DNA of 64,000 nt, from NCBI GenBank assembly GCA_900155415.1, contig LT700187.1:2418001-2482000 (forward strand), in the 5' to 3' direction. The position numbers and the translations under genes were made by a program. How positions within the stretch are numbered: the first letter of the stretch is position 1; each line of letters begins with the position of its first letter. Below the pieces are notes generated by a model. The model made no database searches. It was not told where the DNA came from and saw only the letters and a list, made by a program, of their open reading frames with translations. Shown here one piece after another: positions 1-64,000 of this stretch. Source of the DNA: Christensenella massiliensis. GTDB lineage: Bacteria; Bacillota; Clostridia; Christensenellales; Christensenellaceae.

Positions 1-68
1 ACCGGTACTTCCTTCAGAACCATATTGTTTGGTGATTCTACAACCTGTGCTTTCATCATTCTTGCCAT
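1..68 (-). CDS. Zinc-type alcohol dehydrogenase, N-terminal fragment (runs off left edge)
   Basis: Only the first 22 or so codons are in the window. They read MARMMKAQVVESPNNMVLKE followed by a VPV, the usual first beta strand of medium-chain (GroES-like) zinc dehydrogenases. The ATG at 68 sits eight bases after an AGGAGGT site (77-83); another ATG at 74 is too close to that site. It follows the isomerase copy 1 gene with about 20 bases between them, so it is probably co-transcribed with it. Family assignment from so short a piece is moderate; the substrate is unknown. Confidence 0.5.
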   Translation of the reverse strand, partial: MARMMKAQVVESPNNMVLKEVP

Positions 69-95
69 TTTCATTTACCTCCTAATAGCAAAATC

Positions 96-1096
96 ACTTA
101 TTTCTCGCAGGGATTGTTGAATATCTTATCCCGTCTGCCCTCATACGGCGCCTTGATGATCAGCGGCTTCAGGAACGCCGATACTTTCTCGACTCCGTCT
201 CCTACGCTCATCGTCACATCTTCATGCTCATAACTCAATACATAATCATACCCTACCAACGACAGCTCCGTGATCACTTTCTTCCACGGTACGCTCCCCC
301 AGCCCGGTATCCGGAACCGGAACGTCCTGTCTATCCTCTGCCAGTCTCCCTGCATCAGGATCCCGCCATACTGGATGTTGTGCTCCACGATCTCTCCGTC
401 CTTCGCATGTACGTGGAAGATCCTGTCCCCAAGCTCGTCCACGAAGTTCTCGATCCGCAGCCCCAGATAGATCAGGTTCGCCGGGTCCATGTTGAACCCC
501 AGGCACGGATGTCCGTCTACCAGCTCGATCGCTCTCTTCGCCGTGTGGATATCATAGATAAAGTTGTTCGGATGCGGCTCTACTGCGAACTTCACCCCAT
601 ATTCCTTGAACTTATCCAGTATCGGCGTGAAGTATTTTACAAAATCGCGCTCCATCATCTCCCAGCCCTGCGGGCACGGAAACGGGAAATATCTTCCCCA
701 GTTCGTTACTCCCGTGAATCCGTTCACCACCGGCACTCCAAGCGCATTCGCCGCCTGCGCCGTCTTCAGCAGGCTCTCTGTTCCATATTTGATCTTTTCT
801 TCCTTCGTGCCTTTATACAGCCCGTCCGTGTCTTCTCCCCACGGCCCCAATATCAGCAGCGAATCCGCATGGTTCGACAGCGCCGAGATCGTGATCCCAT
901 AGCCCGACAGCATCTTCTTCAGCTTTTCCGCATTGTTCCCCTTCAGGATCTCGTCGCAGTCGAACTGCCCGTTCCCTATATACGCCGGGATCTCCATCAT
1001 CTCATACCCATGCTCACACATGATCTTCGCTACTTCTTCCAAGCTCAGGTGCGCATAGTTTGCCGCAAAGAATCCTAACTTCATCTCGTTACCTCC
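96..1096. repeat. 1-kb direct repeat, left copy
   Basis: This stretch matches 16066-17066 at a fixed offset of 15,970 bases. I found only two differences by eye (position 210 T versus C, position 259 A versus G), both silent in the encoded protein. Identity starts just outside the stop codon and stops right after the ribosome binding site; the flanks on both sides are unrelated. Confidence 0.93.
98..1084 (-). CDS. Sugar phosphate isomerase/epimerase, TIM-barrel family (copy 1)
   Basis: A 328-residue xylose-isomerase-like TIM barrel (AP-endonuclease-2 superfamily). Likely metal ligands are E169 (AVEPHPNN), D200 (FNMDPAN), the histidines of FHVHAKDG at 224-226 and E286 (SYEHED). The family isomerises or epimerises sugars and keto-sugars; the substrate cannot be read from sequence. 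The start at 1084 is fixed by a GGAGGT site seven bases upstream; an in-frame ATG at 1099 overlaps that site. It has its own sigma-A promoter and is followed by a dehydrogenase gene. The protein is identical to that of 16068-17054. Other members of this family act in inositol catabolism (IolE, IolI, IolO) and in C-glycoside cleavage, which are possible roles here. Confidence 0.88.
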   Translation of the reverse strand: MKLGFFAANYAHLSLEEVAKIMCEHGYEMMEIPAYIGNGQFDCDEILKGNNAEKLKKMLSGYGITISALSNHADSLLILGPWGEDTDGLYKGTKEEKIKYGTESLLKTAQAANALGVPVVNGFTGVTNWGRYFPFPCPQGWEMMERDFVKYFTPILDKFKEYGVKFAVEPHPNNFIYDIHTAKRAIELVDGHPCLGFNMDPANLIYLGLRIENFVDELGDRIFHVHAKDGEIVEHNIQYGGILMQGDWQRIDRTFRFRIPGWGSVPWKKVITELSLVGYDYVLSYEHEDVTMSVGDGVEKVSAFLKPLIIKAPYEGRRDKIFNNPCEK

Positions 1097-1197
1097 CATT
1101 CATTTTTCGTGTATTTTACAAACTTAATCAAGCTTTTATTCTGTAACACATTTTTGAAAATGTTGTTTTTAGTTGTTTTGTGTCTGTTTATGGTTCT

Positions 1198-1226
1198 ATC
1201 ATATACCAAAAGGAAGCGTAAGTCAA
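1198..1226 (-). promoter_or_regulatory. Sigma-A promoter of isomerase copy 1
   Basis: Minus strand: TTGACT at 1226-1221, 17-base spacer, TATGAT at 1203-1198. Downstream lies an A/C-rich stretch with repeated AAACA motifs (about 1155-1195). It resembles the stretch downstream of the promoter at 17958-17986, so the same DeoR-type repressor may act at both. Confidence 0.75.
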
Positions 1227-1294
1227 CAAAAATCCTGTAAAATCATGCTGTTTTTTTTGACAGAATGTACGTACATTATTTTCCCGATAAAGCA

Positions 1295-1331
1295 AAGATT
1301 GCGAGAGTTCTTCAGAACCTCTCGCAATCTT
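1295..1331 (-). terminator. Terminator of the seven-gene catabolic operon
   Basis: Perfect 13-bp stem AAGATTGCGAGAG / CTCTCGCAATCTT just downstream of the aldolase stop. The T run after it on the minus strand is modest. Confidence 0.7.
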
Positions 1332-1349
1332 CTTCTTTCCCAACAAAAT

Positions 1350-1991
1350 TTATTTGCGTGCTTCGTGCACTGCCGCGACCATTTCTTTTGCGATCCGCGT
1401 GATCGATTCATAGTCGCCTGTCTTTGCACCGGCAGTCAAGTCTCCGCCTGCTCCTACCGCGACGGCACCAGCCTTGATCCATTCGCCTGCATTTTCGGCA
1501 TTCACACCGCCTGTAGGCATGATGCGGACCTGCGGCAGCGGCCCTTTGATATTTTTGATCATTTTAGGACCAGCCAGATTTCCCGGGAACAGCTTTACGA
1601 TATCCGCCCCCGCTTCGAGGCAATCGACGGTTTCTTTGATTGTCATCGCGCCCGGCATGCATGCTATCTGATACCGCAGGCACATTTTTACCGTCTCTGC
1701 GTTGAGGCACGGAGAAACAACAAATTGCGCTCCCGCAAGGATCGCCGCCCGCGCCGTCTCCGGATCAAGAACTGTACCTGCACCGATCAAGACATCTTTC
1801 GGGTCATAACGCTTTGCAAGCGCCTTGATGATATCCGCGGCGCCCGGAACCGTGAAAGTAACTTCGATTCCAATGATTCCGCCCGCAATGCAGGCATCGA
1901 TGATCTTCATGACCTCTTCTTCGCTGTTGCCGCGTACGACCGCAACAACGCCGCATTCTTCCAATCTTCTCAATACTTCTAATTTTTCCAT
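1350..1991 (-). CDS. KDPG/KHG-type aldolase (2-keto-3-deoxy-phosphogluconate aldolase family)
   Basis: A 213-residue class I aldolase that normally cleaves 2-keto-3-deoxy sugar acids or their 6-phosphates to pyruvate plus an aldehyde. Family landmarks are VVAVVRGN at the N-terminus, the general acid/base glutamate in GIEVTFTVPGA, GAGTVLD, and the Schiff-base lysine in IVKLFPGN; PTGGVN forms the phosphate-binding region. Length is normal. It is the last gene of the operon, 13 bases after the hydroxyacid dehydrogenase, and is followed by a terminator. It suggests the pathway ends in a 2-keto-3-deoxy acid. The exact substrate (KDPG, KDPGal or a non-phosphorylated acid) is not resolved. Confidence 0.9.
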   Translation of the reverse strand: MEKLEVLRRLEECGVVAVVRGNSEEEVMKIIDACIAGGIIGIEVTFTVPGAADIIKALAKRYDPKDVLIGAGTVLDPETARAAILAGAQFVVSPCLNAETVKMCLRYQIACMPGAMTIKETVDCLEAGADIVKLFPGNLAGPKMIKNIKGPLPQVRIMPTGGVNAENAGEWIKAGAVAVGAGGDLTAGAKTGDYESITRIAKEMVAAVHEARK

Positions 1992-2004
1992 ACTATTTAC
2001 CTAC

Positions 2005-2967
2005 CTATTTATTCAGAACATGCGGGCATTCTTTGCCCGAGAGAACTGCGATCACATTATCAACCGCCATACTTCCCATTCCGCTTACCGCTTCCGCTGT
2101 ATGTGCGCCTGTATGAGGCGTGAAGATGACATTGTCAAGGCCTTTCAGCGGAGAATCGATCAGCGGCTCCTGTTCGAACGCATCGAGTCCCAATCCGCCA
2201 AGCTTACCACTCTTTACTGCCTCCGCAGCCGCCTGCTCATCAATAATCCCGCCGCGCGCCGTGTTGATTACGATCGCACCGTCTTTCATCTCAGCGATTT
2301 TCTCTGCATCGATCATATGACGGGTGGAATCATTAAGCGGAACATGCAGAGAAATGAAGTCCGATGTGGTCAGCACTTCATCAAGCTCCAATCTTCCAAT
2401 TCCATTTTCCTTTGCAAAAGCTTCATCAAAATAAGGATCGTATGCGTTTACAGTCATTCCGAACGCCTTTGCTCTTATTGCAAGATTTTTACCGATCGCT
2501 CCCATGCCGACGATGCCGAGCGTCTTGCCTCTGAGCTCGATTCCTTGGCTGCGCGGCCATTCGCCTTTTTCTACTGCAGTGTGAAGCTTCGGAACATTTC
2601 GCGCCGCGCACAGCATCAATGCAAAAGCAAGCTCGCAAACAGCAACAGAATTCGTACCCGGCGTATTGGTCACCTTGATTCCCTTTGCCGTCGCCGCAGC
2701 CATATCAACGCGGTCTACCCCCGCGCCATAGCGTGAAATCACTTTCAGAGAAGCGGGCGCCTTTTCGAGAACGTCTGCCGTGATATAATCGAGCCCTGCC
2801 ACATAACCGTCGACTCCGTCTAACCGTTCTAAAATCTCGTCAGCCTGCAGCGGCCGCCCTAAATCATTATAAACGACCTCATCCGCGAACAGCTCGAGCT
2901 TTGCCTTTGCTGCCGCATTTTCCGGTTTTAGAAAAGAAGTAGGCGTCACAAGGATCTTCATGCTCAT
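2005..2967 (-). CDS. D-isomer-specific 2-hydroxyacid dehydrogenase (phosphoglycerate dehydrogenase-like)
   Basis: A 320-residue NAD-dependent 2-hydroxyacid dehydrogenase. The Rossmann motif is GIVGMGAIGKNLA; the catalytic Arg is in NTARGG, the Glu in FEQEPL and the His in TPHTGAHT. There is no C-terminal ACT domain, unlike many serine-pathway SerA enzymes. Its start overlaps the stop of the cupin isomerase gene (ATGA), so the two are translationally coupled; a second ATG at 2961 is possible. In this operon it more likely oxidises or reduces a sugar-acid intermediate than supplies serine. Confidence 0.85.
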   Translation of the reverse strand: MSMKILVTPTSFLKPENAAAKAKLELFADEVVYNDLGRPLQADEILERLDGVDGYVAGLDYITADVLEKAPASLKVISRYGAGVDRVDMAAATAKGIKVTNTPGTNSVAVCELAFALMLCAARNVPKLHTAVEKGEWPRSQGIELRGKTLGIVGMGAIGKNLAIRAKAFGMTVNAYDPYFDEAFAKENGIGRLELDEVLTTSDFISLHVPLNDSTRHMIDAEKIAEMKDGAIVINTARGGIIDEQAAAEAVKSGKLGGLGLDAFEQEPLIDSPLKGLDNVIFTPHTGAHTAEAVSGMGSMAVDNVIAVLSGKECPHVLNK

Positions 2968-3557
2968 TCACCCCACTTAGGATTCGGAACTGCGACTGCC
3001 TTTCCGTCTTTCTCAACTACAAGATTCCTATAGCCTTTCGTCTCGATCGTGCCATAATCGTGTCCTGCATCTCCACGGAATACAAAGAACGTGACCAACG
3101 GCGTGTCGCCGATATTGATGCTTCTATGAGCATATCTCTTAGGTACGTAAACAGCCTCTCCCGGCGTCATCTCCTGCAGGGACCAATCGCCCTCCGGGCT
3201 TTCCAACAGCATATAACCGTGCCCGCTTAAGCAATAATATACTTCTCCCGTATCGAGAATCGTATGGAAATGGCCTTTCGTCATGAAATATTCGTCGCCT
3301 ACCTTACCCGGATAAGTAATGCTCGTACCAAAAGCAAGATCGCCGGGATGCTCAGGCGCGCCCATTTCGTAAAATTCATATACGAGCGGATCCTCGCCGC
3401 CTGCAAGCATTTTGTCGAATGCTGCATCGTCCGCATACATCCCTTTCATCTGGGAAAGATACCGTTTTGTGCTTTCCGCTGTTTTGGAAAGACCACTTAT
3501 AAGGTCATAATCACATGTAAAGCCGCGGAGCCAATCGAATTTTCCTTCGTTTGCCAT
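2964..3557 (-). CDS. Cupin-type glucose-6-phosphate isomerase family protein
   Basis: A 197-residue cupin of the archaeal phosphoglucose isomerase family. Metal ligands are visible in KGHFHTILDTGEVYY (two His and the Glu) and in the last His of VPKRYAHRSINIG; the family signature GDAGHDYGTIE follows. Start: ATG at 3557 after AAGGAGG. Archaeal relatives interconvert glucose-6-P and fructose-6-P with a bound metal, but this fold is also used on other phosphosugars and acyclic intermediates. It lies fifth in the operon, separated from the upstream gene by 109 bases holding two hairpins. Whether it is a true PGI here is uncertain, since a housekeeping enzyme would not need to sit in this operon. 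Confidence 0.85.
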   Translation of the reverse strand: MANEGKFDWLRGFTCDYDLISGLSKTAESTKRYLSQMKGMYADDAAFDKMLAGGEDPLVYEFYEMGAPEHPGDLAFGTSITYPGKVGDEYFMTKGHFHTILDTGEVYYCLSGHGYMLLESPEGDWSLQEMTPGEAVYVPKRYAHRSINIGDTPLVTFFVFRGDAGHDYGTIETKGYRNLVVEKDGKAVAVPNPKWGE

Positions 3558-3581
3558 TTTGAAATCCTCCTTAATAACCAT

Positions 3582-3652
3582 TTGCCGGTCGGTCCGGCAA
3601 TTCCGTATTTTACGCATCAAGGTTCCGCTTTCCGATAGGAAAAGCGGAACCT
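3582..3652 (-). other. Two intercistronic hairpins
   Basis: Stem 1 joins AGGTTCCGCTTTCC (3620-3633) with GGAAAAGCGGAACCT (3638-3652), allowing one bulge. Stem 2 is TTGCCGG / CCGGCAA (3582-3600), close to the next ribosome site. Neither has a long T run, so they may slow, partially terminate or process the transcript between the fourth and fifth genes. Confidence 0.6.
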
Positions 3653-3666
3653 GAACTGTTTTCAAT

Positions 3667-4620
3667 TTATCTCTGGTTAAATTTAGCAGCAATCTTATCG
3701 AGTTCGTCCAGAACGGCTCCCTCGATCGGAATATCGAATACTTCCGAAATCACCTGTGTCCATCCATAAATGAAATATTTCCAACCGTCTTCCACATGGA
3801 GATTCTTTTCTTTTGCCTGCGCTTCCGCCTGATGCATGAAAAGAAGATCTCCGCGATAGTTGATTTCCCATACCAATGCATTTTCAGGGAACTGCGCCGC
3901 ATCGGTAAGCGGGCTGCCCGGTCTGTCTTTTCCAAGCCCCGTCGCATTGATGATCAGGGAACCCTTACCCATTTTTTCCAAAACCTCATCGTTCTGGCCC
4001 GGTTCAGGCGTAAGATAATAAGAGCATTTTACGCTACCCGGATTGAGCGTCTTGTTGATCGCTTCTATCTCGTCCAGCCTCGGCTTGGAACGGTTCCCGA
4101 TCACAATCTCGGACGGATAATTCCCCTCAAACTCCGGACGCATAAAATAGGAGCACATAGAAATCGCACTGCCGCCTGCGCCCATAATGAATACGCCCGA
4201 TTCCGGATGGTCTTTCCAATAATTTTTAGGAACAAATTCCTCCAGCGCAAGACCGCTTGAGATCGGGTCCTTTGCGTGCCCGCACAGCTTGTCGCCGCGC
4301 TTTGAGATGGAAGAAAGCTCGCCAAATTTCTGCGCATACGGGTCAAGATATTCAAACATATCTTTCGTCGCATTGTAAAGATCGATCTTGTGCGTCGTTA
4401 CGAGAGCGCCATAGGAAAGCGGATCGTTTTTGATGAACTCGACGACCTTTCTGTATTTTTCAGGCTCTGCGTGGATCTCGATGTCGATCCCTTTCATGAC
4501 CGTGTCCTTCAGGCCAAGAGCCTTTGCCCACTCCGGAAATACCTTCATGATGGAAGACTTTCCCGTCGTTACCCCAATGAAGTACATTGTTGGCTGCGTT
4601 GCAGGTTCGAAATTAAACAT
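3667..4620 (-). CDS. Shikimate dehydrogenase-like oxidoreductase
   Basis: A 317-residue protein with the AroE fold. The catalytic lysine is preserved in GALVTTHK (canonical VTxPxK), the aspartate in HAKDPISSG (canonical NTDxxG), the nucleotide site in MGAGGSA, and INATGLGK replaces NATPxG. The N-terminal substrate loop (GVTTGKSSIMK in place of GxPxxHSxSP) is divergent, so shikimate is unlikely to be the substrate. The ATG at 4620 has a GGAG site eight bases upstream and follows the lactonase-like gene by one base. Being inside a sugar operon, it probably oxidises or reduces a cyclic or keto-sugar intermediate. Function unknown. Confidence 0.75.
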   Translation of the reverse strand: MFNFEPATQPTMYFIGVTTGKSSIMKVFPEWAKALGLKDTVMKGIDIEIHAEPEKYRKVVEFIKNDPLSYGALVTTHKIDLYNATKDMFEYLDPYAQKFGELSSISKRGDKLCGHAKDPISSGLALEEFVPKNYWKDHPESGVFIMGAGGSAISMCSYFMRPEFEGNYPSEIVIGNRSKPRLDEIEAINKTLNPGSVKCSYYLTPEPGQNDEVLEKMGKGSLIINATGLGKDRPGSPLTDAAQFPENALVWEINYRGDLLFMHQAEAQAKEKNLHVEDGWKYFIYGWTQVISEVFDIPIEGAVLDELDKIAAKFNQR

Positions 4621-4621
4621 T

Positions 4622-5590
4622 TTACACACTCCTTTTTATTTTTAATGCCTGCGGCGGATTCGCAACAAGCATCTTATGCATCATTTGTCTGCTGATTCCC
4701 CGTTCCTCCGCAAAAGGAACAAAAGTCTTCAGGATGAAATCGAGTCCCATATCCGCTGCGCCATAACTGCGCAGGCGCGCGTTCGTTGTATCGAGCCCCA
4801 GCAGCAACTGTTCTTCAAAGCCGCTTTCCAGCATGAACGCAATAAGCTCCGCTTCTTTTACATCATCATGATATTTCAGCCGGTGGATCGTATCGTATTC
4901 CATAAAAGCACCCGTCTGTGCACAATCCTTATGGTAATCGAAATCATATCTTGCCCGGTCAAGATGGCATAAAATCAAGTGCTGCGGCGGCAGGCCTCTT
5001 TTTGCGAAAAAATCCACAACATGGAGCGCATCTGCTTCCTGTTCGATATGTACCATGACCGGTACGCCAGTAGCCAGAGCCGCATCAGCAGCGGCGGCAA
5101 ACAGCTTTTCATAGGTCTCGTCGGCGTGTATTCCATTTTTGTCGATCGCCGTCTTGATCTGTCCGGCCCGGCAAGCAAGCCGCTGTGCACCCGTCTGCTT
5201 CGACGAGAACATTCCCTCTTCGATTTCTTCTATATAAAGCCGTGCGATCTCATCCTCATTTTTATAGAAAAGATAGCTGTCTTCATAATAGAATATCGTT
5301 TTATGGAATCCTGTCGACGCTATGATCTTTACACCGCTCTCCACAGAAGCCCTTTCGAGAAGCTCCGCCATGCGACCGCCAAGCACAGGCTGTGCATCGA
5401 CAATCGTTCCGCCGCCCGCTGCACGATACTCCCGCAGCTCCGCGAGAGACTTGTCGTAGTCGTCCATATATAACACCGGAGACACTTCATAGGATCTGTC
5501 CATTTCCAAAAAAATGTGTTCATGACACTGACAATGTCCTAATGTATCCGGAGCAACATCTCCCGTTACGGTCCTTACGAATTCACCCAT
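4622..5590 (-). CDS. Phosphotriesterase-family metal hydrolase, probable sugar lactonase
   Basis: A 322-residue amidohydrolase of the phosphotriesterase-related (Php) family. The binuclear metal site can be read as the HEH of CQCHEHIFLE (about residues 21-23), the lysine of GQIKTAIDKNG that is carboxylated in relatives, the His residues of VMVHIEQE and LILCHLDR, and the Asp of LGLDTTN. Most bacterial relatives outside pesticide degraders are lactonases. Between two dehydrogenases, opening a sugar lactone made by one of them is the most natural role. It is translated 16 bases after the alcohol dehydrogenase. The substrate is inferred, not shown. Confidence 0.8.
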   Translation of the reverse strand: MGEFVRTVTGDVAPDTLGHCQCHEHIFLEMDRSYEVSPVLYMDDYDKSLAELREYRAAGGGTIVDAQPVLGGRMAELLERASVESGVKIIASTGFHKTIFYYEDSYLFYKNEDEIARLYIEEIEEGMFSSKQTGAQRLACRAGQIKTAIDKNGIHADETYEKLFAAAADAALATGVPVMVHIEQEADALHVVDFFAKRGLPPQHLILCHLDRARYDFDYHKDCAQTGAFMEYDTIHRLKYHDDVKEAELIAFMLESGFEEQLLLGLDTTNARLRSYGAADMGLDFILKTFVPFAEERGISRQMMHKMLVANPPQALKIKRSV

Positions 5591-5606
5591 CAGAAGCCAT
5601 CCCTTT

Positions 5607-6650
5607 TTATCCGAATGTTATGACATTCTTAAGCCCTTTTGCCGCTTTTGCGTTATCAAACGCTGTCAGAATGTCTTTAATATCATAATGTCCTGTAATA
5701 ATGCTCTTGATATCGATCAAGCCCTCCGAGACAAAATCAAGCGTCTGTCTGAACTGGCAAATACTTGCGCGCGTCGAGCCCGTCAGGAATAGTTCCTTAT
5801 AATGCACAAGATTCGTATCGATCGGTACAGGCTGCTTCGCTGCCGGTACGCCGCCGAAGAAATTAACACGGCCGCCATAGTTCATGAGCGGGAGCATAGC
5901 TGCCTGAACCGCCGGAACCGGGCATGCGGTGATCGCTACATCAAGACCTTTCCCTCTCGTTTGCTCCTTGACGAACCCTGGGAGGTCATCTCCGCAATAG
6001 GTCACAACGCCCGGAATGATTTTTTCACATTCCGCAAGCCTGTCTGCTGACAAATCGTTCATCATGACCTTGGCTGCGCCGGCCATTTTTGCAAGCATCG
6101 CGTGCATGATACCAATCGGGCCTGCACCAACGACGAGCACATACTCACCCGGCTTGATATTACATTTTAAAGAACCGTTGTACGCACAGGAAAGCGGTTC
6201 GTTTACGGCTGCTTCTTCCGCGGTCACGCCCTCCGGCATGATCATCAGATTTCCATAAATGATGGCTTCTTTCGGCACTTTCACATATTCGGCGAACGCC
6301 CCATCCATATTGATCCCAAAAGCTCTGTAGTTATCACACAGATGCGGCTGCCCTGCTACGCAACGATCGCATATCCCGCATCCGATATTCGGAGCGAGCG
6401 CGACTTTCATGCCTTTCTGATAGAACTTTACATTTTTGCCTACTTCAACAATAGTACCGCCAAATTCATGCCCAAGCACGCGCGGATGTTCTTCATCTAC
6501 ACCGGCATAGCCGTTTTGCCACATACGGACATCCGTACCGCATACGGCTGCCGCATCTACCTTCAGAAGTATCTCGTCCTCCGTTATTTCCGGTACCGGT
6601 ATATCGTCCAAACGAATATCATTTGGGCCATATAATCTTAATGCTAACAT
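5607..6650 (-). CDS. Zinc-dependent medium-chain alcohol/polyol dehydrogenase
   Basis: A 347-residue MDR-family dehydrogenase of the sorbitol/threonine dehydrogenase type. Catalytic zinc ligands are in CGTDVRMW and GHEFGG; the structural zinc is held by CGICDRCVAGQPHLC; the NAD(P) motif is VVGAGPIG. The start has AAGGAGG upstream. It is the second gene of the operon, 11 bases after the Gfo/Idh dehydrogenase. It likely oxidises a secondary hydroxyl of a sugar or cyclitol intermediate. A second MDR dehydrogenase begins at the left edge next to isomerase copy 1, so the island contains at least two. Confidence 0.88.
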   Translation of the reverse strand: MLALRLYGPNDIRLDDIPVPEITEDEILLKVDAAAVCGTDVRMWQNGYAGVDEEHPRVLGHEFGGTIVEVGKNVKFYQKGMKVALAPNIGCGICDRCVAGQPHLCDNYRAFGINMDGAFAEYVKVPKEAIIYGNLMIMPEGVTAEEAAVNEPLSCAYNGSLKCNIKPGEYVLVVGAGPIGIMHAMLAKMAGAAKVMMNDLSADRLAECEKIIPGVVTYCGDDLPGFVKEQTRGKGLDVAITACPVPAVQAAMLPLMNYGGRVNFFGGVPAAKQPVPIDTNLVHYKELFLTGSTRASICQFRQTLDFVSEGLIDIKSIITGHYDIKDILTAFDNAKAAKGLKNVITFG

Positions 6651-6661
6651 ATTTTTCCTCC

Positions 6662-7681
6662 TTAGAGCTCGATGATACGCTTTTCTGCAATCGACTGATT
6701 GCCTACTTCTACGATCTTGACCGCCATTTTACCGTCATGTCCAGTCACTTTTGGTTCCGTATCATTTAAGATACACTCTGCAAAACCGATGTCTTCCGCC
6801 AGATAAGCATCCTTAAAAAGCGTCATCCAGCTATTGATATACGGTGTGGAGATCCCCGTTCCGGGCGCAGCGACCGTATAATTGCTTCCGTTTTCTTTCC
6901 CGATATGAATCACGCCTTTTGTTCCTACGACCTCGACCTTTGCATCATATCCATACTGAACATACGCCGCTCCGTCTATCGAGTATTGGATGCCATTCTC
7001 AAATACTCCCGTCATCACTACGCTGTCGTAATAATCCGGATATTCCTCTGCGATCTCACGATTCCTGTAATTACCTGCAATGGCATATACGGTTTTGATC
7101 TCACTGCCTGCCAGCCATCTCACACAATCGATATCATGGCTGTTGAGTTCCGCAAGGACACCGTTGCTTTTTTTGATGTCATACATCCACGGACGCGGCT
7201 TGCTCGGCCCGCGCGTATTGGATCGAATGAGCACGACATCGCCGATCGCTCCGGAATCGATCACTTCCTTCGCCTGAATGAAGCCTGCGTCATGACGCCG
7301 CATAAAACCGATCTGCAGCTTTACATTGTTTTTCTTTGCCGCCGCTTCCATCTCTTCGCATTCTTCCGAGTTCATCGCCATCGGCTTTTCGCAGAAGATG
7401 TGCTTTCCCGCGTTGGCACAATCGATCACGATCTGTTTATGCAGGTTCGTCGGCGAAACCACTACAACTGCATCGATCTCGTCGTCCTTCAGGATATCTT
7501 TATAGTCCGTATAATATTTCGTGATCTCCAGTTCTTCCGCCGCAGCCTTTGCAGCGTCCTCTACGACATCTACAACAGCTGCCATATACGCGCCGTTTAC
7601 TTTATTCTTAAAATTATTCGCATGGATCATTCCCGCGCGGCCTGCGCCAATGAGACAAATTCCCAATCTGCCGTTTTTCAT
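6662..7681 (-). CDS. Gfo/Idh/MocA-family dehydrogenase
   Basis: A 339-residue NAD(P)-dependent dehydrogenase. The N-terminal Rossmann motif is ICLIGAGRAGMIHA, followed by VVVVSPTNLH and the family hallmark FCEKPMAM, whose Lys is catalytic in relatives. The C-terminal half is the usual alpha/beta substrate domain. ATG at 7681 has an AAAGGAGG site; an upstream in-frame ATG at 7702 lies before it. First gene of the seven-gene operon. Relatives oxidise myo-inositol, glucose, or C3 of glycosides to 3-keto sugars. The combination with a zinc dehydrogenase and an iolE-like TIM barrel nearby makes a cyclitol or 3-keto-sugar route plausible. Confidence 0.88.
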   Translation of the reverse strand: MKNGRLGICLIGAGRAGMIHANNFKNKVNGAYMAAVVDVVEDAAKAAAEELEITKYYTDYKDILKDDEIDAVVVVSPTNLHKQIVIDCANAGKHIFCEKPMAMNSEECEEMEAAAKKNNVKLQIGFMRRHDAGFIQAKEVIDSGAIGDVVLIRSNTRGPSKPRPWMYDIKKSNGVLAELNSHDIDCVRWLAGSEIKTVYAIAGNYRNREIAEEYPDYYDSVVMTGVFENGIQYSIDGAAYVQYGYDAKVEVVGTKGVIHIGKENGSNYTVAAPGTGISTPYINSWMTLFKDAYLAEDIGFAECILNDTEPKVTGHDGKMAVKIVEVGNQSIAEKRIIEL

Positions 7682-7741
7682 TTTCTTCCTCCTTTGGAAC
7701 ACCTGATATCTGGTATAAAACTAAAAACTTTCATTGCTTTT

Positions 7742-7783
7742 ATTATACTGAAATCATTATCGTTTTGCAATACTTTATTATCA
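7742..7783 (-). promoter_or_regulatory. Promoter and DeoR-type operator of the seven-gene operon
   Basis: Minus strand: TTGCAA (7770-7765), 17-base spacer, TATAAT (7747-7742). A box TGATAATAAA lies just upstream (7783-7774). The same box with C or T at one position recurs at the kinase and importer promoters. Confidence 0.75.
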
Positions 7784-7816
7784 TTTATTCTCATTTTCTG
7801 TAATAATAGTATCGTT

Positions 7817-8608
7817 TCATACCCTTGCGGTCTCAACGCTTACGTCCTCCCGCTCCAAAAGCTCCATATATTCGGGATCAACTCCGGTATCTGTAATAAT
7901 GAGATCGATCTCACTCAGCCCGGCAAACTTTACGAAAGTCGAAGTGTCGAACTTACTGCTGTCCACGAGCAGCAAGACCTCATCTCCCAGAGAAACCAAT
8001 TTTTCTTTTACATGGGCAGTGTCGATATTCGGTGTTGTGATCCCGCGTTTGATACTCACCCCGTTTGCCGCAAGAAATGTTTTATCTACGTTCAGGTCGG
8101 AAAGCGTGTCGATAGCCTTTTGTCCCGCTGTACAATGAAAATTGCGCCGGACTGCTCCGCCCGCCATAATGATATTTGCTTTCCCGTTGCGTTCCAGAAA
8201 GGCGGCGATCTGAAGATCATTTGTTACGACCGTAAGATTCTCGTATGTAACCAGTTGCTTTGCCAACTCAAAAGTTGTCGTTCCCGTATCGAGTGCGATC
8301 GTATCTCCCTCATGCACATACTGTGCTGCACGCTTCGCTATCGCTTTTTTCTCGTTTACATGCTCGATCTCCTTTTGATAGGCATTCGGCTCATAATTCG
8401 CCTTGATATTACTAATTGCACCGCCATGCGTGCGTTTTAAAAGGCCGGCTTCCTCCAACTCCCTCAAATCGTTACGGATCGTCGCGGGAGATACGGAAAA
8501 TTTTTCGCAAAGATTGCTTACTGTCGTTTTGATATTTTTATTGACAAGATCGACGATCATATGTTTGCGTTCTTCGGCAAACATACCGTCTTCACTATTT
8601 TTGCTCAA
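7817..8608 (-). CDS. DeoR-family transcriptional repressor (regulator 1)
   Basis: A 263-residue regulator. The N-terminal winged helix carries the DeoR signature (VSPATIRNDLRELEEAGLLKRTHGGAIS, about residues 39-66). The C-terminal DeoRC sugar-phosphate sensor has the hallmark IALDTGTTTFELA and VVTNDLQIA segments. The start is a TTG at 8608 with AGGAGG eight bases upstream; the next ATG (8584) has no good site. It lies 13 bases after the FGGY kinase in the same operon. Such repressors usually respond to a phosphorylated intermediate, fitting the kinase. The shared TGATAAYAAA boxes are its most likely operators, making the system self-regulated. Confidence 0.88.
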   Translation of the reverse strand: MSKNSEDGMFAEERKHMIVDLVNKNIKTTVSNLCEKFSVSPATIRNDLRELEEAGLLKRTHGGAISNIKANYEPNAYQKEIEHVNEKKAIAKRAAQYVHEGDTIALDTGTTTFELAKQLVTYENLTVVTNDLQIAAFLERNGKANIIMAGGAVRRNFHCTAGQKAIDTLSDLNVDKTFLAANGVSIKRGITTPNIDTAHVKEKLVSLGDEVLLLVDSSKFDTSTFVKFAGLSEIDLIITDTGVDPEYMELLEREDVSVETARV

Positions 8609-8621
8609 TCTATATACCTCC

Positions 8622-10142
8622 TTACCCCTCTATTTCATAGACATCGCTCTTATAGACCGGCTCGAGCGCTTCGATCACGTTCAGATATTGTTCCGCGTAT
8701 TTTTCATACTTCTCATGATTTTCCATATCAGGCATGATGGGCGCGCTTTCTTTTCCTAAATTTTTCATCGGTTCCCGATAGTCTGCAAAAACGCCTGCGC
8801 CGCATCCTGCAATGATGGCACTTCCGGCAAGCGCTGTTTCTCCCTGCTCATAAGCGATGACCGGGATCCCCAAAACATCCGCCTTGATTTGGTTGAACAG
8901 CGGGCTCTTAGATCCTCCTCCTGTCGTATACAATTTTTCAAACCGGGTATGCCGGTGCTCCTTTTTCAAAATATTGAAGTAATACGCATATTCATACGCG
9001 ATCCCCTCCATGACCGCACGATATAGATGTCCGCGGCCATGCTTCCAGTCGAGGCCGACAAAGCTGCCTTTCACATAAGGATTATTCGGTAAAACACGGC
9101 CGCAGAAATGCGGAACGAATAATATTCCCTCGCTTCCGGCCGGAAGGTTCTCCGCCTCCGCCATCAGATCATCATAGGAAGCGGCAGGTTTTCCGGTAAA
9201 TTCATCGCGGAACCAACGAATGCATAATCCCCCGCCATTGATATAAGCCAACGGGTGCCACAATCCCTCGATCGGCGACGGCATTTGCACCAGAGTCTCA
9301 AATTCCGTATCCGGATGATATTCATCCGACGCACAGCATAATACAGAGGCAGTTCCGGCCGTATCCATCAACATCCCCGCTTCTACGATACCCGAACCAA
9401 AGGCACCCGCCGCCGTATCTCCTGCCCCTACGACGACCGGTATTCCTTCTATAAGACCGCTTTGTTTTCCAAATTCAGCAGTTGTTTTTCCTGCAATTTC
9501 AAAGGAAGAGGCTATACGCGCCATCTTCTCTTTTGCAATCCCAAACATCTCAAGAAGTTCTTCTGACCATTCTTTTTTTACATTGTCTCCAAAATTGGAG
9601 AAATGGATGCAGGTATGTGTGAAAGTCGCTTCTTCCGCTTTCAAGCCACACATTTTTCCAATCACATATCCGCTGGGAAGAACAAACTTTGCCGTTTTTT
9701 TGTAAGCTTCCGGCTGTTCATTTTTCCACCAAAGCATCTTTGGGCCATGCGTATAAGATGCCGGACCGCCGCATATTTCAATAATTTTCTTTCCCGCTTT
9801 TTCCTGCATTTCATGCATATATTTTCCACAGCGCATATCGAGCCACGAATCATAATAGGTGGAAGCCTCGCCATCCTCTGCGATCCCCATAATTCCTGCC
9901 GACTGGCTGTCAATGCCGATTGCGCAGACATCAGAAGCCGCTATATCCGACTTTTCCATAACTTCCTTTACAGTCCTTACACAGGAGCCATAAATTTCTT
10001 CCGCCTCCTGCCATACGACGCCCGGTTTCGGACTGATCAGACGGGATACCTCAAAGGCATCTGCTTTCATTTTCATATTGGTATCGAAAAGAATGCATTT
10101 TGTTCCCTGTGTTCCAATATCGATTGAAATAATATACTGCAT
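8622..10142 (-). CDS. FGGY-family carbohydrate kinase (xylulokinase-like)
   Basis: A 506-residue sugar kinase. The ATP phosphate-binding start is SIDIGTQGTKCILFD; the sugar region has GIDSQSAGIMG and SWLDMRC; the catalytic base is the Asp of VGAGDTAAGAFGSG; the adenosine site follows at TTGGGSKSPLFNQI. Length is typical. Substrates of this family include xylulose, ribulose, gluconate, glycerol, erythritol and rare sugars; the sequence does not decide. It starts after a GGGGGAAG site and is the first gene of the kinase-deoR operon, downstream of the importer genes. It would phosphorylate the imported sugar or an intermediate. Confidence 0.88.
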   Translation of the reverse strand: MQYIISIDIGTQGTKCILFDTNMKMKADAFEVSRLISPKPGVVWQEAEEIYGSCVRTVKEVMEKSDIAASDVCAIGIDSQSAGIMGIAEDGEASTYYDSWLDMRCGKYMHEMQEKAGKKIIEICGGPASYTHGPKMLWWKNEQPEAYKKTAKFVLPSGYVIGKMCGLKAEEATFTHTCIHFSNFGDNVKKEWSEELLEMFGIAKEKMARIASSFEIAGKTTAEFGKQSGLIEGIPVVVGAGDTAAGAFGSGIVEAGMLMDTAGTASVLCCASDEYHPDTEFETLVQMPSPIEGLWHPLAYINGGGLCIRWFRDEFTGKPAASYDDLMAEAENLPAGSEGILFVPHFCGRVLPNNPYVKGSFVGLDWKHGRGHLYRAVMEGIAYEYAYYFNILKKEHRHTRFEKLYTTGGGSKSPLFNQIKADVLGIPVIAYEQGETALAGSAIIAGCGAGVFADYREPMKNLGKESAPIMPDMENHEKYEKYAEQYLNVIEALEPVYKSDVYEIEG

Positions 10143-10210
10143 ATAACTTCCCCCTATTTCATTTTCACATAAAGAAAAACATTATTTTTATTTGTAATTG
10201 TTTATTATTG

Positions 10211-10248
10211 TTTGTTATCATTATAATGTTTTAGGAAGTAAGTGTCAA
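10211..10248 (-). promoter_or_regulatory. Consensus promoter and operator of the kinase-deoR operon
   Basis: Minus strand: TTGACA (10248-10243), exactly 17 bases, TATAAT (10225-10220): a full consensus sigma-A promoter. The box TGATAACAAA (10220-10211) abuts the -10 element, where a bound repressor would block polymerase. More AACAA-type sequence continues to about 10190. Confidence 0.85.
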
Positions 10249-10302
10249 TACAGAGTAAAAACTTGTGCAAATAAAAAATTATATAACGAAAATGATTTAT
10301 TT

Positions 10303-10344
10303 CACAAAAAAAACTTCCGCCTGTCTTCTGACAAGCGGAAGTTT
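10303..10344 (-). terminator. Strong terminator after the ABC permease gene
   Basis: Stem AAACTTCCGCCTGTC / GACAAGCGGAAGTTT (10311-10344, one G-T or mismatch) followed on the minus strand by eight T residues. It separates the importer operon from the kinase promoter. Confidence 0.85.
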
Positions 10345-10361
10345 ATCATGGATAGAAAAGA

Positions 10362-11330
10362 TCAGTCTCTCTTCTTATGCTGCAGCAGAACCGCACCAAT
10401 GATAATCGCGCCCTTAACCGCATTGACCAGATATACGTTCAAGCCGACGATCGTTATGATATTATTGATGACGCCCAGAATGATGATACCAAAGAGAACG
10501 CCTATCATATGTCCTTTACCGCCCTCCATTGCGATACCGCCGACAACTGCCATTGCAATCGCATTCAACTCGTATTCGTTACCAGAGGAAGCAGAGTTGA
10601 TCGAGTTCATTCTTGAAGCCTCGATGATCGTTGCGATTGCTACTGTAAGGCCGAGCAGCACAAACGCCATAATTTTTACCTTATCGGTATCGATACCGGA
10701 CAGCCTCGTCGCTTGTTCATTCGAACCGACTGCATAGATCCTGCGGCCAAGAACCGTATACTTCGAAATATAGAAGCAGATAACGAATACTACCGCAAAA
10801 TAAATCAGCGGCAGCGGAAATACTCCGCCAATCTCATAGTTCGAAATTTCTTTGAATGCATCTACATTACCGGTGATTCCGCGCGCATCTAAGATGAACA
10901 ATGCAAGGGACCTGTAAATATACTGCATACCTAACGTAACAATAAAGGACGGAACGCGGCCCTTTGTAATAATCGCGCCAACACCGGCCGATAACGCACA
11001 GCTGCAGGCGACCGCAACGATAATCGCGAGAACAATATTGCCTGTCGCATTCAAGATGGACAACAATATGATACCTACGATAACCAGCTGCGTACCGACA
11101 GACAAGTCGATGTTTCCGGTGATAATGACAAATGCAGTACCAAAGGCAATGATACCAACAACTGCATTGCCGCGGAAAATATTAATAAAGTTCTGACCAT
11201 TCATAAACGTCGTGCCGCCCAGAATCGTCGCAACGATGATCAGCCCGGCCGCGACCAAAATGATAGAATACTCTTTAATGAACTTATTCCAAGCAGTATT
11301 CTTCTGCATCGCTTTTACTTCTTCAGACAT
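10362..11330 (-). CDS. Ribose-type ABC transporter permease
   Basis: A 322-residue, very hydrophobic protein of the RbsC/BPD-transp-2 family with about eight to ten membrane segments. Family landmarks are GNIDLSVG (about residues 71-78), GRRIYAVGSNEQATRLSGI and the terminal GAIIIGAVLLQHKKRD. The start has a GAGGAG site. It is third in the rbsB-rbsA-rbsC-like operon and ends at a strong terminator. It forms the membrane channel for the sugar bound by the lipoprotein at 12989-14032. Transport substrate unknown; the family takes ribose, xylose, galactose, inositol, autoinducer-2 and others. Confidence 0.9.
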   Translation of the reverse strand: MSEEVKAMQKNTAWNKFIKEYSIILVAAGLIIVATILGGTTFMNGQNFINIFRGNAVVGIIAFGTAFVIITGNIDLSVGTQLVIVGIILLSILNATGNIVLAIIVAVACSCALSAGVGAIITKGRVPSFIVTLGMQYIYRSLALFILDARGITGNVDAFKEISNYEIGGVFPLPLIYFAVVFVICFYISKYTVLGRRIYAVGSNEQATRLSGIDTDKVKIMAFVLLGLTVAIATIIEASRMNSINSASSGNEYELNAIAMAVVGGIAMEGGKGHMIGVLFGIIILGVINNIITIVGLNVYLVNAVKGAIIIGAVLLQHKKRD

Positions 11331-11346
11331 TGCTTTTCTTCTCCTC

Positions 11347-12858
11347 TCAATCTAATACACCGCCGGTCGAGAGTATCATGATCGCTTCCTCCGAAAGCTC
11401 ATCCCGCTGAAGTTCTCCCTTGAGAACGCCATGATACATAACCAAAACGCGGTCACAAATCTTTAAGATCTCCTGCGCCTCACCCGACGTCACAATGATA
11501 CCCATTCCGCTCTTCGCAAGCTCCATAATAACTCCGTAGATCTCATTTTTCGCACCTACGTCAACGCCCTGCGTCGGGTTAGACAGAATCATGATATCGG
11601 GTTCCGCAGTCAGCCATTTTGCAAGCACGACCTTCTGCTGGTTACCACCCGAAAGGCTGGTGATCAGGTTCGCCAGATTATCCACCTTAATGTTCAGCTT
11701 TTCCTTATACTCCAACGCTTTTCGATTTTCCTTCGCCTTGGAGAGAGATAAGCCGCTCTTATACTGGTCCAGCGTTACGATGGTCATATTTTCCGTAACA
11801 GTCAGATCTTTTATGATTGCGTTTTCCTTACGGTTGGACGGAAGCAAACCAATGCCTGCTTTTTTCGCTTTTGCCGGATGATTATACTTGATGACCTTTC
11901 CATTTTTCTCGATGGTTCCGCTTGTGAAAGCCAAATCTCCAAACAGTCCGCGCACCAGCTCGTCCTTACCGTCCCCGAGAAGACCAGTGATACCGAGAAT
12001 CTCTCCTGCATGCAGGTCAAAGCTTACATGATCGACGCGTCTATCAATGCAAAGGTCTTTTACGCTTAGAACCACATTTCCAATTTCATGCGGCTGATAA
12101 ACCACAACATCCATAACGCTTTTACCAACCATCAGCCTTGCAATATCGGCTTGTTTTGCAACTTCACCATTTTCTCCTTTGATTGGGTGAGTGCCTACCA
12201 TTTCGCCATTGCGCAATACGGTATAATAATCGCAGAATTCCACGACCTCGCCTAACTTGTGTGAAATAAAGATGATCGTAACGCCATGTTCCTTGATCAG
12301 ATTCCGCATGATCGCGAATACATTTTCCACCTCAGGCTGCGTAAGCGATGTCGTTGGCTCGTCCATAATAATGAGCTTGGCATCCATTAAAATTGATTTA
12401 GCAATCTCTACGATCTGCTTATAGGAGGCCTGCAGATCTCCCATCATGGCCCGAGGATCGATGGTAACGTGCATACGCTCGAAAACTTCCTGCGTTTTTT
12501 GGATCATCGCCGCAGCATCTATGCCGCCGCCCCTTTTACGCAGCTCATGCCCGAGGAACATATTTTCGTAAACATACAGGTCGTTTACAACATTCAATTC
12601 CTGATGAATAAATGCAATCTTATTTTTCTGTGCCTCCGCCGGGCTGGCAATTTTCACCGGCTGTCCAAACAACTCGATACTGCCGCTGTCCATGGGGATA
12701 ACGCCGCCCAGAATATTCATCAACGTCGTTTTCCCGGCGCCGTTTTCGCCCAAAAGCGCATGGATCTTTCCCGCCTCCACGTTGAAATCAACGCCTTTCA
12801 AGACCGGAACACCGCCGAACCCTTTACGGATATCGTTCATTTTCAGTGCATATTCCAT
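11347..12858 (-). CDS. Ribose-type ABC transporter ATP-binding protein (two ATPase domains)
   Basis: A 503-residue fused double ATPase of the RbsA/MglA type. Domain 1 has the Walker A GENGAGKTT and Walker B LIIMDEPTTSL; domain 2 starts near residue 255, has the degenerate Walker A GLLGDGKDE usual for this family, the signature LSGGNQQKVVLAK and ILSNPTQGVDVGAK. It energises sugar uptake with the permease 16 bases downstream. A GGGAGA site precedes the ATG. It is separated from the binding-protein gene by 130 bases containing a hairpin, probably to allow more binding protein than ATPase. Confidence 0.92.
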   Translation of the reverse strand: MEYALKMNDIRKGFGGVPVLKGVDFNVEAGKIHALLGENGAGKTTLMNILGGVIPMDSGSIELFGQPVKIASPAEAQKNKIAFIHQELNVVNDLYVYENMFLGHELRKRGGGIDAAAMIQKTQEVFERMHVTIDPRAMMGDLQASYKQIVEIAKSILMDAKLIIMDEPTTSLTQPEVENVFAIMRNLIKEHGVTIIFISHKLGEVVEFCDYYTVLRNGEMVGTHPIKGENGEVAKQADIARLMVGKSVMDVVVYQPHEIGNVVLSVKDLCIDRRVDHVSFDLHAGEILGITGLLGDGKDELVRGLFGDLAFTSGTIEKNGKVIKYNHPAKAKKAGIGLLPSNRKENAIIKDLTVTENMTIVTLDQYKSGLSLSKAKENRKALEYKEKLNIKVDNLANLITSLSGGNQQKVVLAKWLTAEPDIMILSNPTQGVDVGAKNEIYGVIMELAKSGMGIIVTSGEAQEILKICDRVLVMYHGVLKGELQRDELSEEAIMILSTGGVLD

Positions 12859-12920
12859 TTACGCATGTCTCCCTTGTCTATTACCGCAACTTTAGCGGCT
12901 ACAAATTCCTCTTGAAATAA

Positions 12921-12949
12921 TCCAACGGGGTCGTAAAGGCCCCGTTGGA
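12921..12949 (-). promoter_or_regulatory. Hairpin between binding-protein and ATPase genes
   Basis: Ten-base-pair GC-rich stem TCCAACGGGG / CCCCGTTGGA with a nine-base loop and no T run. Probably a leaky terminator or RNA-stabilising stem that raises the binding-protein to ATPase ratio. Confidence 0.65.
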
Positions 12950-12988
12950 TATTTTTCATGTTACAACATTCTCATTACAAAGCCATGC

Positions 12989-14032
12989 TTAGTAAGGAGC
13001 GTCCTCCGTGATACCATTGTCTGTCAGGTACTGTTCAACATTCGTGCGGTCAACAACCGTCGTCGGGATGATCGTCGTCTGCTCAACTTCTTCACCCTTG
13101 ATCAGCTTGTCAGCAATCTTAACAGCTTCCGACATCATGTACGGAGCATAGGTCTGAGAAGAAACCCAGATGTCCGGGAAATCATCAAACATGTCGAAGT
13201 AGGTCTTCGCGCCACCACCACCGGTGATAACTTTGATGTCCGTGCGGCCCGCTTCTTTGATAGCCTGCAGGATACCCTGGGACATTTCATCGTCTGTGGA
13301 GTAAATCGCATCAATTTCCGGGTTTGCCGTCAAAACGTCCGTCATAACTGTCAGGACTGTTTCCGGAGCGCCGTTATCGGAAGCCCACTCACCGAGGATA
13401 TTGAGTTCCGGATGCTCAGCAGCAACTTCTTTAAAGCCATCTGCACGTTCCGTGAAAATCGCACCATAGGACGGAATGTTCATGATAACAACATTTCCGC
13501 CTTCCGGCCCAAGTTTCTCAACGATGTATTCGCCGCCTGCAACGCCCATGCCGTGGTTGTCACCAGCTACATAATAGTCAGGCTCAACATCGCCCAGCGT
13601 ACGGTCAAAGTCGATCAGCGTGATGCCGGCATCTTTGATCTTCTGAGCTGCAACAGCCAGTTCATCATTTACCGGGAGAAGTACGATATACTCGCAGCCC
13701 ATCTGAATGAACTCATCGATCTTGTTCGCCTGATCGTTTACGTTAGCGGACGCAGCCAGAACATAGTTGAGACCGAGCTCTTCAGCCGTAGTCTTAGCAG
13801 ACCACTGAGCCGCAGCAACCCAACCTGTCGGGTCGTTCGGGCAAGAGATACCTACCAACGGAGCGTCACCGTCTGCTGCCGGTTCGGACGCTTCAGTCGA
13901 TGCTTCTGCAGATGCTTCCGTGGATGCTTCCGTGGATGCTTCAGCAGAAGGAGTTTCAGCCGGAGCTGCGCAGCCTGCAAACATAGCAACTACAAGTGCG
14001 ATGCAGACTACAAGAATCAAAGACTTTTTCAT
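12989..14032 (-). CDS. Sugar ABC transporter substrate-binding lipoprotein
   Basis: A 347-residue periplasmic-binding-protein-1-like lipoprotein. The signal peptide MKKSLILVVCIALVVAMFAG ends at the lipobox cysteine (about residue 21), so it is anchored on the outer face of the membrane. A low-complexity linker of repeated EAST units (residues 30-53) follows, then the RbsB-type domain: LVGISCPND, VLLPVNDELA, GGEYIVEKLG, AIYSTDDEMSQGI, VITGGGG. It is the first gene of the importer operon and begins after GGAGGAAAC. Ligand unknown. Confidence 0.9.
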   Translation of the reverse strand: MKKSLILVVCIALVVAMFAGCAAPAETPSAEASTEASTEASAEASTEASEPAADGDAPLVGISCPNDPTGWVAAAQWSAKTTAEELGLNYVLAASANVNDQANKIDEFIQMGCEYIVLLPVNDELAVAAQKIKDAGITLIDFDRTLGDVEPDYYVAGDNHGMGVAGGEYIVEKLGPEGGNVVIMNIPSYGAIFTERADGFKEVAAEHPELNILGEWASDNGAPETVLTVMTDVLTANPEIDAIYSTDDEMSQGILQAIKEAGRTDIKVITGGGGAKTYFDMFDDFPDIWVSSQTYAPYMMSEAVKIADKLIKGEEVEQTTIIPTTVVDRTNVEQYLTDNGITEDAPY

Positions 14033-14225
14033 TTTTGTTTCCTCCTACTTAGTCTTAATATCTCAAACGGGTGACCCCATTTTGAGCTTTGCCAAAGCGG
14101 ACATAAAATCACACTTTCCACCCCACCTCTTATTTTACCTCAAAACGTCCTTAGGGGCGTATTTTTTATGTCCTTTTTTTCTGGTTGAAAATGTGTAGTT
14201 TATTTGCCACGCTTTCCTGTGGTAC
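14033..14225 (-). other. Long 5' leader of the importer operon
   Basis: About 190 bases lie between the predicted transcription start near 14225 and the lipoprotein ATG. The leader contains several small inverted repeats, but I recognise no known riboswitch or open reading frame in it. Confidence 0.4.
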
Positions 14226-14231
14226 GGTTGT

Positions 14232-14326
14232 ATTATACTTCACAACATTTAAATTTTCAACCACTATTTTATATTTATTATCAAATTTTTGTTATTTGTT
14301 TTCTTTTTGACGATTATTTGTTATCC
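14232..14326 (-). promoter_or_regulatory. Promoter and two operator-like boxes of the importer operon
   Basis: Minus strand: TTGAAA (14260-14255), 17-base spacer, TATAAT (14237-14232). Upstream are TGATAATAAA (14283-14274) and GGATAACAAA (14326-14317), matching the boxes at 7774 and 10211. The region is very AT-rich. Confidence 0.72.
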
Positions 14327-14491
14327 CTTTATTATTATATGGTAATATTTATTTTCGGTTTATCTAACCACTTTATACCATAATTTCTCTCCTCCGTGAG
14401 TCTTATGTATCATACAGAATTTCATACAGTTTGTCAATCGTTATTTCATTTTGTTCATAAAAATGTTAATTCAGCCTATAGTTTTCATAGT

Positions 14492-14535
14492 AAAACAAAA
14501 ACCGTTCTCCTGATATCAAATCAAATAGAACGGTT
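14492..14535 (-). terminator. Terminator of tRNA-Leu
   Basis: Stem AACCGTTCT / AGAACGGTT (14500-14535) followed on the minus strand by TTTGTTTT, directly after the tRNA 3' end. Confidence 0.7.
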
Positions 14536-14624
14536 TGGTGCCGAAGACCGGGATCGAACCGGTACGGTGTTTGACCACCGCAGGATTTTAAGTCCTGTGC
14601 GTCTGCCAGTTCCGCCACTTCGGC
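14536..14624 (-). tRNA. tRNA-Leu (anticodon TAA), CCA encoded
   Basis: Acceptor stem GCCGAAG / CTTCGGC, discriminator A, encoded CCA at 14538-14536. The anticodon loop is CTTAAAA with a long type II variable arm (CGGTGGTCAAACACCG) and TTCGATC T loop, as expected for leucine. Confidence 0.95.
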
Positions 14625-14722
14625 ATAAAGCAAACATAAACTAACCTTAAATAGTTTAACACAAGATATGCGCCTGCACAATAAGGTCAGTCATATTTCT
14701 TTCCGTTCTTTTTTAAAATTAT

Positions 14723-14755
14723 CCATACTCCGCAGCAATAAACTGCGGAGTATGG
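14723..14755 (-). terminator. Terminator of the regulator 2 operon
   Basis: Perfect 13-bp stem CCATACTCCGCAG / CTGCGGAGTATGG, followed on the minus strand by an A/T-rich tail. Confidence 0.72.
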
Positions 14756-14781
14756 AATAAATATTCTTTTCAGATAACCGA

Positions 14782-16023
14782 TCAGGTATGATTCTGTGTC
14801 AGCTTGCCTTTTTCTTTTCGCACGTTTACGAGAACGTCCGTATAATATTTATTGTACGTGCAGCAGCCGATGCGCTCCTGACGTATCAAAAGCTCAAGAC
14901 AGTTATCGCACAGCGTGCAGAAATGAATGTCTTTCTCATTACCATCTGCCAGCTTCTTAGGCAGCAACGGATCCGCAAAGGACTGACGTCCAAGACCGAT
15001 CATATCCACGATACCTCTCTCGATGTTCTTGGCTCCTGCTTTGAACATCGTATTGTCCTGCGGGTCGATCATCTGCAGATTTTTGTTTCCTTTTCCCCAT
15101 ACGGAATAATTCGAGCCAATCAACACGGTCTCCGGTTTCAGCACTTTCTTGAATTCCTTTTGCCAATACGGATGCAGATAGGCAATATACGGATAGTTCT
15201 TTTCCGCCTGCGTAAGTGTAACCGTGATGGACGGGCTTCCGGCCGACTGAACGATATACTGCGCACCGCGTTCCTCAAGCCCCTTGATCAAATCGAGCGG
15301 CTCAGTCAGATCCATGATCGGCGAATCCGGGCCTTCCGTACCAAAGCCGCCCGGGAAGCCTTCCCATGCGGAAATCTTAGAGCCAATCAGGAAGTTCTTA
15401 TCATTGACTTCTTTCGATATCCTCTCATAGAGATCAAATGCAAAACGTCTTCTGTTTTCCCAGCTTCCGCCGTATTTCCATTTGCGGCTGTTAAACGGCC
15501 GCAGGATCTGGGAACCAAGATAGCCGTGGCACAGCTTCATATCGATACCATCAGCGCCTACATCGTGTGCGATCTTTGCAGCCAATACGAAATCGTCGAT
15601 GATCTTATCTACTTCTTCCTCAGAAAGAAGGTCTCCGCCATAGCTGTAAGACGGCATCACCGTTACTCTCCGCGAGAACTTCGGGTTGCTCAACTCTCCG
15701 GAATGCGTCAACTGAAATACGATGAGCGGGTCTTTGTTGACTTCTTTCATCTTTTTCATGAAATTTGTCAGGGCCGGCACGTTCTTCTCCATGATCATCA
15801 GCTGATTCAGTCTGGAACGGCTTTCCTGCGTAATAGAAATCGCCTCGAGGTCAATGAGGCCCCAACCACCCTTATACAGATTTTCGTATCTTTGATAGGT
15901 AAGGTCTGTTGGATTGCCGTCCGCATCTGCGTCCGTGCATTCCATAGCCTGCACAAAGAACCTGTTCTTACATTCCCTTGTACCGATCTTGATCGGGTCA
16001 AGCAGGGTTTCCTTATAACTCAT
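14782..16023 (-). CDS. Old-yellow-enzyme-family FMN oxidoreductase with C-terminal cysteine cluster
   Basis: A 413-residue NADH:flavin oxidoreductase of the 2,4-dienoyl-CoA reductase/BaiCD branch. The FMN barrel carries CHGYLGSQILRPFNSR (166-180) and GGSWENRRRF (185-194). Near the C-terminus are C369, C372, C375 and C387/C388, resembling the 4Fe-4S site of that branch but with CX2CX2C spacing rather than the usual CX2CX3C. The C-terminal NAD(P)H/FAD domain (about 250 residues in full-length relatives) is absent, so an external electron donor is needed. Third gene of the operon deoR2-isomerase-reductase, 44 bases after the isomerase. It probably reduces or isomerises an unsaturated or keto intermediate. 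Confidence 0.85.
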   Translation of the reverse strand: MSYKETLLDPIKIGTRECKNRFFVQAMECTDADADGNPTDLTYQRYENLYKGGWGLIDLEAISITQESRSRLNQLMIMEKNVPALTNFMKKMKEVNKDPLIVFQLTHSGELSNPKFSRRVTVMPSYSYGGDLLSEEEVDKIIDDFVLAAKIAHDVGADGIDMKLCHGYLGSQILRPFNSRKWKYGGSWENRRRFAFDLYERISKEVNDKNFLIGSKISAWEGFPGGFGTEGPDSPIMDLTEPLDLIKGLEERGAQYIVQSAGSPSITVTLTQAEKNYPYIAYLHPYWQKEFKKVLKPETVLIGSNYSVWGKGNKNLQMIDPQDNTMFKAGAKNIERGIVDMIGLGRQSFADPLLPKKLADGNEKDIHFCTLCDNCLELLIRQERIGCCTYNKYYTDVLVNVRKEKGKLTQNHT

Positions 16024-16065
16024 TTCAGTATCCTCCTAAATTTTTTTATTCTCAGTTCATTAACT

Positions 16066-17066
16066 ACTTATTTCTCGCAGGGATTGTTGAATATCTTATC
16101 CCGTCTGCCCTCATACGGCGCCTTGATGATCAGCGGCTTCAGGAACGCCGATACTTTCTCGACTCCGTCCCCTACGCTCATCGTCACATCTTCATGCTCA
16201 TAACTCAATACATAATCATACCCTACCAGCGACAGCTCCGTGATCACTTTCTTCCACGGTACGCTCCCCCAGCCCGGTATCCGGAACCGGAACGTCCTGT
16301 CTATCCTCTGCCAGTCTCCCTGCATCAGGATCCCGCCATACTGGATGTTGTGCTCCACGATCTCTCCGTCCTTCGCATGTACGTGGAAGATCCTGTCCCC
16401 AAGCTCGTCCACGAAGTTCTCGATCCGCAGCCCCAGATAGATCAGGTTCGCCGGGTCCATGTTGAACCCCAGGCACGGATGTCCGTCTACCAGCTCGATC
16501 GCTCTCTTCGCCGTGTGGATATCATAGATAAAGTTGTTCGGATGCGGCTCTACTGCGAACTTCACCCCATATTCCTTGAACTTATCCAGTATCGGCGTGA
16601 AGTATTTTACAAAATCGCGCTCCATCATCTCCCAGCCCTGCGGGCACGGAAACGGGAAATATCTTCCCCAGTTCGTTACTCCCGTGAATCCGTTCACCAC
16701 CGGCACTCCAAGCGCATTCGCCGCCTGCGCCGTCTTCAGCAGGCTCTCTGTTCCATATTTGATCTTTTCTTCCTTCGTGCCTTTATACAGCCCGTCCGTG
16801 TCTTCTCCCCACGGCCCCAATATCAGCAGCGAATCCGCATGGTTCGACAGCGCCGAGATCGTGATCCCATAGCCCGACAGCATCTTCTTCAGCTTTTCCG
16901 CATTGTTCCCCTTCAGGATCTCGTCGCAGTCGAACTGCCCGTTCCCTATATACGCCGGGATCTCCATCATCTCATACCCATGCTCACACATGATCTTCGC
17001 TACTTCTTCCAAGCTCAGGTGCGCATAGTTTGCCGCAAAGAATCCTAACTTCATCTCGTTACCTCC
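16066..17066. repeat. 1-kb direct repeat, right copy
   Basis: Partner of 96-1096 in the same orientation, covering the isomerase gene, its ribosome site and a few bases beyond the stop. Flanks differ immediately outside. Confidence 0.93.
16068..17054 (-). CDS. Sugar phosphate isomerase/epimerase, TIM-barrel family (copy 2)
   Basis: The encoded 328 residues are identical to those of 98-1084; metal ligands E169, D200, H224/H226 and E286 apply. The ATG at 17054 has a GGAGGT site. Here the gene is the middle member of an operon with a DeoR-type repressor 36 bases upstream and a flavin reductase downstream, whereas copy 1 has its own promoter and precedes an alcohol dehydrogenase. Two silent differences in about 1 kb mean a very recent duplication or ongoing gene conversion. 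Confidence 0.9.
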   Translation of the reverse strand: MKLGFFAANYAHLSLEEVAKIMCEHGYEMMEIPAYIGNGQFDCDEILKGNNAEKLKKMLSGYGITISALSNHADSLLILGPWGEDTDGLYKGTKEEKIKYGTESLLKTAQAANALGVPVVNGFTGVTNWGRYFPFPCPQGWEMMERDFVKYFTPILDKFKEYGVKFAVEPHPNNFIYDIHTAKRAIELVDGHPCLGFNMDPANLIYLGLRIENFVDELGDRIFHVHAKDGEIVEHNIQYGGILMQGDWQRIDRTFRFRIPGWGSVPWKKVITELSLVGYDYVLSYEHEDVTMSVGDGVEKVSAFLKPLIIKAPYEGRRDKIFNNPCEK

Positions 17067-17090
17067 GTATTCTTTATATTTATTAAAAAT

Positions 17091-17873
17091 TTACTTTTTT
17101 TCTTCGCAATCAAAGATATCCATGATCACATTATCAGATTGAAGCATTTCCTGATAACGTGGCTCCAGTTTTCTATCCGTGATCAAAACGTCGCATGCGT
17201 CGATGCCGGTAAGCTTCACCGGCCCGTTCTTTTCAAATTTCGTATGGTCGACTACGCAAAACGTTTTCTGACTTACCTGCATCATATTCTTTTTAAAGGC
17301 GGCTTCATTCATGCTGCAGTCTGAAAGCCCGTATTCAAGCGATATCCCATAGCAGGAAATAAAGGCTTTGGACGGGATGAACTCGGTATGCATATAGTCT
17401 GCGATCGAGCCGGTAAGATACATTTTTTCCTTGTGCAAAACGCCGCCGCTGCTGATCACCGTCACCTGATTTTCAAGTGTAGCCGCTAAATGTAATACAT
17501 CTACCGAATTTGTAAGCAGAGTCACATTCGCATCCTGTTGAATAAAACGAATCAGATTCAGCAAGGTCGTACTGTTGTCTACAAAAATCGTATCTCCCTC
17601 TTCAATAAATTCCGCTGCCTTTTTGCATAGCTTTATTTTTTCCTTATAATGCTGCTTTACCCGCAAAGAATGCAGTGTATCTGCTTCTTTCTTTTCGGCG
17701 AGTACTGCTCCGCCATGCGTTCGCTGCAGGACTCCCTGCATCTCAAGCTCTTTCAGGTCCCTGCGAATCGTTTCAGGCACAACTCTCAGCATCTGCGCAA
17801 GCTCGCTTACTTCTGCCTGTCCCTTTGCTTCCAAAAGACCGACTATCTTGCTTTTGCGCTCAACTGCCAGCAT
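17091..17873 (-). CDS. DeoR-family transcriptional repressor (regulator 2)
   Basis: A 260-residue regulator. The winged helix (PETIRRDLKELEMQGVLQRT followed by HGGAV, about residues 33-57) and the DeoRC sensor (IFVDNSTTLLNLIRF, LLTNSVDVLHLA) are clear. It differs widely from regulator 1, so it senses another effector. The start has ATAGGAGGT upstream. It heads an operon with isomerase copy 2 and the flavin reductase and probably represses its own promoter through the A/C-rich sequence at 17933-17951. A similar A/C-rich stretch downstream of the isomerase copy 1 promoter suggests it also controls that gene. Confidence 0.88.
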   Translation of the reverse strand: MLAVERKSKIVGLLEAKGQAEVSELAQMLRVVPETIRRDLKELEMQGVLQRTHGGAVLAEKKEADTLHSLRVKQHYKEKIKLCKKAAEFIEEGDTIFVDNSTTLLNLIRFIQQDANVTLLTNSVDVLHLAATLENQVTVISSGGVLHKEKMYLTGSIADYMHTEFIPSKAFISCYGISLEYGLSDCSMNEAAFKKNMMQVSQKTFCVVDHTKFEKNGPVKLTGIDACDVLITDRKLEPRYQEMLQSDNVIMDIFDCEEKK

Positions 17874-17932
17874 TGTTGCACCTCCTATCTCTCAAATATT
17901 CCTATCCATTGTTGTTTGGAATTGTTGATTTT

Positions 17933-17986
17933 GGTTTGTTTTTGTTTGTTTAATGCTATGATACAACAAAAAACCACATTCGTCAA
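17933..17986 (-). promoter_or_regulatory. Promoter and A/C-rich candidate operator of regulator 2 operon
   Basis: Minus strand: TTGACG (17986-17981), 17 bases, TATCAT (17963-17958). Right after the -10 is AAACAAACAAAAACAAACC (17951-17933), with more ACAAC repeats to 17911. The layout is like that at 1155-1226. Confidence 0.7.
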
Positions 17987-18034
17987 CCTTTATTTTTGAA
18001 ATATTTCTATAATATTTTCCCTATTAATATAGAA

Positions 18035-18075
18035 GCAAAAAAACAGCGGAAATATCTGCTATACTTCCGCTGTTT
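18035..18075 (-). terminator. Terminator of the URO-D family gene
   Basis: Perfect 11-bp stem AAACAGCGGAA / TTCCGCTGTTT (18041-18075), followed on the minus strand by a T run. Confidence 0.8.
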
Positions 18076-18119
18076 ATTCTTTGTTACAAAGCATTTTCCT
18101 GCTTTACCGGCAGCCTTAT

Positions 18120-19145
18120 TTATCCAACGTTTGCATGAGCCGCATGAATCATGGCATCTATATTCTCTTCCGGCGTGATCGGCGGAAGATCGCAGCCCGG
18201 CATCATGACATATCCTCCCTGCAGGCCCCCTTCTTCCGCAAGCTTCAGACAGATATCATAGATTTCCTCCGGAGTTTTTTCGTTCATAACAGATACGGTT
18301 CCCATATTTCCAAAAATCGCAAAATCTTTATTTGCAAGCATCATTGCCGTTTTGATATCGACAGAGTCCAACGAAAATCCATCGATCCCGCACCCTCTCA
18401 GCGGCTTGATCCGTTCTTGTGTATTCCCGCATATATGGAGCAGCTTTATTGCGGCTTCATCCCCTATCAGCCCGGTAAGCTTCCTGATAGAGGGGAGCGA
18501 ATATTTCCCGAACATTTCCGGACTGATCAAATCTCCCGATGAAGAAGGATCGCCAATAAAAATAGTATCCGCACCAGCCTGCAAAAAGATATGGAAAAAT
18601 TCATAGCACACACGGACTGAAAAATCCAACAGTGGCCAAACAGCGATTTCATCACTATACAGCTCCATCATAAAATCTGTAATACCAATCAACTGCGACG
18701 CAAGTGTAAACGGTCCTATATAATTGATCGCAATACAGCGTTCCTTGCCAAAAATTTTAACGATCTCCTCTGTTTGGCACAGCATCGCCTGAATGCCGGT
18801 ATCTTCCAACAATCGCTCTGAAATTTTCACCCGATCAAATCGTTCAACATCGTTTATGCTTTTGATGAGCGGCTCTAAAACCTCCGGGCATCTTCCTTGT
18901 GTATCACCTCCCAAGGCACGGATCGCTAAATTATAGCATGCCGGTGCAGGCCAGACGATATCTGTCTGGAAGCGGTCATAATATTCACAAATCAACTCCG
19001 CTCCCCAATCTTCCATGGCGAACAGTTCCCCATAGGAAATTCCTTTCTGATAAACGAGCCACGCACCGCCGTCTATAAAAGCTACCGGTGTTCTCGGCAC
19101 CTTTTGAAAATGAACTGCACGCGTTATGACTTCCTTTCCCGTCAT
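18120..19145 (-). CDS. Uroporphyrinogen decarboxylase-family protein, probable methyltransferase (MtaA/CmuA-like)
   Basis: A 341-residue TIM barrel of the URO-D superfamily. The zinc-type motif of the MtaA/MtbA methylcobamide methyltransferase branch is present: H237-x-C239 in LLHICGNT and C318 in MMPGCDLP. True HemE lacks these ligands and there are no haem genes nearby. The family moves methyl groups between a corrinoid protein and coenzyme M or another thiol, or demethylates O- or N-methyl substrates. No corrinoid protein gene is adjacent, so the partner must be elsewhere. It is a single-gene unit with its own promoter and terminator. Start: ATG after GAGAGGAGAA. Confidence 0.8.
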   Translation of the reverse strand: MTGKEVITRAVHFQKVPRTPVAFIDGGAWLVYQKGISYGELFAMEDWGAELICEYYDRFQTDIVWPAPACYNLAIRALGGDTQGRCPEVLEPLIKSINDVERFDRVKISERLLEDTGIQAMLCQTEEIVKIFGKERCIAINYIGPFTLASQLIGITDFMMELYSDEIAVWPLLDFSVRVCYEFFHIFLQAGADTIFIGDPSSSGDLISPEMFGKYSLPSIRKLTGLIGDEAAIKLLHICGNTQERIKPLRGCGIDGFSLDSVDIKTAMMLANKDFAIFGNMGTVSVMNEKTPEEIYDICLKLAEEGGLQGGYVMMPGCDLPPITPEENIDAMIHAAHANVG

Positions 19146-19206
19146 GCCGCTTCTCCTCTCATTCCATTATAAAATCATCCGCGAAAACCATTTAGAAATT
19201 ACCTTT

Positions 19207-19235
19207 ATATTAGAGCTGCTTTTCAGCCATGTCAA
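19207..19235 (-). promoter_or_regulatory. Sigma-A promoter of the URO-D family gene
   Basis: Minus strand: TTGACA (19235-19230), 17-base spacer, TAATAT (19212-19207). Confidence 0.75.
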
Positions 19236-19576
19236 TCAAAAAACAATTTATATCACAATATTGTCTTATTTATATCATTATATAGCTCTTTTTCTGTTGT
19301 TTATATTTTTTCTGCTGTCTATATTGGTCCTATCAATATAATAATGATTGCCGTATTCGTTTCAGCCAAAAGCAATTTGCGCAGCCAAAGCACACAGCAT
19401 GTCGCCGTTACGATTCTGTGATATGGAACTTCTTCCGCGCTCATGCCTCAAGGCTTTCACTTATGAGGTTCCGCAGACACGAAACACACAGGGGAAAGCC
19501 TATATGGTTTCTCATGCTTCGATTTTTGTAAATAAAAAACGGAGCAAGCGTGATTGCTTGCTCTGGCATGGAATAC
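19236..19576. other. Gene-free stretch
   Basis: I see no convincing gene. The left part is very AT-rich; from about 19346 composition rises and a stem GGAGCAAGC / GCTTGCTCT lies near 19541-19565, resembling the GGAGCA-containing stem of repeat B at about 20022-20045. Confidence 0.4.
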
Positions 19577-19720
19577 CCTACCAAATCTGAACGCATCACT
19601 TATACCAAAATGCGCCGAAGGCACGCACCCGCAAAAAAGCCGGTAGGCACGCAAGGAAAAAAGCCGAGTAAGGGACGATCGAATGTTTTTTCTCTGGGAG
19701 CGCAGTTTGCTGCAACGTTG
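19577..19720. repeat. Intergenic repeat A (truncated)
   Basis: Starts CCTACCAAAT and continues through a GC-rich segment, CCGCAAAAAAG, a GGTAG motif, AGGGA and CGAATGTTTTTT. The same string of landmarks occurs in repeat B, but A lacks the inner part and the 3' half of the closing stem. Confidence 0.65.
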
Positions 19721-19840
19721 TAGAGATGAGGGGAGTCCCGCCTAAAGACGAACCGAAATTGCTTCGCAATTTGATTCTCCTCCCGTTTTCGTCAAAATAA
19801 AATTACCGCGCTGACGCGCGGCAATTTCATTTTGGGTACA

Positions 19841-20060
19841 CCTGCCAAATATGAACTCCAACTTGCAACAAGCGCGCCGCAGGCGCATACCCGCAAGAAA
19901 GTGGTAGCGACAGCGAACCGTCGCGAGGGCGTTTACAACCGAGCAGGTGAGCCAAGCGGGCTTTCTTGCGGAAGAGGAGGAGCAAGGGAGCGGGCGAATG
20001 TTTTTCTTTGAAAAAGAAAAACGGAGCAAAGCGGACTCTGCTCCGACGTGGCGAAGTCTT
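19841..20060. repeat. Intergenic repeat B with a structured core (19891-19971)
   Basis: Begins CCTGCCAAAT. The core is closed by an 11-bp perfect stem CCGCAAGAAAG / CTTTCTTGCGG. Inside are TGGTAGC, ACAGCG, a GCGA/TCGC hairpin, GTTTACAA (19931-19938) and CAAGCG just before the closing strand. A second palindrome (GTTTTTCTTT / AAAGAAAAAC) and GGAGCA...TGCTCC follow. No credible protein. Confidence 0.7.
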
Positions 20061-20146
20061 ACGAAATTGATATTTGTTTTCGGGATATAAAAAATTCGCA
20101 AACCACTTACGCTTATCGAATATGATCTAAACTATTGATTTCGAAA

Positions 20147-20227
20147 CCGAGAAAAGTTGGTAGCACAGCGGAGGCGTTATGTCCGCGTTTACAAGGGCAT
20201 AGCCGCAGCAAGCGTGACTTTTCTCGG
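20147..20227. ncRNA. Candidate structured RNA element C (same fold as core of repeat B)
   Basis: An 11-bp perfect stem CCGAGAAAAGT / ACTTTTCTCGG encloses TGGTAGC, ACAGCG, a GCGGA/TCCGC hairpin, GTTTACAA (20187-20194) and CAAGCG. Aligned to core B through the fixed TGGTAGC, five of the eleven closing pairs differ on both sides yet still pair. The coding strand is undetermined and I know no matching RNA family. Confidence 0.5.
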
Positions 20228-20253
20228 AAAAGGAGCATCAGCGGCATAAGACA

Positions 20254-20283
20254 ATGACCCCATCGCTTTTGCGATGGGGTCAT
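20254..20283 (-). terminator. Hairpin after the tRNA array
   Basis: Perfect 13-bp stem ATGACCCCATCGC / GCGATGGGGTCAT with a TTTT loop, 23 bases beyond tRNA-Cys. The T run is missing, so it may be a processing or termination stem. Confidence 0.55.
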
Positions 20284-20305
20284 GTCAAGGTCGCTTGATG
20301 CGACG

Positions 20306-20379
20306 TGGAGGCGCCACCCAGATTTGAACTGGGGGTGAGGGCTTTGCAGGCCCCTGCCTTACCACTTGGCTATGGCGCC
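20306..20379 (-). tRNA. tRNA-Cys (anticodon GCA), CCA encoded
   Basis: Acceptor GGCGCCA / TGGCGCC, anticodon loop CTGCAAA, T loop TTCAAAT, discriminator T. Last of four tRNAs in one transcript. Confidence 0.95.
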
Positions 20380-20382
20380 ATA

Positions 20383-20457
20383 TGGAGCGGAAGACGAGAT
20401 TCGAACTCGCGACATTCGCCTTGGCAAGGCGACGCTCTACCACTGAGCCACTCCCGC
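20383..20457 (-). tRNA. tRNA-Gly (anticodon GCC), CCA encoded
   Basis: Acceptor GCGGGAG / CTTCCGC, anticodon loop TTGCCAA, T loop TTCGAAT. Three bases from tRNA-Cys. Confidence 0.95.
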
Positions 20458-20498
20458 GTCTGTTCCCTCCTAAACACAGAGGTTTAAAAGGGATTCTA

Positions 20499-20575
20499 TG
20501 GCGACCTGGAAGAGACTCGAACTCTCGACCTCTAGCGTGACAGGCTAGCGTTCTAACCAACTGAACTACCAGGCC
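20499..20575 (-). tRNA. tRNA-Asp (anticodon GTC), CCA encoded
   Basis: Acceptor GGCCTGG / CCAGGTC, anticodon loop CTGTCAC, T loop TTCGAGT. Confidence 0.95.
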
Positions 20576-20587
20576 ATAAAAACTGAA

Positions 20588-20663
20588 TGGTGGGAGTAAC
20601 AGGGCTCGAACCTGTGACCCTCTGCTTGTAAGGCAGATGCTCTCCCAGCTGAGCTATACTCCC
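20588..20663 (-). tRNA. tRNA-Val (anticodon TAC), CCA encoded
   Basis: Acceptor GGGAGTA / TACTCCC, anticodon loop CTTACAA, T loop TTCGAGC. First tRNA of the array. Confidence 0.95.
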
Positions 20664-20699
20664 ACACATCACATGCGCTAACTCAACAGCGCGTTTATT

Positions 20700-20728
20700 A
20701 TTTTATTATAAATGAACCTTTATGTCAA
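20700..20728 (-). promoter_or_regulatory. Promoter of the tRNA array
   Basis: Minus strand: TTGACA (20728-20723), 17 bases, TAAAAT (20705-20700), about 35 bases ahead of tRNA-Val. Confidence 0.75.
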
Positions 20729-20773
20729 GTTCTTTTATTAAGTTTTTAGAAATTTCTTTTCTCAAAACAAATC

Positions 20774-21055
20774 TCATTCTTCCTCAGGCTCTTCTTCATA
20801 ATAAAGCTGTTGGAAAATTTCCCATAACTCGTCAAGCTCTGCCTCCGTCTCGATCGGCAAATAGACGTCTCCATCCTCATCTTCCTTGATGCGCATGATC
20901 AAAACTTCTCCTACATCAAACTCTTCCATTTTCTCAATAGGCGTGAATGCAACATAAAATTCATCATCCACTTCAAAAGTAAGCAGATGCTCAAATTTCA
21001 GTACATTTCCCTCTTCGTCCTGCATTTCGATCAAGTCCATCTCTTCTTCTTTCAT
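20774..21055 (-). CDS. DUF1292 family protein (YrzB-like)
   Basis: A small (93-residue), very acidic protein: MKEEEMDLIEMQDEEGNVLK, then FEHLLTFEVDDEFYVAF and a Glu-rich tail. It belongs to the DUF1292 family, whose genes commonly sit beside ruvX and ireB in Firmicutes, as here. The start at 21055 is chosen for its AGGAGGAAGAA site; an earlier in-frame start would overlap ruvX. Biochemical role unknown. Confidence 0.85.
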   Translation of the reverse strand: MKEEEMDLIEMQDEEGNVLKFEHLLTFEVDDEFYVAFTPIEKMEEFDVGEVLIMRIKEDEDGDVYLPIETEAELDELWEIFQQLYYEEEPEEE

Positions 21056-21065
21056 TTCTTCCTCC

Positions 21066-21476
21066 TCATAAACTATCCATATATCCCTGCAGGATATAGA
21101 TGGCAGCAATCTTATCTACGACCGCTTTACGCTTCTTCCGGCTCATATCCGCTTCAAGAAGCGTTTTATGCGCGCTTTTCGTCGTTAATCTTTCGTCCCA
21201 GTAAACGAGCCTGCGGCCACTGGCTTCTTTCAGCTTTTCCGCAAACTCCTGCACTTTTTCAGCCTGCTCACCCAGCGTTCCATTCATATTTTTGGGCAGA
21301 CCCACAACGAGTGTATCGACCCCATATTTATCCATCATATCGCAAAAATATTCGATATCTGCTTTTTCATCCACCCGCTTATAGGTTTCAACGCCCTGCG
21401 CCGTGATCATCAAAAGGTCGGAAAGCGCCACGCCAATGCGTACATCGCCCACATCCAAACCAAGTACTCTTCCCAC
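21066..21476 (-). CDS. ruvX: RuvX/YqgF, putative pre-16S rRNA nuclease
   Basis: A 136-residue RNase H-like protein. Catalytic acidic residues are visible: Asp in VLGLDVGDVRIG near the N-terminus, Glu in YWDERLTT and Asp in AVVDKIAAIYIL. The family finishes the 5' end of 16S rRNA. I place the start at a GTG (21476) with AAGGAG six bases upstream; an ATG at 21497 would have no site. It lies between DUF1292 and ireB, separated from ireB by a terminator-like hairpin. Confidence 0.9.
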   Translation of the reverse strand: MGRVLGLDVGDVRIGVALSDLLMITAQGVETYKRVDEKADIEYFCDMMDKYGVDTLVVGLPKNMNGTLGEQAEKVQEFAEKLKEASGRRLVYWDERLTTKSAHKTLLEADMSRKKRKAVVDKIAAIYILQGYMDSL

Positions 21477-21495
21477 GCTTTGCTCCTTTACGTAC

Positions 21496-21535
21496 AAAAA
21501 ATCACGCCTGAACGTGAAAGAATCAGGCGTGATTT
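21496..21535 (-). terminator. Terminator between ireB and ruvX
   Basis: Perfect 13-bp stem AAATCACGCCTGA / TCAGGCGTGATTT, then six T residues on the minus strand. ruvX begins only about 20 bases further, so read-through is probably used. Confidence 0.8.
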
Positions 21536-21542
21536 AGTTGTC

Positions 21543-21797
21543 CTACATCTGCTTGATATAGTAACTCACTAATTCTTCAAGCAATTCATCGCGATCTACA
21601 CTCGCAATCAAAGACCGCGCATTTTTATATCCCGTTACGTAAGTCGGGTCTCCTGAAACGATATAACCGATCAGTTGATTGACCGGATCATACCCTTTCT
21701 CGCGCATCGCCTCACTGACGATCCTAATAATACCGCGAACAGGGTTTTCCAGCTCTTTATCAAAGTTGAACTGCATCGTCTTATCAAAATCTGACAT
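21543..21797 (-). CDS. ireB: IreB family regulatory protein (UPF0297, YrzL)
   Basis: An 84-residue protein, full family length. The N-terminal DKTMQFNF contains the conserved threonine segment that the PASTA kinase phosphorylates in Enterococcus IreB; NPVRGIIRIVSEAMREKGY and DPTYVTGYKNARSLI are family blocks. In that system it modulates cell-wall stress and cephalosporin tolerance. It heads the ireB-ruvX-DUF1292 set. Confidence 0.9.
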   Translation of the reverse strand: MSDFDKTMQFNFDKELENPVRGIIRIVSEAMREKGYDPVNQLIGYIVSGDPTYVTGYKNARSLIASVDRDELLEELVSYYIKQM

Positions 21798-21864
21798 TGA
21801 CCCGCCTCCCTCACTTCAAACTGCCTGTCTTCATTATACAACAGACTGTATCAGAAGTAAATCG

Positions 21865-22233
21865 CTATTTGTTCTGCATAAGCACTTTATGAAGCGCTGC
21901 TTTCAGCGCATCTTCCGCCAAAAGCGAACAATGCACTTTTTCAGCCGGCATTCCGCCAAGCTCGTCTACGATGTCGTTTTTCGTGATTTTCAACGCCTCT
22001 TCGATCGTCTTTCCTTTGACCATATCGGTCAATACGCTCGAACTGGCGATTGCCGCAGCGCAGCCGTATGTCTGAAACGAAATATCCTTAATGATATCAC
22101 CATCCATTTTGAGATAAACCGTCGTCGTATCTCCGCAGGTCGGGCTGCCTGCCTCTCCCACGATATCCGCATCTTCCATAACGCCTACGTTATGAGGTTC
22201 CTGAAAATGTTTGATCAATTTGTCTGTATACAT
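21865..22233 (-). CDS. iscU: Iron-sulfur cluster scaffold IscU/NifU-like
   Basis: A 122-residue scaffold. The three cluster-ligand cysteines are in SPTCGDTTTVYLKMDG, TYGCAAAIASSS and KVHCSLLAEDAL, with the Asp two residues after the first. ATG at 22233 follows AAGGAGA; a longer reading frame upstream would overlap iscS. It is 16 bases downstream of the cysteine desulfurase, the usual partner that supplies sulfur. Confidence 0.93.
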   Translation of the reverse strand: MYTDKLIKHFQEPHNVGVMEDADIVGEAGSPTCGDTTTVYLKMDGDIIKDISFQTYGCAAAIASSSVLTDMVKGKTIEEALKITKNDIVDELGGMPAEKVHCSLLAEDALKAALHKVLMQNK

Positions 22234-22249
22234 ATTTTTCTCCTTTTCT

Positions 22250-23422
22250 TTAAGCGTGCATCTGCTGATAAAGCGGCGAAATCTTCCGCAACCGTTCAGC
22301 AAGCTGCACAAGCTGATTTACTGTATAGTCGATCTGTTCCTTGGTCGTCGTGTCTCCCATCGTGAACCGCAGTGCGCCCTTAGCGATTTCCGGCGGGATC
22401 CCCATCGCAAGCAATACATGCGAGGAAGCCAGCGAACCGCTCGCACACGCCGAACCGCTCGAGCATTCGATCCCCGCAAGATCAAGGCTCAGAAGCGATG
22501 CCTCCGCCTCAATAAACTCCAAAGAGATGTTTACATTATTGCAGAGTCTTTTTTCAGGATGACCGTTCAGCTTTGTATAGGGGATCCTTGTCATGATTTC
22601 ATGGATCATATAATCCCTCAGCTCCGTCAGCCTGCTCTGCGTTTCGTGCAGCGAGGCCGTCGCCATAGACAGCGCCTTTGCAAGTCCTATGATCTCGGGA
22701 ACGTTTTCCGTACCTGCACGCCGTTTGCGTTCCTGTGCCCCGCCGTGCATGAACCGTTCGATCTTTACACCATTCCTAATATACAGCATCCCGATCCCCT
22801 TCGGGCCGTAAAACTTATGTGCCGAAATCGACAGCAGGTCTATATTATCCGCTGCTACATCTAAGGGCAGATGTCCTGCCGCCTGTACCGCGTCCGTATG
22901 GAACAACACCCCCGCCTCTCGGGTCACTTTTCCGATTTCTGCAATCGGATTGATCGTACCTACTTCATTGTTTGCATATACGACCGACACAAGGACCGTA
23001 TCGTCTCGTATCGCATTTTTCACCTGCTCTGCTGTTACCATGCCATATTCATCCACTGGCAGGAAAGTGACGTCATAGCCTTGCTTTTTCAGATACTCCG
23101 CCGTGTCAATGACTGCATGGTGCTCGACCGCCGTGGTGATCAAATGCTTTCCTTTGGCCTTATTTGCCTCCATAACACCTTTTAAGGCCCAATTGTCGCT
23201 TTCCGTTCCACAAGCCGTAAAATAAATCTCGTTGCTATATTTTGCGCCAATACATTTTGCGACTTCTTCCCGCGCGCGGTCAATTGCATTCTTTGCATAT
23301 CTCCCGCTTTCATACAGGCTGGATGGGTTGCCGAAATGCTTTTTATAATAAGGCATCATAGACTCCAGCACTTCATCTTTCACGTAGGTCGTTGCTGCAT
23401 AATCCAAATAAATTCTGTCCAT
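22250..23422 (-). CDS. iscS: Cysteine desulfurase IscS/NifS
   Basis: A 390-residue PLP enzyme taking sulfur from cysteine for Fe-S clusters and thiolated tRNA. N-terminus IYLDYAATT, PLP Schiff-base lysine in SISAHKFYGPKGIG, and the persulfide cysteine in CSSGSACASGS. Start at 23422, seven bases after GAAGG; an upstream ATG (23452) lacks a site. Adjacent iscU completes a minimal ISC pair; no iscR, iscA or hscAB is present here. Confidence 0.94.
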   Translation of the reverse strand: MDRIYLDYAATTYVKDEVLESMMPYYKKHFGNPSSLYESGRYAKNAIDRAREEVAKCIGAKYSNEIYFTACGTESDNWALKGVMEANKAKGKHLITTAVEHHAVIDTAEYLKKQGYDVTFLPVDEYGMVTAEQVKNAIRDDTVLVSVVYANNEVGTINPIAEIGKVTREAGVLFHTDAVQAAGHLPLDVAADNIDLLSISAHKFYGPKGIGMLYIRNGVKIERFMHGGAQERKRRAGTENVPEIIGLAKALSMATASLHETQSRLTELRDYMIHEIMTRIPYTKLNGHPEKRLCNNVNISLEFIEAEASLLSLDLAGIECSSGSACASGSLASSHVLLAMGIPPEIAKGALRFTMGDTTTKEQIDYTVNQLVQLAERLRKISPLYQQMHA

Positions 23423-23483
23423 AGCAATACCTTCTTTGTTCAAAATTTTCATCCGGTTAATTTATAAACCGGTCACTTTTTTC

Positions 23484-24326
23484 TTAAACATTTTTTGTAT
23501 CAAGGCTGATAAACGAACCCATAGCGCCCGTATTCCCTTTGTCTCTTCGATGAGAAAAAAACAGTTTCTCATGCGTATAAGTACAAAGATCCGCGCAGGT
23601 TATATTTTCAGGCAAAGCGCCTCTGCCTGCGAGCTGAGATAAAATTGCATACTGCAGATCCACGTGCAGCTTCTTCTCTGTTACAGATACCGCATCTCTT
23701 CCAAACTTTTCATAAAAGGGCTGCGCTACATCCTCCTGTACTTCAAACTGTTCTTTCATGATATGGGGGCCGATCCCAATCAAAAGATTTTCCGGCTTCG
23801 TTCCATAGCTGCACAAAAACGTTTCCACGACCTTTGCGGGCAATTCTCCAAAAACGCCCCGCCAGCCTGCATGGCTCACACATGCAATTCTCTGCTTCTT
23901 GTCGGCAAAAAAAACAGGAACACAATCCGCATGCAGGGTCACCGCCGTAATACCCTCTTCATCGATGATCATCGCATCGCAAGGAGGAAGGTCGCTCTCC
24001 CGTGCGATCCCCTTTCCCGCATCTGCCGCAGTTGCCCGATAAATTCCATCCCCATGTGCATAATTGACCAATGCAAGGGATTCATACGGCACCTCCAACG
24101 CGCCGCATACCCGTCTATAGTTCTCCTCTTTATTTTGCGGAGAATTTTCCCTCGTTCTGCTGAGATTCAACGACGCATAGCAACCGCTGCTGACACCGCC
24201 GACACGCGTTGTATAGCAATGCTTTGAAATGCCTGCTTCAAGAAAAGAAGGAATCTCTAAAAAAGAAATTCCATTTTTTTGGCGCAATAAAAAACCATGT
24301 TTTATTTTTGACTGAAACGTCTCCAT
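23484..24326 (-). CDS. pgeF: PgeF/YfiH-family protein (purine nucleoside phosphorylase-like, peptidoglycan editing)
   Basis: A 280-residue member of the multicopper-polyphenol-oxidase (DUF152) family. Zinc-site motifs are TLHADCVPVFF, VSHAGWRGVFG and GIGPHIM. Relatives act on purine nucleosides, and E. coli YfiH removes misincorporated serine from peptidoglycan precursors. Its start overlaps the nrdR stop by one base. In many Firmicutes the homologue lies near sigE/sigG and ftsZ, matching this position. Confidence 0.88.
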   Translation of the reverse strand: METFQSKIKHGFLLRQKNGISFLEIPSFLEAGISKHCYTTRVGGVSSGCYASLNLSRTRENSPQNKEENYRRVCGALEVPYESLALVNYAHGDGIYRATAADAGKGIARESDLPPCDAMIIDEEGITAVTLHADCVPVFFADKKQRIACVSHAGWRGVFGELPAKVVETFLCSYGTKPENLLIGIGPHIMKEQFEVQEDVAQPFYEKFGRDAVSVTEKKLHVDLQYAILSQLAGRGALPENITCADLCTYTHEKLFFSHRRDKGNTGAMGSFISLDTKNV

Positions 24327-24781
24327 TATTTCTCCGTTAAAAGTTTATTGAGTTCTTCTTTAAAAGTGTTGATATCCTTAAACTGGCGGTACACAGATGC
24401 AAAACGCACATAAGCGACTTCATCCAGCTTTCGGAGTCCGTTCATAACGAGCTCGCCCACTTCATGAGAAGTGATTTCCTGAGTGGGCGCATTATATACT
24501 GAACGTTCTATTTCATTGATCAGCTCTTCAATATCCTGAAAGGAAACCTCTCGCTTTTCGCAGGCTTTTATGATGCCTTTCTTAATTTTTTCAATATCAA
24601 AGATTTCGCGTTTCCCATCCTTTTTGATCACAAAAACCGGGAGACTCTCTACTTTTTCGTACGTCGTAAAGCGCTTTCCGCATTTCAGGCACTCCCTGCG
24701 TCTGCGAATAGAAGTCCCATCGTCTACCGGCCGCGAATCGACCACTTTACTTTCGGGAAAATCGCAATAGATACATTTCAC
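24326..24781 (-). CDS. nrdR: Transcriptional repressor NrdR
   Basis: A 151-residue repressor of ribonucleotide reductase genes. The zinc ribbon is [10 protein letters not shown]...[15 protein letters not shown] (C3, C6, C31, C34), followed by an ATP-cone domain ([13 protein letters not shown]). Full length. GTG start with GGAGG upstream. No nrd genes are in the window. Confidence 0.95.
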
Positions 24782-24858
24782 TTGTTTTTCCTCCGCAGCG
24801 ACAGATTTCTCTTTGATTCAGTATATCATATTTTGCGCAGGAATACACAATATTTCAC

Positions 24859-25440
24859 TTATCGCACATCTTTTTCCATCATCTTTTTTAATAAAGCTGT
24901 AAATTTTCTTTCTGCCTTGCTGACACATGATTGGGATATCCCCATTTCTTCCGCCACTTCTTTTTGAGAGCTTTCTTTTCCGCTTCCCAAGCCAAAACGT
25001 TTCCAGACGATCTCTTTTTGACGTGCCGGGAGTTTACTGGCTGCTTTTTTCAACGCTTCATGGTTTTCCTTTTTTTCAACTGCTTCCCACACGAGGTCCC
25101 TTGTATCTGCGTATAGTTCTTTTTCCCAATTATCCAGCAAGATTTCTTTTCTATTATTTTTTCTCAGATACATCAATATTTCGTTTCGAATACACCGCGC
25201 CGCATAAGTGGAGAACTTGACGTTTTTGTCCTCCCTAAAATAACCAGCCGCTTTGAGCAGACCTATGCTTCCGACGGAAATCAGGTCTTCAAATTCCGCT
25301 CCGCTGCCTGTATATTTTTTTGCCTCCCATACGACCAACGGGAGGTGCTCTTCGACCAGCAATCTTTCTTCCTCGGTTTTCTCCCCGGAAGCCTTATCTG
25401 TCTGAAAAAAGCTTATTTTCTTTTTTTCGGTTCCATACAT
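24859..25440 (-). CDS. Sigma-70 family factor, SigE/SigK-like, lacking a pro-sequence
   Basis: A 193-residue sigma factor with regions 2 and 4. Region 2 reads FEDLISVGSIGLLKAAGYF and KFSTYAARCIRNEILMYLR, closest to the mother-cell sporulation factors SigE and SigK; region 4 has the helix-turn-helix EVAEEMGISQSCVSKAERK. Only about 35 residues precede region 2, so the amphipathic pro-peptide cleaved by SpoIIGA in SigE is absent. It follows ftsZ after a terminator, the normal sigE position, but spoIIGA and sigG are missing. It may be a remodelled SigE used for something other than spore formation. Confidence 0.82.
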   Translation of the reverse strand: MYGTEKKKISFFQTDKASGEKTEEERLLVEEHLPLVVWEAKKYTGSGAEFEDLISVGSIGLLKAAGYFREDKNVKFSTYAARCIRNEILMYLRKNNRKEILLDNWEKELYADTRDLVWEAVEKKENHEALKKAASKLPARQKEIVWKRFGLGSGKESSQKEVAEEMGISQSCVSKAERKFTALLKKMMEKDVR

Positions 25441-25555
25441 AGCGAAAGTCCACCTTTGTTATATCGTAACACTCCGGAGCTGTCGCATTTTGTCGCTTTA
25501 TGTAGGTTTTAATGAAATTATTTAATGAAATTTCATTTTTTATACTATTATAAAA

Positions 25556-25590
25556 AAGAAAGACCCTTTTCTTTTAGAAAAAGGTCTTTT
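25556..25590 (-). terminator. Terminator after ftsZ
   Basis: Stem AAAGACC...TTTTC / GAAAA...GGTCTTT with one bulge, followed by a T-rich tract on the minus strand. Ends the division cluster. Confidence 0.75.
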
Positions 25591-25618
25591 ATTCCAGCTT
25601 TCTCACAGATACAGCCGA

Positions 25619-26839
25619 TTAATAATCTGTACGATTTCTCCTTGGTTTTTTCTTAAGGAAAGAGGGTATCTCAAGGTCTTCATCACCAAACGGTTCCAAA
25701 GCTTCCTGCCCTTTCGCCCCCATTTCCTTCAATTCCGGCATAGCCGGCGAAGAAGTATTGAGGGTCGCTTTTTCGCGGTCACGATGCGGGATCGGCGGTT
25801 CGAGGTTAAGAGAGACTTCATCAGTAAACTCTATCTTCTCTTCAACTTTCTGCTTCTGCACCTTAGGCATACCTGCCGTTTCCGGGGCGTCAAAGCCAGT
25901 GGCTATTACTGTAATACGCACCTCGTCGTCCAAAGACGGGTCGATGCATACACCAAAGAATACATCCGCTTCCGGGTCCGCCCCCTCCTGAATAATTTTT
26001 GCCGCTTCCTGAATCTCATACATACCGAGCGACGGATCTCCCGTTACATTGAAGATGATTCCGCGCGCACCTTCGATCGTCGTATCGAGCAGCGGACTGT
26101 TGATCGCCTGCTTTGCGGCCTCAACCGTTTTATTTTCTCCGTAACCGATACCGATTCCCATATGCGCAACGCCGCGCAGCGTCATAACCTTTTTGACATC
26201 CGCAAAGTCAAGATTGATAAGGGCGGGCTTGCCAATCAAATCAATGATGCCCTGTATTCCCTGCCTCAGGACATCGTCCGCTACACGAAACGCATCAACG
26301 AGAGGCGTATCCTTACCTACCGTACTGAGCAGCTTATCGTTTGGGATCGTTACGATCGTATCGACGACTGATTTCAAATCTTCAAATCCAGCTTCTGCCG
26401 CTTTCGCGCGGGGATGCCCTTCAAACCAGAACGGTTTCGTAACAAACCCGATCGTAAGGCAGCCGTCCTCCTTTGCGATCTCTGCGATCACGGGTGCGGC
26501 TCCGGTTCCTGTACCGCCGCCGAGGCCGCAGGAAACAAACACAAGGTCGGCCCCTTTGACCGCCTGCTCCAGTTCGTCCCGGCTCTCTTCTGCCGCTTTT
26601 CGCCCCGTAGACGGGTCTGCCCCAGAACCGAGCCCCTTCGTCAGCTTCTCGCCGATCTGTATCTTCTGATCGGCTTTCGAAAGAAAGAGGGCCTGCTTGT
26701 CCGTATTGACGGCAATCAATTCCGCTCCTTTGACTCCAAATTCTATCATTCTGTTGACGGCATTATTTCCTGCGCCGCCAACACCGAAAACGCGAATTTT
26801 TGCAAAATTTTCGCTGTTATTATCAAATTCAAGTGACAT
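25619..26839 (-). CDS. ftsZ: Cell division protein FtsZ
   Basis: A 406-residue tubulin-like GTPase that forms the division ring. GTP-binding signature [11 protein letters not shown], earlier [16 protein letters not shown]7-type synergy segment [12 protein letters not shown] variable linker follows residue 315, then a conserved tail [16 protein letters not shown] for binding FtsA and other partners. AAGGAGG before the ATG. Last gene of the mraZ-ftsZ run, 26 bases after ftsA. Confidence 0.97.
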
Positions 26840-26865
26840 TTGTTTTCCTCCTTGGTATGGATAAG

Positions 26866-28047
26866 TTATTCAAACAGTACATCCTGTCCCTTTCCAAAAA
26901 AGCCCTTTTTTCTGGTCGGAGGCTTGCTTTGAATGTAACCGTCATACGCATATTGCATCAGCGCATAGGCCGAATGCATATCCGGCGGCTGAAGCTTGGT
27001 GTTTGGAACCTTGATCAGAGAGGGTATCCGCCCCGATACCGCCCGGAAAAAGCTGTCTGAGCCTTTCATAAACGCGAGTCCCCCACCTGTCAGATAAATA
27101 TTGATCTTTCTGCCAAGCTTTGCTTCGACCCTTGATATATATCTGCCGATATACATAATAAGATGCTCAACACGCGCGTCGATGATCTCCTTTAACAAAT
27201 CGTAGGGATACTTTCTAAGCTTTCCTTCTGCATCCTTTGCAAACAACTGTGATATGCTGTTGTTGTCACTCAGGCCAAATGTATAGCGGCGCTTCAGCTG
27301 TTCCGCCGTTTCCGCCTCAACTTTCATGGCATAAGAAATATCGCTTGTTATATGTCCACCGCCCATCGGGATCGTTGCAAAATATAAAATAGAATCTCCA
27401 TAGACGATAGAAAAATTTGTACTGTAATAGCCGATATCTATCAGGGCAGCAAAGGAATCCCGCTTTTCTGCCGGAAGCAGATAAAGCGCCTCCGCAAGAG
27501 GCTCGGGTATAAAATAATCCACTCTGACGCCTAAATGGTTCAAAAGATCGAGCGCATCCTTTAAGAAAAACTTATTGGCAAACGTAAACGAAACGCTCCC
27601 CCGCAAATTTTTTGTCGGAACGTCATAGGGTTCCAGATATACATTTTTATCGTCGAGTAAAAACCATGCCGGCCACTCATGAACGAGCGATAGGTCTTCC
27701 AGAATGTCAAAGCGCCGTGCTCTTTCTACAAGTCTGTCTACATCGCGCTCTGAGACCCGTCCTTTTACAGGCACCTGCGCAGACTGGGTAATCACTTTAA
27801 TAAAAGAACCCGGTATCCCTACATCAGCGCTCCTGATGCGAAATCCGGTTTGACGTTCACACGATTCCAAAGCCTGCTCTACCGCATAAATAACATTTTT
27901 GGAATCCACCCAATTTGCTTTTTTGATGCCCGAATAGGGAACCTGCGCGTAACCTAAAACCTCCAGCCCCATGCGCTGCTTTCTTTCAGCGACGGTGCAG
28001 GAAATTTTCGAAGTTCCAAATTCAACAACCGTTTTGAAATCTTTCAT
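26866..28047 (-). CDS. ftsA: Cell division protein FtsA
   Basis: A 393-residue actin-like protein that tethers FtsZ to the membrane. ATPase blocks [29 protein letters not shown] and [11 protein letters not shown]; the C-terminal [14 protein letters not shown] is the membrane-targeting amphipathic segment. It is somewhat divergent from model FtsA proteins but its length, order and position before ftsZ fit. Confidence 0.9.
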
Positions 28048-28192
28048 TCAAAAACCAACCTTAGCGTCCCGTTTTCTTACGTAATTGAAAACCATTATGC
28101 ATATCATACCACATTTATTCTAAAAACGAAACACTTTTGTGTAAATTCCGTTCTATTTGCGGCCCTTCCTGCTCCTTATTCCCATCTGCAGC

Positions 28193-29023
28193 CTATTCTG
28201 CCGCTTCCTCTTCGGGAGTTTGCATACCATCCCCGCCATCCGGCTGAGTCGTATCCTCAGATGGCACGGCAGCTTCATCACCATTCAGCTGATAGGTCGC
28301 CGATATTCCCAGAGTCACATCAAGCGTTCCTGTTATATCCCCACTTGCTGCAAGCTTAGGGATCATGCGCTTTATCATTTTTACTTTATCCGCTACCTTA
28401 TCTGCCTGTCCGAATTTGATATCCAGACCTTCCCTTGTCCGCATTTTGATATTGTTGATATCCGTCAGGTCTATTGTTTCTATTTGCTCTGCAAGCTCTC
28501 TTTCCTGAAGAGCAGTTAGAATCTCTGAATATACATTTACCTTAAAGCTGTCCTGCGTTGATAATTGCTCCCCAAGATTTACTGCCTCTATCGAAAATCC
28601 AGTAACGACCGGATATTGCTCCGCCGGCAGCTCTGAGAGCATCTCCAAAACATTTGCATGGACATCTGCCAGCAAATACTGCTCCGCATAAGGGATCACC
28701 GCTGCCGCAGTACGTTCTTCCACTTCAATCACCAAGGTTTTGGGATAGTCTTTCGCAATATCTTTTACTTCCAAATAAGGCTCCGCTTCGATCCGTTCCT
28801 TTATTTCATCCTCGTTTACAAAAAACATGTGGGTTTTAGGCTCGATCTCCGCCAATTTTGCAATATCGCTGTTGGAAAATGTTGGGTGCGTTCCCGTAAT
28901 CTTGATATTCTCTACCTGAAAATAAGCATATACAAAGTAACCTGCTCCTGCCAAAAGCAATATAATCAATACGACCGTCAGTATCGTTTTTCCGACGCTG
29001 TGCGCTTTTCTCCGTTCCTTCAT
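28193..29023 (-). CDS. ftsQ: Cell division protein FtsQ/DivIB
   Basis: A 276-residue bitopic protein: short basic cytoplasmic start, one membrane helix (about residues 14-34), a POTRA domain (IKITGTHPTFSNSDI), a beta domain ending near residue 240, and an acidic Pro-rich tail. It stabilises the FtsL-FtsB complex of the divisome. Start after GGAGG. It directly follows ftsW; the usual murG and murB genes between them are absent. Confidence 0.88.
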   Translation of the reverse strand: MKERRKAHSVGKTILTVVLIILLLAGAGYFVYAYFQVENIKITGTHPTFSNSDIAKLAEIEPKTHMFFVNEDEIKERIEAEPYLEVKDIAKDYPKTLVIEVEERTAAAVIPYAEQYLLADVHANVLEMLSELPAEQYPVVTGFSIEAVNLGEQLSTQDSFKVNVYSEILTALQERELAEQIETIDLTDINNIKMRTREGLDIKFGQADKVADKVKMIKRMIPKLAASGDITGTLDVTLGISATYQLNGDEAAVPSEDTTQPDGGDGMQTPEEEAAE

Positions 29024-29033
29024 ATCTCCTCCG

Positions 29034-30188
29034 TCATGCCTTTCTGCGCGCCGCGCTGCCCGCCATCATGATTCTCCGGCCCTGCTTTGAAATATTGAGC
29101 AATATCCCGATCATGCTCATAAAGATGATCAGCGACGAGCTTCCATAGCTAATAAACGGCAAAGACACGCCTGTAGGCGGCAAGGAGGCAGTTACTACGC
29201 CCACATTAACGATCACCTGCAGCCCTATCAGCGTAATAATTCCCGTCGCAAGCATCGTGCCGAATAGATCGGGAGCCGTTGCCGCAACCTTGATGCCTCT
29301 GTAGATCAGAAAAATAAACAAGGCAAGCAGCAGAACCGCCCCCACAAGCCCCAGCTCTTCCGCTATGATCGAAAAAATAAAATCCGACTCTCCGTACGGA
29401 AGCCATGAAAGCTTCTGCGTTCCATTGCCGATGCCCTGTCCGAATAGCCCGCCCGAGCCGATCCCATATAATGCCTGAATCACCTGATACCCATCCCCTG
29501 TCGGATCCTGCCACGGGTCCATAAACGAGGTGACTCGCGCAACGCGATATCCTTTTTGGAACATGAGTACGAAAAGCCCAACGGCGCCGATCCCGCCTAT
29601 CGCGGCAAGATGCCAGCCTTTTGCGCCTCCTACAAAAATCATAATAAATGTAAGCGCGCATAAAATAAGAATGGCAGAATAATTAGGCTGAAAATAGAGC
29701 AGGATGCAAATCGGCGCAAGCACCAATAAAGGTGGAAGAATACCATGCCGCAGCGTATTCATTCGATTACGGTTGATATAGACAGAAGCCGCGATAAAAA
29801 CGATCAAGGCAAATTTAGCAATCTCCGCAGGCTGAATACTGATCCCAAATACCCGAATCCACCGGGAGGACCCATTCAGATTCGTTCCCGCGCTCGTCAG
29901 AACAGCAATTAAAAAAATGCCTGCGACCGCGAGGAGGATATACCGCAGCTTAAACAGCTTCTTATAATCAAAAAACATAAAGAATATCATCGCCACAAGC
30001 CCTATTGCTGCGCCAATGAGCTGCTTTTTGAAAAGCGCCAGCCCATCATAATCATACTCCGCGGAGGACTGCGCCATATAATAGCTGGCGCTGAACACCA
30101 TGATGACTCCGTAGGCGATCAATATAAGCGTTACGATCAGAATGGAATAATCGATCGACCCTTTTTGTAGGATACTCTTTTTCTGCAT
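29034..30188 (-). CDS. ftsW: SEDS-family peptidoglycan polymerase FtsW/SpoVE
   Basis: A 384-residue protein with about ten membrane helices. Family blocks: WIRVFGISIQPAEIAKFALI, QPNYSAILIL, GYQVIQALYGIGSGG and the C-terminal PPTGVSLPFISYGSSSL. It makes glycan strands at the septum together with a class B penicillin-binding protein. The PBP of this cluster has lost its active site, so FtsW may pair with another PBP. It begins two bases after murD. Confidence 0.93.
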   Translation of the reverse strand: MQKKSILQKGSIDYSILIVTLILIAYGVIMVFSASYYMAQSSAEYDYDGLALFKKQLIGAAIGLVAMIFFMFFDYKKLFKLRYILLAVAGIFLIAVLTSAGTNLNGSSRWIRVFGISIQPAEIAKFALIVFIAASVYINRNRMNTLRHGILPPLLVLAPICILLYFQPNYSAILILCALTFIMIFVGGAKGWHLAAIGGIGAVGLFVLMFQKGYRVARVTSFMDPWQDPTGDGYQVIQALYGIGSGGLFGQGIGNGTQKLSWLPYGESDFIFSIIAEELGLVGAVLLLALFIFLIYRGIKVAATAPDLFGTMLATGIITLIGLQVIVNVGVVTASLPPTGVSLPFISYGSSSLIIFMSMIGILLNISKQGRRIMMAGSAARRKA

Positions 30189-30189
30189 A

Positions 30190-31545
30190 TCAAAGTCCGT
30201 TTACGATCTCCTTAAAAATACGTCCCCTCTCTTCGAAGTTCGGGAACATGTCCCAACTGGCGCAGGCCGGCGAAAGCAGAACGTTATCTCCCTCGTCCGC
30301 TATGCTATACGCCTTGAGCACTGCGTCTTCAAAGCCATTAGCGCAAATATAGTTCCGATATCCGCAGTATTCAGCCGCTTCCATCAATTTTTCCGCCGTA
30401 TCTCCAAGGACGATGACCGCCTTGATCAGAGGCGTAAATGCTTCGAACAGCGGCACAAAATCATTCTTCTTATCATAACCTCCCAAGATCAATACGGTCG
30501 GTGCAGCCATCGCGCGTATCGCGTTTACCGTCGCATCCGGATTCGTTCCTTTGGAATCGTTAATAAAGGTGACCCCGTTCACCGTTCGAACAAATTCGAT
30601 TCGATGTTCTACACCCGGAAAAGTGCGAAGCGTATGCGCGATTACATCTGGAGCGATCCCATATAGACAGGCCAACGCCGTAGCTGCGAGCGCATTTTCG
30701 AGATTGTGATGTCCCGGGATGCGCAGCTCCGCAGCAGGCATAATATTTCTCTTCCTTCCATTCAAGGAAAACCGGATTTCTCCTTCCTCCACAAAGGCGC
30801 CGTCCTCCACTACTTTTTCTGTACTGAACCAAATCACCTTTGCGCTGATCTGTCCCTCAAGCTCTCTCACGATCTCGTTGTCATAATTAAGCACACAGTA
30901 ATCTTCCGGCGTTTGATTTTTAAAGATCTTTGCTTTCGCTGCAATATAATTTTCCATCGTTCCATAGCGGTCCAGATGGTCTTCTGTAATATTCAGTATG
31001 GCGCTTTCCCGCGGACGATAGGATTCGATCGTATCGAGCTGCAGCGCCGCTGTTTCGGCTACTACAACATCCCCCGGCTGCGTTTGCATCGCCTCCTGCG
31101 TGATTGGAACGCCAATATTGCCCAATACATGCGTTGGGATCCCTGCATTTTTGAATATTTCCCCCGTCAGAGCCGTTGTCGTCGTTTTCCCGTTCGTTCC
31201 CGTGATCGCAATAAAGTCGGCCTTCGAGACCGCAAAGCCAAGCTCGATCTCTGCAATAACATGCTTGCCTAATTCATATGCTTTGCGGATAAAAGGAAGC
31301 CCCAGCGGCACTCCCGGACTAAGGACGAGAATGTCCATCTCAGGGATGATATCCGTAGGCTCCTTTCCCAACATGTCGTGGTAAATGCAGCCATCTAATT
31401 CCTGAAGCAGTTCCTGCGGAATATCCTCGCGTTTTTTTACATCATAGACCGTTACGTCTGCTCCAAGCCTGCATAAAAGCGCGGCGGAAGATACGCCGCT
31501 TTTCGCCATTCCGATAACCAGTACTTTTTTATTTTTGTAGTCCAT
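30190..31545 (-). CDS. murD: UDP-N-acetylmuramoyl-L-alanine:D-glutamate ligase MurD
   Basis: A 451-residue Mur ligase adding D-glutamate in the cytoplasm. ATP site AITGTNGKTTTTAL, second-domain block NITEDHLDRYG and the C-terminal FINDSKGTNPDAT, ILGGYDKKNDF. Start at 31545 after AGGAGG; an in-frame ATG upstream (31566) lacks a site. Confidence 0.95.
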   Translation of the reverse strand: MDYKNKKVLVIGMAKSGVSSAALLCRLGADVTVYDVKKREDIPQELLQELDGCIYHDMLGKEPTDIIPEMDILVLSPGVPLGLPFIRKAYELGKHVIAEIELGFAVSKADFIAITGTNGKTTTTALTGEIFKNAGIPTHVLGNIGVPITQEAMQTQPGDVVVAETAALQLDTIESYRPRESAILNITEDHLDRYGTMENYIAAKAKIFKNQTPEDYCVLNYDNEIVRELEGQISAKVIWFSTEKVVEDGAFVEEGEIRFSLNGRKRNIMPAAELRIPGHHNLENALAATALACLYGIAPDVIAHTLRTFPGVEHRIEFVRTVNGVTFINDSKGTNPDATVNAIRAMAAPTVLILGGYDKKNDFVPLFEAFTPLIKAVIVLGDTAEKLMEAAEYCGYRNYICANGFEDAVLKAYSIADEGDNVLLSPACASWDMFPNFEERGRIFKEIVNGL

Positions 31546-31570
31546 ATTACGCCTCCTGAAGTACATCCGC

Positions 31571-32584
31571 CTAAACCGTGAAGAAGAACAGCAAAAAAGC
31601 TCCGGCGCTCAGAAGCACCGTTGCGATCATATATCCTGTAACGACCTGCGTTTCGCTCGCGCCCCCAAGCTCAAAATGATGATGAAGCGGCGCCATGCGG
31701 AATACGCGTTTCCCACGCAGTTTGAAGGAGCCGACCTGAATAATAACGGATATCGCCGAAAGGACAAACATAAAGCCCATGACCGGCAGAAAAAGCTGCA
31801 GGCCCGTCGCAATGCCCATAGCGGTCAGCGCCGCTCCGAGCGCAAACGCACCCGTGTCTCCCATAAAAACTTTCGCGGGATGTACATTAAAGCACAAAAA
31901 TGCAATGCATGCGCCTGTGACCGACGCCGTAAACATTGTCATGTTAGACATATCCGTTAAAATTTCTGCGCTCGACATGCCAACTGCGCCAATGACACTC
32001 AGCAAGAATATCAAAAGAAATGTGGATGAATTGATCAGCGTGATTCCCGTCGCAAGACCATCAAGCCCGTCTGTTAAATTTACGCTGTTGACCATAGCAA
32101 GGAGCACGAACATCGTAAACGGAATAAAACCGACCCCCATATGCCATAACTGGGCAGACACCGGTATCATCACGAAATCGATCTCAAGCCAATAATATGC
32201 GAGGCAGGCTACAAGAGCCGCAGCTACGAGCTGCAGTACGATCTTTTGCCATGCCCGCAGGCCGAGCGAACGCTTTTTAAACAGCTTGAGCCCATCGTCT
32301 AAAAAACCGATCGCCGTAAAAGCCAAAACGGTGACGACAGCGAAAAGCGTATCATTTAAATCTCCAGACGAAAAGACGAAGCTCGCCGCAATAATGCCAA
32401 TCAGCATCGCGATCCCGCCCATCGTCGGCGTCCCCTCTTTCACAAGATGTGTCTGCGGACCGTCATCACGAACATGCTGCCCTGCTTTTGCTTTCTTCAG
32501 GATCGGAATCAATATCTTCGATGCAATGAAAGTGATCGCGAAAGCGATCAATATCGTAACCAGTATCTGTACTGTAAAATTCAT
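31571..32584 (-). CDS. mraY: Phospho-MurNAc-pentapeptide transferase MraY
   Basis: A 337-residue integral membrane enzyme making lipid I. Active-site blocks: GTPTMGGIAML, GFLDDGLK, NSVNLTDGLDGLATG, FMGDTGAFALGA and FRMAPLHHHFELGG. About ten membrane segments. The gene directly follows murE with a 24-base gap; murF, normally between them, is missing. Confidence 0.96.
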   Translation of the reverse strand: MNFTVQILVTILIAFAITFIASKILIPILKKAKAGQHVRDDGPQTHLVKEGTPTMGGIAMLIGIIAASFVFSSGDLNDTLFAVVTVLAFTAIGFLDDGLKLFKKRSLGLRAWQKIVLQLVAAALVACLAYYWLEIDFVMIPVSAQLWHMGVGFIPFTMFVLLAMVNSVNLTDGLDGLATGITLINSSTFLLIFLLSVIGAVGMSSAEILTDMSNMTMFTASVTGACIAFLCFNVHPAKVFMGDTGAFALGAALTAMGIATGLQLFLPVMGFMFVLSAISVIIQVGSFKLRGKRVFRMAPLHHHFELGGASETQVVTGYMIATVLLSAGAFLLFFFTV

Positions 32585-32608
32585 AAAGCGTTAATCCTTT
32601 ATCTTTCG

Positions 32609-34066
32609 TTATTTTCCTGCGGGCGCCATCCGGTCCAGAATTTCTTCCACGACAACCTTTTCATCAAAATCATGTTTCACGCCTTTGATTTCCTGATAGT
32701 CCTCATGGCCTTTTCCTGCCAGCAGGATCACATCATCTTTTTTCGCATTGCGGATCGCATATTCTATTGCATCTCTGCGGTTTTCTATACAGACGTATTC
32801 TCCGCCCGTTTGCTTCATTCCCTCTTCGATCTGCGCAATGATCGCTCCCGGCTCCTCAAATCGCGGATTATCTGATGTGATTACCGTAAAATCCGCACGC
32901 TCGCCCGCTATTTTCCCCATAATGGCCCGTTTGCTCGAATCCCGGTTTCCACCGCAGCCGAAAATGGTCACGACGCGGGCAGGCGCAAAGCTTTTCGCCG
33001 TATCGAGTGCATTTTTAAGGCTATCCGGTGTATGCGCATAATCGAGGATGATACTGAAATCCCTTCCGTGTGTATCAAGCGGCTCAAATCGTCCTGCCAC
33101 AGGCTTCATCTGCTTCAGGCCATGTTCGATACAGTAGCTGTCGATCCCCGCCGCATGACAAGCCACAACGGCAGCCATAGCGTTATATACAGTAAAATAT
33201 CCCGGTATCGGCACTTCAATATGCAGATCACGTCCATCGATCTCCACTGTGAATCTTGTTTTTTCATGGGTCAATTCCAAATCTTTTGCCGCATACTGTA
33301 TCGGCTGCAGCACACTATATTTTATGACCTCCCGTTTAGCCGCTCCCATCATATTGGCTGCACTATCGTCATCGATATTGATGATCGATATCTCCGACTG
33401 TTCAAACAGCATGCTTTTCGCTTGTATGTAATTATCCCATGTTTCATGGAAATCCAAATGATCCTGCGTCAAATTGGTGAAAATACCGATATCAAAATCG
33501 ATCCCATAAACGCGCTTCAAAACCAAGGAATGTGAGGATACCTCCATCACAAGGACTTCGCACCCCTCATCCGCCATTTCTTTCAGAAGTCTTTGCAGAT
33601 CAATAGATTCAGGAGTCGTGCGCTCCGTATGAAGCACCCTGTCTCCAATCATATTACGAATCGTTCCGATCAGCCCGACTTTGCGGCCTGCCTGTTCCGC
33701 GACCGCTTTGATCATATAGGTCGTAGTGGTCTTGCCGTTCGTTCCCGTTACTCCAATCATTTTCATACGGCGGGCGGGATAGCCAAAAAAGCGGCAGGCA
33801 GCAAGCGCCATCGTTTCTCTGTCGTTTTTCACAATGACCTGCGGCACCTTAATATGCTCCTGATACTCCGTTACCACGACTGCCGCTGCGCCTTTTTTCA
33901 CGGCATCCGGCGCATACTTGTGCCCATCTTCTGCAAATCCGGAAATACAAAAGAACAAATCGCCTTTGCGTACGCTGCGGGAATCATACTTCAGGTCCTT
34001 GATCTCCGTCGCACCGTCTCCGTGAATTTGACAATTCATATCGCGAAACAACTCTTTTAATTTCAT
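32609..34066 (-). CDS. murE: UDP-MurNAc-tripeptide synthetase MurE, meso-diaminopimelate type
   Basis: A 485-residue Mur ligase. ATP site VTGTNGKTTTTYMI, middle-domain LTQDHLDFHETWDNY, and DNPRFEEP: the DNPR motif marks enzymes that add meso-diaminopimelate rather than lysine. AGGAGG precedes the ATG. Located between the penicillin-binding protein gene and mraY. Confidence 0.95.
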   Translation of the reverse strand: MKLKELFRDMNCQIHGDGATEIKDLKYDSRSVRKGDLFFCISGFAEDGHKYAPDAVKKGAAAVVVTEYQEHIKVPQVIVKNDRETMALAACRFFGYPARRMKMIGVTGTNGKTTTTYMIKAVAEQAGRKVGLIGTIRNMIGDRVLHTERTTPESIDLQRLLKEMADEGCEVLVMEVSSHSLVLKRVYGIDFDIGIFTNLTQDHLDFHETWDNYIQAKSMLFEQSEISIINIDDDSAANMMGAAKREVIKYSVLQPIQYAAKDLELTHEKTRFTVEIDGRDLHIEVPIPGYFTVYNAMAAVVACHAAGIDSYCIEHGLKQMKPVAGRFEPLDTHGRDFSIILDYAHTPDSLKNALDTAKSFAPARVVTIFGCGGNRDSSKRAIMGKIAGERADFTVITSDNPRFEEPGAIIAQIEEGMKQTGGEYVCIENRRDAIEYAIRNAKKDDVILLAGKGHEDYQEIKGVKHDFDEKVVVEEILDRMAPAGK

Positions 34067-34121
34067 TTCCCAGTTCCTCCTGAAATCCGGATTTTATTAT
34101 ACCACAAAATATTGTATCCAT

Positions 34122-36224
34122 CTACTGCGCCGCCGCAATTTGTAGTTTGAAATCAACTACGATACTGCTGCCACGGCTCACCTGCGTTCCCGCGGCCGGA
34201 GATTGCTCCTGTACGACTCCGTTTCCTCGTGCAACAAACACCAATCCGGAGGCAATCGCCGTATTTTTGGCCTGCGTCATATCCATTCCGGTAAAATCAG
34301 GAACAGTGACCATTTCTGTTCCCTCCGGCTGTATCGCTTTTGTTTCCATCGTAAGCGCTACCGTGCTGTTTTTATGAACTTCCGTTGCTGCCGTCGGAAA
34401 CTGGCTGACCACACTTCCGCTCCCATCATACGACGACTGCAGGCCAATATCTGCAAGAGCATCCCGCGCTTCCTGCAGCTCCATCCCAACAACATTTGGT
34501 ACAGTCACCGTCTCTTCCGGCTGCAGCGTTTCATCCGGCATGATATTCCCGTTTTTCAGCGTTCCCAGAAGCGTATTCTGTACATAAGGCGCACATACCG
34601 ACTCCACCGAATCTGTAGCGGTTACCCCCGTCGCTGTAATCATCACCATATATTTAGGATCGTCGGCAGGCGCATACGCGATATAGGTCGCCACGGCTTT
34701 ATCTGCTACGACCGCACCGTCTTTATGCTGGACTGCTGAACCGCTGATCGCCCCTGCGGAATATCCGGTCAGACTGATCCCGTCCTCCTTTGCCCGCGCT
34801 TCCATGATCGTTCTGACCTGAGCAGAGGTCTCTGCGGTGACGCTTTGCCCCCTCACCTCTGGTTCATAGCTTTCCACCATATTGCCCTCGGCATCCGAAA
34901 GTCCTAAAACCAGCTTTGGTGTATAGAGTGTTCCTCCGTTTATCAACGCGCATGCGGCGCTTGCGAGCTGTATTTGCGAGATCTCCAGACCTTCGCCCGC
35001 CCCCATCGCAGCTACATCCGCATTTCTGATATACCGTTTTTCCGCAAGGCTGCCTGCCGTATCCGACGAGAAATCAATGCCCGTTTCGCTCCCAAAACCA
35101 AACCCTTTTACATACTGATAGAAAACATCTCTGCCCATAGCGTTCGCCTGCATGGCTGCGCCCACGCTGCAATGATCCAGCACTGCATCCGTGAGCGTTT
35201 GTGTTCCATGCGCTCCGTTCAGGCAGGATACTACGTCCCCGTCCGTCGCAAAGGAACCGGTACAGGAATATTCCCCCGCTGCACTGCCGCTGTCTATTGC
35301 AGCTGCTGCCGTAAATATCCCAAAAATGTTTCCCGGCTCGTAAGCCGTTGCCGTGATAACATTAGTAGAAAGAGCCGAAAGCGCTTCCGCATCCTCCCGC
35401 GGCGGTGAATTCAAATCAAATTCCGGTATATTGGCCATCGCGAGAATCTCTCCATTTGTCACATCCATGACCAAGCCTTGTACGCTTTCCGGCGCTTGAG
35501 ACTCATACAGTTCCTTGCAGGCGCTCTCCAGAAAGCTCTGTGTGATCTCGTCGATCGTCAACACTACATTTAGGCCGTCCTGCGGCTGTATCATCATCTC
35601 CTGTCCGTTTGGAACGCCGCTGCCGTCCTTTGCCGTTTCAGCCACCTGTCTGCCCGCCCGCCCGGCTAGCGTTGTATTATAGCGCCGTTCGATCCCTGTC
35701 TGCCCTTCGCCGTCCAGCGTCGTATAGCCAATGACCTGTGCTGCAAAATCCTTGTTCGGATAGAAACGTTTTACATCGTCCCGAAAGGCGACTCCCTCAA
35801 GCCCCAGAGCTTCGATCTGCTCCGACTGCTCGGTAGATATCTGCCGTTTCAGCCATATCTCTTTTTTATCTGTGTTTGTCGCTTTTTCGTAAATATCATT
35901 TCGGTCAAGGCCCAGTATCTGAGACAGCTGGTCTGCGATCTCATTGGCATTTTGAGCTTTTTCTATCTTTTCCGGCAGAAGGACTACAGTATCTGCCGCC
36001 GCGCTCTGCGCCAGAATCTGCTGATTGCGGTCCATAATCGAACCACGTTTTGCGCTCACTTCAATATCTTTTACCCATTGCGATTCCGCCTGAGCCTTAA
36101 GATCTTCTCCCCGCCATAAAGACCAATATCCCACTCGTGTCATGAGCAGGATAATGAGTATGATCAATATAAGCAATAAGACGAGCAGCCTTTTCCTTGT
36201 AATCAGAACATGAGAGTTTGCCAA
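34122..36224 (-). CDS. SpoVD/FtsI-type penicillin-binding protein with degenerate active site and two PASTA domains
   Basis: A 700-residue class B PBP by architecture: membrane helix near residues 12-30, dimerisation domain, transpeptidase domain and two C-terminal PASTA repeats (about 575-700, PNVVGMELQEARDAL and PDFTGMDMTQAKNTA). The scaffold is well kept (VMDVTNGEILAMANIPEFD, GFGFGSETGIDF), but catalytic motifs are replaced: SxxK is N299-IF-G302 in YEPGNIFGIF; SxN is H351-C352-S353; KTG is I493-S494-G495. The reading frame is intact with a TTG start and AAGGAG site, so this looks like a selected pseudo-enzyme rather than a decaying gene. A structural divisome or PASTA-sensing role is inferred. 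Confidence 0.88.
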   Translation of the reverse strand: MANSHVLITRKRLLVLLLILIILIILLMTRVGYWSLWRGEDLKAQAESQWVKDIEVSAKRGSIMDRNQQILAQSAAADTVVLLPEKIEKAQNANEIADQLSQILGLDRNDIYEKATNTDKKEIWLKRQISTEQSEQIEALGLEGVAFRDDVKRFYPNKDFAAQVIGYTTLDGEGQTGIERRYNTTLAGRAGRQVAETAKDGSGVPNGQEMMIQPQDGLNVVLTIDEITQSFLESACKELYESQAPESVQGLVMDVTNGEILAMANIPEFDLNSPPREDAEALSALSTNVITATAYEPGNIFGIFTAAAAIDSGSAAGEYSCTGSFATDGDVVSCLNGAHGTQTLTDAVLDHCSVGAAMQANAMGRDVFYQYVKGFGFGSETGIDFSSDTAGSLAEKRYIRNADVAAMGAGEGLEISQIQLASAACALINGGTLYTPKLVLGLSDAEGNMVESYEPEVRGQSVTAETSAQVRTIMEARAKEDGISLTGYSAGAISGSAVQHKDGAVVADKAVATYIAYAPADDPKYMVMITATGVTATDSVESVCAPYVQNTLLGTLKNGNIMPDETLQPEETVTVPNVVGMELQEARDALADIGLQSSYDGSGSVVSQFPTAATEVHKNSTVALTMETKAIQPEGTEMVTVPDFTGMDMTQAKNTAIASGLVFVARGNGVVQEQSPAAGTQVSRGSSIVVDFKLQIAAAQ

Positions 36225-36240
36225 ACTTCCAACTCCTTAC

Positions 36241-37314
36241 CTACGCTTGAAACCATCCTTTTACAGCTTCCATTAAGTCGGCAAAGAAATTTTTCAAGCC
36301 GTCAAAGACTCCTCCGGCGGTTTCAGCATTGCCTGCTCCTACCTGTACCGGAGACTGCTCCTGCATTTCCGCTGCTGCATTTTGCGTGCCTTTGTCAACC
36401 GTACTGCTTGCCGCCATCTCGTCCGCATCCGGCTCGAGATAAACGATTTGGTCGTCTGTCGGATAGTACATCCCGAGTTCCGTCCGTGCCTTCTCCTGAA
36501 TACTGTTTAAATCTTCCGCCAAAGCGATATCCATTTTCACCTTTTCCAATTCGTCTTTCAGAACTTCGTTCTGTGTCTGTATCTGCGCATTGTTGTAGCT
36601 GATATTACTGATCGAAGCATAACGGATCACAATACCGCTTAATACGGCAAATACAAAGGCGATCAGGAGAATCGTAGATACAACGCCTTTCTTTTTGGGG
36701 CTTTCATATTCTACTGCGATCGGTTTTACGCCATTGTATGCCGTGTTTTCGATCTCACGCGTTTGTTCATAGCGCTGCGTATGTTTTCTTGCTGCCGGTG
36801 CATAACCGCCATAGCTCGCAGCCGGACGCGGACGTACGGCTTCGGTACGGTAATACTGTTCCGCGCTTTCCCTATATACGTTTGCCTTTTGCGGCCTCCG
36901 CGCCTCGCTTCTTGCCGGCGCATAGCCGCCCTCATAAGCAGGCGTGAGCCTTCTGCCCCCGACGACATTTTTTACGCCCGTCTGACGTATTCCATAGCGC
37001 TCTCCCTGCTGTTCAGTTGGTCTCCGGTAATTCGCTGCGGCGTGCGGCTGCTCTATTTTTCTTCTATCTGCTGTCCGGCGTTCCTGCCGATAGTTCGTCC
37101 GTATATTTTGCGTGCGCGGCGCGGCATTGACCGCTTCAACACGCCTGCGTGCATATTCTTCGTCCTGAAGCCCGAGCCTGCGCCGTTCTGCCGCGATTTT
37201 TTGCATGCGGTAGGCTTCCATATCGGAGATACGTCCGCGCTGTACATCGTTTATTTTGCGCGGCAGCTGTATTCTTTCGTAATTGTCGTATGCTCTCTGG
37301 GGTATCGCGTTCAT
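36241..37314 (-). CDS. FtsL-position bitopic protein with long basic N-terminal extension
   Basis: A 357-residue protein between rsmH and the PBP, where ftsL usually lies. Residues 1-205 are Arg/Tyr/Ala-rich and look disordered. One membrane helix (about 211-230) follows, then a coiled coil (238-272) and RTELGMYYPTDDQIVYLEP, the FtsL/DivIC-type ending. An acidic linker and an amphipathic helix (GGVFDGLKNFFADLMEAVK) close it. The second half fits FtsL, which is normally about 120 residues; the N-terminal 200 and the C-terminal helix are extra. The extension might bind nucleic acid or cytoplasmic partners; that is inference. Confidence 0.7.
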   Translation of the reverse strand: MNAIPQRAYDNYERIQLPRKINDVQRGRISDMEAYRMQKIAAERRRLGLQDEEYARRRVEAVNAAPRTQNIRTNYRQERRTADRRKIEQPHAAANYRRPTEQQGERYGIRQTGVKNVVGGRRLTPAYEGGYAPARSEARRPQKANVYRESAEQYYRTEAVRPRPAASYGGYAPAARKHTQRYEQTREIENTAYNGVKPIAVEYESPKKKGVVSTILLIAFVFAVLSGIVIRYASISNISYNNAQIQTQNEVLKDELEKVKMDIALAEDLNSIQEKARTELGMYYPTDDQIVYLEPDADEMAASSTVDKGTQNAAAEMQEQSPVQVGAGNAETAGGVFDGLKNFFADLMEAVKGWFQA

Positions 37315-37329
37315 CGCTTTTTCCTTTCG

Positions 37330-38268
37330 CTATCGCTTCTCCACCACCCGCAGTTTTGCGCTCCGCGCACGCGGGTTTTTTCTCAATTCCTCTTGACCCG
37401 GCTGGATCGGTTTTTTTGTTATTATTTTTATCTGGCTGACCTTTCCGCATACGCATACCGGAAAATCTTTCGGGCATTCACATGGCTCGAACAATTTCCG
37501 GAACGCTTGCTTTACGATTCTATCCTCGAGGGAGTGGAAGGTGATCACTGCGAACCTCCCTCCACTTCTCAGGACAGAAACATAATCCTCCAGTGCTTCT
37601 CTAAGACCTGTCAGTTCCCCGTTTACCTCGATGCGCACTGCCTGAAATGTACGTTTCGCAGGATGCGGCCCATCTCTTCTGGCAGCGGCAGGAATCGCTT
37701 GTTTAATGATCTCTGTCAGTTCCCCGGTTGTTTCTATCTTCTTCTTTTTCCGTTCCTCTGTTATAAATTTTGCAATACGCGCCGCCCAGCGCTCTTCCCC
37801 GTATTCCTTTATGACCCGATGAAGTTCATCCTCGCTATATCCGTTTACTACATCACACGCGCAAAATTCATTCGTCCGGTCCATACGCATATCGAGCGGC
37901 GCATCCGCCTGATAGGAAAATCCCCGTTCTCCTTCGTCCAATTGAAACGACGATACGCCGAGATCCAATACCGCTCCGTCTATCTCTTGGACTGCAAGGT
38001 TGTCTAAAATTTTTCTGACGTTTTTAAAATCGTCATGGACGAGCGTAAGCATTCCTCTGTATCTGCCGAGACGTTCCCTGCACCGCTCTATTGCCGCAGC
38101 ATCTCTGTCTATCCCGATCAGACGTCCGTTCGGCGAGACCGCCTCCAGAATGCCGCGCGCATGTCCTCCGCCGCCAAGCGTGCCATCTATGATAATATTT
38201 CCGGGCTCAAGCTCAAGTGCTGTGAGCGTTTCCCGATAAAGCACCGGGATATGTCCGGTCTCTTTCAT
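37330..38268 (-). CDS. rsmH: 16S rRNA (cytosine1402-N4)-methyltransferase RsmH (MraW)
   Basis: A 312-residue methyltransferase. Motifs: [24 protein letters not shown] (SAM site), [28 protein letters not shown], and [11 protein letters not shown]. Coupled to mraZ by an ATGA overlap. Normal length. Confidence 0.96.
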
Positions 38269-38696
38269 ATACCAAGCTCCGCTAATTTTGCAAGCGTCTC
38301 CTCATAGTCCTGATAAGCGCTGTCGTTGTATTCTTCCCAGCCCTCTTTTGACCATATCTCCGCCCGTGTCATCACACCGATAATAACAGTTTCTTTCGTC
38401 ACGCCGATATGGTCGCGCAGACGCTGAGGCAACAGTATCCTTCCCTGCTTGTCCCCTTCACATTCACATGCGCTGGCAAACAGCATACGCGTGAAACTCT
38501 GCGCCGCGACATCAGAAATCGGCAGACCTTTGAGCTTCCCCGCAAAATTCTCCCATTCCTCTGATGAAAACACAAACAGACACTTGCCAACGCCTTTCGT
38601 CACGATAAAGCTCTCGCCTAAATCGTCACGGAATTTCGCCGGCATGAATATTCTGCCTTTGGCGTCTATGTTGTGTGTGTATTCACCAATCAACAT
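38265..38696 (-). CDS. mraZ: Transcriptional regulator MraZ
   Basis: A 143-residue AbrB-like protein with the two DxxxR repeats: [19 protein letters not shown] and [19 protein letters not shown]. It regulates the division cluster through repeated sites in its own promoter, which are visible at 38717-38744. Start at 38696 after AAGGAG. First gene of the cluster. Confidence 0.95.
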
Positions 38697-38716
38697 TCCC
38701 GCGGAAACTCCTTCCC

Positions 38717-38744
38717 CCACTTTTAACCACTTTTCACCACTTTT
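38717..38744 (-). promoter_or_regulatory. MraZ box: three AAAAGTGG direct repeats, 10-base period
   Basis: Minus strand AAAAGTGG at 38744-38737, 38734-38727 and 38724-38717. This matches the repeated AAAGTG-type MraZ operator described in Mollicutes. It lies between the -10 element and the ribosome site, suited to autorepression. Confidence 0.85.
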
Positions 38745-38750
38745 ATTCAA

Positions 38751-38779
38751 ATTTTACCATTTTACGCGCCATTATGCAA
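38751..38779 (-). promoter_or_regulatory. Promoter of the division and cell-wall cluster
   Basis: Minus strand: TTGCAT (38779-38774), 17-base spacer, TAAAAT (38756-38751), just ahead of the MraZ box. Confidence 0.7.
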
Positions 38780-38795
38780 GTATTTTCACGAGAAA

Positions 38796-38832
38796 TACAA
38801 AAGGACAGCGAACTTATTTTTCGCTGTCCTTT
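38796..38832 (-). terminator. Terminator of the lon-engB-phosphoesterase operon
   Basis: Stem AAAGGACAGCGA / TCGCTGTCCTTT with a T-rich tail on the minus strand, 30 bases beyond the phosphoesterase stop. Confidence 0.75.
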
Positions 38833-38861
38833 TCTTTAAAATTCGTGTTTTTCAGTATCTC

Positions 38862-39557
38862 CTACCGTATCTTCTTCAACTTGAAATCAAGGTAATCCGC
38901 TGAGACGAGATTATAATTCACATTCTTTTCCCTGACGTCTGTCAGATGGACTGTTTTCAGGATATCGCCGTGCAAATGTCCGAATACGACCTCCGACACA
39001 TGCTCTTCCTCTATGATTCGTGCAAAATCCGTATCCCTCATATGCTGATAAATCGGCGGAAAATGCATCATAACGATCTTTTCTTTTTCAGGGAATCTTT
39101 TGGCTGCATCAAGCGAGAGCTTCAGGCGTATTTTCTCACGCTCGTAAATCTTTCTATCGTTTTCACTGAATCCGCCGTCCTGCGGAAGCGTCCAGCCCCG
39201 CGTTCCGCAAACCACATATTTCCCCGCTTCAATACAATTATTCTGCAAAATATGGGTGTCATTATGCAGCATTGCGTTCACTTTTGCCATCGATCCCCAC
39301 CAAAAGTCATGATTCCCTTTTATCATAACCTTTTTTCCGGGTAGTCTGCAAATCGCATCGAGGTCCGGTCTCGCGTCCTCCAGCTTCATTGCCCAGCTGA
39401 TATCGCCGGGGATCAGAACCATATCCTCTTCCGTCACGCGCGCTTTCCAATCAGCGCTTATCTTTTCAAAATGATTCTTCCAGTGCTCTCCAAAAATATC
39501 CATTGCTTTCGGCTGGGCATTGGAAAGATGGAGGTCCCCGATCGCATAGACGTTCAT
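38862..39557 (-). CDS. Metallophosphoesterase
   Basis: A 231-residue calcineurin-like phosphoesterase. Metal and catalytic motifs: YAIGDLHLS (DxH), PGDISWAM (GDxxW type), KGNHDFWWG (GNHD), MMHFPPIY and VVFGHLHGD (GHxH). Substrate unknown; members act on cyclic nucleotides, lipids or proteins. Coupled to engB by a four-base overlap. Confidence 0.88.
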   Translation of the reverse strand: MNVYAIGDLHLSNAQPKAMDIFGEHWKNHFEKISADWKARVTEEDMVLIPGDISWAMKLEDARPDLDAICRLPGKKVMIKGNHDFWWGSMAKVNAMLHNDTHILQNNCIEAGKYVVCGTRGWTLPQDGGFSENDRKIYEREKIRLKLSLDAAKRFPEKEKIVMMHFPPIYQHMRDTDFARIIEEEHVSEVVFGHLHGDILKTVHLTDVREKNVNYNLVSADYLDFKLKKIR

Positions 39558-40168
39558 TCCGCATCCTCCTGCGGACCTGTCATCTTTTCGAGATAGCCGA
39601 GCAATTTTTCTTTTCCCGTTTTTCCCGCAGACGATACGGGCAGTATTTCAAAATCCGTATCAATATCCAAATTTTCAGCAATATACTTCGCCATTTTCAT
39701 TGCATAGTGATAGCGTTTCGATTTTGCTACCTTATCCGCTTTCGTCGCCGCCACAAGAAATGGTATCTTGAAATGAGCGGCCCATTTTATCATTTGCAGA
39801 TCGTCTTCCGTGGGCTCATGACGAATATCGGCCAAAATGACAAGCGCACGCAGAAACTTTGCGGCCGCAAAGTAATGCTCCATCATATCTGCCCACGATT
39901 CTTTCTCCGCTTTTGAAACCCGCGCAAATCCATAACCCGGTAAATCGACCAAATAGAACGCTTCATTGACCAAGAAATAATTGATCAATCTCGTTTTCCC
40001 CGGCTGTTTGCTGACATACGCAAGCTTTCCATTATTTGCCAAAAAATTGATAAGCGAAGATTTCCCCACATTCGATTTTCCGGCAAAAGCGATTTCGGGT
40101 TTTCCATCGTTCGGATAGCCGTCCGCATGCTTCATGCTCGTATAGAAAGACGCTTTCTTGATCTCCAC
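39554..40168 (-). CDS. engB: Ribosome biogenesis GTPase EngB/YsxC
   Basis: A 204-residue TrmE-Era-like GTPase needed for 50S assembly. G1 AGKSNVGKSSLIN, G2/G3 GKTRLINYF and DLPGYGF, G4 ATKADKVAK, G5 VSSAGKTG. GTG start sharing one base with the lon stop codon; lon-engB is a common Firmicute pair. Confidence 0.95.
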   Translation of the reverse strand: MEIKKASFYTSMKHADGYPNDGKPEIAFAGKSNVGKSSLINFLANNGKLAYVSKQPGKTRLINYFLVNEAFYLVDLPGYGFARVSKAEKESWADMMEHYFAAAKFLRALVILADIRHEPTEDDLQMIKWAAHFKIPFLVAATKADKVAKSKRYHYAMKMAKYIAENLDIDTDFEILPVSSAGKTGKEKLLGYLEKMTGPQEDAE

Positions 40169-42495
40169 TATTTTTTCTCCGTTACAAGCGCATGCTTCAA
40201 TACATCGTCGATATCCGCGGCAAAGATGAAATGAAGCTCTTTCCGCACCGATTCCGGCAGTTCCTCCAGATCGCTCTCATTATCCCTCGGAAGAATGATC
40301 GTATGGATACCCGCCCGCAATGCAGCAAGCGCCTTTTCTTTGATTCCGCCTATCTTCAAAACACGCCCTGTTAGCGTGATCTCGCCTGTCATGGCGATAT
40401 CATGACGAACCGGGCGCCGCGTGAGCGCTGACGCAAGCGCCGTCACCATAGTAACGCCTGCCGACGGCCCATCCTTGGGGATCGCCCCTTCCGGCACATG
40501 GATATGCAAATCGGTCTTTTCATTGATGTCTTTCGGAAACTTCAGCTTGCCAGACATCGCGCGTACAACAGATATTCCTGTTTTAGCAGATTCTTTCATG
40601 ACGTCTCCAAGCTGGCCTGTAAGCTCCATCTTTCCGGTTCCCGGGATGACCGAAACTTCGATCGGCATCGTCTGCCCGCCGGCAGCGGTCCATGCCAGTC
40701 CAGTCACAACTCCCACCGTATCGCGTTTCAACACATTGGTCTCTCCGCGTTTGGGAAGTCCCAGAAAATCCTTCAGATTTTTCCGGGATACCGTAATTTT
40801 TCCAGCGCCGCCTGTCACCGTCTTCGCCGCAGATTTCCGCATGATCGCGGCGATCTCCCGTTCAAGGCTTCTTACGCCGCTCTCCGCCGTATACCGGTGA
40901 ATGATATCCATAAGCGCTGCATCGCTGATATGGACCGAGGACGGTTTTAAGCCGTGCTCCTCCGCCTGCTTCGCCACCAGATGCTTCTTTGCAATGTTCA
41001 GCTTTTCCACGTCCGTATAGCTGTCTATCTGTATGACTTCCATGCGGTCATATAACGGCCCCGGGATCGCGCTGATATCATTTGCCGTCGTAATAAACAT
41101 CACCTTGGAAAGGTCAAAATCAATATCGAGATAATGATCTCTGAACGTATTATTGATCTCCGGGTCAAGCACTTCCAGCATCGCCGACGCCGGATCGCCC
41201 CGGAAATCGCTCGACATCTTATCGATTTCATCAAGCAGGAACAATGGATTCATACTGTCCGCCTGCTTGATGGACGTTATAATGCGGCCCGGTATCGCAC
41301 CAATATAGGTGCGGCGGTGCCCCCGTATTTCCGCCTCGTCATGCACGCCGCCAAGAGACATACGCACAAACTTCTTATTCAGCGCCCGTGCGATCGAATG
41401 CGCAATAGAGGTCTTCCCCACGCCGGGAGGTCCGGCAAGGCATAAAATCGGTCCGTGCATATCGTTCTTCAGCTTGCGTACTGCCAGAAATTCAATGATC
41501 CTATCCTTGACCTTATCAAGCCCGTAATGCTCACGGTCCAATATCTCTCGCGCATGCACAAGGTCCATATCGTCCGTTGTTTCCTTTCCCCACGGCAAAC
41601 CGACGATCCAATCGATATAATTTCGGATAACGCTGATCTCCGGCGAGCCCGGTGCCATACGCGCCATACGCGCCAATTCCTTTTCCGCTTTTCCGCGTGC
41701 CTCTTCGGAGAGCGGAAGTTCTTTTATTTTTTTGCGCAGTTCATCAAGCTCATCCGCGTCATTTTCCGTTTCACCCAGTTCTTTTTGGATCACCTTCAAT
41801 TGCTCTCTCAGAAAGTATTCTCTTTGAGATTTATCGATCTGCTGTTTGACTGAAGAGGCGATTTCCTTGTCTATCTCAAGGATATCGATCTCTTTTTTCA
41901 GTACTTCCATCACCAGCCGGAGCCGCTCCAGCTCGTCGATACAGCTCAGCACTTTTTGCTTATCATCCAATTTAATTGCTACATTGGAAGCGATCATATC
42001 CGCGAATTTCCCCGGTTCTTCCACCTCGCTTACCGTAAAGAGCGTTTCGCCCGGTATGCGTGCTCCGAGAGCTGCAAACCGCTCGAACAAATCCGTTACA
42101 CGGCGCATATAGGCTTCTTTCACAACTTCCCGTGCCGAATCATCCTTCGGTTCGTCAGGGATCGCTTCCACTTCTGCCTGCAAATAGGGCTCGCGCGAAG
42201 CATAGGCCAGAATACGCGCCCGCCGTTCTCCCTCCACAAGTACACGGAGCGTATCTCCCGGGAGCTTCAATACCTGCTTTACTTTTGCTATCGTGCCGAT
42301 TTCATATACGTCTTTTATCTCCGGCATTTCAATTTTCAGGTCTTTCTGCGTCACGAGGAATATTTCCCGCCCCTGTGTAACGCACTCCTCCACTGCGGCT
42401 ACCGACATCTCCCGTCCAACGTCAAAGTGCAAAACCATATATGGGAAAATCACAAGCCCCCGCAAAGCCACCATGGGCATGATCGTTTTATCCAA
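40168..42495 (-). CDS. lon: ATP-dependent protease Lon
   Basis: A 775-residue LonA protease. N-terminal substrate domain beginning [18 protein letters not shown]+ module with [13 protein letters not shown] and FLLDEIDKM, and C-terminal serine-lysine protease domain ([11 protein letters not shown], Ser; [13 protein letters not shown], Lys). Start read as TTG at 42495 after GGAG; an ATG at 42480 is possible. No CIRCE or CtsR-type repeat is evident at its promoter. Confidence 0.96.
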
Positions 42496-42536
42496 TTGCT
42501 GCTTTTTCTCCTTTTTTATTTTACATTGTCGTTACG

Positions 42537-42565
42537 ATTATACCTTAAAAAACGCTTCATTTCAA
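42537..42565 (-). promoter_or_regulatory. Promoter of the lon operon
   Basis: Minus strand: TTGAAA (42565-42560), 17 bases, TATAAT (42542-42537). Confidence 0.75.
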
Positions 42566-42583
42566 ATCATACAGGCTTGTTTC

Positions 42584-43528
42584 TTAATTTGTCTGTTCTT
42601 TCTCCCTGTTTCGCCTGCGAAATGGCAAGCAGACATCCCCGTTGGCCGGATCGTCGTTCGGCATAAAACCCGCTCCCCGTATTTGTCCTGCGTCTCCCAC
42701 AATGATAAAAGCGTCCGGATCGATCTTATAGATCAAATGATACAGCTTCGTCACTTCCGGTCTATGTACGGCGCATACGAGCATCTCTCCCTCCCGTCCG
42801 GTATATACACCACGCGCCTTAAGCGCCGTAACCCCTCTTCTCAGTCTGCAGAGTATTTCCTTAGCGATCCTCTCATTTTCCTTCGAAACGATAAATAGCA
42901 TCTTCCCCGTTGCGACGCTCGTTCCATAAAGAATCACATCTATCACCTTTGACTCGATAAAAATAACGATCACCGCATATAGAGGACTTTCCAGATTATC
43001 ATACACGAATCCCGAGCATACGACCACCACGATATTTGTCAATAAAATCATTTTTGCCATCGGGATATGCGGAAAACGTTTGCTGATCAAATTCGCCACA
43101 AGATCGGTTCCTCCGGTCGTTCCGCCGCGCATGAGGATAAGCGCCAATCCCACGCCATATAAAGCACCTCCAAAAACAATAGTGATGAGTGGGTCTCCCT
43201 GATAAGCGGGGAACATTCCTTCCGTTATATCTATCAAGATCGAGGATATGACGGTTGCAACAACCGTTTTGATAATAAATGCAAAACCAAACGAAAAAAA
43301 AGCCAAAATGAACAATGGGATATTCATAATGAGCGCCATCGTTCCGATCGGTAGTCCAAACATGTAATTGAGCATTGTAGCAATACCGGTAAGGCCGCCC
43401 GGAGCAATATTATTCGGAGAGATAAAGCAGTTGACTGCGATTGCAAAAATAAAACTTCCGGCCAAAAACAGGAGCAGATCGGCCGTAAAGACCTTGCCTT
43501 TTATATGCACTCTCTTTTCCATATTCAT
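42584..43528 (-). CDS. YitT family membrane protein (DUF161/DUF2179)
   Basis: A 314-residue protein with five or six membrane segments and a C-terminal cytoplasmic DUF2179 domain. Landmarks: NCFISPNNIAPGGLTGIATML near the first helices, RGGTTGGTDLVANLI, and ARGVYTGREGEMLVCAV in the tail. Start at 43528 next to an AAGGAG site. Its function is unsettled; some relatives are linked to export or arsenic tolerance. Single gene between lon and ppdK. Confidence 0.85.
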   Translation of the reverse strand: MNMEKRVHIKGKVFTADLLLFLAGSFIFAIAVNCFISPNNIAPGGLTGIATMLNYMFGLPIGTMALIMNIPLFILAFFSFGFAFIIKTVVATVISSILIDITEGMFPAYQGDPLITIVFGGALYGVGLALILMRGGTTGGTDLVANLISKRFPHIPMAKMILLTNIVVVVCSGFVYDNLESPLYAVIVIFIESKVIDVILYGTSVATGKMLFIVSKENERIAKEILCRLRRGVTALKARGVYTGREGEMLVCAVHRPEVTKLYHLIYKIDPDAFIIVGDAGQIRGAGFMPNDDPANGDVCLPFRRRNREKEQTN

Positions 43529-43622
43529 CTTTCTCCTTGTGGTTTTTAAAAAAGCGTTTTTTTCTATCATACTGAAATCCTGTTCCTTTTACAAATGAAA
43601 TCCAAGCTTTTTTTTGCTTACA

Positions 43623-43662
43623 ACAAAAGACGCATCCCATATTATTACATGGAATGCGTCTT
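43623..43662 (-). terminator. Terminator of ppdK
   Basis: Stem AAGACGCAT / ATGCGTCTT with an imperfect upper part, then a short T tract on the minus strand. Confidence 0.65.
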
Positions 43663-43693
43663 AAAAATTATTATCCGCAATAAGTTCCTAAGC

Positions 43694-46321
43694 TTATTTG
43701 GACTTTACGACTGCATGTGCTGCTGCAAGACGTGCAATCGGCACGCGGAACGGCGAGCAGGATACATAGTTCAGTCCAATACTGTCGCAGAACTCAACTG
43801 TGGACGGATCACCGCCATGTTCCCCGCAGATTCCCAGCTTGATATCCGGGCGGGTCTTGCGGCCGAGTTCCACAGCCATCTTGACAAGCTTGCCTACGCC
43901 GTCCTGATCGAGCTTCGCAAACGGATCGGATTCGTAGATCTTCTTCGTATAGTAATCGTCAAGGAACTTGCCGGCATCGTCACGGCTGAATCCAAACGTC
44001 ATCTGCGTCAGATCGTTCGTACCGAACGAGAAGAATTCAGCTTCTTCCGCGATTTCATCCGCAACAACGGCAGCTCTCGGCACTTCGATCATCGTACCGA
44101 CTTTGTACTCGATCTTTTTACCTTTTTCTTCCATAACTTTTTCTGCCGTCTCAACGACGTAATCTTTTACATATTTCAGTTCTTTCTTGTCGCCCACGAG
44201 CGGAATCATGATTTCAGGAACGATATCATAACCTGTTTCTTCGATCGTCTCGATCGCAGCTTCCATAACCGCTCTCGTCTGCATAACAGCAATCTCCGGG
44301 AACGTGACCGCAAGGCGGCATCCACGATGGCCAAGCATCGGGTTGAACTCATGGAGTCCTTCGATGATACCGGTCAACTCGTCAACATCAAGCGACATTT
44401 CCTTTGCCAGCGCTGCGATATCGTCGGGATCAGTCGGCAGGAATTCATGCAGCGGCGGATCAAGGAAGCGAATCGTGACCGGGTTTCCTTTCATCGCCTT
44501 ATAGATGCCCTTGAAGTCTTCCTTCTGCATCGGAAGAAGCTTCGCGAGCGCTTTCTCTCTCTGCTCGACCGTCTTGGATACGATCATCTCACGCATAGCG
44601 GCGATCCTGTCTTCCGCAAAGAACATGTGCTCCGTACGGCACAGGCCGATGCCTTCTGCTCCGAACGCCATTGCCTGCTCCGCATCGTGCGGTGTGTCGG
44701 CATTCGTGCGTACCTTCAGTCTGCGAATGGAATCCGCCCAACCCATAACGGTCGCAAAATCTCCTGTGACCTGAGCTTCCTGCGTCTCGATCGCTTCGCC
44801 ATATACGTTACCCGTAGAACCATCGAGGGAGATCCAATCTCCTTCTTTATAGACCTTACCGTCTTCCGTAGTCATCGTTTTAGCGTTCTCGTCGATTCTC
44901 AGTTCACCGCAGCCCGCTACGCAGCAGGTTCCCATACCGCGGGCAACAACAGCCGCGTGAGACGTCATACCGCCGCGTGCCGTCAGGATACCTTCGGAAG
45001 CATACATACCTTCAATATCTTCAGGAGAAGTTTCCTGCCGCGCAAGAACTACTTTGTTCCCGTTCGCAGCAGCTTCCGTAGCAGCCTCCGCCGTGAAATA
45101 CAGCATGCCGCAAGCCGCACCGGGAGAAGCCGGCAGACCTTTTGCGATCGGCTTCGCTTTCTTGAGCGCATCCGCATTGAACATCGGGTGGAGGAGCGAA
45201 TCGAGCTGTTTCGGTTCTACTTTGAGGATCGCTTCTTCCTCAGTGAGTTTTCCTTCTTTTACGAGGTCTACGGCAATTTTGAGAGCAGCCGGAGCCGTAC
45301 GTTTTCCGTTTCTCGTCTGCAGCATGAAGAGCTTGCCGCCTTCGATCGTAAACTCCATATCCTGCATATCTTTGTAATGATCTTCCAGAGACTGCGCGAT
45401 CGTCGCAAACTGCTCGTAAACTTCCGGCATCTGATCTGCAAGATGCGAAATCGGCTGAGGCGTTCTGATACCTGCAACAACATCCTCGCCCTGTGCGTTC
45501 ATCAGATATTCGCCATAAAGCTTCTTTTCGCCTGTGGAGGGGTTTCTGGTGAAAGCAACGCCTGTTCCGCAATCGTCACCCATGTTGCCGAATACCATTG
45601 CCTGTACGTTGACAGCGGTACCCCAGCTTGCCGGAATATCATTCATGCGGCGGTATACGATCGCTCTTGGGTTATCCCACGAACGGAATACTGCCGTTAC
45701 TGCTTCAAGAAGCTGTTCCTTTGCGTCCTGCGGAAACTCTTTGCCCATTTCACGCTTATAGATCTCTTTATATTTTTTAACGACTTCTTTCAGATCGTCC
45801 GCATCCAGCTCAGTATCCATCTTCACGCCTTTTGCGTCTTTTGCAGCCTGAAGCTGTTCTTCGAACAATTCCTTATCGATGCACATAACAACGTCGGAGA
45901 ACATCTGGATGAATCTTCTGTAGCTGTCATACGCCCAACGCGGATTGCCGGATTTCTTCGCCATGCCCTCCACCGCAACATCATTGAGGCCAAGGTTCAG
46001 GATCGTGTCCATCATGCCCGGCATGGAAGCGCGTGCACCGCTGCGGACGGATACGAGGAACGGGTTTTCCGGATCGCCGAATTTTTTGCCTGCGATCTCT
46101 TCCGTCTTTGCCATCGCATCATAAATCTGCTCTACTACTTCGTCGGCAATCTTTTTACCGTCTTCATAATACTTCGTGCAAGCCTCCGTAGAAACCGTGA
46201 AACCTTGGGGAACCGGCAGGCCAAGATTGGTCATTTCAGCCAGATTGGCGCCTTTGCCCCCGAGAAGGTTCCTCATGGAAGCATCACCCTCTTTAAAAAG
46301 GTATACATACTTCTTTGCCAT
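43694..46321 (-). CDS. ppdK: Pyruvate, phosphate dikinase
   Basis: An 875-residue enzyme interconverting pyruvate + ATP + Pi with phosphoenolpyruvate + AMP + PPi, used by anaerobes for glycolysis or gluconeogenesis. The N-terminal ATP-grasp part starts with LLGGKGANLAEM; the swivelling phosphohistidine is in GGMTSHAAVVARGMG; the C-terminal TIM barrel has GLCRTEHMFF, GTNDLTQM and the active cysteine region LGICGEHGG. Preceded by AGGAGG. Monocistronic with its own promoter and terminator. Confidence 0.97.
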   Translation of the reverse strand: MAKKYVYLFKEGDASMRNLLGGKGANLAEMTNLGLPVPQGFTVSTEACTKYYEDGKKIADEVVEQIYDAMAKTEEIAGKKFGDPENPFLVSVRSGARASMPGMMDTILNLGLNDVAVEGMAKKSGNPRWAYDSYRRFIQMFSDVVMCIDKELFEEQLQAAKDAKGVKMDTELDADDLKEVVKKYKEIYKREMGKEFPQDAKEQLLEAVTAVFRSWDNPRAIVYRRMNDIPASWGTAVNVQAMVFGNMGDDCGTGVAFTRNPSTGEKKLYGEYLMNAQGEDVVAGIRTPQPISHLADQMPEVYEQFATIAQSLEDHYKDMQDMEFTIEGGKLFMLQTRNGKRTAPAALKIAVDLVKEGKLTEEEAILKVEPKQLDSLLHPMFNADALKKAKPIAKGLPASPGAACGMLYFTAEAATEAAANGNKVVLARQETSPEDIEGMYASEGILTARGGMTSHAAVVARGMGTCCVAGCGELRIDENAKTMTTEDGKVYKEGDWISLDGSTGNVYGEAIETQEAQVTGDFATVMGWADSIRRLKVRTNADTPHDAEQAMAFGAEGIGLCRTEHMFFAEDRIAAMREMIVSKTVEQREKALAKLLPMQKEDFKGIYKAMKGNPVTIRFLDPPLHEFLPTDPDDIAALAKEMSLDVDELTGIIEGLHEFNPMLGHRGCRLAVTFPEIAVMQTRAVMEAAIETIEETGYDIVPEIMIPLVGDKKELKYVKDYVVETAEKVMEEKGKKIEYKVGTMIEVPRAAVVADEIAEEAEFFSFGTNDLTQMTFGFSRDDAGKFLDDYYTKKIYESDPFAKLDQDGVGKLVKMAVELGRKTRPDIKLGICGEHGGDPSTVEFCDSIGLNYVSCSPFRVPIARLAAAHAVVKSK

Positions 46322-46401
46322 CTAAAACTCCTCCTGAATTTATATTTATTTAAAAATGACTCGTTTATCGCATCCCAATCAGCTCATGAAAAGCCACGTA
46401 T

Positions 46402-46430
46402 ATTATACATGATTAAATGTAATAAAACAA
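46402..46430 (-). promoter_or_regulatory. Promoter of ppdK
   Basis: Minus strand: TTGTTT (46430-46425), 17-base spacer, TATAAT (46407-46402). Confidence 0.65.
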
Positions 46431-46445
46431 CAAAAGATTACACTT

Positions 46446-47192
46446 TCACAAAGATTTTTCCCGGAAATATCTCATTGTTTTCAGGCGCAGATCCATCATG
46501 TTTTCAAGATACTGTTCCATCAATTCTATCGTTTCTTTCGCCTCTGCTTCATCAGCCGCCGCCTGCACAATATCCTGCGGCCTCGCTTTCCCCATCACTT
46601 CCAGCCCCGCGAGCATATTGCGCGAGACCGTGCGCACGCTTATATGAGGTGCACAGGCAGTACATATCTCACCGCCCTCTTCCAAGGAAAACGCCGCCGT
46701 TTCCCCGCCGTCCGCCGTTTCCCGCCCGCAGACCGCACACGTTCCCAGCGCCGGGAAGATCCCCATGCGCTCTACCGTCCGCGAAAGGAAATACGCAAGT
46801 GCCCGCGTACCGGAAAGCCTGTCCTGCTCCATCGCAAACAGAGAATATATCAGTGCCAAAAAAAGGTCCTCATAGTCGTCTGTGTTTTGAATGAGCTTAT
46901 CCGCCAACTCCAGCATGACACAGGCCGCTGAAAACTTATCGTAATCATTTTGGACCCGGTAAAATTCCTGCTTCATGAGCGCCGCCGTAAGAAACAGCTT
47001 ATCGTCTTTTTTATAAAACTCATATTCTCCGCAGGCAAGCGGCTGACAGGCCGTCGCAAGCTCGCTTTTTATTCTCCTCGCACCTCGTGCCTGTGCATGT
47101 ATCCGTCCATGTGACCGCGAAAAAAGGGTCAATATCTTATCGTAATCTTTATAATCCACCGTGCGCAGTACGATACAGTAATGTTTTTCCAC
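46446..47192 (-). CDS. recO: DNA repair protein RecO
   Basis: A 248-residue protein of the RecFOR pathway loading RecA. OB-fold N-terminus IVLRTVDYKDYDKILTLFS and a zinc finger CAVCGRE...GEICTACAPH in the second half. I choose a GTG start at 47192 with GGAGG eight bases away; an ATG at 47222 is in frame but without a site. Follows era, as in many Firmicutes. Confidence 0.9.
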   Translation of the reverse strand: MEKHYCIVLRTVDYKDYDKILTLFSRSHGRIHAQARGARRIKSELATACQPLACGEYEFYKKDDKLFLTAALMKQEFYRVQNDYDKFSAACVMLELADKLIQNTDDYEDLFLALIYSLFAMEQDRLSGTRALAYFLSRTVERMGIFPALGTCAVCGRETADGGETAAFSLEEGGEICTACAPHISVRTVSRNMLAGLEVMGKARPQDIVQAAADEAEAKETIELMEQYLENMMDLRLKTMRYFREKSL

Positions 47193-47240
47193 TCCAATAT
47201 CCTCCACCACAGCGTGCATCAAATCAGCCGCCGGCAGCGC

Positions 47241-48131
47241 CTATTGCCTTTCATCATACCCTAAGGACCGCAGAACCAAAAGTTTGTTCCTCCAGTCCGG
47301 CTTTACTTTTACCCATACCTGAAGAAACACCTTTTCTCCAAACAGCAGCTGCATATCGGCGCGCGCTGCGGATGCGATCTTCTTCAGCATCCTGCCTCCC
47401 GCGCCAATAATGATCCCTTTATGGGAATCTTTCTCGCAATAAATCACCGCATCAATATGCGTAATATTTTTCCCCGCTTCCCGCTCAATCTTTTCCACAA
47501 CTACGCCGATCCCGTGCGGTATCTCTTTCCCGATGCTTTTCAAAGCTTTTTCCCGAATAAACTCCGCTGCGAGCACCCGCTCCGGCTGGTCTGTAACCAT
47601 ATCGGCCGGATAATACATCGGACCCTCTATCAGATAGCACTTTAGATGCTCTATCAATCCTGCAAGTCCAAGCCTTTCCGCAGCAGATATCCGGAATACT
47701 TTTTCGCCATATTTTTCCAGTATCTTTTCCTGTTCCTCTATGCGCGCTTCATCGACTGCGTCTATCTTATTGAGCGCGATCACTAACGGCACTTCGCTTG
47801 CTGCAAGACGCGACAAGGCTGCCTCGTCCTTTTCCCGCACCCCCACCTTTGCATCTGCCACAAAAAGAACGGCATCGACTTCCCTCGCAGTTTGTTCGGC
47901 CGTCTTCAGCATAAATTCTCCCAATTTGTTTTTGGGACTCTGAAGGCCCGGTGTGTCCATAAAGACCATTTGATAATCCGCGCCTGTAAGGACGCCGGTA
48001 ATACGATTCCTCGTAGTCTGCGGCTTCTTGGATACGATCGCTATCTTCGTTCCGATAAGCGCATTTAAAAGTGTAGATTTTCCCACATTCGGGCTGCCGG
48101 TAAGTGCTATAAAACCTGATTTGAAATCCAT
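47241..48131 (-). CDS. era: GTPase Era
   Basis: A 296-residue GTPase binding the 3' end of 16S rRNA. G1 GSPNVGKSTLLN, G3 FMDTPGLQSPK, G4 ALNKIDAVD, and a C-terminal KH domain with GIIIGAGGRMLKKI. Start after CAGGAG. In the phoH-yqfF-ybeY-dgkA-era-recO order common to Firmicutes. Confidence 0.96.
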   Translation of the reverse strand: MDFKSGFIALTGSPNVGKSTLLNALIGTKIAIVSKKPQTTRNRITGVLTGADYQMVFMDTPGLQSPKNKLGEFMLKTAEQTAREVDAVLFVADAKVGVREKDEAALSRLAASEVPLVIALNKIDAVDEARIEEQEKILEKYGEKVFRISAAERLGLAGLIEHLKCYLIEGPMYYPADMVTDQPERVLAAEFIREKALKSIGKEIPHGIGVVVEKIEREAGKNITHIDAVIYCEKDSHKGIIIGAGGRMLKKIASAARADMQLLFGEKVFLQVWVKVKPDWRNKLLVLRSLGYDERQ

Positions 48132-48144
48132 CTCTTTCTCCTGT

Positions 48145-48891
48145 TCAGCGTACGATCAGCTCACCGATCTCAAAAACCAGCACGGTGATCACGACCCCCA
48201 TCAGCGCTCCCACCAATACCTCTGCAAATGTATGCACTTTCGTCTCCATGCGGCTTTCCGCGACGATCAGCGCCAATACTGCCGCAAATGTTGAGGCCAC
48301 AGGGTCTGCTGAAACGAACGCGATCGCGGTAAACAGCGCAAAAGCAAAAGCCGTATGGCCGCTTGGCATCCCGCCCTGTATATAGTTTCCGCCCTTTTTC
48401 ATAAAGCGCGACTTCATGACGATGACTGCCACAAATACCAGCATCAGGACCGCAAATGTAATGTATGCGGGCAAATTGTTGATATAACTTATCGATGCGT
48501 AAGAAAGTGTATACAGCTTCCGGAAAAAAACGAGATACCCAACGACGAGAGCGCTCATTGCGGCAACAAAAACGCCGCCGGCCGCGACATCCTTCGCAAT
48601 GCGTGCAAGCTCGTTATATTCTCCCTTCGTCGCAATATCCACAACCGCTTCCACCGCCGTATTGAAAAGCTCTGCAAAAAAAACAAATGCGATGACCAGC
48701 ACAAGCGCAATCATCTCAAAACGCGTTACCTGCGTGAGGAGCGCCGTGACCGTAACGACAGCGGCCAACGCCACATGTATTTTCATGTTGCGCTCCATCT
48801 TGAACGATTGCAGGAAGCCGTTTATTGCATGATTAAAGCTTCCTAAAAGCGACTTTTTCGGCCTGTACTTTTTCCCCTCGTTAGATTCCAT
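48145..48891 (-). CDS. Diacylglycerol/undecaprenol kinase fused to a PAP2 phosphatase
   Basis: A 248-residue membrane protein with two domains. Residues 15-125 are DgkA-type, with active-site block FFAELFNTAVEAVVD (71-85). Residues 135-245 are PAP2-type: MPSGHTAF (175-182) and ESRMETKVHTFAEVLVG (212-228). The first phosphorylates a lipid alcohol and the second removes phosphate, so one chain may set the undecaprenol phosphate balance for wall synthesis. Its start overlaps ybeY by 11 bases. Similar fusions occur in other Firmicutes. Confidence 0.88.
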   Translation of the reverse strand: MESNEGKKYRPKKSLLGSFNHAINGFLQSFKMERNMKIHVALAAVVTVTALLTQVTRFEMIALVLVIAFVFFAELFNTAVEAVVDIATKGEYNELARIAKDVAAGGVFVAAMSALVVGYLVFFRKLYTLSYASISYINNLPAYITFAVLMLVFVAVIVMKSRFMKKGGNYIQGGMPSGHTAFAFALFTAIAFVSADPVASTFAAVLALIVAESRMETKVHTFAEVLVGALMGVVITVLVFEIGELIVR

Positions 48892-49384
48892 CCTGCTCCC
48901 TGCCGATATTCACCGCCGCAAGAAGCGCCGCCTGTTTTTCCGTCATAACCGCTTCCTCTTCCTTCGTCATGTGGTCGTACCCCATGAGATGAAGCATCCC
49001 GTGGAGCGCTAAGAAAGCTATTTCCCGCTTCAAGCCGTGTCCATACTCCTCCGCCTGCTCCTGTGCCCGTTCTGCTGAGATCGCGATATCTCCCAGAAAA
49101 AGTGCCCCGTCTATATATTCCTTATCGATCAGTTTTTCTGCACACGCGGCCAAAGGAACAGAAAGGTCATAGGCGGGGAAAGACAGTACATCCGTCGCCC
49201 TGTCGATCCCGCGAAACTCCCTGTTCAGTTCCTGTATCCCTTCATTATCGGTAAACAACAGATTGAGGCATGCCTTTTCGGCAAGCTCTGAACGTTCTGC
49301 CGCTTCCAGAACAGCGCACACCCCGTCTGTGAGCTCAGCCGTTATCTCTATCTTGTTCTGCTCGTCAGAGAATGCTATCGTCAT
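48881..49384 (-). CDS. ybeY: Endoribonuclease YbeY
   Basis: A 167-residue zinc endoribonuclease for 16S rRNA maturation and ribosome quality control. The HxxxHxxxxxH site is in LHGMLHLMGYDHMT. FRGIDRATDVLSFP is the other family block. The start at 49384 has GGAG six bases upstream, inside the end of yqfF; an ATG at 49396 is possible. Confidence 0.92.
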   Translation of the reverse strand: MTIAFSDEQNKIEITAELTDGVCAVLEAAERSELAEKACLNLLFTDNEGIQELNREFRGIDRATDVLSFPAYDLSVPLAACAEKLIDKEYIDGALFLGDIAISAERAQEQAEEYGHGLKREIAFLALHGMLHLMGYDHMTKEEEAVMTEKQAALLAAVNIGREQDGI

Positions 49385-51626
49385 CTTCCGCTCCATGTAT
49401 CTTTATTTCCGGATATTTGATCCGCTGATGGTATACTCCGTCAAAAATATTGATAAACGCCTCGGCAATCAACTTCAGATCCCGCCTGTTAAGCGGCGCG
49501 TGGTCAAGCTGTCCTTCATCATAACGCGCCTTGATCAATTTATGCACCATTGCCGCTATTTCTTCCCGTGAAGGATTATCTAAGCTGCGGACAGCCGCCT
49601 CCACTACGTCCGCAAGCATCACGATTGCCTGCTCTTTTGTTTCCGGAGGATTTCCCTCATACTGAAAATCTTCTTTTTTGGTATGCGGATCTGCTTTCAG
49701 AGCCTCCGCATAAAAATAGCCGACCGTTCCGCTGCCGTGATGATTATGCGCAATATCAATGATCTCACGCGGCATTTTATATTTGCGCAGCAGTTCAACG
49801 CCAGCCGGAACGTGCCGCCGTATGATCTCCGCGCTGCGTTCAGGCGTCAGAGAATCATGCATATTGATGTTGTTCCGTTGATTCTCTTTAAAATATAATG
49901 GATTCTCCACCTTGCCGATATCATGATAATAAGCCCCCACGCGCGCAAGCAAAGAGAAGCCCCCCACTGCATTGCAGCCTGCCTCTGCAAGATTTGCAAC
50001 AAGGACGCTGTGGTGATACGTTCCCGGCGCTTCGATCATAAGACGTTTTGTAAGCGGGTGCGTCGGATCTGATAATTCAAGAAGCTTGGTCGGCGTCGTA
50101 AGCTTAAAAGCATTTTCGATCAGCGGAAGAACACCAATGCTTACGATCCCGCACAGTACGCCGCTCCCTGTTATCATAGCAATGCTCGAAAGCGTCTGCT
50201 GCAAATTCGGCGCTTGCTCAGAAAGCAGCGGCACCTGCGCCATCCAGATAAGCAAAGAGACCGCTACGCCGGGTATTGCCGCCACCAAGCCTGCAAGCAC
50301 AAGCCGCGACCGATAGCGCATATCTTTCAAAATATAGACCGCAAAGAAGCCGCCTGTGAGCATAACAAGCAAAAGCATCAGGGAAGTCGTACTGAACAAA
50401 TTCTGTCCGCCCGTCGTCACGCTCATCAAGAGTAAGGATAAAAATACGCTGTATACGATCGCATTTTTAGGTGAAAGCAGGACCGCTCCGAGAATAACGA
50501 ATAAAAAGACGGGCACAAAATGAATCGCGACAAGCTGGGCAATCGAAGTCACTCCATAAGCGGCAGCTGTCAGAATCGCCAGAATTGCGATTTTTTTCGT
50601 ATCAGTCAACAGTCTGCGATTGAACACCGCTAAAAAAACACCGTACATAACGAACATCAGGACAATATAGATCATAACGACGGCATACGGCTTGATCGAA
50701 GTCGATTCTGCCGTCAGCATTCCGAGGCTCTTCAGCATCTCGTATTGATCGTCTGTAACGACCTCGCCCTTGCGAACGATATTCTGCCCCTTTTTATACT
50801 CTACGGGAACGACCATCTGCGCGACTTCTTCACGTTTCTGCTGCGTCGCTTCCTCATCGAATACCATATTGGGATATAGATCGTTCATAATAACAGCAGT
50901 CGCCAGCTCCTTGGCGTCTGCTGTCATATCTGCTTGTCCCGTAACGGTTTCTGCCGCCTGTGCCTTTGCTTCGTCGATATCATCAGAGGATATCCCCGTA
51001 TATAGAAGATCTTGGACTGCACCCGAGATAGAATCCTGTATCGCCGTCAGCTGACTGGCTGTCATGCTGATGATACTGTATAATTGCGAAGTCGTGACAT
51101 AGTCCGGCAGAAGTGCTTTGAGGCTGTTAAAGTCCTCTTCCGTCAGAAGCGTATCCCATTCTACTTTTTCAGGATCAAACGGCTCCGCCGTATATGCCGT
51201 CGGCACCGGCACGGGCTGAGTCGGATTTGCAGCGTTGGCCTGTTCTGCGGCAGCGATCTCTTTTTCCACCTCTTGCCGTTTCGCTTCCTGCTCCGCACTA
51301 TAACGTTCCTCTGCACCGGCGCGCGCTTCTTCAAACGCAACAAAATCTTCCGATATTTTTTTGACGATCTGCTGTGTCGTATTGGCGTCATTTTTATATA
51401 CCGGTCCTACCTTCGCCTGCTCCTCTTCAATAACACGCTGCGTAGCGGCTTGATCGACCACATCCGCCGGAGCTGTGATGGTGATATCCGATATTTCTCC
51501 GCTGACAATGTCATAAGTTTGCGGCATAAGAGAAACAAGCGCGACAGCAATGCAAATCGCCAGCGATCCTGCGGCCATGAGCAGATTCATGACTGCTTTT
51601 TTTTGAAATGTTTTCCGAAAACCCAT
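49365..51626 (-). CDS. 7TM-HD family protein PgpH/YqfF, cyclic-di-AMP phosphodiesterase
   Basis: A 753-residue membrane protein: first helix near residues 13-33, a long extracellular 7TMR-HDED domain (to about 310), seven membrane helices (to about 510) and a cytoplasmic HD domain with HHSVLVANLAEAG, YYHDIGKVENP and AHNHHGSG. Relatives in Listeria and Bacillus degrade cyclic di-AMP. A Pro-rich stretch occurs around residue 140. Start after GAGG. Lies between phoH and ybeY, its usual place. Confidence 0.92.
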   Translation of the reverse strand: MGFRKTFQKKAVMNLLMAAGSLAICIAVALVSLMPQTYDIVSGEISDITITAPADVVDQAATQRVIEEEQAKVGPVYKNDANTTQQIVKKISEDFVAFEEARAGAEERYSAEQEAKRQEVEKEIAAAEQANAANPTQPVPVPTAYTAEPFDPEKVEWDTLLTEEDFNSLKALLPDYVTTSQLYSIISMTASQLTAIQDSISGAVQDLLYTGISSDDIDEAKAQAAETVTGQADMTADAKELATAVIMNDLYPNMVFDEEATQQKREEVAQMVVPVEYKKGQNIVRKGEVVTDDQYEMLKSLGMLTAESTSIKPYAVVMIYIVLMFVMYGVFLAVFNRRLLTDTKKIAILAILTAAAYGVTSIAQLVAIHFVPVFLFVILGAVLLSPKNAIVYSVFLSLLLMSVTTGGQNLFSTTSLMLLLVMLTGGFFAVYILKDMRYRSRLVLAGLVAAIPGVAVSLLIWMAQVPLLSEQAPNLQQTLSSIAMITGSGVLCGIVSIGVLPLIENAFKLTTPTKLLELSDPTHPLTKRLMIEAPGTYHHSVLVANLAEAGCNAVGGFSLLARVGAYYHDIGKVENPLYFKENQRNNINMHDSLTPERSAEIIRRHVPAGVELLRKYKMPREIIDIAHNHHGSGTVGYFYAEALKADPHTKKEDFQYEGNPPETKEQAIVMLADVVEAAVRSLDNPSREEIAAMVHKLIKARYDEGQLDHAPLNRRDLKLIAEAFINIFDGVYHQRIKYPEIKIHGAEDDDSIL

Positions 51627-51648
51627 TCGTCAATCCTCAAGACTCGTC

Positions 51649-52626
51649 TTATACGATCGTATGTTTGCGCCTATTTTCATATTTTTCAAACGCTTTGATG
51701 ATGCTTCTTACCAAAGGATGGCGTACGACATCCTTCTGGTCAAGCTGGAGCACCGCGATGTTTTTGATATCTTTCAGGATCTCAACCGCCTTTTTCAGCC
51801 CCGATGCACGCTCTTTGGGCAGGTCTATCTGGGTCACATCGCCCGTAACGACCACCTTGGAATTTTCTCCAAAACGCGTAAGGAACATTTTTATCTGTTC
51901 CATCGTACAGTTTTGCGCCTCATCCAAAATAATAAATGCATCGTTTAATGTCCTGCCCCGCATATAGGCAAGCGGTGCCACCTCGATCGCTCCTTTCTCA
52001 GACAGACGCGCATAAGCATCCGTTCCCATAAAATCATAAAGAGCATCGTAAAGCGGCCGCAGATATGGATCCACTTTATTTTGCAGATCCCCCGGCAAAA
52101 ATCCCAAATTCTCACCCGCTTCTACAGCAGGTCTTGTCAGTATGATACGCGATACCTGTTTATTTTTCAACGCGACGACTGCCATTGCCATAGCAAGATA
52201 GGTCTTTCCCGTTCCGGCGGGGCCAATGCATATCACTACGGTATTGTCCCGTATCGCTTTGATATATTCCTTCTGGCCATAGGATTTGCATTTGATTTGT
52301 TTCCCCTTGGCGGTAATTGCTACTACGTCTGACATCATTTCATTTACAAGTTCTTGCTGTCCATCGTGAACAAGGTCAAACGCATAGTTGACGGAATCCT
52401 GATCGATCGTTTCGTTTTTCCCATACATCTTCTTTAAAACTTCGATTACATCTGCAGCGGTCTGCGCTTTTTTTGCTTCTCCTGTGATCCTGATCCCATG
52501 CTCAGTCGCCCGGATCGCCGTTTCTGTCTCTGCCGAAATAATATTGATATTCTCATCAAAGTTTCCAAAGACACCAGCCATCTGCTCCATGTTGTCAAAT
52601 GAAATATCTATTTGTGTTTCAGCCAA
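51649..52626 (-). CDS. phoH: PhoH-like ATPase
   Basis: A 325-residue ATPase. Walker A IGPAGTGKTYLAMA, Walker B AFIILDEAQNCTMEQ, and sensor region VVVTGDVTQIDLP. TTG start with AGGAGG eleven bases upstream. Probably an RNA-related helicase-like ATPase; first of the phoH-yqfF-ybeY-dgk-era-recO run. Confidence 0.92.
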   Translation of the reverse strand: MAETQIDISFDNMEQMAGVFGNFDENINIISAETETAIRATEHGIRITGEAKKAQTAADVIEVLKKMYGKNETIDQDSVNYAFDLVHDGQQELVNEMMSDVVAITAKGKQIKCKSYGQKEYIKAIRDNTVVICIGPAGTGKTYLAMAMAVVALKNKQVSRIILTRPAVEAGENLGFLPGDLQNKVDPYLRPLYDALYDFMGTDAYARLSEKGAIEVAPLAYMRGRTLNDAFIILDEAQNCTMEQIKMFLTRFGENSKVVVTGDVTQIDLPKERASGLKKAVEILKDIKNIAVLQLDQKDVVRHPLVRSIIKAFEKYENRRKHTIV

Positions 52627-52706
52627 ATTAAACGCTTCCTCCTGACTTCATACCCATATATGCATAGTACCACATTTTCTTCAAAAAGCCCACACCTATT
52701 TCCGTT

Positions 52707-52741
52707 TAAAAAAACAGGCCGCCTCGTCTGCACGAGGGGCC
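52707..52741 (-). terminator. Terminator of rpsU
   Basis: GC-rich stem GGCC.CTCGT / ACGAG..GGCC followed by seven T residues on the minus strand. Confidence 0.85.
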
Positions 52742-52783
52742 CGTCATGTTTTGAAAATAGTCAGCGCATAAGCCGCTTTAAGC

Positions 52784-52957
52784 TCAATGCTTTCTTTTTC
52801 TAGCTGCTTCTGCTTTCTTTTTTCTCTTTACACTGGGTTTTTCATAATGCTCACGTTTCCGGATCTCAGCCAGAACTCCTGCTCTTGCGCATTTACGCTT
52901 GAATCTTCTCAGAGCACTTTCCAGTGTTTCGTTTTCGCCTACGCGTATCTCAGACAT
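52784..52957 (-). CDS. rpsU: 30S ribosomal protein bS21
   Basis: A 57-residue basic protein: [18 protein letters not shown], then [20 protein letters not shown] and a Lys/Arg-rich tail ending KRKH. It is full length for S21. The ATG at 52957 has GGAGGGGAG upstream. Monocistronic, with a consensus promoter and a strong terminator. Confidence 0.96.
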
Positions 52958-53026
52958 TGATCTCCCCTCCTCCCGTACTCGGTTTTCATGCTGCCATAAA
53001 AACTGGGAGTTATTTCATACCCCTGT

Positions 53027-53055
53027 ATTATAGTAAAATCGTCTCATTCTGTCAA
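53027..53055 (-). promoter_or_regulatory. Consensus promoter of rpsU
   Basis: Minus strand: TTGACA (53055-53050), 17-base spacer, TATAAT (53032-53027); full consensus, as expected for a ribosomal protein gene. Confidence 0.85.
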
Positions 53056-53090
53056 CAGCTAATTCATAGCTCCGATCTTTCCGCATCGTT

Positions 53091-53435
53091 TCAGCCGGGC
53101 GGCCATTCCATATATCTCCCGCCCAGAAGATGCATGTGAAGATGGTGAACGGTCTGCCCGCCGTTTTCTCCCGTATTGAAAACGAGCCGGAAACCATCCG
53201 CGGCTATTTTCTGTGTCTCCGCGATTTTTTGTGCCGCACGTACCATAGCGTCTAAATATTCAAAATCTTCTTCCGATACTTCGAGAATACTTTTGATGTG
53301 CTTTTTAGGGATCACCAAAATGTGCACCGGCGCCTTGGGGTCAATATCGGTAAACGCATATACCCTCTCGTCTTCATATATTTTGTTCGAGGGGATCTCC
53401 CCTGCTATGATCTTGCAAAACAAGCAATCTTCCAT
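53091..53435 (-). CDS. HIT-family hydrolase (Hint-like)
   Basis: A 114-residue histidine-triad protein. N-terminal CLFCKIIAGEIPS and the triad HHLHMHLLGG. Such proteins hydrolyse AMP-lysine or AMP-nucleoside phosphoramidates. The start at 53435 follows GAGGAGG; the longer frame upstream overlaps mtaB. Commonly found next to mtaB and rpsU. Confidence 0.93.
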   Translation of the reverse strand: MEDCLFCKIIAGEIPSNKIYEDERVYAFTDIDPKAPVHILVIPKKHIKSILEVSEEDFEYLDAMVRAAQKIAETQKIAADGFRLVFNTGENGGQTVHHLHMHLLGGRYMEWPPG

Positions 53436-53451
53436 CCTTCGGCCTCCTCGC

Positions 53452-54720
53452 TTATCTTTTCCCATACAGTATACCATTTTCGCAACGCTGCAGCAAAACT
53501 TTTTCCAATGCTCCGGGAATACCGTCCGCATGCACTCGCAAATAGCGGTCTGTATATCCTTCTGCCATACCGTCGCCTGCCGCCTGTTCAAACAGGACAT
53601 CCTGCACCGTTCCTATAAACCGCTCCGCATAATTATATTCCAGCTGTTTTCCAAGCTCGATCAAATCATTCGCGCGTTCGCGCCGGACAGAAACGGGAAT
53701 TTTCTCTTCCATTCTTTCGGCAGGCGTTCCTTTACGCTCCGAATAGGGAAACACATGGATTCTGGAAAATTGCTGTTCCTCCAAAAAACGGCGTGTTTCC
53801 TGAAATTCCTGCTCAGTCTCTCCGGGAAAGCCGGTAATCACATCCGTCGTGACGGCAGGGCAGTCATACGTTCTGCGGATCGTATCCAAATATCCCGCGA
53901 ATTGCGATGCAGTATATTTCCTGTTCATTCGCTTCAAAACGGAACTGCTCCCGCTCTGGAGCGATATATGAAAATGCGGACATACTTTTCCGAGCGTTTT
54001 GAGCCTACACACGAAATCCTCCGTCAGGATATGCGGTTCAAGGGAACCAAGACGTATCCGCCGAATCCCGGAAATCGAATCAAGTCTGTGCAGTAAGTCA
54101 AAGAGTTCTTCCCCGGTATCCTCCCCATAAGACGAAATGTGTATCCCCGTCAGCACGATCTCCTGCACGCCAGCCTCCGCAAGCCCCTGTGCCTCCGCAT
54201 AAATCCCGCCTGAGCCGCGCGACCGCACTCTGCCGCGCACATAGGGGATAATACAATAGCTGCAAAAATTATTACAGCCCTCCTGTATTTTGATATATCC
54301 GCGCGTCAATTCTCCTGCCGTTTTTACCCGCAATTCCTCATATACACTGCCAATCTCCTGCACACCGTCTACCCGCTTCCCGTCAAGACACTCCCGAACG
54401 ATAGCAACGATCTGTCTGCGCCGTTCCGTTCCGATCACCGCGCTGACTCCCTCTGTTTTCAGAAGCGCTTCGCCGTCCCGCTGAGCCAGACAACCGCATA
54501 CACAAATAATGGCGCCGGGATGGCTTTTGTGCAGGCGCCGAATCATATTACGCGATTTTTTATCTGCAGCGTTCGTCACCGTGCAGGTGTTGATGAGATA
54601 GACATCCGCTTCCTCATGAAACCCTACCCGCTGAAATCCCGCTTCTTCAAGCAGCTCCATCATTGCATTTGTATCATATTGGTTCACTTTGCATCCAAGC
54701 GTATATGCAGCTGCTTTCAT
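53452..54720 (-). CDS. mtaB: tRNA N6-threonylcarbamoyladenosine methylthiotransferase MtaB
   Basis: A 422-residue radical-SAM methylthiotransferase. N-terminal cluster domain AYTLGCKVNQYDT with further cysteines near residues 44 and 79, radical SAM motif CNNFCSYCIIPYVRGR (CxxxCxxC), and a C-terminal TRAM domain (FIGTVQDVLFE). It modifies position 37 of ANN-decoding tRNAs. ATG at 54720 follows the rsmE stop by one base. Confidence 0.94.
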   Translation of the reverse strand: MKAAAYTLGCKVNQYDTNAMMELLEEAGFQRVGFHEEADVYLINTCTVTNAADKKSRNMIRRLHKSHPGAIICVCGCLAQRDGEALLKTEGVSAVIGTERRRQIVAIVRECLDGKRVDGVQEIGSVYEELRVKTAGELTRGYIKIQEGCNNFCSYCIIPYVRGRVRSRGSGGIYAEAQGLAEAGVQEIVLTGIHISSYGEDTGEELFDLLHRLDSISGIRRIRLGSLEPHILTEDFVCRLKTLGKVCPHFHISLQSGSSSVLKRMNRKYTASQFAGYLDTIRRTYDCPAVTTDVITGFPGETEQEFQETRRFLEEQQFSRIHVFPYSERKGTPAERMEEKIPVSVRRERANDLIELGKQLEYNYAERFIGTVQDVLFEQAAGDGMAEGYTDRYLRVHADGIPGALEKVLLQRCENGILYGKR

Positions 54721-54721
54721 T

Positions 54722-55456
54722 TTATTCCTTCTCCATGAATTCATAGCCTATCATTGCAGCAGCGGCAAGTCCCGCTGTTTCTGCACGCAATATCCTCTTC
54801 CCGAGCGAGCATGAAACTGCTCCGTATTCCTTCAGCACGCTGATTTCTTCCTTCGAAAATCCGCCTTCAGGCCCAATGAACAATGCTATCTGCATCGAGT
54901 CAGCCTTTTTCAGCGCCCTCTTCAGCGTCCGTTTTTTTTCGTCCTCATAAGCAACTAAAATCGTTCCGCCAAGGCTGCATGCAGCTTTGGCCGCTTCTCT
55001 AAACGGTAGGATATCCGTTACCTCCGGAACGATGGAACGCCCGCACTGCTTTGCCGCTTCCAGAGCGATCCTATTCTCACGTTCCACAAGCTTTCGCGCC
55101 GCTTTTTCGTCCGGACGCTTCACACAACGCTCGCTGATAAACGGCATAAATCTATATACGCCGGCTTCTGTGCACTTTTGTATGGCATAATCCAGATGAT
55201 CGCTTTTCAGTACTGCCTGAAATAAAACGATCCTGACCGGCAGCTCCCGGTCTGAAGGCTTTCGCTCTATGATATCTACAACTACGCTTTCCGCACCTAT
55301 TCGTGTTATCGTTCCAATGCAATCGACTCCGCTGCCGTCAAACAGAATAAGCATATCGCCCGGCTGCATGCGCAGAACGCGGGAAATATGCTTTGCTTCC
55401 GTTCCTGTTATAGCAACCTGCCGTCCGGCGATATCCGGCCAAAAGAAGCGTCTCAT
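54722..55456 (-). CDS. rsmE: 16S rRNA (uracil1498-N3)-methyltransferase RsmE
   Basis: A 244-residue SPOUT methyltransferase. N-terminal PUA-like block HISRVLRMQPGD, knot motifs LFIGPEGGFSKEEI and CSLGKRILRAETAGLAAAA. Coupled to prmA by an ATGA overlap. Confidence 0.95.
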   Translation of the reverse strand: MRRFFWPDIAGRQVAITGTEAKHISRVLRMQPGDMLILFDGSGVDCIGTITRIGAESVVVDIIERKPSDRELPVRIVLFQAVLKSDHLDYAIQKCTEAGVYRFMPFISERCVKRPDEKAARKLVERENRIALEAAKQCGRSIVPEVTDILPFREAAKAACSLGGTILVAYEDEKKRTLKRALKKADSMQIALFIGPEGGFSKEEISVLKEYGAVSCSLGKRILRAETAGLAAAAMIGYEFMEKE

Positions 55457-56394
55457 CCTCTATACTTGCAGGCGATCGCCCGCCATTCTCCATCCTCTAA
55501 AATCTGTATGACCTTATAGCCCTCTTCCTCCAGAGACTTGCGCACATCTCCAAGCCGGGAATCAATGATGCCGGAGCAGATATACATTCCATTGCGCTTC
55601 ATATATTTCTGCGCTTTTCCGTTCAGAGCGATCACAACGTCTGCAATGATATTAGCGACAACGATATCTGCCTGCGTTCCCTCGGGCACCTCCGTCAAAA
55701 GATCAGACCTCTTCGCCTCTATTACGTCCGCACAGCCGTTACGTTCTGCATTTTCCGCAGTTACATCTACTGCGACCGGATCAAGATCGAGCGCGTATAC
55801 TTTTTCTGCGCCGAATTTTGCCGCTGCGACGGAAAGAATGCCGCTGCCGCAGCCGGCATCGATCACCCGCATTCCCGGTTCCATATATTCTTCTAAAAAA
55901 CGCACGCACATGCGCGTCGTCTCATGGTTTCCCGTTCCAAACGCCATTCCCGGATCGATCTCGATCACGATCTCGTCCTGTCCGGCCGAATATTCCTCCC
56001 ATGTCGGTTTGATCACTACAAAATCAGATATCTTGACCGGTTTGAAATATGCTTTCCACGCATTTGCCCAATCCTCTTCGCGCACAGTTTGGGTAATGAT
56101 CTCAAGAGTTCCGAGCGGCAGGCCGATATCCATCCCCTTCACATCACGCACCCGTTCCTTAATATCTGCCAGTACCTCCTGTTCGCTACCGTCGCATGGA
56201 AAAAACGCCGTTACGCAAAACGGGACTTTTTCCAATACTTCTTCATCCAAATAGTCCCATGGAAGCCCGCCCTTTGAGCATGCCTCATTATCTCCTTCTA
56301 TAGAAACGCCTTTCGCTCCTGCTTCCATCAATAACGCGGAAAAGATCTCCTCCGCTTCTTTTTGTGTCCGTATTCCTATTTTCAGCCAATCCAT
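55453..56394 (-). CDS. prmA: Ribosomal protein L11 methyltransferase PrmA
   Basis: A 313-residue SAM methyltransferase that methylates ribosomal protein L11. SAM site VIDAGCGSGILSVAAAKFGA, acidic loop YALDLDPVAV, catalytic block VVANIIADV, preceded by PGMAFGTGNHETT. ATG at 56394; a GTG 12 bases upstream overlaps the GAGG site and is less likely. Confidence 0.94.
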   Translation of the reverse strand: MDWLKIGIRTQKEAEEIFSALLMEAGAKGVSIEGDNEACSKGGLPWDYLDEEVLEKVPFCVTAFFPCDGSEQEVLADIKERVRDVKGMDIGLPLGTLEIITQTVREEDWANAWKAYFKPVKISDFVVIKPTWEEYSAGQDEIVIEIDPGMAFGTGNHETTRMCVRFLEEYMEPGMRVIDAGCGSGILSVAAAKFGAEKVYALDLDPVAVDVTAENAERNGCADVIEAKRSDLLTEVPEGTQADIVVANIIADVVIALNGKAQKYMKRNGMYICSGIIDSRLGDVRKSLEEEGYKVIQILEDGEWRAIACKYRG

Positions 56395-56421
56395 ATCTGA
56401 TTGCACCTCGCATATTGTATT

Positions 56422-56451
56422 TTATTATTATACTCGCAAATCTTTTGTCAA
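56422..56451 (-). promoter_or_regulatory. Probable promoter of prmA-rsmE-mtaB-HIT
   Basis: Minus strand TTGACA (56451-56446), then an 18-base spacer to TAATAA (56427-56422). A TATAAT overlapping this region is only 13 bases away. Confidence 0.5.
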
Positions 56452-56457
56452 TGCAAC

Positions 56458-56484
56458 AAAAAAAGAGCGGCGGCCCGCTCTTTT
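56458..56484 (-). terminator. Terminator after dnaJ
   Basis: Stem AAAAGAGCGG / CCGCTCTTTT followed by a T run on the minus strand; separates the heat-shock genes from prmA. Confidence 0.82.
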
Positions 56485-56494
56485 CTTTATTTTA

Positions 56495-57607
56495 TCAAAA
56501 TGCATCGTTTGGTTTTGTGAAAGACGTTTCCTTATCCTTCGTCCGTATCTTATCCTCAAATTCACGCAGTATTTTCTTCTGCCGCTCGTTCAGCTTTTTG
56601 GGGATCTGCACATTGGCCCGCACATAAAGGTCGCCCACACGGTTCGAATTCAGATACTGTATTCCCTTGTTCTTCAGTCTGAATACCGTACCCGGCTGCG
56701 TTCCCGCATCGATTTTATATCGTACTTTCCCATCGAGCGTAGGCACCTCTACTTCATCGCCGAGCGCCGCCTGCATCATCGTGATGCTCATATCCAGATA
56801 AAGATCGTTTCCAAGACGCTCAAACAGCTTATGCGGCTTTACCGAGACTACGATCTGCAAATCACCGACCGGACCTCCCCGCTTTCCCGCATTTCCTTCG
56901 CCGCGCATCGTAAGGATCTGACCGTTATCGATCCCCGCCGGAATGTTGACTGCGATCGTGCGCTGGCGCTGTATGGTTCCTTTGCCCTTGCATTTTTCAC
57001 ACGGCGTATCCACGATCGTTCCTTCTCCGCCGCAGGTCCGGCAGGGCTGCACATTTACAAAGCTCCCGAACATCGTCTGCTGCTGTACGCGCTCCTGCCC
57101 CGTTCCATTGCAGGTAGGGCAGGTCCTCCGCTCCGTTCCCTTTGCAGCTCCTGTTCCGCTGCATTCATCGCATCGTTCGAGCCGCGTTATGGTAATATCA
57201 TGTTTTATACCGTGCGCTGCGTCTTCAAATGAAAGCCGCATGTTCACCCGGATATCGCTTCCGCGCTGCGGTCCGTTTGCCGGACGGCTCCGCATACCGC
57301 CTCCGAAAATATTATCAAAAATATCTCCAAAACCGCCGAAACCTTCAAAGCCGCCGAAGCCGCCCTGACCGCCGAAGCCGCCTGCATTTCCGTCCGCCGT
57401 TCCGAAAGTGTCATATTGTCTGCGCTTCTGGTCGTCGCTCAATACCTGATAAGCCTCGTTCACTTCCTTGAATTTCTGCGCCGCTCCTTCATCGCCTTTA
57501 TTCAGGTCTGGATGGTATTTTTTTGCAAGCTTTCTGTATGCGCTTTTGATCTCGTCCGCACTTGCGTCTCGTCCGACTCCAAGCGTTTCATAATAATCCT
57601 TAGCCAA
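56495..57607 (-). CDS. dnaJ: Chaperone protein DnaJ
   Basis: A 370-residue Hsp40. J domain with [10 protein letters not shown] (HPD), a Gly/Phe-rich region (about 75-105), and four zinc-binding repeats: [35 protein letters not shown] start at 57607 with GAGGT eleven bases upstream. It is separated from dnaK by a terminator-like hairpin, which would lower its expression relative to dnaK. Confidence 0.96.
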
Positions 57608-57637
57608 AATCTATGATACCTCTTCCATTTCATTCTG

Positions 57638-57681
57638 AAAAATCCTCAAAAGCCAAAGTATAATACTCTGGCTTTTTGAGG
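57638..57681 (-). terminator. Partial terminator between dnaK and dnaJ
   Basis: Near-perfect 19-base inverted repeat (CCTCAAAAGCCAAAGTATA / ATACTCTGGCTTTTTGAGG), then a short T run on the minus strand. Confidence 0.75.
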
Positions 57682-57709
57682 AATTCCAGCACACATAACT
57701 CAACGGCGC

Positions 57710-59593
<1,884 letters not shown>

Positions 59594-59660
59594 TTATAAA
59601 AACCTCCTGTAAATGTTTTTCACTTCTTTGTTATCAAACAAGGCTTACGCCTGTTTCTGC

Positions 59661-60242
59661 TTATTTAGCCACTTTCACCATGGAGTGCCGAAGCACTTTT
59701 CCGTTCAGGCTATAGCCCTTTTGCAATACCTCGATGATCTGATTTGTTTCATATCCCTCCTCTTCCGCCTGCATGACTGCATTGTGGAATTCCGGGTCAA
59801 ACTGCCCCTCCGCAGGGATCTCCTCTACTCCAAGGCTTTTCAGAGAATCCTGCATCTGCCGCATGATCATTTTCATGCCCTCGAGGAAAGCTTCATCTCC
59901 GCATTCGGCTACGAGTGCGCGCTCAAAATTATCAAGGATCGGCAGGACTGCCATAACAGTGTCTGCTACACCGTTTTGAAAAGACGTCGCGGCAAGAGCG
60001 GCATTCCGCTTTTTATAATTTTCAAAGTCGGCGCGTTCCCGCTGCAGCGCGTTCAGATATTCGTCCTTTTCTGCTTCCAGCTTTTTCAGCTTCTCTTGTG
60101 TCTTATCCTTTTTGGGAGCGGACTTATGCTTAGCTGCTTTTTTTTCTTGCGGCTGTTCCTCCTCCGCTGTCTTTTTCTGCTCTTGTTCCTGCTCTTCCTC
60201 AGCAGCCTGACCAGCCTGCTTCTTTTCCTGTTCTTCCGCCAA
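59661..60242 (-). CDS. grpE: Nucleotide exchange factor GrpE
   Basis: A 193-residue DnaK exchange factor. A highly charged Glu/Gln/Lys-rich N-terminus (1-50), a long coiled coil (KLEAEKDEYLNALQRERADF followed by ENYKKR) and the C-terminal beta domain EVLQKGYSLNGKVLRHSMVKV. TTG start, 14 bases after hrcA. Confidence 0.95.
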   Translation of the reverse strand: MAEEQEKKQAGQAAEEEQEQEQKKTAEEEQPQEKKAAKHKSAPKKDKTQEKLKKLEAEKDEYLNALQRERADFENYKKRNAALAATSFQNGVADTVMAVLPILDNFERALVAECGDEAFLEGMKMIMRQMQDSLKSLGVEEIPAEGQFDPEFHNAVMQAEEEGYETNQIIEVLQKGYSLNGKVLRHSMVKVAK

Positions 60243-60256
60243 TTTTCTTACCTGCC

Positions 60257-61303
60257 TTATTTTTTATTCTCTGTATTTTCTGTTTGCAGCAAACACGAAA
60301 GAATGTCGCTCAAACTCATTCCGACATATTTTAATACAGACAGCACCCTGCCGTAATCCATCCGCGTAGGTCCTATCACGCCGAACGAACCGATTTTTTC
60401 CCCGCCGATCTTATAGGTCGCCGTTACGATACTCATATCCTTAAAATCGTCATAGGGGTTCTCTTTTCCGATCCTGATTGAAAATTCAAGGTCGGTCGCC
60501 GCGGACATCACTTTATATAAAACGTCTTTTGTCTCCAAAAGCTGCAGGAAATGCTGCGCCTTGCTGACATCCTTATATTCCGGGTAGTTAAAAATATTCT
60601 GTGCGCCGCCGAATACCATTTCTTTCTTTTCCCTGTTCAGATTGATGGCATCCAACACCTCGCCCATGATAAGCTTCTGCTCCTTCAGGCTGTCCATACA
60701 GGAGTTCCGGATCACTTCCTCCGCTTCCGAAAGAGAGAGATTCTGCACCCGCTCTGTCAGCATATTCGACAGGAGCTCCAATTGATGCATATCCATCGCA
60801 AGAGGGATATTGATCATCTTATCCTGCACGAGACCGTTATCCGTAACAAAAATGAGTATCCCTTTCGTTTCCGTGATCTTTACGATCTGTATTCTCTTGA
60901 GTCTTACGCTTTCAAGATTCGGGGCCGTTACCATCGATATATGCTTTGTTGCATCCGACAGCGCCTTTGCCGCCGATGTAAGCACCTCACTGATCTCGTC
61001 TACGCGTGTGTCAAAGTAATTGCGGATAAACATCGCCTCGTCTTTTGTGATACGGTCTATGTGCATCAGCCGGTCTACATACAGCCGGTACGCCCTGTCG
61101 CTCGGCGTTCTTCCCGCCGAAGTGTGCGGCTGTTCGAGAAAGCCCATTTCTTCAAGGTCCGCCATCTCGTTGCGGATCGTCGCCGGGCTGTAATCAAGCT
61201 CCGGTTTTTTGGACAGCGTACGCGAGCCCACCGGGATACCGGTATCGATATAATCATCGATAATCGCTTTTAATATTTTCAGTTTTCTGTCCGATAGTTC
61301 CAT
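60257..61303 (-). CDS. hrcA: Heat-inducible transcription repressor HrcA
   Basis: A 348-residue repressor of heat-shock operons. N-terminal winged helix (ATIRNEMADLEEMGFLEQPH, TSAGRTPSD), GAF-like middle and the C-terminal block IGPTRMDYGRVLSVL. Start at 61303, eleven bases after GGAGGG. Its operator, CIRCE, lies just upstream, so the operon is autoregulated. Confidence 0.96.
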   Translation of the reverse strand: MELSDRKLKILKAIIDDYIDTGIPVGSRTLSKKPELDYSPATIRNEMADLEEMGFLEQPHTSAGRTPSDRAYRLYVDRLMHIDRITKDEAMFIRNYFDTRVDEISEVLTSAAKALSDATKHISMVTAPNLESVRLKRIQIVKITETKGILIFVTDNGLVQDKMINIPLAMDMHQLELLSNMLTERVQNLSLSEAEEVIRNSCMDSLKEQKLIMGEVLDAINLNREKKEMVFGGAQNIFNYPEYKDVSKAQHFLQLLETKDVLYKVMSAATDLEFSIRIGKENPYDDFKDMSIVTATYKIGGEKIGSFGVIGPTRMDYGRVLSVLKYVGMSLSDILSCLLQTENTENKK

Positions 61304-61383
61304 AGTCCGGCGCGCCCTCCTTTCCGCGCTTATCTCTGCACAAATTAGATATATACACAAAAAATCGGCTCTAAACCGTTTTG

Positions 61384-61410
61384 TTAGCACTCTATTCAGT
61401 TGAGTGCTAA
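61384..61410 (-). promoter_or_regulatory. CIRCE operator
   Basis: Perfect TTAGCACTC-N9-GAGTGCTAA, the HrcA binding site, between the promoter and hrcA. Confidence 0.97.
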
Positions 61411-61421
61411 CCCTTGATATA

Positions 61422-61450
61422 AAGATACCACCGCTCCGGGTGGTTGTCAA
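61422..61450 (-). promoter_or_regulatory. Promoter of the heat-shock operon
   Basis: Minus strand: TTGACA (61450-61445), 17-base spacer, TATCTT (61427-61422), with CIRCE directly downstream. Confidence 0.75.
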
Positions 61451-61534
61451 TATGGTTTGTTAAAATAATAGCCGTACAAAATGAATATTCTGTGAACTTC
61501 CGTTATCCGTTTATTCCATGCATGTCATAGAGGT

Positions 61535-62665
61535 TTACAGGTTTTCGGTCAGTAAGGACACGAGTTGGTTCTGCAGATCGAAGCCGCGCCGGGTAGGCCG
61601 CATGCCCCGGTCGTCCATTTCTACAAGTCCATAGAAAACTGCCCGCCGTATCTCCTCTGGGAATTCTTCCCGGAAATCTTTTGTGAATCTGCTCTTGTAA
61701 TCAAAAAAAGTAAAACCATCCTTCAAACGCAGTTTTAGCATGATATATTCCAATTTCCGTTCCTTTTCCGGCAAAAATTCCGAGGCTGCATACCGCAGAA
61801 CGCCTCCCGACAGGTTTTTAATATATTCCTCTATATCCTCCGTATTTGCAAAGCGCATCGAATCGATACACGAATGTGCGGCGGCTCCAAGCCCCAAATA
61901 ATCCCTCACATTCCAATATTTCAGATTATGCCGGCAGGAAAAGCCCTCCCGTGCAAAATTGGATATTTCATAGTTGGTATAATCGTTTTCTGCCATCGCC
62001 TCCTGCGCCGCATGATACATGGCAAGGTCTGTTTCTTCGTTGGCAGGATGCAGCTTTCCTTCCTGTACCTCCCTGTACAGCGGAGTTCCCTCCTCTATTT
62101 TCAGCGCATAAGCTGAGATATGCTCCGGCCTCTTTTCCAGAACAAAATCCAGCGTCTCCTGCCAGTCCTCCAGACTCTGCCCGGGAAGCGCATAGATCAT
62201 ATCGATATTGATATTTTCAAACCCTGCTTCACGCGCAAGGCCGTACGCCCTTTCAAATCCTTCTTTCGTATGCTGCCTGCCAAGCATCGCAAGAAGCCTG
62301 TCCTGCGCCGCCTGCAGTCCGATGCTGAGTCGATTGATTCCTGCTGCACGGTAGGCTGCAAGCTTCGGGCGGTCAAGCGTGCACGGGTTCGCTTCCAGAG
62401 TGATTTCCGCATCTGCGCTGACATCGAACGCCTGCCGCAGCGCTTCCAGCAATCCTGTGATATATCGCGCCTCCGGCAGCGACGGCGTACCACCGCCGAA
62501 GAAGACAGAATCCACTTTCCGGCTATACATTTTTCCTGTTGCTGCGATTTCGTTTTTCACAGCAGAAAAATACTGATCGATAAGCTCTCCGTGTTCGACG
62601 GATACAAAATCGCAGTAATTGCATTTTTTGATACAGAATGGAATGTGCAGATAGATCCCCAGCAT
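61535..62665 (-). CDS. hemW: Radical SAM protein HemW
   Basis: A 376-residue member of the coproporphyrinogen-III-oxidase-like group. N-terminal IYLHIPFCIKKCNYCDF carries the CxxxCxxC motif; FGGGTPSL, EANPCTLD and NRLSIGLQ follow. It lacks the extra cysteine (CxxxCxxCxC) of true HemN, so it is HemW, a haem-binding protein rather than an oxidase. Start at 62665 after GGAG. Between lepA and hrcA as in Bacillus. Confidence 0.93.
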   Translation of the reverse strand: MLGIYLHIPFCIKKCNYCDFVSVEHGELIDQYFSAVKNEIAATGKMYSRKVDSVFFGGGTPSLPEARYITGLLEALRQAFDVSADAEITLEANPCTLDRPKLAAYRAAGINRLSIGLQAAQDRLLAMLGRQHTKEGFERAYGLAREAGFENINIDMIYALPGQSLEDWQETLDFVLEKRPEHISAYALKIEEGTPLYREVQEGKLHPANEETDLAMYHAAQEAMAENDYTNYEISNFAREGFSCRHNLKYWNVRDYLGLGAAAHSCIDSMRFANTEDIEEYIKNLSGGVLRYAASEFLPEKERKLEYIMLKLRLKDGFTFFDYKSRFTKDFREEFPEEIRRAVFYGLVEMDDRGMRPTRRGFDLQNQLVSLLTENL

Positions 62666-62722
62666 AACGCTCTCCATTTGAAGCGGGGCGCCCGCCGCCG
62701 GACGCCCCGCCCTATTTTTCTC

Positions 62723-64000
62723 TTATTTATCCATTTTCAGTACGCTCATAAAGGCTTCCGACGGAACTTCGACACTGCCTACCTGCCTCATGCGCTTTTT
62801 CCCCTCTTTTTGCTTTTCAAGCAACTTTTTCTTCCGGGTGATATCTCCGCCATAACACTTCGCAAGCACATCTTTGCGCAGTGCTTTTACCGTCTCCCTT
62901 GCGATGATCTTTCCGCCGATCGCCGCTTGTATCGGTATCTCGAACATCTGGCGGGGAATGACTTCCTTGAGCTTTTCGGCAATAGACCTTCCCCGTCCAT
63001 AAGCGCGGTCTCTGTGCACAATGATGGATAGGGCGTCGCACATCTCTCCGTTCAGCAGGATATCGAGCTTCACAAGATCGCTCTTTTCATATCCGCTGAC
63101 CTCATAATCCATAGAGGCATATCCTCTTGTTCTTGATTTCAGATTATCGAAAAAGTCGTATATGATCTCATTGAGCGGTATCTCGTAATGCAGCAGCACA
63201 CGGGTCGATTCAATATATTCCATATTCTTGAACGTTCCTCTTTTTTCCTGACAAAGCTCCATAACTGCGCCTACGTAGGTATCGGGTGTCATCACACTGA
63301 CCTTGGCGATCGGTTCCTCCATATATTCAATGGTAGACGGATCCGGAAGATTCGTAGGATTATCTATTTCCAATTCTTCTCCGCTCATCATGCGCACCCG
63401 GTAGGAAACGCTCGGAGCCGTCGTTACAAGATCAAGATCAAATTCCCGTTCTAACCGTTCCTGTATGATCTCCATGTGCAGCAGGCCGAGAAAGCCGCAC
63501 CGAAATCCAAATCCAAGCGCTGCGGAAACCTCCGGATCGTAGAGCAGAGATGCATCATTGAGCTGCAGTTTTTCGAGCGCATCCCGCAGGTCATCATATT
63601 TGGCCCCATCTGCCGGATAAATACCGCAGTATACCATTGGGGTGATCTTTTTATATCCCGGAAGCGCCTCTGCCGCCGGCTCCCGGTCATTTGTGACCGT
63701 ATCTCCCACGCGCGTATCCGCAACATTTTTGATGCTTGCCGCGATATATCCGACGTCTCCTGCTTTCAGCTCTTTCGTCGGTACAAACTCCGGCGAAAAA
63801 GCGCCGACCTCCGTCGTATCAAAGACCTTGCCCGATGCCATGAAGCGTATCTTCGTTCCCTCGGAAACCCGCCCGTCGATCAGCCGCACATAGCTGATCG
63901 CGCCCTTATAGTTATCATAATAGGAATCAAATACAAGCGCTTTCAACGGCCTGTTCTCATCTCCCGACGGAGCCGGGAGCTTATCCACGATCGCATCCAG
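62723..64000 (-). CDS. lepA: Elongation factor 4 (LepA), C-terminal part, runs off right edge
   Basis: The frame is open to the window edge and gives about 425 residues: EF-Tu domain II ([20 protein letters not shown]), domain III, the EF-G domain V-like part ([20 protein letters not shown]) and the LepA-specific C-terminus ([19 protein letters not shown], followed by [11 protein letters not shown]). The GTPase domain lies outside. LepA back-translocates stalled ribosomes. No sign of a break. Confidence 0.97.

Follow-up and report, generated by a model that had tools for sequence, protein, structure and literature searches.

The class B penicillin-binding protein (bPBP) encoded in the dcw cluster of Christensenella massiliensis has lost the catalytic motifs of its transpeptidase (TP) domain, and this dead PBP is not simply decaying but is under purifying selection. 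The loss of the active site apparently happened several separate times within the order of Christensenella (seven independent losses on the tree), and it is tied to the absence of spore genes. We consider it probable that catalysis was lost together with sporulation, and that the dead PBP was kept as a non-catalytic activator of FtsW while another PBP makes the crosslinks. Dead class B PBPs are already known as laboratory mutants; the new part is represented by the natural, recurrent dead dcw copies, and no natural dead dcw class B PBP appears in titles or abstracts among the matches listed from open-access PMC full text. An earlier note on this DNA had recorded the motif loss and had inferred a conserved pseudo-transpeptidase, which both stand, and had not noticed the recurrence, the link to spore genes or the kept zinc tetrad.

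The gene lies in the window, i.e., the whole stretch of 64,000 nucleotides that was analysed, which belongs to a genome represented by a single contig of 2,560,186 bases. The frame is read on the minus strand from a TTG start at 36224 through 700 open codons, while the plus-strand reading of 34122-36224 has 8 stops. Its parts are the following:

34122..36224, minus strand: dcw-encoded SpoVD/FtsI-type class B PBP with a dead transpeptidase domain, 700 aa (ORF list, Pfam, match to 7RCZ)
35619..36059, minus strand: PBP_dimer (pedestal) domain, residues 56-202 (Pfam; coordinates from residue numbers)
34620..35474, minus strand: TP domain, residues 251-535 (Pfam; coordinates from residue numbers)
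34155..34517, minus strand: two PASTA domains, residues ~570-690 (profile matches; coordinates from residue numbers)
35319..35330, minus strand: ruined SxxK, N299-I-F-G302 (codons 299-302)
35208..35264, minus strand: first three Zn ligands C321, C334 and H339 (ligand assignment following PMC9334274)
35166..35174, minus strand: ruined SxN, H351-C352-S353, in which the Zn ligand Cys352 survives (codons 351-353)
34740..34748, minus strand: ruined KTG, I493-S-G495 (codons 493-495)

Pfam recognises both domains of a class B PBP (Transpeptidase, 143 bits at a cut-off of 22.1; PBP_dimer, 84.8 bits at a cut-off of 24.4) as well as two PASTA stretches. The best solved-structure match by sequence is C. 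difficile SpoVD 7RCZ (phmmer, 252 bits, residues 42-558), and this alignment places NIFG under STFK, HCS under SCN and ISG under KTG, in agreement with the codons. The SxxK, SxN and KTG set of an active D,D-transpeptidase is absent, and of its catalytic residues only the Gly of KTG remains, next to a Ser in place of the Thr. The sole S..K of the window protein is at 234 and the sole S.N at 286, and a search of the whole sequence found no K/H/R-T/S-G anywhere; therefore, no usable alternative register exists. The loss of all three motifs, the unbroken frame of 700 codons and the retention of the transpeptidase fold and PASTA domains, all claimed in the earlier note, are thereby borne out. That the protein has been misread, through another register, a sequencing error or residual activity by way of other residues, is scarcely credible, although some of the catalytic residues survive in two dead relatives (G027 and G038): the register is fixed by 7RCZ, and the motifs are lost in 6/6 Christensenella genomes, which excludes a sequencing artefact. 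We infer that the Christensenella PBP neither binds penicillin nor crosslinks. The claim on the fold rests on the Pfam and 7RCZ sequence matches, because the AlphaFold2 model obtained with the window protein and three relatives was poor (mean pLDDT 50.3, pTM 0.37). The NCBIfam SpoVD equivalog TIGR02214 gives 471.3 bits, under its cut-off of 688, but this cut-off alone is not decisive since three of four intact relatives also miss it (550, 618 and 673; the fourth reaches 716).

The gene occupies the dcw position of SpoVD/FtsI (ftsL-PBP-murE, upstream of mraY-murD-ftsW) in a cluster with the order mraZ-rsmH-ftsL-PBP-murE-mraY-murD-ftsW-ftsQ-ftsA-ftsZ, where ftsW, ftsQ, ftsA and, weakly, ftsL have a Pfam basis and the other genes were named from sequence. 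The neighbours most relevant here are:

36241..37314, minus strand: FtsL-like protein, 357 aa, with a DivIC-like domain at 219-288 (Pfam 26.3 bits, under the cut-off of 28.9)
32609..34066, minus strand: murE, next gene downstream of the PBP and synteny marker (named from sequence)
29034..30188, minus strand: FtsW/SpoVE-type SEDS glycosyltransferase with the PYGESDF motif and Asp269 kept, putative partner of the PBP (Pfam and motif)
28193..29023, minus strand: FtsQ/DivIB (Pfam)
26866..28047, minus strand: FtsA (Pfam)
25619..26839, minus strand: FtsZ (named from sequence)

The FtsL-like protein is long, with about 215 Arg/Tyr-rich residues N-terminal to its DivIC-like domain. When the frames of 25619-38750 were inspected by eye, murF, murG, murC and murB were not seen between murE and ftsZ.

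To describe how far the dead state extends, we give the samples in turn. In the family, 18/18 genomes gave a match to the window protein; intact copies are those of G008 and G010-G014, and the six Christensenella genomes, G006, G016, G017, G007, G009 and G015 carry dead ones. The named relatives among the matches are C. intestinihominis (78%) and C. hongkongensis (62%). In the order-wide draw, 109/121 genomes matched at 1e-60, and the 119 loci examined together with the window protein comprise 103 intact copies, 15 dead ones and 2 fragments that do not reach the KTG region. The dead copies from outside the family are those of G038, G027, G061 and G117. Among the full-length dcw PBPs of the order (n=117), 102 have all three motifs and 15 are dead; the conservation of the motifs among intact rows is no independent result because "intact" is defined by the motifs themselves. 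Three fragments (G037, G097, G104) were left out of the trees and spore tables, and G016, dead and split by an assembly gap, was left out of the protein table; hence there are 16 dead genomes and 15 dead proteins. The score of PF00905 was rejected as a proxy for death, for the dead G038 still scores 244.7.

Two trees were built with the motif columns left out, a quick one with 117 rows and a careful mixture-model one with 42 rows, and seven changes of state are required on each of them. In the careful tree, starred branches place G015, G027 and the pair G007/G009 each within groups of intact relatives; support is lower for the positions of G038, G061 and G117, and the tree does not settle which group is sister to the Christensenella clade. 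The states are graded: G038 lacks only the Lys of SxxK, while G027 has Ser and Lys of SxxK and has lost SxN and KTG.

The dead state coincides with missing spore genes. We used SpoIVA (PF09547) and SpoVAD (PF07451) as spore markers, and neither was found in any of the 16 dead genomes, C. massiliensis included, so that the sporulating host expected for a SpoVD is not indicated by these two markers. At least one marker is present in 98/102 intact genomes: SpoIVA in 92, SpoVAD in six of the other ten, and neither in four, namely G021 (97% complete), G071 (90%), G080 (81%) and G039 (74%). Because of these four genomes the link is not absolute, and an active site can outlast the loss of sporulation, at least for a time. 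Independent pairs across the tree agree in 7/7 cases (sign test p 0.016, range to 0.031), two of the seven dead lineages resting on incomplete genomes (G015, 69%; G117, 88%). With genomes at least 90% complete, which leaves aside the dead G009, G015, G017 and G117, both markers are missing in 11/11 dead genomes and one is present in 78/80 intact ones, and 5/5 independent pairs agree (p 0.06). Catabacter and Christensenella are non-spore-forming by description, according to PMC8289216.

Family f4 presents another picture. Five of its genomes (G020, G073, G093, G110, G126) are SpoVAD-negative, SpoVAD being the only marker searched there; in each of them the window protein has no more than weak matches and SEDS is matched twice, and match searches revealed no dcw-type bPBP and no third SEDS gene. 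The f4 member G051, positive for SpoIVA and SpoVAD, has three SEDS matches, one of them ~5 kb from its intact dcw PBP. Set against the dead lineages, f4 suggests that sporulation loss seems to have two outcomes: either SEDS and bPBP are lost together, or they are retained together and the bPBP loses its active site. The absence of the dcw-type bPBP in f4 is perhaps the alternative outcome of this kind.

The selection acting on the dead gene was estimated from pairs within Christensenella (NG86). For the whole gene and for the TP domain dN/dS is 0.05-0.06, for anchor plus pedestal 0.025-0.04, for PASTA 0.07-0.10 and for FtsW 0.04; all these values are rough because dS is near saturation (1.3-2.3 for the gene, 1.1-3.0 over its parts). 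As a control, dN/dS of the active 726-aa PBP in the pair G004/G005 is 0.08 over the whole protein and 0.05 for the TP part, and dN in the TP domain of this pair is 0.108 for the dead domain against 0.043 for the active PBP; the dead domain is therefore constrained, but less than the active one. Among columns conserved to at least 97% in the intact proteins, the dead proteins keep 98% in the anchor/pedestal (17 columns), 71% in the TP domain without motif residues (36) and 31% of the motif residues (7), a pattern that is expected if fold and pedestal matter and catalysis does not. In the 15 dead proteins K302 is found once, K493 once and S299 five times. The conserved pseudo-transpeptidase postulated in the earlier note is supported by these values and by the loss common to the six Christensenella genomes, and an intact FtsW/SpoVE gene lies nearby; the alternative role as a PASTA muropeptide sensor received no support, since PASTA is the least constrained part in Christensenella and the matches of intact family members span PASTA too (to query residue ~690).

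One could suppose that sporulation was lost, that the enzyme became jobless and that it lingers as a slowly decaying relic because it is located in an essential operon. The TP/pedestal branch-length ratio is in line with this as well as with a fold kept without catalysis, being 1.78 on dead and 0.71 on intact branches (motif columns left out, uncorrected for kinship). A relic would also account for the higher dN of the dead TP domain in G004/G005, the graded motif states of G038 and G027 and the five f4 genomes in which the bPBP gene and a third SEDS were not found. However, we judge such a relic unlikely in view of the dN/dS of about 0.05, the 98% of anchor/pedestal columns retained, the zinc ligands kept in every dead protein and the absence of an internal stop in the 15 dead copies read, despite divergence inside the genus down to 59% identity to the window protein.

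These zinc ligands deserve separate attention. Zn-PBPs of anaerobic Firmicutes are recognised by Cys/Asp, Cys/Asp, His and the X-Cys of SxN, the set given in PMC9334274 being Cys, Cys, His and this X-Cys. The window protein has C321, C334, H339 and C352, so that by its ligand residues the putative Zn site is complete in the dead pocket. Positions 321, 334, 339 and 352 are kept in 15/15 dead proteins, C352 inside the ruined SxN included, while C321 is less conserved in the intact proteins (80/102). The complete tetrad around a ruined pocket, together with a His in place of the SxN Ser in 6/6 Christensenella, might mean that the dead PBP activates no FtsW and that the old active site was repurposed, e.g., as a septal sensor that uses zinc to detect redox state or a ligand; a redox-sensor role of this site is speculated for C. 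difficile PBPs in PMC9334274. We regard this as improbable: the former catalytic positions differ between the dead lineages (residue 299 is N, D, E, A, Q, T or S), which argues against a shared new chemistry, and the putative Zn site may be purely structural.

The presumed partner of the dead PBP is retained along with it. A SEDS gene with the PYGESDF-type Asp, which by motif we take to be the equivalent of E. coli D297, occurs in 15/16 dead genomes, the exception being G015 (69% complete). It directly follows murD in eight of the nine dead dcw regions mapped (gene order was mapped in nine dead and two intact relatives), and none was found in the dcw region of G015. In this genome and in G014, an intact member of the same genus, the fetched region (L187 and L196, respectively) showed no dcw gene beyond murE, and the dcw cluster seems to be split at this point in both. 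D297 is the putative catalytic residue of E. coli FtsW, and the FtsW residues implicated in activation are largely at the FtsI pedestal interface (PMC8765783).

Our preferred reading, in which a dead PBP activates FtsW, can be formulated as follows. The gene is, on this reading, the ortholog of the dcw class B PBP which spore-forming relatives keep as SpoVD, the partner of SpoVE/FtsW. Sporulating members would need the transpeptidase activity of this PBP to build the spore cortex, and after the loss of sporulation only a second job would be left, in which anchor and pedestal hold the adjacent SEDS polymerase and allosterically switch it on, within the FtsQ/FtsL complex, for septal glycan synthesis. 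The catalytic residues could then drift freely, while the fold with its zinc site, the anchor and the pedestal would stay under selection. Septal crosslinks would be made by another PBP, the best candidate being a MecA_N-type class B PBP; a class A PBP or the 472-aa PbpA might serve instead. Both the activation of FtsW by the dead PBP and the identity of the crosslinking PBP are points that we infer. The cited papers take bPBPs to activate their SEDS partners.

Several observations in other bacteria are consistent with such a division of labour. In B. subtilis, PBP2B inactivated by S309A is viable and supports division only together with an active PBP3, which is PBP2A-like and supplies the crosslinking (PMC5656894). 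The proposed MecA_N-type crosslinker resembles the PBP type that takes over there; however, S309A is one engineered Ser-to-Ala exchange, while the losses described here are natural, affect entire active sites and number about seven. In C. difficile, the catalysis of SpoVD is needed for the cortex and is partly dispensable for septation, and dead SpoVD S311A still helps septation if SpoVE is present; septation needs SpoVE and PBP3. It speaks against the proposed division of labour that the catalysis of PBP3 is not required there and that the crosslinking enzyme is described as unknown (PMC12713402). In contrast to the window PBP, S311A is a laboratory mutant in a sporulating host. C. difficile SpoVD (7RCZ) is likewise a class B PBP; it shares with the window PBP the Cys3His set of zinc ligands (PMC9334274) and is dcw-encoded (PMC10693644). 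It differs in being catalytic and needed for spores, while the window PBP lacks the Ser, the Lys, SxN and KTG, and its host lacks the two spore markers tested.

In C. difficile, a class A PBP runs vegetative division (PMC10693644), and the same may be proposed for Christensenella, which has a 995-aa class A PBP; the dead PBP/SpoVE pair would then have a minor or different job. This seems rather unlikely. In Bacilli, Negativicutes and Limnochordia, lineages without sporulation have lost the dcw SEDS gene as well, some Clostridia showing a mixed pattern (PMC10693644). Here, spore genes are missing and FtsW, FtsQ, FtsA and the bPBP are nonetheless retained, and strong selection was measured for FtsW and the bPBP. 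As in C. difficile, the clostridial dcw SEDS-bPBP pair would not be a normal FtsW-FtsI pair (PMC10693644); nevertheless, the C. difficile pair is sporulation-specific and active, while the Christensenella pair persists without spore markers and its bPBP is dead.

The earlier note had also expected an active class B PBP elsewhere in the genome to supply the crosslinks, and PBPs with intact motifs were indeed found. Four other transpeptidase proteins, each with SxxK, SxN and KTG, are encoded in the genome of C. massiliensis:

PbpA-type PBP, 472 aa, beside the second SEDS gene of the genome
858-aa PBP whose closest model is MrdA (427 bits, under the cut-off of 455), not far from the third SEDS gene
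Class A PBP, 995 aa
MecA_N-type (PF05223) class B PBP, 726 aa

The MecA_N domain (PF05223) was detected in this genome and in 8/9 other dead genomes scanned, with no match in the extra PBP of the dead G007. The extra PBPs of nine dead genomes, chosen by length and score, have SxxK- and KTG-like strings in 9/9 cases. The presence of a MecA_N PBP was dropped as the cause of the loss, since the intact G011 has one too. The dead G027 (L191, 98% complete) has one SEDS match and three transpeptidase-domain matches, which include its dead dcw PBP and a MecA_N-type PBP, and it may be the least complicated natural system to which the split-synthase model could apply.

This model goes further than the preferred reading and we put it forward only tentatively, thinking it somewhat doubtful as a whole: at least seven lineages would independently have turned a division/sporulation transpeptidase into a pure activator, so that FtsW with a penicillin-immune pseudo-PBP makes the glycan, a MecA-type PBP crosslinks it, and the zinc site is a regulatory remnant. 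If such a split machine is true, catalysis and activation by class B PBPs are separable in nature. Laboratory Ser-to-Ala mutants suggested a non-catalytic job of class B PBPs with SEDS polymerases, and the dead lineages look like natural experiments in which this job alone was left, about seven times. Their native proteins could be used to tell activation and crosslinking apart, and these lineages show which parts are protected by selection (anchor, pedestal and zinc site). They also lead to the prediction of a division complex whose bPBP subunit could not be hit by beta-lactams, and they bear on the role of the dcw SEDS-bPBP pair in vegetative clostridial division.

To understand whether dead copies occur more widely, we consider other orders, where 182/196 genomes matched at 1e-90; the loci inspected were those listed plus 60 regions, mainly from the lower-scoring listed matches. 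By motif state alone, the copies inspected in 116 genomes of these orders include none that is dead. In the first set, SxxK and SxN are kept in 88/88 loci, with KTA or KTS for KTG in four. Thirty weaker loci (28 genomes), some of which resemble other paralogues, have SxN in 30/30 and SxxK in 29 (one not covered), with KTS or KTA in three and the KTG position not covered in two. A class-wide rule was sought and not found, and the dead dcw PBP may be special to the order of Christensenella. KTA or KTS in place of KTG, with SxxK and SxN intact, was noted in the SpoVD-like PBPs of L292, L296, L301, L321, L335, L340 and L350.

Elsewhere in the window, a 1099-aa open frame on the plus strand (43595-46894) runs antisense to a well-formed 875-aa pyruvate-phosphate-dikinase-like gene (43694-46321, minus strand, named from sequence), and is probably an artefact of codon bias.
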